Both the position numbers and the translations under genes were made by a program. The notes under the pieces were generated by a model, which did no database searches, was not told where the DNA came from, and saw only the letters and a program-made list of their open reading frames with translations. A stretch of DNA of 20,957 nt from a virus, in the IMG/VR virus record IMGVR_UViG_3300037961_005237, positions 1 through 20,957 of that record; one strand, 5' to 3'. Below, one piece after another: positions 1-20,957 of this stretch (positions within the stretch are counted from its first letter, which is position 1; each line of letters starts with the position of its first letter).

Positions 1-1439
1 GCTACTCCATTAGTAAAGTTTTGACCAAGATAATATGTCTTATTATTTATTGAGGTAGTGAAGCCACTAAAATTGGTGCTGATTGACAGATTATTTGTTC
101 CACCAACGATTGATAAACTACCACCAGATGTTGGTGAAGCAGTAAAGCGCGTCAAATTAAATCCATAGATTGGATTAGTTACAGCAGTTCCTACAGTGTT
201 AAATCCTGCAAGAGTTCTATCTTGCCAATATTTTAAAACACCTGTGGTTTGATCATAACTTACAACTTTACCCACAGCAGTAACACCAGTTCCTGTAGTT
301 TGAGTTATCAGGGAATCTGCGGTAAATTTAGTCGAACTATAACCAACACCAGTTAAACGAAGTGCATAGACTGCACTTGCTTTTTCCGAAATCAGTTTTT
401 GTGAAGAACCAAAAATAAGTGGATTTTCAACTAAACCAATTCTTGCAATTTCGTTACCTGTGATGAAGTCTGGGTTTTCAACATCGTTTTCAATTCTTGC
501 ATAGATGAGAATGTTTGAAGCACCAAGTTCTCTGTAAATATCATATCCATGACCACCATTCGGTGACATGATAACATCAAGAACTGGCTCCGTATCTGGT
601 TCAGGGATTCCACCAGCGGCAAGATCAACATTACCGAAAGTATAACCAGAACCTTGGTTTGAAATTGTTACACTATCAACTTGTTGGTCATTGTTGATAA
701 CAACGGTACATTCAGCGTTATCCCCGTCACCTTTGATGGGAACTCTAGTGTAAGTTCTGTTAGCAGTTCCTACTCCAACACCTCTGTTTTTAACAACAAC
801 AATCTTTACACTACCATCAACTGCATTACCTCTAACAGCAGCAGTTTCTGCATTATTATCCCAATCTGATGGGACAGGAATAAAATCAACAGAATCAAAC
901 TTGATCAATTCAGTTGGTTTAATAGTGTAGAGATATTTCCAAACATAACCATCTCCACTAGATCCTGGAGTTCTTGGTTCAAGGTCAGTGAATGTTGGTT
1001 CATCCAAAGATGGTTTTCCATCTGGAGTCTCCGGAGTTGTCCCGTTCTGAAGACAGATATAAACTCTGTTATCACTATTAATTACATAATAGTTTGCAGA
1101 GTAAAGTGATGTGCCACTTGAGTTTGATGGTGGGTTTGCGACACTATAATCGTGTCTGTAGTAATCATAGGTTGTTCCTGAAGCCCAAATTCTTTTATTA
1201 ACAACCTGTTTTACATCACTCGGAGTTATTTTCTTGAGAGCAATCATAGTGTCCCAAGTGCTCCATTCATTGGAGAAATTATCTGTAGGACTTGGCGGAG
1301 AATCATCCCAGTCACTCTGGATCTCAGTTGGATTTGGAAGTCCAACAAATGCATAGTAAGAATTTACTGAAGTAGAAACTCCAGATACAAAATTCTTAGC
1401 ATTCAATATTCTAATTTGATCAGTTATGATTGATGCCAT
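1..1439 (-). CDS. 8: Baseplate wedge protein, T4 gp8-like (3' part cut off by window edge)
   Basis: Open frame from ATG at 1439 reading leftwards to base 1 with no stop: 479 complete codons, C-terminus missing. The N-terminal third resembles T4 gp8 as I remember it: an early VNSYYAFVGL segment, a WDTMIALKKI segment, then GDGYVWKYLYTI (W at residue 167) matching T4's GDGYVWEYLF, followed by a D-FIPVP segment like T4's IVVPWP. A later RIGLVENPLIFG resembles T4's ISIITNPLE. In T4, gp8 forms dimers on the outer wedge and binds gp7, gp6 and gp10; that role is inferred here. The position directly after the gp7-type giant matches T4 gene order 6-7-8. It is already longer than T4 gp8 (about 334 aa by memory) and includes an extra NQGSGYTFG beta-repeat around residue 262-270. 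The start MASIITDQIRIL follows 21 nt after the preceding stop. Confidence 0.85.
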   Translation of the reverse strand, partial: MASIITDQIRILNAKNFVSGVSTSVNSYYAFVGLPNPTEIQSDWDDSPPSPTDNFSNEWSTWDTMIALKKITPSDVKQVVNKRIWASGTTYDYYRHDYSVANPPSNSSGTSLYSANYYVINSDNRVYICLQNGTTPETPDGKPSLDEPTFTDLEPRTPGSSGDGYVWKYLYTIKPTELIKFDSVDFIPVPSDWDNNAETAAVRGNAVDGSVKIVVVKNRGVGVGTANRTYTRVPIKGDGDNAECTVVINNDQQVDSVTISNQGSGYTFGNVDLAAGGIPEPDTEPVLDVIMSPNGGHGYDIYRELGASNILIYARIENDVENPDFITGNEIARIGLVENPLIFGSSQKLISEKASAVYALRLTGVGYSSTKFTADSLITQTTGTGVTAVGKVVSYDQTTGVLKYWQDRTLAGFNTVGTAVTNPIYGFNLTRFTASPTSGGSLSIVGGTNNLSISTNFSGFTTSINNKTYYLGQNFTNGV

Positions 1440-1457
1440 CGTTTGGGATTTTAATTT

Positions 1458-1465
1458 TATTTATG
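1458..1465 (-). promoter_or_regulatory. Candidate T4-type late promoter box CATAAATA before gp8
   Basis: On the minus strand CATAAATA overlaps the TAA stop of the giant gene and ends about 18 nt before the gp8 ATG. It fits the NATAAATA form of the T4-like late promoter remembered for cyanophages. Late genes of this kind are read by host RNA polymerase with the phage gp55-type sigma. The spacing would give a very short leader, so the call is tentative. Confidence 0.35.
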
Positions 1466-4400
1466 TGCTATAGTCCTGGTATCTTAGACGGTTTGTTCTT
1501 CTAATTACCGGACCTGTTGTAATTCCAGAGTAACCTTTCCTGGTTCTGGCAACGTAATTGTGATTTTTGTTTCTATCCGAGAGTTGGAGTTTACCCCAAC
1601 TATATTCGCCATAGAAATCACTATATCCAAGACCTGGAATACTAAGGAAATCTTCGTGACTTGCAACACTAACGGTCACTCTAGTAAGAGTTGTAACGCC
1701 AAATCCAATTGCTGAAGTTGTTGCTATACCGACAGATGCAACTCTGTATACATTATCTATAAAGGTACTACCAATGCCAATTATGCCGGTTTCATGATTA
1801 TTGGTTTCATCAAGAGATGTGACACCAGATCCAACATTGGAATTAAAGACTGTAAAGTAATATCCAGTTTCTAATCCACTTCTTGATGTGAAATCTGTTA
1901 TCTCAGAATTTCTAAGAACAGAATTCTCTGGTATAACGAGGTCAAAAGTGAGTCCAATAGGAGCCTCAGTTGTTGATGTGGTTCCAATACCAGTGATTAA
2001 TCCAAAGTCACCCTCGTAAGAAACGATTGTGTTCTTTTCTTGTTCAATTGTTGGTGGCGAAATAAGAACGATAGGTGAGGATTGATTGGTATATCCAAAT
2101 CCAACCGTTGATCCAACAGAGATAGCAGAGACAGTTCCTGCAACAGAAACAGTTGCTGTTGCAGTCGCTCGTGCAGTTGTATCAAGACCAACTGGGGTTC
2201 CTATTGTAACCTCTGGTGGATTTGAAGAAGTATATCCAATACCACCATTAGAGATCACAAAGTTTTCAATTCCACCAGCATCGGTAACATGAACTGTGGC
2301 CGCGGCACCGACTGCAATTGAAGAATAATCAACCAAGGTGATCTCTCTCTGGAAATTCAGATCGATCGCACTCTCATTCTTCGCATTGAACAATGGTCTT
2401 GCGTTATCAACAAATACAACTGTAGAACCAATTCCTACCGACTTAATTAAGTTGGCAGTTGGGAAAATAATGGACTCATACAGTTCACGGTTCTTATAGA
2501 TGTATTGACCATTGACCACTCTATCTTCCATCTGCTTTGTCCAATCGACAGGCCTGTAAAGGGTACTGTCTTCACTCAGAGCAGGTCCATAGTAAACGTT
2601 GGTATCAACAGAACTAGAGGAGTTCAGTTCGGTAACAACTCTTGTATTTTGTTGTAAGAAACTTTGCTGACCAAGTGATGGATCCCATCCAATAGTTAGA
2701 TCATCACCAACCTTAATAGTATCAATAACTTCCTTATCAAGAACATCGGTTCCGCTAGTTCCTTTGTAGATCAGGAACTTAAGGGTGTCTCCTGCTTTAG
2801 GAGCCTCTTCGAAAGTTACATTACTACCACCACCGAATGGACCTCTTCTATTTTCAATAAAGAAGTAAGAAGAACCAGGAACCTGAAGAACGTCATTAAT
2901 GAAGATAATCAAAACGTCTTCAATGTTAACAAGTGAGCCAAGATCTGACTGAAGTGATAATTGTTGTCCAGAACGTGTGATTGGGAATGATTTTCTCTGA
3001 CCGTCAAATAGACTTGAGAAATCATCAAGAACTTCAATATCACCAAGAGTCCATGCGGAGAAAGAGTCTGTATTAATTTCAAGGACTTCGACTTGGAACT
3101 CTTTGAAATCAGAAGACGCTGTAGTTGGGATACCAGTTGAACCACCAGTTGGAATGGTTAGAATGTCTCCCAATCCATAACCAAATCCAAAGTTAGCAAG
3201 AGAGAAACTAATTACACTAGAACCTTGACCAACAGTAACGTTAATCTTAGCGCCAGTTCCACCACTACCAACAGAGTCAGAACTGTATTGGAGAGCGATA
3301 TCAGAATATGGAAGAGGTGGATCAATTATAACAACAGGAGGATTCGTAGAAGTATATCCAACTCCTGGATTTGTTACTGCAATGCTAACGATGTTTCCAT
3401 TATTAATGGCAGCGGTTCCAATAAATGCAATGCTTGGAGTTCCTGTGGAAGAAACTGCAACGCCAACATTAACGGTCGTTTGAATTCCGCTTCTATAACC
3501 AGAACCACTATTTCCGATAGAGATAGAGGAAACAGTTCCTGCTGCAGAAATAACAGCCGTGCCACCAGCACTAACAAGTGGTTGATATCCAAATCCATTT
3601 GTTCCTGCAACGGAAATGATGACACCACCAATAGGAACGTTCAAATCATTTGGATTATATACCGCTGTGGTGCTAATAGATCCTGTGAAAGTTACCGATG
3701 TAATTCCAGAGGTTTCGCTTAATGTATAATCGTTAGTTGCGCCAGGACCCTGTACGATTCCATTAACAAGAAGAATAGAATTGAATGTAGAAACACCAAT
3801 AACATTTGAACCACCAGAGGTTAAAGTATATGTGTCTCTAGTTCCAGAGAAGTTTTGAGAAATATCATCAAAGATATAGTTCTTTGTATAAGTTTCATCA
3901 GAACTACCAACCACTCCAGATCTCATAAAACTTCTACCACTGAACGTAGAAGACGATGTAATTCCAAGGAAGTCGCGTTCATCACCTGGTCCAACAGAAG
4001 TTCCAATCGGACTCTTGCCAAATGGAGCGTCAATGAAGCTCAGAGTGCTTCCTACGATGTTGTAATTGCCTCTAAGTTTGGTTATGGGTGTTCCACTAGA
4101 ATGTGCAACTAAAGTCGTTCCTGCGAGCGCACGAGTGAGTTTAATCGCATTTGTGCTTCCAATACCAACACCTTGAACCTTCATAATTTCATCACCAATC
4201 TTAACTGAGTCTCCTCCAAAGAATGATGTTATTCCAGAGAAGAATGCAATGTCTTGCGAAATGCTGAAGTCTCGTGATAATGATGTTGTTACAGAAGTTC
4301 CTACGATAGGAGTCTGAACGACATTATCCAAAGAAATTAGAACTTTATTGTTCTGTTTGGTAGATGTAATAACATGAGATGTGCCAATACCAACAGAGGT

Positions 4401-7400
4401 AAAATCAAGTGCGATTGGAATCGTTCTAAGAGCATTCTCTGCAGTTGCTGCAAGTTGAATCTTCTTCTCATCAACCTTAATAGCAAAGACAGTTTCTGGC
4501 AATTTATCAGTTGATCCAACACCAGGAATTGTTGTAGCTGCAATTCCAATGCTATTTGTACTAACACCTGAGGTAGTGTAAGTAACTTCTTCGCCACTTA
4601 CAAAGAAATGGTTTGGAACAAGAATGGTGCTAGCATCTACATCAATAATTGAATCACTAGAACCATCAAATACTCTCAAGAATACTGGATTATCTTTATG
4701 AGTCAGGAAGAAATCTTTCTTAACTTCAACTTCAGTTCCAGTGTATACTGAGAAGTTATCTTCAATTGCAATATTATTGAGTTGTACATTTTCACTAATA
4801 TCACTGGCTTCAGTATCTCTCAAAGCGTGAGTAAACGTCTTGACGTGAACATCGATTCCAGAATTTGGTGTGAATGTTAACTCGGTTCTATCACCAGTTC
4901 TAACTCCTCCCATGGTTCCAAGACCAGCGAAGGTTTCAATGTTTGCATACTCGGTCAAGTATACTTCATCATCATCGTCAATGATCAGAACCTCAGACAA
5001 TTGGTGTCTGTTGTTTGATGTATCAGAAACTTGAACGATACAGTAACCAGCATCAAATTCATTTGCAAAACTTGCAATTCCAACAGCAGTTGGAGAACCA
5101 GAAGAAGTAATTGTGGTTGACTTAGCAGTCAAACTACCAAATGCAAGATTAATCGTGCCGATGCCAATATAAGATTCAGTTGCAAGTCCAACCGTAATGG
5201 TATTGATTATGGTTGTTGTAATGCCTGGATCCGAATCGTAACTTACAACGACATCTGAACCCGACAAATATACTCCATATGTTCCCATTCCAATTGCAGA
5301 ATATGCGTCTTGAGAGTGAATACTCAGTTGACCATACTCAAGCAACTCAACTTCTGTGCCATCATGAATGAGATTAAGTTCGTCATACTCAATTCTACCG
5401 TCACTAGCCTCAGCAAGAACCAGTATCTTAGCGGATCTGAAGTTCGATGCAGTTGTTCCAATTCCAGATAAAGTTGCCAAGGTAACGGTGTTGCCACCAC
5501 CAACAGTGACACTTGAAGATGCGAGACTTACCAGAGATCCAGTAAATCCTGTTGAATCCCCGATTGTAGTGCCACCGATTGAAGAAACAACATCACCGAT
5601 TTGATCCATTGAATAGGATAATGTGATGACGTTGTAGTTGTTTAGTCTAGACTTAATTGGGAAGAATCTCAGTACAGAATCACTACCCTCAACAACAGAG
5701 TCAAATGAACCAAGGTCTAAGACAGGATCAAGTCTGCCATATTGGTTAATCATGGATATTCCACGGACAGTATCACTTAAAGTGGTAACCAACAACAGTT
5801 GTCTTTCTTTAGTAAAGAGTCTGTCCTTCACGTAAGTAATATACTTTTGCAATCTTGACTCAGAAATGGCTCTTCTAAACGCATCACTAAATGGAGTTGG
5901 TCTCGGGAGATTATTGAACAAACCACTAATATCATCAATTCTCAGAACTCTGTTAGTAATAGACTCTGAATAGTCTGTCAGAATTCTTGTGGTAAAGTTA
6001 ATTTCATCAGAGAACGCAACAACTCTATTAGTCAAGTAATTTTCGTGAACCAAGTCAAAGTTTGAGTATTTGTTAACGTTATACAAACTGTCAATTTTAA
6101 CTTCGATTAGTGTTCCGTCAATTGGAGTTGGAGTTAATTTAGTTGTAGGAACAGATTCTACTTGAAGATCACTAAACTTTTTAAATCCAGCAGTGTGATT
6201 CAAAGAGCTGACAACGTTGTTCCACTTTTCAAACGGAACTTGAGATTTAATTGAATATGAGAAGTTCTGATAGTATTCGTTATCATGAACTTTCTGTAGT
6301 TCATTGTTTAAGAATCCTGTTGTATATTCCCAACCGCTCTCAACAACGGAGAAATAATCTAATGAATACTTAGAATCAAAAGCGATTCTTTCTTTTACAA
6401 GGCCCTTAGATCCAGTAACCTCTGAAAGAATTTCAGTTCCAACCTTAAAGTCATTATCACTTTCAACAACCAGATACTTACTTTCAGTATCTAACTGATA
6501 AACTTTACCAACTGAAGTTCCATCAGTAATTTCATCTTGTTCTCTAAATCCTAAAGTTTCAAGAGTAGGATCAAATGTTGGGAAGAACTTTTCTGGAACT
6601 ATGACTCCAGATGAGTTACCAGTATTGTAGAAACCAGGTATTTCACCAGACTCAAGGAATCCTGCCATACTAAAGGTTACAATTCCAATTCCTCCAAGAT
6701 TTGGATGAGTTTTTGTAACTGTAAACAAGGAATAATCATAATTTGCAGAGTTATATCCTAAACCAGTAGATCCAACACCAACACTAGTATTTTCAACAAG
6801 TATTTTATCATTTACTGTGAATGGGAAAGTATTGATAGTGCTAAAGGAGTCTCTTAAAGTAACTGTTACATCTTGAGTGGTAGAATCAAAAGTCATGTTA
6901 GAAACTCTGATTCCGTTGGAATTTTCAGTAGGAATGAGAGTCGGAGTTACATTAGAAAGACTGAAAGTATTTCTAACAATATCTAAAGTTTCTTGATCTC
7001 TTACATAACGCAGGTCAACATCTGGAATAACTTTCTTGGTTCTTCCATCAACAACTACAATCTTTGGAGGAACGCTATAATTTTTGCCGAATGAGGTAAC
7101 TCCAACACGAGAGAAACCTGCAAGTTGCTCAATTCTAAGAATTTGAGGTATTTTAGTATCTGGTCTCAGTGTTCTATCAGCAGGATAGTCAAAACCAATA
7201 TTTTCAATTGTTGTTTTACTGATCTTACCAATCGACTTACTTGAAGCTTCAAGAATTGCTCCAGTTCCCGTAGAAGATGTTACAGTTGTAATACCTGGAA
7301 CTTTTGTATATCCCTTTCCTCTATTATTGATCAGAACATCAGTGATTGCACCATATGCAGTTGTAGAATTTGTCTTATAAGACAAAACAGATTCTGTAGA

Positions 7401-10400
7401 ATTATAAGTATCTCTTTCAGGATATTCTGGTAAATTGTATGTAAAGGTATTATCAGAAGTTTTAATAATACTATATTCACCATCAAAGAGACTATCCCGA
7501 ACAATGATTTCATTATTTAAAGAAACATCAGAATCATTTACAATTTCTCTATTAACCAGTGGGTTGTCACTGATGTTTAGTGGAATAAGTTTGTAGTAGA
7601 GAACCGATGGTGTAAACTTATCAACACTCAGTTTAATGGTTGCATCTGTGGTTACACCAACAGTTCCTGTTCTTGTAACATCGAATGTTGCATCATTTCC
7701 ATTTGTATCATATAGATTGTTAAAGTTTGAATCTGTATAAAGTTCAAACTTAAATGCAGGGAACTTGATTCCACTCTTATTGTATGAAAGAGAAACATCA
7801 GATAGATCAAAAGTTACATTTGAATCTCTATAAAGTTTCAGTGGAGGGTTGACAGGGAAGATAGTTCCGCTAGAAGAACTTGTGATAGAAACAAAAGAGG
7901 GAACTGCTCTGTTTGCATTAAACTTGCTTTCGGTAAGTTTAATGTTATTTCTATCAACGACATAAGCATAATACTCTTTGTCGCTTGCAAGGCCTCCAGA
8001 TGGAGATGAGGATGAATGTATTACCTTTTGTCCTGTAACTAAACCATGATTTGCGAGATAAAGATTATCGCTACCTGTGGTCACATTTCCAGAAGTAAAT
8101 GCGATTCCAGTGGTAACCAGTTTTCTATTTGGTGCGTTATATTTGATTGCAAAAGAAGTTGAGATTGATGGATTAATATCGACAAATACAGTATCATTAT
8201 TAAACAATCCATGTGTTCCCGCTGCAGAAACTGTGACCAAATTCTTTTCAACATTTCCTGTTATTGTTTCTGGATAGGAAATTTTGAAACTATGATGTGA
8301 ACCAGTTCCTAAACCAACAAAGTAAAGAAGTTCCTGATGAGAGGTTGTTGCAGCTGCTCCAACAAATACACCAGTTGTTCCCAATCCAACTCTAACTGTA
8401 GAAAGTCCGATAGAATCTTCGTCCAGTTTTGCGACAAAAAGGAGTGAGTGGTTTGTCAGAGGAATTGAAGAACCACCACTAACAGTAGCAACTCCGATTG
8501 TATCTCCAGTATTTGTTTGATATGTCAGTGTATCTCCAGTTTCAAATCTATGATTTGGCAGATAAATTGATCTAGTTGGTACAAAGTATTGAGTTATCCC
8601 TGCTCCTGGATTTGAGAAGTTAAGAGTAATTCCAATTCCAACTCCAGAATTAGTTCCAAGACCCACGGATTCCAGTGGATCAAAATAATATTCTCTATTT
8701 CTATTTCTATTAAACGCAGTTGTGTATCCAACATTTACTGTAAAACTTCTTGGTTGAGATTCTACAAACGCTGTGGCTGTGTGAGCAGCAGAAACTGTAT
8801 CATTTACTGCTCTCAGAACTCGAACTCTAGAAGATACTCTATCAACATTTAAAACTTTAACTTCTTCTGAATCGACTTTAAGGATATCATTTTCTCGGAT
8901 GAAGTCTGGATTCAGGTTTCCAAACAGTGAGAAATAAGTTACTATTCCAGTGGTATTTGAGTTGGATAATGCCTTATCTAATCTATACTTGCTTGTAGTG
9001 ACGCCGATCTGATAAGATCCTTCAAGGAGAGATGAAGTTGTCGATAGACCAGAAATTATAACAGTATCAGCATTTAAGAATCCATGCTTTCCAGTATTGA
9101 TTCCAATAAAGTTTCCATTAATTCCTACTGGATAAAATTCTACTCCATCCAAGTTGGAACTAGAGACAGATACTGTTCCTACACCAACACCACTAACTTT
9201 GTGAACCTTAGCCGCAGCAAAGAATCCATCAGTTTCATCTTGTTCAAAAACAACTTTGTCGTTTACTCGATAATCTGAACCACCAGTGATAATTCCAACA
9301 GAATCTACAGATCCTTTTTGAACGTGTTTAATGATGGAGTCTTGACTTACATATTTGTATGATTGACTTACATATTCATAACCACTATTTTCACCTCTCA
9401 GAGAATATGGGTAGGAATTTCTAATCCAATCAGAAGCGTTCAAATCAACATCATCTTGATTTGATTTTCTTCTATAATTAAACGGATTTGGTTTAGAGTT
9501 GAAGTTCTCTCCAACTAAGTATGGGAACTGTGGTTTTTTGAAGTTCTTAAATACTCCGTCAGATGATGGTGTCAGATCAAAGGTGGAGAAATACGCATAA
9601 GTTCCGTTTGGATATTCTGGTGTAATACAGAATCTTCCATTGTTTTGATCAAGAACAGCTTCATCAGTCGAATTTGCCCAAGAGAAATCTTCAATAAAGA
9701 ACTCTTCTGGGAATATGCTCAGGGGTGGCCTATTTGGTTTAATATCAAGAGAATATCCAGACTTTAATTGTACGATTGTTCCACCAGATTTTGTTGAATA
9801 TCCAAATGGACCATAGATCGGGTGTCCATCATAAGCCCATCCGATAATTGGTGAGTGATTATCATTGTTGATTCTTTCTACACCATCAACAAGGTTGAGG
9901 TCTTTTTTACCGTAAAGGATTCTTCCACCCTGATCAGTTGCATATACAACTTGTCTCAAACTTCTTGGCGCATATACATATGAACACTGAAGTTCATTTT
10001 GAATATTAGTTCCTGGAGAAATGAATACATCATCTTCAGTGATGTTAGTCAAATTCTTGGCAAATTCATTAATTCTCCAAGATTGTAAGTTTACGTTAAA
10101 TACTGCTCCAGATCCTGCAGGTTCTACAGTGATTGAGGTTGTAGAAACACCATATCCAATACCAGCTTGATTGATGTTTACTGATTTAATTGCGCCTTGT
10201 ACAGTTTGACCTGATGCATTGAGTCCTGGACCAATTTCAGGAACAAGAATTGCACCAGTTCCATTTCCTTTATCAGATACAATTAGTCTTGGTGGAGAGT
10301 TATATCCAAATCCAGAGTTATCTACGATGACATCTACGATCTTACCCTGGGCGTTGACAATGGGAGTTAACTCTGCGTCCTGACCAGAAAGAAAGTCTAT

Positions 10401-13400
10401 GGATGGCGATCTCTTAAAATTAATTACTTCCGAAGATCCATATCCAACACCAGAGTTTTCTAAATGGATAGAGGTTATTTCACCTCTTACTATTGGTTGT
10501 ACAACTGCTTGATATGTCTTTCCTTCTACTGAGGATATTCCAACAGAACCAATGAGTTCTACTTTGATGTCTGGATAGTTGAATGTATGCGTTCCTACAC
10601 CAACATTTGTGAGATTTTCATACTGTTTTGTCTTGTAGTAAAAATCATTCGTTGTTGTGCCAAGACCAACAACAGAGAGTTTAAATGAATCTCTATCCAC
10701 TACAGTTACGTAGTAATCACTAGTTGTTGAAAGTCCTGTGACTTCTGTGCCATCTACAGAGTAAGATACTATTTCACCACTCTTGAAATCGTGATTAGGA
10801 ATTGAAATTGTGTTTAGAGCTGTTATGATTCCAACAGTTCCGCAAGTTCTTTTTTTGTTCTGATATCCTTCACCAGAATCAACCAAAGTGATCGTATTAA
10901 TAATCGCTTTTCCATTTAAAGATCGTAAAGCATGATATCCTATGCCATAATCAGATATGGAAATCGTATTAATACCAGAAATTGAATCATTCAGTTTTGT
11001 GTGAAGTTTAACCGTTTGTGGATCTACTACAGAAACAAAATATGTCGCATCTGTGGAAAGTCCAGATAATGCCTGCTTTCCAAAAGTACGATATATAATT
11101 CTTTCTCCATTCCTGAATTTGTGATGCGTGGAGAATCCGATTCTACCAACAGAAGAAGTTGCTGAGCCAATTCCAATAGAACCAATACCCGTCGAATTAA
11201 AAGTAACTTCATGAGGAACTACGGATAACTTTGCTTCAGCAACTGCATTTCTAGTAGGATTACCACCAGAAATTTTTACTTTAGGAACATCCAGGTAATC
11301 AAAACCAGGATCTAAAACCCTAACTTCATCGAATTGACCGTTTACTGCTAAAAATCCTGTGGCACCAGTACCAATAATTGTTCCAGCATCATTTTCGTCT
11401 TTAATTCTTAAAACTGGAGGATTAACAACATCGTAATTTTTTCCTCCAGAAACTACATCAATACTATTGATTCTTCCATAATATACAAAATTCTTTGATT
11501 TATAATTAAGGACTTCAACCCCGTTAATTAAAATTCCATTATACCCCGATGTAGTCGGATGTTTTACACCATCATTGACTGGATTTGCAACTTCTCTTAA
11601 GAGTTTTTGAGGTTTGATACTCTTGTTTTTGAAGTTGTATTTTTCAATGGTGTTTGAATTTATAGTAACAATTGGAAGTGATGAAGATACTTTTTGGAAA
11701 ATGTTATTATATAAGTTAGAAGGGCTCTTCGCCAACTTGATGTTGTTTTCATCGACTCTCCTTATAAAGTATAATCCCTCATCAAAACCAAGTGTTGTTA
11801 CAATATCTCCATCTGCATTTTTCTCTGGAGTGTAATAAACTGCATCTCCAGTGTAGTAGTTGTGGTCAATTCTATCAGTAATTTTAAAAGTATCTTCTTC
11901 GGTACGATATGTTCCCGAAAAAGCAACTTTTTGAGTTTTTGGATTGATTTTAATATCAGAAAAGTTAGGAATCGAAGGTGCTGCTACTAAGTTTTTACCA
12001 GATTCAGAGTAAACATTTTGTATATCAGTCGTAACTTCACTGAGATTTTGGTGAATATCTGAATCTACTTTTGATAAAGTTCTTGTAACTTTAAGAATAG
12101 TATCTGGGTTGGCAACACCAAAGCCTCTAATCAGACATGTTGTTTCATTGAACACATCATTAACGATGAAGTTTTCAATAATTTCTTCACCAGTATCCGT
12201 TAAGTTTAGTTTATCGCCAATTTTCAGAATATTAAAATCCTTAGTAACAAGTCTGAAAATACCGTTAGCGTCGTCAACGAGAGTTAATGATTCAACTTCA
12301 TAATTCTGAGCAGTATTAAAGAACCAATTATTTGATCTTACATCTTCTCCGATTCTACCTAAAGACTTAATTTTGATCCTAGAACCAATTTTTTGATTAT
12401 GAGTGTTGTTAGGAACTTCTAAATCATTGAGAACAGATCTGATTTTGACTCTAATTCCATCAGTTTTTCCAAGCCCTGCAGAATATGCAAATGTATTTTG
12501 ATCAATTTCTGCGCTATCACCAATCACTGAAGTTACACCATCAACCCCAAAGAACTGGTTTACTGTTTTTGAAGTATAAGATACAACACCAACGGTGGAA
12601 TTTTTGTAGATTACCGACAAAGTTCCAGCACTGGGGAAACCCAAAGTTGAATCTACATCAATAATAGTTTGTCCAATTCCAACTTCACCGATTACCTGAG
12701 TTTTTGCATGTGTAGAGAACTGGTCATATAGTAAGTTTGAAGTACCTGTATTCTGAATAAAAGATCCATCAATGCCTAATCTATAGAATACGTCTGTTAG
12801 AATACCAACAGTAATTCTTTCTACGCTAGCAACAGGTGAAGATGCTCTAGAAATGTTCTCATATGCATCTTGAAAAAGTGTATTATTGACTAAATCGAAC
12901 GGATCTCCAGAAACTGCTTCTACAATAATACTTCTTTGCTTCTTATAATTTGCAAAAGATGGAGAAATTACGTAATCTCTTGGACGGATGATCTCTACGT
13001 TTTCTCCGTAAAGAGCCTTGAAAAGAATTTTGAAGGATACATCAGTTCCTCTTGTAGAGTAAAAATCCTTAGAATGGCGAATAAATTGTGGTTGATTCAG
13101 ATCTGCATCCAAATCTCTGGTTTGAAGTCCAGGTAAAACTTGTTTTTTAACTTTTGTCAGAAACTCATTCAAAAATAAAACACTCAGGTTTTCAACTCTT
13201 GCATCTTCTGAGTGAGAATCTGATGAGGAAGTCGAAAATACTAAATCTTCCGTGTCATCAGGGTTTCTAAATGAAGTAATTCCACTAAAACCACGAATAC
13301 ATCCTGTAAAACTATTGGTCGTGATTCCAGTATATGTAATGATTTCATCGTTAATACGAATCAAACCATAGTTCTGAGGAAATCCATCAGTATTATCGAC

Positions 13401-13643
13401 AGAGATAGTGCTGTCAATACTATCAACACTTGAAGAGAGAGATGTGAATCCTACAGTATTTCCACATTCATTTAACTTAATGTAAGAATCAATATTTTCT
13501 ATCAGGTCAATTGGTCCACCCTGATATTCTTGACCTCTATAATACTCAGTCAAAAACTCCCCAATCAGAGGAAATTCGTCCCTTACGTATGCAGGTAACT
13601 GACTCTTAACGATTTTGTTAAACTGAACTCTCTTTTCCGCCAT
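1461..13643 (-). CDS. Giant baseplate wedge protein, gp7-type core with huge repeat-rich insertions (4060 aa)
   Basis: One uninterrupted frame of 4060 codons between gp6 and gp8 homologues, the place of T4 gene 7 (wedge initiator that forms a heterotrimer with two gp6). Residues 1-55 (VRDEFPLIGEFLTEYY) and 150-240 resemble the T4 gp7 core near its C-terminus. DFYSTRG at 193-199 and LYGENVEI at 211-218 correspond to T4 DFYSTKG and LYNEEVEI. A second core piece at about 2457-2490 (SYSIKS, VPFEKW with W2474, HTAGF) corresponds to T4 YYVMKIKS..PSSRW..HPVGF. Between and after these lie beta-rich repeats: GxGY..PP modules, at least eight NH..SG(E/D).V.Y...VD...KL modules, tail-fibre-like NG-x-x-Q-x-P modules, GF..IRG modules, and a YHYH-like domain (D1272GHPIYGPFGY). 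Only about seven cysteines were seen and no signal peptide. T4 gp7 is 1032 aa. The gp7 identity comes from short motif matches and position; the cyanophage annotation 'VrlC-like structural protein' may cover this family (weak memory). The start MAEKRVQF follows gp6 by 29 nt. Confidence 0.85.
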   Translation of the reverse strand: MAEKRVQFNKIVKSQLPAYVRDEFPLIGEFLTEYYRGQEYQGGPIDLIENIDSYIKLNECGNTVGFTSLSSSVDSIDSTISVDNTDGFPQNYGLIRINDEIITYTGITTNSFTGCIRGFSGITSFRNPDDTEDLVFSTSSSDSHSEDARVENLSVLFLNEFLTKVKKQVLPGLQTRDLDADLNQPQFIRHSKDFYSTRGTDVSFKILFKALYGENVEIIRPRDYVISPSFANYKKQRSIIVEAVSGDPFDLVNNTLFQDAYENISRASSPVASVERITVGILTDVFYRLGIDGSFIQNTGTSNLLYDQFSTHAKTQVIGEVGIGQTIIDVDSTLGFPSAGTLSVIYKNSTVGVVSYTSKTVNQFFGVDGVTSVIGDSAEIDQNTFAYSAGLGKTDGIRVKIRSVLNDLEVPNNTHNQKIGSRIKIKSLGRIGEDVRSNNWFFNTAQNYEVESLTLVDDANGIFRLVTKDFNILKIGDKLNLTDTGEEIIENFIVNDVFNETTCLIRGFGVANPDTILKVTRTLSKVDSDIHQNLSEVTTDIQNVYSESGKNLVAAPSIPNFSDIKINPKTQKVAFSGTYRTEEDTFKITDRIDHNYYTGDAVYYTPEKNADGDIVTTLGFDEGLYFIRRVDENNIKLAKSPSNLYNNIFQKVSSSLPIVTINSNTIEKYNFKNKSIKPQKLLREVANPVNDGVKHPTTSGYNGILINGVEVLNYKSKNFVYYGRINSIDVVSGGKNYDVVNPPVLRIKDENDAGTIIGTGATGFLAVNGQFDEVRVLDPGFDYLDVPKVKISGGNPTRNAVAEAKLSVVPHEVTFNSTGIGSIGIGSATSSVGRIGFSTHHKFRNGERIIYRTFGKQALSGLSTDATYFVSVVDPQTVKLHTKLNDSISGINTISISDYGIGYHALRSLNGKAIINTITLVDSGEGYQNKKRTCGTVGIITALNTISIPNHDFKSGEIVSYSVDGTEVTGLSTTSDYYVTVVDRDSFKLSVVGLGTTTNDFYYKTKQYENLTNVGVGTHTFNYPDIKVELIGSVGISSVEGKTYQAVVQPIVRGEITSIHLENSGVGYGSSEVINFKRSPSIDFLSGQDAELTPIVNAQGKIVDVIVDNSGFGYNSPPRLIVSDKGNGTGAILVPEIGPGLNASGQTVQGAIKSVNINQAGIGYGVSTTSITVEPAGSGAVFNVNLQSWRINEFAKNLTNITEDDVFISPGTNIQNELQCSYVYAPRSLRQVVYATDQGGRILYGKKDLNLVDGVERINNDNHSPIIGWAYDGHPIYGPFGYSTKSGGTIVQLKSGYSLDIKPNRPPLSIFPEEFFIEDFSWANSTDEAVLDQNNGRFCITPEYPNGTYAYFSTFDLTPSSDGVFKNFKKPQFPYLVGENFNSKPNPFNYRRKSNQDDVDLNASDWIRNSYPYSLRGENSGYEYVSQSYKYVSQDSIIKHVQKGSVDSVGIITGGSDYRVNDKVVFEQDETDGFFAAAKVHKVSGVGVGTVSVSSSNLDGVEFYPVGINGNFIGINTGKHGFLNADTVIISGLSTTSSLLEGSYQIGVTTSKYRLDKALSNSNTTGIVTYFSLFGNLNPDFIRENDILKVDSEEVKVLNVDRVSSRVRVLRAVNDTVSAAHTATAFVESQPRSFTVNVGYTTAFNRNRNREYYFDPLESVGLGTNSGVGIGITLNFSNPGAGITQYFVPTRSIYLPNHRFETGDTLTYQTNTGDTIGVATVSGGSSIPLTNHSLLFVAKLDEDSIGLSTVRVGLGTTGVFVGAAATTSHQELLYFVGLGTGSHHSFKISYPETITGNVEKNLVTVSAAGTHGLFNNDTVFVDINPSISTSFAIKYNAPNRKLVTTGIAFTSGNVTTGSDNLYLANHGLVTGQKVIHSSSSPSGGLASDKEYYAYVVDRNNIKLTESKFNANRAVPSFVSITSSSSGTIFPVNPPLKLYRDSNVTFDLSDVSLSYNKSGIKFPAFKFELYTDSNFNNLYDTNGNDATFDVTRTGTVGVTTDATIKLSVDKFTPSVLYYKLIPLNISDNPLVNREIVNDSDVSLNNEIIVRDSLFDGEYSIIKTSDNTFTYNLPEYPERDTYNSTESVLSYKTNSTTAYGAITDVLINNRGKGYTKVPGITTVTSSTGTGAILEASSKSIGKISKTTIENIGFDYPADRTLRPDTKIPQILRIEQLAGFSRVGVTSFGKNYSVPPKIVVVDGRTKKVIPDVDLRYVRDQETLDIVRNTFSLSNVTPTLIPTENSNGIRVSNMTFDSTTQDVTVTLRDSFSTINTFPFTVNDKILVENTSVGVGSTGLGYNSANYDYSLFTVTKTHPNLGGIGIVTFSMAGFLESGEIPGFYNTGNSSGVIVPEKFFPTFDPTLETLGFREQDEITDGTSVGKVYQLDTESKYLVVESDNDFKVGTEILSEVTGSKGLVKERIAFDSKYSLDYFSVVESGWEYTTGFLNNELQKVHDNEYYQNFSYSIKSQVPFEKWNNVVSSLNHTAGFKKFSDLQVESVPTTKLTPTPIDGTLIEVKIDSLYNVNKYSNFDLVHENYLTNRVVAFSDEINFTTRILTDYSESITNRVLRIDDISGLFNNLPRPTPFSDAFRRAISESRLQKYITYVKDRLFTKERQLLLVTTLSDTVRGISMINQYGRLDPVLDLGSFDSVVEGSDSVLRFFPIKSRLNNYNVITLSYSMDQIGDVVSSIGGTTIGDSTGFTGSLVSLASSSVTVGGGNTVTLATLSGIGTTASNFRSAKILVLAEASDGRIEYDELNLIHDGTEVELLEYGQLSIHSQDAYSAIGMGTYGVYLSGSDVVVSYDSDPGITTTIINTITVGLATESYIGIGTINLAFGSLTAKSTTITSSGSPTAVGIASFANEFDAGYCIVQVSDTSNNRHQLSEVLIIDDDDEVYLTEYANIETFAGLGTMGGVRTGDRTELTFTPNSGIDVHVKTFTHALRDTEASDISENVQLNNIAIEDNFSVYTGTEVEVKKDFFLTHKDNPVFLRVFDGSSDSIIDVDASTILVPNHFFVSGEEVTYTTSGVSTNSIGIAATTIPGVGSTDKLPETVFAIKVDEKKIQLAATAENALRTIPIALDFTSVGIGTSHVITSTKQNNKVLISLDNVVQTPIVGTSVTTSLSRDFSISQDIAFFSGITSFFGGDSVKIGDEIMKVQGVGIGSTNAIKLTRALAGTTLVAHSSGTPITKLRGNYNIVGSTLSFIDAPFGKSPIGTSVGPGDERDFLGITSSSTFSGRSFMRSGVVGSSDETYTKNYIFDDISQNFSGTRDTYTLTSGGSNVIGVSTFNSILLVNGIVQGPGATNDYTLSETSGITSVTFTGSISTTAVYNPNDLNVPIGGVIISVAGTNGFGYQPLVSAGGTAVISAAGTVSSISIGNSGSGYRSGIQTTVNVGVAVSSTGTPSIAFIGTAAINNGNIVSIAVTNPGVGYTSTNPPVVIIDPPLPYSDIALQYSSDSVGSGGTGAKINVTVGQGSSVISFSLANFGFGYGLGDILTIPTGGSTGIPTTASSDFKEFQVEVLEINTDSFSAWTLGDIEVLDDFSSLFDGQRKSFPITRSGQQLSLQSDLGSLVNIEDVLIIFINDVLQVPGSSYFFIENRRGPFGGGSNVTFEEAPKAGDTLKFLIYKGTSGTDVLDKEVIDTIKVGDDLTIGWDPSLGQQSFLQQNTRVVTELNSSSSVDTNVYYGPALSEDSTLYRPVDWTKQMEDRVVNGQYIYKNRELYESIIFPTANLIKSVGIGSTVVFVDNARPLFNAKNESAIDLNFQREITLVDYSSIAVGAAATVHVTDAGGIENFVISNGGIGYTSSNPPEVTIGTPVGLDTTARATATATVSVAGTVSAISVGSTVGFGYTNQSSPIVLISPPTIEQEKNTIVSYEGDFGLITGIGTTSTTEAPIGLTFDLVIPENSVLRNSEITDFTSRSGLETGYYFTVFNSNVGSGVTSLDETNNHETGIIGIGSTFIDNVYRVASVGIATTSAIGFGVTTLTRVTVSVASHEDFLSIPGLGYSDFYGEYSWGKLQLSDRNKNHNYVARTRKGYSGITTGPVIRRTNRLRYQDYST
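2019..2282 (-). repeat. GxGY repeat block near the C-terminus (residues about 3788-3875)
   Basis: Two copies are visible: NGGIGYTSSNPPEVTI and VGFGYTNQSSPIVLI, separated by an alternating A-T-A-T-V strand and VSAISV. The block is closely similar in layout to the 3342-3500 block, especially GVGYTSTNPPVVII there, so a fairly recent duplication is plausible. Confidence 0.55.
3144..3620 (-). repeat. GxGY repeat block (residues about 3342-3500)
   Basis: This is the densest run of the GxGY motif: NGFGYQPLV, GSGYRSGI, GVGYTSTNPPVVII and FGFGYGLGDIL within about 160 residues. They alternate with G-T-G-A-rich stretches and I-x-V strands. The regular spacing suggests a beta-solenoid or stacked beta-hairpin fold. 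Similar repeats recur throughout the giant protein and once in gp8. Confidence 0.6.
6144..6356 (-). other. gp7 core, second half (residues about 2430-2500)
   Basis: Contains YYQNFSYSIKSQVPFEKW (W2474), then NNVVSSLNHTAGFKKFSDL. The order SYxxxIKS - P-W - H..GF - I/L matches the T4 gp7 stretch after DFYSTKG (RSYYVMKIKSNLPSSRW...HPVGF) as I remember it. In T4 the two pieces are about 140 residues apart; here they are about 2240 apart. Flanking sequence (VESGWEYTTGFLNNELQKVHDNEYY before it) is not repeat-like. Confidence 0.55.
7031..7353 (-). repeat. GxGY repeat block (residues about 2097-2204)
   Basis: Contains NRGKGYTKVPGIT with a following STGTGAIL strand, IGFDYPADRTL, and FGKNYSVPPKIVVVDG. 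The copies are more diverged than those near the C-terminus. The block ends roughly 220 residues before the second gp7 core piece. Confidence 0.5.
9579..10001 (-). other. YHYH-like domain inside the giant protein (residues about 1215-1355)
   Basis: The stretch contains CSYVYAPRSLRQVVY (C1220), IIGWAYDGHPIYGPFGY (D1272), DQNNGRFCITPEYPNGTY (C1339) and AYFSTFD. DG.PIYGP.G with a following NGR...TPEYP.GTY segment is the pattern I associate with YHYH-domain proteins, found in marine bacteria and in structural proteins of marine phages. The literal YHYH is not present: the corresponding place reads GTYAYF. Its function in virions is not known to me. Flanking GxGY repeats end just before it and differently composed segments follow, so it looks like a discrete inserted domain. 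Confidence 0.6.
10074..10346 (-). repeat. GxGY repeat block (residues about 1100-1190)
   Basis: Contains NSGFGYNSPPRLIV with GNGTGAILV, then AGIGYGVSTTSITV with GSGAVFNV. The block directly precedes the YHYH-like domain. Confidence 0.5.
11225..11460 (-). repeat. GxGY-type repeat pair (residues about 728-805)
   Basis: GGKNYDVVNPPVLRI followed by IGTGATGFL, then PGFDYLDVPKVKI. This is the first appearance of the family in the protein, about 500 residues after the first gp7 core piece. The copies keep the aromatic Y and the P-x-V/L strand but not the second glycine. Confidence 0.45.
12924..13643 (-). other. gp7 core, first half (residues 1-240) with a small beta insertion
   Basis: Residues 1-55 are helix-prone (FPLIGEFLTEYYRGQEY) and resemble the FEAFCEAYIQYLSDGYG stretch of T4 gp7. 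Residues about 82-121 form an inserted repeat with DGFPQNYG, NDEIITYTGI and IRGFSG. Residues 150-218 resume the core with FLNEFLTKVKK and DFYSTRG (193-199). The segment that follows, GDPFDLVNNTLFQD, resembles the region after the same motif in T4 gp7 (DLVGQTIYTA). The comparison is with T4 gp7 recalled from memory, not an alignment. Confidence 0.6.
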
Positions 13644-13672
13644 CTCTTTATCTTACAGTGTTATGTTAATGA

Positions 13673-15613
13673 TTAATATGGATTGTTGCTTACATCTCTG
13701 TAACTAGAGCTGCTTGTATAGTTGGATCCTGATGTATCCGAGCCAGAACTAATTTCATCAATAATCATTTCTACATTACTAGTATCTAGTTGCAAATATA
13801 AGTCCTGTAATCCAATCACGTCATTGGAGTGCGGGAGGGCTCTGATTTCCATGATTTGCTGACCATTTTTGTTTTTACCAGAAACAATGTTAATGGGATT
13901 CAACGTAATACGACCTTTCATATAATCGATTCTGCCAACATCCTTTCTTCTTATAATTGGTGCGGTAGATCCTTCAACTGGGAGTGAATATAAAATGATA
14001 GAACCTGTTTTCCTGCTACCTGGATCTGGAATGTCTGCAATGTATACATCATCACTAATGTCAAGAACTTTGAAAGCACTTGATGCAATATTGTATCCAC
14101 TCATTGATGCAATATGAAAGTGATTACCAAAATCAATTGCATACTCTGCAAACGCACCAATTGCAAGACCCAAGTCCCTTCTCATCTTCAAAGTGGTAAT
14201 ATTTGATGTAATTGAAGGGTGACTTTGATCAATAATTCTCAAAAACTTACTATATTTGAATCTTGCGCCATACCTATTTAATTCAGTAGATTCCTTGTAC
14301 TTTGTAATCGTTGATTGGACCAAAGTAGAGACAAGTGCCGAATTTTGCGCTAAATTGCTGTTATAATAGACTTTACTATCAGTTTCAATGTAAAGATACT
14401 TAAGATCTAAGATTTCTGGGACAATTCCCGCAACTGCATATTTCTTGAGATCTCTTTTGATGTTTTCTTTGATTGAATTTGGTACAAAATCACCATTTCT
14501 TGGTTTTATGCTAATAAAAACCTTTCCATATTGCGGAGGAACCAAATCTTCGCCTCCAAAAACAGAAATTGACTCTGCTTCCGAATAAATTTTGTTTGGA
14601 ATTAAAGTTTCATAGTCATTCGACGTTAAAGCCCTGTTTTGAGTCGAATATTGGAAAGGAGCGAACTTTTTAATTGACTCAACGCTTTCAATTTGCTCTC
14701 CGCCGCTTGAAGACCCAAAAGTCGAGATCAAAGAGATGCCACTTGTAACGACATACTCAATAGAATTCCTTACATAGGTCAATCTCCCACTAAATGTCAA
14801 ATTAGAGACGCCATTTGCAGCATCACCATTCGTTACTATGTAAGAAACCTCAACTACATTGCCATCGGAGAGTTTTTTACCAAATATTCCATCTCCAAAG
14901 ATTAATTCGTACTGTTCATCCTCAATTTCTTGAATAAAGTAGATTGGAGACGATGCAGTTACCGTTGTTCCTTCATTTTCACTGAATAAATCTTCTTGTC
15001 GCGTGTAATTAACCGAAACTGACGATGCCGAGTTCTCTTTGACCGTCACTTTGAGTGTAGAAATGTCAATTCCAGAGTTATCAAGAATAAATCTCTGCTG
15101 TAAGTTTCTATCCGACTTTGTAAATGACTGATTTACAAGAGAACCCTCATAAATGTCCAATTCATCGAAACTTGCTACACTATCGATGATCGGAACTGTC
15201 TTATCTTCGCTTAGGCTAAAGACAAATGACTGTCCGCCGAACTGATTGCCCGTAGAAGCGACTGGACCCTTCTTCAAGGTCAAGGAAGAGGGCGTTGGTG
15301 AGACATTTGAGGTGTCTACAAAGAAGTTGATTGTAGATATCGCTGCTTTCTTTGATCTTGGTAAATATCCAATATTTCTTGCAAGGGCAACAACGTTTTC
15401 TCTTAGTGTTGCGCTGTCCAAAAACACTTCATTGGACACCATATTTGCATTATATGATGTAATGTAAGTGTTATATGCCAACACGTCCAAAATCGTTGAC
15501 AGGTTCGATCCTTCAAAGTCATAATCCGTAAAATTGGAGTTAGACTTTAGATAGTCTCGAAGTGTTGTTTTAATCTGGTCAAAATCAAGACCAGTAAAGT
15601 TCTGAAGTGGCAT
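13673..15613 (-). CDS. 6: Baseplate wedge protein gp6 (646 aa)
   Basis: Homologue of T4 gp6, two copies of which pair with one gp7 to build each wedge of the baseplate inner ring. Length 646 aa against about 660 in T4. Motifs shared with T4 gp6 as remembered: DYDFEGS at residues 30-36 followed by LDVLAYNT, IGYLPRSKKAA at 81-91, FGDGIFGKKL around 239-248, IVTNGDAANGV just after, and LTSNDYETL around 332 (T4: VTATDYDTF). ATG at 15613 directly abuts the TAA of gp25, so the two are translated from one message, probably coupled. The C-terminal S-rich tail (DTSGSNYTSSSSYRD) is low in complexity. No truncation or frameshift is seen. Confidence 0.95.
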   Translation of the reverse strand: MPLQNFTGLDFDQIKTTLRDYLKSNSNFTDYDFEGSNLSTILDVLAYNTYITSYNANMVSNEVFLDSATLRENVVALARNIGYLPRSKKAAISTINFFVDTSNVSPTPSSLTLKKGPVASTGNQFGGQSFVFSLSEDKTVPIIDSVASFDELDIYEGSLVNQSFTKSDRNLQQRFILDNSGIDISTLKVTVKENSASSVSVNYTRQEDLFSENEGTTVTASSPIYFIQEIEDEQYELIFGDGIFGKKLSDGNVVEVSYIVTNGDAANGVSNLTFSGRLTYVRNSIEYVVTSGISLISTFGSSSGGEQIESVESIKKFAPFQYSTQNRALTSNDYETLIPNKIYSEAESISVFGGEDLVPPQYGKVFISIKPRNGDFVPNSIKENIKRDLKKYAVAGIVPEILDLKYLYIETDSKVYYNSNLAQNSALVSTLVQSTITKYKESTELNRYGARFKYSKFLRIIDQSHPSITSNITTLKMRRDLGLAIGAFAEYAIDFGNHFHIASMSGYNIASSAFKVLDISDDVYIADIPDPGSRKTGSIILYSLPVEGSTAPIIRRKDVGRIDYMKGRITLNPINIVSGKNKNGQQIMEIRALPHSNDVIGLQDLYLQLDTSNVEMIIDEISSGSDTSGSNYTSSSSYRDVSNNPY

Positions 15614-16015
15614 TTATCGAGTTGGCAGCAAGAGAAATTCTAATTGTTGCGGTGGAACATCAATTCCGATGATTCTGTATAAAATTGTCGCATTGAATTC
15701 ATTGGCATCATAATTTGGTTCAATGATGACATCAATCAATTCGACTCTTGGCTCATGATTTCGAATGGAATTTTCTATTTCATCGCGTATGGCGAGTGCT
15801 GATACATCATCAACGATTTCAAAAAGTAACTTGGAGACGTTAGATCCAAAATTTGGATCAAAAACCTTCTCTCCAGGTGATGTAAATACAATATTTCTAA
15901 TTGAACGGGCAATTGCGGTCGCATTAGTAAGCGCAATCAAGTCATCATTCAGAGGATTAATCTGAAATGACATACTAATATCTTTAAATGCTTGACTGAC
16001 CCGTTGTAACGGCAT
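15614..16015 (-). CDS. 25: Baseplate wedge protein gp25 (GPW/gp25 family, 133 aa)
   Basis: Matches T4 gp25 (132 aa), the conserved sheath-initiating wedge component of contractile injection systems. ARSIRNIVFTSPGEKVFDPNFGSNVSKLLFE (around residues 33-63, cited in parts: RSIRN, PGEKVFDPNFG, LLFE) corresponds to T4 RSIKN...KGSRPFDPEFG...LFE. ENSIRNHEPRVEL corresponds to T4 ESAVRNYEPRI. The start at 16015 (MPLQRVSQAFKDI) is preferred over an internal Met at codon 15 because the first residues look like other cyanophage gp25 proteins; no strong ribosome binding site decides it. It is the first gene of the gp25-gp6-giant-gp8 operon. Confidence 0.95.
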   Translation of the reverse strand: MPLQRVSQAFKDISMSFQINPLNDDLIALTNATAIARSIRNIVFTSPGEKVFDPNFGSNVSKLLFEIVDDVSALAIRDEIENSIRNHEPRVELIDVIIEPNYDANEFNATILYRIIGIDVPPQQLEFLLLPTR

Positions 16016-16044
16016 TAGAAATTACAAAAATACAAGTTATAACT

Positions 16045-16052
16045 TATTTATT
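16045..16052 (-). promoter_or_regulatory. Candidate late promoter box AATAAATA before the baseplate operon
   Basis: In the 49-bp gap between the 63-aa gene and gp25, the minus strand reads GGTAATAAATAAG. This fits the NATAAATA T4-type late promoter and ends 29 nt before the gp25 ATG, a sensible distance for a late transcript start. It would make gp25-gp6-giant-gp8 a late operon. The gap is AT-rich, so the match could be chance. Confidence 0.5.
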
Positions 16053-16064
16053 ACCCATATTTAC

Positions 16065-16256
16065 CTAAAATTCGGTCAGAGGAATGGGTTCAGTACCGTA
16101 TTCCCAGTCATCATAGTCTTCATCATTGCGAATTTTTTCATGTAGTTCCCTTTGAACCTTAAAATCGTGCTTTTTAGGCGTCAAATCGTCATTGGCGATC
16201 TCTCTAAGCATCTTTTGATGCTGTTGATTAGCTAAATTGTCCAGAAAATCGTGCAT
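16065..16256 (-). CDS. Small acidic hypothetical protein (63 aa)
   Basis: Not recognised. Contains MHDFLDNLANQQHQKML, a mixed-charge middle rich in K, E and H, and an acidic stretch NDEDYDDWEYG before the C-terminal PIPLTEF. No membrane segment. The ATG lies two bases after the stop of the 229-aa gene, and an AGGAG ribosome binding site is formed by that gene's last codons, which points to coupled translation. A cytoplasmic or assembly role next to baseplate genes cannot be judged from sequence. Confidence 0.7.
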   Translation of the reverse strand: MHDFLDNLANQQHQKMLREIANDDLTPKKHDFKVQRELHEKIRNDEDYDDWEYGTEPIPLTEF

Positions 16257-16258
16257 TT

Positions 16259-16948
16259 TTACTCCTGATCAGTTAAATCAGAACTTTTTTCGGGGTTACT
16301 ATCCCGCTCTTTTGCAGTTTTCCAAAAATATTCGTCTTCACGACCCATTCCAAGGCGTTCAAACCCATTTTCAACCTGATAATACTGTGTCGAGACCTTA
16401 AAATCGGGCATTTTGGGGTCAACAGGTGTCAAACTATTGTCATAGATACGCATTCTATTGTTAGGATACAGTGCATATTGACCATTTTCGAGCTCAATCA
16501 AGTTATGAGACTTATGTTCAGCAGGATTTTCACTTGTTGCATAGTCAACCACCTCAGGATCCTGATGATAGTTATCGATTGTACAAATGTATGTACCTTT
16601 TTGAATACCAAAGTCGCGTGTGTACAGTTCATAGTCCATCGATCCAATAAACTGCTTAGTGACAGCCACAACACCGTAATCCATGCAATTCCAGAATTGT
16701 AGGTTAGGTAGGTCCATATCAGGACTTGGCGTCTCAGGGGCGCTTACAAAGGCGCTGATGGGCAGTTTATCGTACATAGCAGCATACTCTGGTAAGTATG
16801 TCTCAAAATAAAAAGTGCGCCCAGGTATCGACTTACACGACACCCAAACGCCCTTTACAAATTCACCATGACCAAATTGATGGTCGGTGAGATATTCTTT
16901 TCTTACCCATACCTCAACGGCAGGTAGATTACAAATTAGTGCAGACAT
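16259..16948 (-). CDS. Conserved cyanophage hypothetical protein (229 aa)
   Basis: Function unknown. The N-terminus (PAVEVWVRKEYL, GHGEFVKGVWVS, FYFETYLPEYAAMYDKLPISAF) resembles a family I remember as recurrent in marine T4-like cyanophages and annotated only as hypothetical. The middle holds a TIDNYH motif and a D-Y-x-Y-T-R-D segment, then SHNLIELENGQYALYPNNRM. The C-terminus (about 190-229) is charged and low in complexity (EDEYFWKTAKERDSNPEK). It has no signal peptide or membrane helix. It lies between the 47-aa basic gene and the 63-aa gene with short gaps, so it is probably co-transcribed with them. The start at 16948 gives the conserved MSALICNLP start; no strong ribosome binding site is seen. 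Confidence 0.8.
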   Translation of the reverse strand: MSALICNLPAVEVWVRKEYLTDHQFGHGEFVKGVWVSCKSIPGRTFYFETYLPEYAAMYDKLPISAFVSAPETPSPDMDLPNLQFWNCMDYGVVAVTKQFIGSMDYELYTRDFGIQKGTYICTIDNYHQDPEVVDYATSENPAEHKSHNLIELENGQYALYPNNRMRIYDNSLTPVDPKMPDFKVSTQYYQVENGFERLGMGREDEYFWKTAKERDSNPEKSSDLTDQE

Positions 16949-16969
16949 GAAGTAACAAGATCGTTACAT

Positions 16970-17113
16970 CTATTTACCCTGTCCCCTATACTTCTTCTTT
17001 TTACCATTACGAGACGTTGCCGAGAGAAGCGTCCGAGAAGACTTGCCTTGACGAGTCTTCTTCGGCGGCCCGGGTTCAAACGTCGTCTTGTTCATTCCAC
17101 CACCTTTAGCCAT
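16970..17113 (-). CDS. Tiny very basic protein (47 aa)
   Basis: ATG at 17113, stop TAG at 16970-16972. The sequence begins MAKGGGMNKTTFEPGPPKK and continues TRQGKSSRTLLS to a lysine-rich end (NGKKKKYRGQGK). About 14 of 47 residues are K or R with a single E, so it is strongly cationic and could bind nucleic acid or a virion component (inference). A clear GGAGG ribosome binding site lies 7 nt before the ATG. It is preserved as an intact frame in the gap between the glycosyltransferase and the 229-aa gene. Similar tiny PPKKTRQG proteins exist in cyanophages by memory. Confidence 0.75.
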   Translation of the reverse strand: MAKGGGMNKTTFEPGPPKKTRQGKSSRTLLSATSRNGKKKKYRGQGK

Positions 17114-17133
17114 GAGTCTACCTCCAAGTTAAA

Positions 17134-17904
17134 TCAAATAATACGAGTCTTTTCGTGACCGACGCGAATCCGAGGATCGCACCAGATTTCCATGCCTTCT
17201 TCCTTGGCATCAAGACAGAATGAGACATCCTCACCACACATGTCTTGAACACTGCCAGATTCAAAGACTTGCATCTTCGGAGCAAACCAAGGATATTCGA
17301 GATTTTCGAAGACACCGTTCTTAATCATCACCCATCCAAAACCAGTGTAGTCTACCGTGAATGGTTTCTTACGCTTGGACATTGTTTCGACAGTTTCGTG
17401 ATTCATCACTCCACCATTCTTACGGAAATCATCCTCTTCCAACCAGTGTGCGACAGAAGTTGTGTGACCATCCTCAGTAGCATACCAACCTGCGACAATT
17501 TCACGCTCGGTTCCATCTTCACTGAGAGCCAGATCACAGAGTTGCCAGAACTTGTTTGTATCAAAGACAATATCATTATCAATCCACAACTGATAATCAT
17601 ACTGCAACTTACCGTCCCAAGGAGTTTGCTTCGGACCCCTCAGAACATTTGCTCCGAGAACCTTGCATCGTGCAAAGTTTACCATTGAAGAATAGTCTTG
17701 AGAGATCTGAATACTCATACCGTTCTGTACCATATCAAAGCACAGTTGTACAAAGTTCTTCAGAAAAATATATGAACATCCACGTCCAGGTAGGCAGAAT
17801 ACAATTGCCTTACCTCGCATCCGTTCCTTTACTGCGTCCAAATCCCATTCTTTCTCGGGAGCCTTTTTGGGCGCAACTGTCTTTACTGTAAATCCTTTAG
17901 CCAT
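17134..17904 (-). CDS. Glycosyltransferase, GT-A fold (256 aa)
   Basis: Probable nucleotide-sugar-dependent glycosyltransferase. After a basic N-terminal extension (1-35), AIVFCLPGRGCSYIF starts the fold. The segment YQLWIDNDIVF carries D109-N110-D111, a DxD-type metal and sugar-nucleotide site at the end of a strand. FTVDYTGFGWVMIKNGVF (about 180-200) and GEDVSFCLDAKEEG (E225, D226) fit the acceptor-side acidic motif, and H250 (VGHEKT) is the usual metal-binding His near the end. No membrane helix, so it is a soluble enzyme. The acceptor could be phage protein, DNA or a host glycan; nothing in the sequence decides. A sigma70-like promoter lies directly upstream. Its first 11 bases (ATGGCTAAAGG) are the same as those of the 47-aa gene downstream. 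Confidence 0.8.
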   Translation of the reverse strand: MAKGFTVKTVAPKKAPEKEWDLDAVKERMRGKAIVFCLPGRGCSYIFLKNFVQLCFDMVQNGMSIQISQDYSSMVNFARCKVLGANVLRGPKQTPWDGKLQYDYQLWIDNDIVFDTNKFWQLCDLALSEDGTEREIVAGWYATEDGHTTSVAHWLEEDDFRKNGGVMNHETVETMSKRKKPFTVDYTGFGWVMIKNGVFENLEYPWFAPKMQVFESGSVQDMCGEDVSFCLDAKEEGMEIWCDPRIRVGHEKTRII

Positions 17905-17928
17905 AAGATTGAATTACCTTGATGTTCA

Positions 17929-17957
17929 ATTCTATCAGTGTATATAGTCCCTGTCAA
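17929..17957 (-). promoter_or_regulatory. Sigma70-type promoter for the glycosyltransferase gene
   Basis: Minus strand: TTGACA (17957-17952), a 17-nt spacer, then TAGAAT (17934-17929). The -35 box is perfect and the -10 box matches 5 of 6. The -35 overlaps the stop codon of the upstream 66-aa gene and the predicted start site lies about 20 nt before the ATG at 17904. This suggests expression by unmodified host polymerase. Confidence 0.6.
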
Positions 17958-18154
17958 TACGAGGAATTGTTCTGTGCTTCTCTATTCACAGTCACTTCCT
18001 CATATGACAAATCCTCAAGAGTATAATCAGTTTGCATCAAACCAACCATGCCTTTGAGGGTGTTCCATGTTACGTTGAAATCCTCCTCTTTTATGCTATG
18101 GAACAAGCAACGGTCCTTCGCATAAATGTGGAATAATTTTTCCTTTGGGCTCAT
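17954..18154 (-). CDS. Conserved small cyanophage protein (66 aa)
   Basis: Function unknown. MSPKEKLFHIYAKDRC, LFHSIKEEDFNVTWNTLKGMVGLM and TDYTLEDLSYEEVTV make a soluble helical-looking protein. I remember close relatives (LKGMVGLM..DY...DLSYEEL) as recurrent hypothetical proteins in marine cyanophages. The start is well supported by a GGAGG ribosome binding site 6 nt before the ATG. The stop overlaps the -35 box of the glycosyltransferase promoter. Upstream lies a long AT-rich leader and a hairpin region. Confidence 0.8.
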   Translation of the reverse strand: MSPKEKLFHIYAKDRCLFHSIKEEDFNVTWNTLKGMVGLMQTDYTLEDLSYEEVTVNREAQNNSSY

Positions 18155-18275
18155 TTTTTTCCTCCGGAAATTTTTTTCATATTTTCTAAAATTTTTTTTG
18201 TTTTATATATCGAACGCGAATTGTCACCTCTGTAGGTTAGGGTAGTTAGGCGTTTTTAAACCACGCCCGCCGCCC

Positions 18276-18318
18276 GATATAAACGAACCGCGCCAAACAC
18301 TGTGGTTACGGTTATATC
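18276..18318. other. Imperfect 13-bp stem-loop
   Basis: The left arm is GATATAA-A-CG-AACC (18276-18289) and the right arm is GGTT-A-CG-G-TTATATC (18304-18318). That gives 7 bp, one A/G mismatch, 2 bp, one bulged A and 4 bp around a 14-nt loop. It lies in the gene-free stretch 18155-18374, about 120 nt upstream of the 66-aa gene and next to a second hairpin. It has no T-tract on either side, so it is not a classical terminator; a leader structure, processing site or protein-binding site is possible. Confidence 0.5.
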
Positions 18319-18334
18319 AGAGTCTAACACATAA

Positions 18335-18362
18335 GGGGCAGAGTGTCAACAACTGCTGCCCC
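18335..18362 (-). terminator. GC-rich hairpin after the 49-aa gene
   Basis: GGGGCAG (18335-18341) pairs with CTGCCCC (18356-18362), with a further AGT/ACT pairing inside and one bulged G. It starts 12 nt after the stop of the 49-aa gene on the minus strand. The bases that follow on the minus strand are TTATGTGTTAG, only partly T-rich. It could terminate or protect the 3' end of the small-gene transcript. Confidence 0.5.
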
Positions 18363-18374
18363 ACTGATTAACAC

Positions 18375-18524
18375 TCACTGTGCTGCACTACATGCATCTT
18401 TAAGCTTCTGCAGAGCGATGTTATTTTCCTCCACAATATCAGCAACGATAACATCGAGGATCTGAAGAATCTCGGTGCCGTTGTTACCAACCTTGAGCAT
18501 ACCGAGTGCAGTTGTGTGAGTCAT
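18375..18524 (-). CDS. Small hypothetical protein (49 aa)
   Basis: ATG at 18524, stop TGA at 18375-18377. The sequence starts MTHTTALGMLKVGNNGTEIL, continues QILDVIVADIVEENNIALQK and ends LKDACSAAQ. It is predicted mostly helical, with a heptad-like I/L/V pattern in residues 19-41 that could form a short coiled coil. Function unknown. It follows the 57-aa gene with one copy of the repeated intercistronic element between them, and is followed by a GC-rich hairpin. No strong ribosome binding site (CTTTCAAAT before ATG). The protein-like composition and the position between two marked elements support a real gene. Confidence 0.65.
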   Translation of the reverse strand: MTHTTALGMLKVGNNGTEILQILDVIVADIVEENNIALQKLKDACSAAQ

Positions 18525-18551
18525 ATTTGAAAGCGGTGTGTACACTACTCA

Positions 18552-18570
18552 GACACTTTACAGGGCCCAC
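18552..18570 (-). repeat. Intercistronic repeat element, copy A
   Basis: Plus strand GACACTTTACAGGGCCCAC. It lies 10 nt after the stop of the 57-aa gene and 27 nt before the start of the 49-aa gene. Same length and 15-18 of 19 bases identical to the copies at 19641, 20240 and 20934. Confidence 0.75.
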
Positions 18571-18580
18571 TGATACTAAC

Positions 18581-18754
18581 TCACCAGGTGTCAGGTGTAC
18601 TTAAGTCCTCTACATATGCCTCACAGTGTTCATTACCCTCAAGCTCAAAAAGATCTTCCCAGTGAATCTGATACGGATCGAAGTCACCCTGGGTCTCCAA
18701 TTCTAGCGTAATTCTATAACGCTGCTTTGATGCCTGACGATAAAGAACTGACAT
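18581..18754 (-). CDS. Conserved small cyanophage protein (57 aa)
   Basis: ATG at 18754, stop TGA at 18581-18583. It begins MSVLYRQASKQRYRITLELE, continues with FDPYQIHWEDLFELEG and ends VEDLSTPDTW. I remember very similar proteins (MSVLY.QA..QRYRITLELE) as short hypothetical proteins in marine cyanophages. The acidic, soluble protein has no recognised domain. An AGGAG ribosome binding site lies 9 nt before the ATG. A perfect -35 and near-perfect -10, plus a TATAAATA box, lie within 80 nt upstream, making this one of the best-marked promoters in the window. Confidence 0.85.
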   Translation of the reverse strand: MSVLYRQASKQRYRITLELETQGDFDPYQIHWEDLFELEGNEHCEAYVEDLSTPDTW

Positions 18755-18783
18755 GATTCTTTGCTCCTGAGTGGTGATGTTCT

Positions 18784-18812
18784 ACTATAAGATCTCGGAG
18801 GGATATTGTCAA
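18784..18812 (-). promoter_or_regulatory. Sigma70-type promoter of the 57-aa gene
   Basis: Minus strand: TTGACA (18812-18807), a 17-nt spacer, then TATAGT (18789-18784). This is a consensus -35 and 5 of 6 for -10. The predicted start is about 22 nt before the ATG at 18754. It would be read by host RNA polymerase early in infection. Confidence 0.75.
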
Positions 18813-18824
18813 CTACGCTGTCCA

Positions 18825-18832
18825 TATTTATA
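18825..18832 (-). promoter_or_regulatory. Candidate T4-type late promoter TATAAATA
   Basis: Minus strand CCTTATAAATATGG carries the exact T4 late-promoter box. It lies just upstream of the sigma70-type promoter for the same gene, so the 57-aa and 49-aa genes could be read both early and late. The predicted late leader would be about 60 nt. Confidence 0.5.
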
Positions 18833-19033
18833 AGGGTCGCTGATATTTTTTGCGTGTCAATCCCTGGAAAAACTTATGGGCGGGGTCTTGACATTTTCGC
18901 GGCGAGGTGATAGCCTGCTCGCTTAGATCACAAGACCTGAGCACATTTAATAAGGCAATAAAATCACTCCACAGATACTACACAGACACCACAGATATAC
19001 CACTAAGTAACTTCAACATAAAAAACGAAAGTA

Positions 19034-19041
19034 TATTTATA
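19034..19041 (-). promoter_or_regulatory. Second TATAAATA box in the gene-free stretch
   Basis: Minus strand CTTTATAAATATAC. An exact late-promoter box about 280 nt upstream of the next minus-strand gene. In DNA this AT-rich one or two chance matches in the window are expected, and the distance to a gene is long, so confidence is low. Confidence 0.25.
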
Positions 19042-19123
19042 AAGCCATTTTTAATCCCTTTTTTAACACTTTATGTATCAATTCATACCAATTAGTGTTA
19101 ATAACTGCTCTTCTCTATCTAAT

Positions 19124-19151
19124 AAAAAAGACCCCTAATCTAGGAGTCTTT
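19124..19151 (-). terminator. Rho-independent terminator ending the small-gene run
   Basis: Minus strand: AAAGAC-T-CCTA, loop GAT, TAGG-G-GTCTTT, then a run of T (plus-strand A-tract 19124-19129). The stem is 10 bp with one mismatch. It overlaps the last codons and the stop of the 43-aa gene, so that gene is the last of the transcript coming from the right. Confidence 0.8.
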
Positions 19152-19271
19152 CATGAGTCTTTCGATTGTATTTCTTCTCTCTTCCATAACATCTACTAGA
19201 TTGGAATCAAGTAAACTTATCAAGAGATTTGCACCTAGAATAATGATAAGTGCAGAGAGGAAAATTCTCAT
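19140..19271 (-). CDS. Small single-pass membrane protein (43 aa)
   Basis: ATG at 19271, stop TAG at 19140-19142. MRIFLSALIIILGANLLISL gives one hydrophobic helix at about residues 3-21, followed by a charged C-terminal tail (VMEERRNTIERLMKDS). The layout suggests a small inner-membrane protein with a cytoplasmic or periplasmic helical tail; function unknown. The ATG lies 6 nt after the TGA of the 107-aa gene. The terminator stem is built into its 3' end. Confidence 0.7.
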   Translation of the reverse strand: MRIFLSALIIILGANLLISLLDSNLVDVMEERRNTIERLMKDS

Positions 19272-19277
19272 AATAAA

Positions 19278-19601
19278 TCAAGCAAAGATGTAACCATTGT
19301 CGAAATCACGGGTCACATTGTTGTCACGAATGTACCAGCAATAATCCTTCTGAAAAACACCATCGGTGACAGCATTACAGAAGCGGTCGATGAGTGCGTT
19401 CAAGCGTGATTTAGTGGTGTTGGATTGCCAACCTCCATCAAAGATTTGGAGATAGTCATCACCAACCTCAGCAATCTTGTTACCATGAAGACGAACAATA
19501 GAAACACCATTCTCTTCATTATAGTGAACAGAAGTGTTTGCAGATTGCCAGTTCTTGTTGTTAGCAACTGCTTCGTTCATCAGGGTTTCGATCTTACGCA
19601 T
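19278..19601 (-). CDS. Conserved cyanophage hypothetical protein (107 aa)
   Basis: Contains MRKIETLMNEAVANNKNW, SANTSVHYNEENGVSIVRLHGNKIAEV (cited as NTSVHY and HGNKIAEVGDD), FDGGWQSNTTKSRLNALI and QKDYCWYIRD. I remember this family (HGNKIAEV...LFDGG..TNTTKSRLNALL) as widespread among marine cyanophages and never functionally assigned. It looks like a compact alpha/beta soluble protein. No ribosome binding site stands out; the ATG follows TTTTCAAAC, similar to TTTCAAAT before the 49-aa gene. One copy of the intercistronic element lies 40 nt upstream. Confidence 0.85.
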   Translation of the reverse strand: MRKIETLMNEAVANNKNWQSANTSVHYNEENGVSIVRLHGNKIAEVGDDYLQIFDGGWQSNTTKSRLNALIDRFCNAVTDGVFQKDYCWYIRDNNVTRDFDNGYIFA

Positions 19602-19640
19602 GTTTGAAAATTAAAGGGAAAGTTGTTCTTACACTATAGG

Positions 19641-19659
19641 GACACTTTAGGTGGCCCAC
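19641..19659 (-). repeat. Intercistronic repeat element, copy B
   Basis: Plus strand GACACTTTAGGTGGCCCAC. On the minus strand it starts 3 nt after the TAA of the 58-aa gene and is followed by CCTATAGTGTAAG before the 107-aa gene. With the neighbouring GG, GGGACAC and GTGGCCC can pair around TTTAG with one mismatch. Confidence 0.8.
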
Positions 19660-19662
19660 TAA

Positions 19663-19839
19663 TTACATTCCATTGATAAAATCATGGAGTGCAGCATCAT
19701 ATTCTTCTTGAGTTTGATATACTCTACCATGAATGTTCAGTGGGAAAGTTTTATCAACTCCTGCTGCTGCAACTGTCTCACAGTCAGCACGATCATAACC
19801 CATTTCAATGAGATTTTCGACGTAAGGATTTGTCATCAT
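19663..19839 (-). CDS. Small hypothetical protein (58 aa)
   Basis: ATG at 19839, stop TAA at 19663-19665. It begins MMTNPYVENLIEMGYDRADC and ends with a helical segment TQEEYDAALHDFING. Soluble and acidic; function unknown. Its ATG overlaps the TGA of the upstream 62-aa gene (ATGA), a sign of translational coupling. A second Met codon immediately follows, so the true start may be 19836. Confidence 0.75.
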   Translation of the reverse strand: MMTNPYVENLIEMGYDRADCETVAAAGVDKTFPLNIHGRVYQTQEEYDAALHDFINGM

Positions 19840-20024
19840 TTGTTTTCAGTAAGGCGGAAGATTGCAGCGATCTTATCTACAACTCGGTTGTAAATAATCT
19901 CATCATAAGTGTCATCACCATCAAAGTGATCTTGATATTCAGAGAGAGCACGATCGATGATAGTCCACTCATCATCTGTAAAAAGACCTTTGTAGATAGT
20001 GGCAGACATTTGTTGATCAGTCAT
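19836..20024 (-). CDS. Small acidic hypothetical protein (62 aa)
   Basis: Contains MTDQQMSATIYKGLFTDDEW, TIIDRALSEYQDHFDGDDTY and RVVDKIAAIFRLTENK. Helical, acidic, soluble; no known domain. It ends in an ATGA overlap with the 58-aa gene and starts 24 nt after the stop of the 60-aa gene. Alternative starts at Met6 exist. Confidence 0.75.
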   Translation of the reverse strand: MTDQQMSATIYKGLFTDDEWTIIDRALSEYQDHFDGDDTYDEIIYNRVVDKIAAIFRLTENK

Positions 20025-20048
20025 AATTAAGAAAGTGAAATTAGTGTA

Positions 20049-20231
20049 TCAGTCGCGGTCAGAAATGTTCCAAGTTCCATAAGTTGCATTGTCAAAATCT
20101 GCATCAGAACATGCGCGACGGCAGGCGCGTTCTTGACGCTCAGCTTCAAGAACTTCAAGTGCAATAGATGAGAGGAAAGAGTTGGAAGCGGCAATGCCGT
20201 TGGAGTCAAATTTCATTGGTTTCTTGTTCAT
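20049..20231 (-). CDS. Small hypothetical protein (60 aa)
   Basis: The ATG at 20231 is preferred over the upstream GTG at 20258, because the GTG would lie inside the repeated intercistronic element. The protein begins MNKKPMKFDSNGIAASNSFL, has a charged helix LEVLEAERQERACRRACSD and ends TYGTWNISDRD. It has a CRRAC pair that could be structural. Function unknown. It comes directly after the repeat element, which ends only a few bases before the ATG. Confidence 0.75.
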   Translation of the reverse strand: MNKKPMKFDSNGIAASNSFLSSIALEVLEAERQERACRRACSDADFDNATYGTWNISDRD

Positions 20232-20239
20232 ACAACTGA

Positions 20240-20258
20240 GACACTTTGCAGGGCCCAC
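20240..20258 (-). repeat. Intercistronic repeat element, copy C
   Basis: Plus strand GACACTTTGCAGGGCCCAC. On the minus strand it starts 3 nt after the TAA of the 65-aa gene and ends 8 nt before the ATG of the 60-aa gene. It shares the TTAGTGGGCC start with copy B. Confidence 0.8.
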
Positions 20259-20261
20259 TAA

Positions 20262-20459
20262 TTATTCTTCTAGCAAATGTGGGTAGTATTCTTCTACCTC
20301 TGCAATCAATTCATCAACAGAATACTTATCATAACTCTCGCTCATGTTATCATAAAGAATCGCCATCATAGTTTTGATGTCCATGTCATCCAAGATCTGT
20401 TGAATCATGCTGTCTTGGAGTGCATCGCGGTCGATGATTTTCTCGTTAGTCATTGTCAT
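20262..20459 (-). CDS. Small acidic hypothetical protein (65 aa)
   Basis: MTMTNEKIIDRDALQDSMIQ, an ILDDMDIKTMMAILYD helix and a strongly acidic end (AEVEEYYPHLLEE). Soluble and highly acidic; function unknown. The start overlaps the stop of the 68-aa gene by four bases (ATGA). The acidic character is shared by most of the neighbouring tiny proteins. Confidence 0.75.
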   Translation of the reverse strand: MTMTNEKIIDRDALQDSMIQQILDDMDIKTMMAILYDNMSESYDKYSVDELIAEVEEYYPHLLEE

Positions 20460-20662
20460 TTTGTAGGGAAGTTTTTGCAGACAGAATCACACAGAGTCTT
20501 GATTAAATCCTCCATGTCTTCTTCATATTCATTGCCCCAAGTTGAGACAAAAAACTCTTCAACAATTCCATCAATATCCCACATGAGTTGTTCACGTTGG
20601 GTTAGCATTTCTTGTTGATTCATGATGCTTTTGTGTGAAAGATAAGATTTGATAAGTGACAT
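20456..20662 (-). CDS. Small acidic hypothetical protein (68 aa)
   Basis: Contains MSLIKSYLSHKSIMNQQEML, MWDIDGIVEEFFVSTWGNEY and EEDMEDLIKTLCDSVCKNF. No known domain. Two starts are possible: ATG 20662, four bases after the preceding stop, or Met14 at 20623, where the acidic body begins. Neither has a clear ribosome binding site. The 3' end overlaps the next gene by ATGA. Confidence 0.7.
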   Translation of the reverse strand: MSLIKSYLSHKSIMNQQEMLTQREQLMWDIDGIVEEFFVSTWGNEYEEDMEDLIKTLCDSVCKNFPTK

Positions 20663-20666
20663 AAAC

Positions 20667-20894
20667 TCAGCAAGATGCGGGCATGTATTGTTGTGGTTCA
20701 GTCAGAAAATCTGTGACCTCATAACCATGAATATCGAGACGAGAATTGCACGTTTCAATCATCTCTTTTTTATTGAACAATCGCATGGATTGGGTTTCAC
20801 CTTTGAACTTCAAAGTATAAACAAACTTATCAGTCAGAATTGCATGAGGGCGAAACTCAACAACCATGGAATGACGTTTGGAAGAAAGTTGCAT
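20667..20894 (-). CDS. Small hypothetical protein (75 aa)
   Basis: Contains MQLSSKRHSMVVEFRPHAIL, TDKFVYTLKFKGETQSMRLF, a helix NKKEMIETCNSRL and DIHGYEVTDFLTEP. Beta-alpha composition, soluble, not recognised. Met10 is a possible shorter start. It is the first complete gene of the run at the right edge, and a copy of the intercistronic element lies 40 nt before its ATG. Confidence 0.7.
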   Translation of the reverse strand: MQLSSKRHSMVVEFRPHAILTDKFVYTLKFKGETQSMRLFNKKEMIETCNSRLDIHGYEVTDFLTEPQQYMPASC

Positions 20895-20933
20895 CAGAGG
20901 AAAGAAAGAATGAATCGGTGCTTATACTACAGG

Positions 20934-20952
20934 GACACTTTAGGTGGCCCCC
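20934..20952 (-). repeat. Intercistronic repeat element, copy D (at window edge)
   Basis: Plus strand GACACTTTAGGTGGCCCCC. Identical to copy B except for one base in the 19, and both share ACTAYAGG just before it. The gene upstream of it on the minus strand lies outside the window. Confidence 0.75.
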
Positions 20953-20957
20953 TTTGT

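Follow-up and report, generated by a model that had tools for sequence, protein, structure and literature searches.

Lambdoid nut/boxA and qut sites are short linear motifs located near the start of a transcript that leads into a long module. In phage T4, the oriF origin corresponds to the uvsY site, which adjoins gene 25. Passages of PMC3016281 describe oriF and oriG as sites of about 100 bp with a promoter and an A+T-rich unwinding element, indicate that oriE apparently depends on an early-mode promoter, and state that the several origins of T4 share no common motif. A single theta origin was predicted for cyanophage Syn9, according to a passage of PMC2984593 that does not give its location. 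The PeSL cassettes of T4-like phages, in which an early promoter overlaps a terminator stem-loop, are dense in shuffling regions as cited in PMC4503421; that source also reports a raised virion read density at one place of the S-PM2 genome, which its authors read as terminal redundancy from packaging.

The window analyzed here, a virus record of 20,957 bases, has its relatives among the T4-like cyanophages (family Kyanoviridae), abundant ocean viruses in which the early/late switch and the start of replication are poorly known. In a gap around which all genes with recognized relatives lie on the minus strand, we found an element in which a stem-loop carrying a host-type sigma-70 promoter is followed by a non-coding leader and by a box whose distance from an A-run is nearly fixed; the element pointed toward the baseplate wedge gene gp25 in each of the 101 loci in which that gene was found. 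Like T4 oriF and oriG, the element consists of a promoter and some 100 bp of non-coding sequence with AT-rich DNA, and its sigma-70 promoter recalls oriE, which apparently uses an early promoter; unlike the T4 origins, it is single copy and has a conserved box and no skew minimum. Its stem-loop, with the −35 box in the loop, recalls PeSLs in overlapping a predicted early sigma-70 promoter, whereas its single copy, its fixed place, the conserved box downstream, and the lack of a T-tract set it apart from them. With the T4-type late promoter TATAAATA it has in common an AT-rich site located a short way ahead of a conserved A and of structural genes, but TATAAAT was missing from that place in all 102 elements compared, some of which were TATA-less. 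The element would resemble nut/boxA and qut sites as a short linear motif near a transcript start ahead of a long module, but no conserved hairpin was found at it. A single, precisely placed, and widespread signal of this kind offers one exact address for testing both the early/late switch and the start of replication, and the element is a possible marker for finding T4-like cyanophages in metagenomes.

Distribution and organization of the conserved element

Judging from the sequences compared, the element is widespread, rather than universal, in T4-like viruses of picocyanobacteria. Alignment of the gap to four named relatives gave 25 consecutive identical columns, with a mean column identity of 61%, and the exact 19-mer TAACCTACAGAGGTGACAA was present in at least 120 viral stretches. 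BLAST with the region of the window as the query yielded 242 phage records (244 places), one of them a Streptococcus phage, while a 66-nt composite yielded 287 phage records (288 places) and a 40-nt composite 305 records (306 places), 303 of which had cyanophage names, the remaining two being a marine virus and a Cutibacterium phage. For scale, a tblastn search with gp25 gave 458 cyanophage-named records (373 Synechococcus, 61 Cyanophage, and 24 Prochlorococcus); duplicate GenBank/RefSeq entries occur in both this set and the 303-record set, which are compared as totals and not record by record. A degenerate pattern detected one copy of the element in each of 7 genome records. Passages of PMC2984593, PMC4503421, PMC2864571, PMC3016281, PMC3037559, and PMC2993671 contained no description of the element, which may have been described elsewhere, and a literature text search for the string CCTAACCTACA returned only papers unrelated by title.

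The box varied among named phages. The form ACTACCCTAACCTACA was followed by a different tail in S-ShM2, S-SSM4, P-SSM2, DSL-LC02, S-E7, ACG-2014d, and Syn2; S-SRM01 showed the form ACTACCCTAAACTATA and Syn9 the form CCTTCCCTAACCTACA, and SynMITS9220M01 and S-SCSM1 retained CCTAACCTACA without the preceding ACTAC. The box of S-PM2 was more diverged, and its form matched 31 records, 25 of them cyanophage named, including the three of S-PM2 itself. Among the matches listed, the site was mostly unannotated, and it lay under an annotated hypothetical protein in P-TIM68, S-E7, S-P4, P-SSM7, and Syn1. The exact 19-mer also occurred in four contigs of bacterial and archaeal genomes. Two of these had the bare 19-mer only, close to our own chance estimate of about two, and the other two, filed as gammaproteobacterial and Woesearchaeota metagenome-assembled genomes, carried the whole element together with cyanophage genes (in the latter also gp25 and gp6) and therefore look like mis-binned phage DNA.

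The sample used for the profiles comprised 120 viral contigs chosen by the exact 19-mer (at least 120 matches), so that identity at −4 to +14 is built in for them, and 13 named phages, in 9 of which (L126 to L134) the box was selected for, since the BLAST query contained it. Three rows that failed the anchor pattern (L006, L055, and L087) and the copy of the window itself (L005) were dropped. This left 131 loci. The nonredundant ones numbered 113; among these, 240 nt of upstream sequence was available for 102, and the full 400 nt for 101. Evidence free of this selection comes from the four named relatives, which were found with a 1,101-base region, from the profile columns outside −4 to +14, and from two genomes taken by accession, Syn9, which has the box, and S-PM2, whose box is diverged.

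Positions are given relative to window position 18235, which is position 0 on the minus strand. In the direction of that strand, the element consists of the sigma-70 promoter, an A-poor stretch, the A-run, and the box ACTACCCTAACCTACA with a clade-specific tail (here GAGGTGACAA). The GC-rich stem-loop at 18335 to 18362 (arms 18335 to 18341 and 18356 to 18362) holds the −35 box in its loop, lacks a T-tract, and gave a fold z score of −1.97; for the corresponding segment (−130 to −84) in 101 relatives, the mean was −1.48. The promoter (18321 to 18349, minus strand) has TTGACA at 18349 to 18344, a 17-nt spacer, and TAGACT at 18326 to 18321, with TG preceding the −10 box, and matched the sigma-70 pattern (TTGACA, 16 to 18 nt, TATAAT) at 10 of 12 positions. 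The transcript would be expected to start at about 18315 to 18312. Scores of at least 10 were obtained for 66 of the 102 nonredundant relatives, compared with 5 of 102 reverse complements and 6.4% of shuffles, and in 44 of those 66, the −10 box ended at −100 to −79. Two more near-consensus sigma-70 promoters on the minus strand, each with 11 of 12 matches, flank this one (TTGACA-17-TATAGT at 18812 to 18784 and TTGACA-17-TAGAAT at 17957 to 17929). In the 212 nt upstream of the element, at least two copies of the word TTCGT were found in 28 of 102 relatives compared with 14 of 827 random segments, an iteron-like repeat confined to a subset of relatives.

Downstream of the promoter, a stretch of variable length (18263 to 18300, minus strand) is poor in A and rich in G and T and then in G and C. 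Its composition in 101 relatives (−65 to −28) was 0.11 A, 0.21 C, 0.36 G, and 0.32 T, and G-rich hexamers were enriched in it over the rest of the loci (GCGGGC 96-fold and GCGGCG 57-fold). A CAGT-like word comes between the promoter and this stretch; the loose pattern used for it occurred within the searched range in 125 of 131 rows. There follows a T/A step with an A-run at 18252 to 18262 (minus strand; here GTTTAAAAA, consensus TATATAAAA). In the profile of the 113 nonredundant loci, AAAA occupied −21 to −18 in 95 to 99%, and the A-run started at −23 to −21 in 94 of 102. The distance from the promoter to the box was variable (median −91, range −153 to −65, in the 61 of the 102 relatives that matched at 10 or more of 12 positions), whereas that from the A-run to the box was nearly fixed; the box therefore probably lies outside the contacts of the promoter itself.

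The conserved box AACTACCCTAACCTACAGAGGTGACAATTCG is located at 18217 to 18247 (minus strand). The portion of it shared most widely is CCTAACCTACA, often preceded by ACTACC, and the tail is clade specific. A role as an anti-16S site (GAGGTGA, judged by eye only) was set aside, other clades having AAGGTTCCC, AAGTGTTAC, or AAACTTT there. Just past the box, at 18185 to 18215 (minus strand), the DNA is AT rich and least stable, the minimum of the mean stability profile of 101 relatives falling at +20 to +50 (nearest-neighbor parameters); this stretch could be the ribosome-binding region of the next gene and nothing more. The leader had a mean fold z score of −0.47 in 101 relatives, and no conserved, covarying secondary structure was found in it, either in those relatives or, for the hairpin described below, in 12 aligned ones, as would be expected of a linear motif.

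An inverted repeat at the predicted transcript start

The initial annotation had described a hairpin at 18276 to 18318 in an otherwise empty gap and had offered two roles for it, a leader structure of a glycosyltransferase operon or a small RNA. The geometry was as described, with arms at 18276 to 18289 and 18304 to 18318 forming 13 Watson-Crick pairs around a 14-nt loop, one mismatch (18311/18283), one bulge (18308), and no T-tract, and the surroundings are indeed a GC-rich island (GC content of 0.55 at 18240 to 18319 versus 0.25 to 0.27 at 18140 to 18239). The gap is not empty, however, since it holds the sigma-70 promoter and the strongly conserved box. On the minus strand, the 5′ arm of the hairpin contains the predicted start of the sigma-70 transcript.

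Under the same search rules for the window and its shuffles (loop of 3 to 20 nt, at most one mismatch and one bulge, and at least 13 pairs), the window contained two such hairpins, this one included, compared with 0 to 8 (mean, 2.5) in 20 dinucleotide shuffles. The minus strand, on which the promoter lies, folded with a z score of −0.35 and the plus strand with one of −2.14. In 12 aligned close relatives, 67.8% of the hairpin cells still paired, in comparison with 28 to 52% for slid controls, an excess to be expected because the structure came from one of the aligned sequences; the percentage paired was reached by 126 of 500 column shuffles and the covariation score by 111 of 500. The compensatory changes proposed as a check were accordingly not found beyond chance in these relatives. 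RNAalifold predicted no pairs for the hairpin in the same alignment, and Rfam covariance models gave no match at the gathering score and four weak and implausible ones at a relaxed threshold (E up to 10).

The hairpin looks like a chance inverted repeat at the predicted transcript start and is not a conserved feature; as a functional RNA it was rejected on its chance frequency and on a covariation within the range of the shuffles. A regulatory role for the hairpin, or for a small RNA that includes it, is very improbable, even with the pairing as described, the plus-strand fold z score, and the pairing above that of slid controls on its side. A free small RNA also finds no terminator-like site in the gap, no Rfam family, and no conserved RNA structure. 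The leader proposal is supported for the region, which has a sigma-70 promoter upstream and is followed in 120 of 131 loci by the gene of the 256-amino-acid protein on the same strand, but it is not supported for the hairpin as its functional structure.

Position upstream of the structural module

The first gene after the element encodes a 66-amino-acid product of unknown function (phrog_2626; 17954 to 18154, minus strand), with GGAGG at 18165 to 18161. It is followed on the same strand by the gene of the 256-amino-acid protein (17134 to 17904; phrog_1574, function unknown, with a weaker match to a phrog annotated as glycosyltransferase) and then by gp25 (15614 to 16015), with which the structural module starts. 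The element is located at the boundary between the variable early genes and the genes for building the virion. In 101 of 131 loci, a gp25 match followed the element on the same strand, at a distance of 0.87 to 7.2 kb, and in none did one precede it; each of the 30 loci without a match had less than 2.2 kb of downstream sequence. The gene of 66 amino acids was downstream in 103 of 131 loci, and an upstream gene of 56 amino acids was found in only 31.

The distance from the box to the first gene varied, and the first gene itself differed among clades, both of which speak against control of one gene. In nine annotated records, the genes right after the element differed, but every one of the nine had gp25, or else a baseplate wedge gene similar to it in size, farther on. 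What the element marks is therefore the entry to the structural module, not a particular gene. In Syn9, it lies between gp90 and gp91, upstream of gp25, near 53.5 kb. The freshwater phage DSL-LC02 has a gene of about 1 kb on the opposite strand (6174 to 7175) directly after the element.

Possible functions of the element

The polarity toward gp25, together with a promoter, a leader lacking conserved structure, and a box that is nearly fixed, leads us to favor, tentatively, a single-copy cis-acting site that lies between the variable early region and the structural module and acts on transcription into the latter. Host RNA polymerase would start near 18313 early in infection and transcribe the leader; the box would then act in cis, either as unstructured RNA once transcribed or as DNA once unwound, and a phage or host factor would recognize it, so that transcription enters the structural module or is timed for it. 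Its mode of action might be analogous to that of a linear nut/boxA- or qut-like site, which would require an antitermination factor. In agreement with this reading, gp25 followed in 101 of 131 loci while the upstream gene was kept in only 31, one copy was present in each of the 7 genomes, and the promoter was found in 66 of 102 relatives versus 5 of 102 reverse complements. Against it, 36 of the 102 lacked a sigma-70 match at a score of at least 10, and the opposite-strand gene of DSL-LC02, the first annotated one after the element, lowers our confidence in it and raises that in a DNA site of another kind.

The main rival reading, which we consider possible but somewhat unlikely, takes the element for a replication origin of T4-like cyanophages that would function in the same way as oriF or oriE. 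The sigma-70 transcript would invade the DNA near the box and the AT-rich stretch, and its processed 3′ end would prime the leading strand. The single copy per genome record would fit an origin, as would the promoter followed by about 100 bp of non-coding DNA with the least stable part at +20 to +50, which resembles the description of oriF and oriG, the position near gene 25, which resembles that of oriF, and the single theta origin predicted for Syn9. A promoter with a downstream AT-rich stretch, as in an R-loop origin, was thus present, and that stretch may be the ribosome-binding region of the next gene. The element did not coincide with a minimum of the detrended GC skew, which came within 10 kb of it in only 1 of 7 genomes (DSL-LC02); in 5 of 7, a maximum, of opposite sign, lay 3 to 18 kb upstream, whereas a bidirectional origin would be expected to give the reverse. 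RNA-DNA hybrid energetics, computed with nearest-neighbor parameters, were only weakly favorable, with a slight preference for the hybrid on the sense strand at −40 to −30 and −20 to +10, the antisense being more favored at −10 to 0; the element ranked first among regions in 7 of 92 loci and fell within the top 1% in 30%. Skew and hybrid energetics give the origin no support, nor do they decide against it. The T4 origins, moreover, share no motif according to the passages of PMC3016281, whereas the box is conserved here. It is rather unlikely that the box marks a cyanophage origin that is started by a host sigma-70 transcript and recognized sequence specifically, unlike the motif-less origins of T4.

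The box may also be a DNA site with no connection to transcription. A site that serves packaging, recombination, or some other protein binding and is used a single time in each genome, which we regard as unlikely, would account for the single copy and the near-fixed box, and both the opposite-strand gene of DSL-LC02 and the virion read density peak of S-PM2, read as terminal redundancy in PMC4503421, are in line with it. That peak, however, is placed in the same source immediately downstream of a region at 5.8 to 15.3 kb, whereas the S-PM2 element lies near 25.1 kb; a packaging site thus has no positional support from it, and a site of this kind would leave the gp25 polarity and the upstream promoter unexplained. 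Quite unlikely, too, is a variant late promoter in which TATATAAAA serves as the −10 of a gp55-type RNA polymerase and the box is the initially transcribed sequence. The T/A step and A-run are so placed that a T4-type −10 would put +1 at the conserved A of AACTACCC, and structural genes do follow. Nevertheless, TATAAAT occurred at that place in none of the 102 elements, 11 of 102 were roughly classed as TATA-less, and in the intergenic DNA of 7 genomes (our own ORF mask), TATAAATA was strand biased (42:3) while TATAAAAA was not (12:13). A canonical T4-type late promoter TATAAATA was rejected on the same absence in 102 of 102, TATAAATA being the motif with a strand bias in these genomes. Of the 11 TATA-less elements, 7 had a sigma-70 promoter with at least 10 of 12 matches, in favor of the transcription reading; that the box is kept in them is by construction, because the loci were chosen by it.

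Only 13 of 101 loci had TATAAATA between the element and gp25; the copies numbered 15, and 11 of these lay no more than 42 bases from the gp25 match. The minus strand of the window has only two exact copies, at 19041 and 18832, both upstream of the element. Also upstream, beyond a gene of 57 amino acids, a GC-rich spot at 18884 to 18937 contains an imperfect inverted repeat of 18 nt with TTGACA on the plus strand inside it. The protein of 229 amino acids encoded at 16259 to 16948 (minus strand) matched phrog_3704, annotated as ferredoxin (E = 2.3e-114), and had no Pfam match; the ferredoxin label is doubtful. After gp6, the minus strand contains a single open frame of 4060 codons (window 1461 to 13643), which occupies the place of the gp7-type baseplate wedge initiator genes of the relatives.
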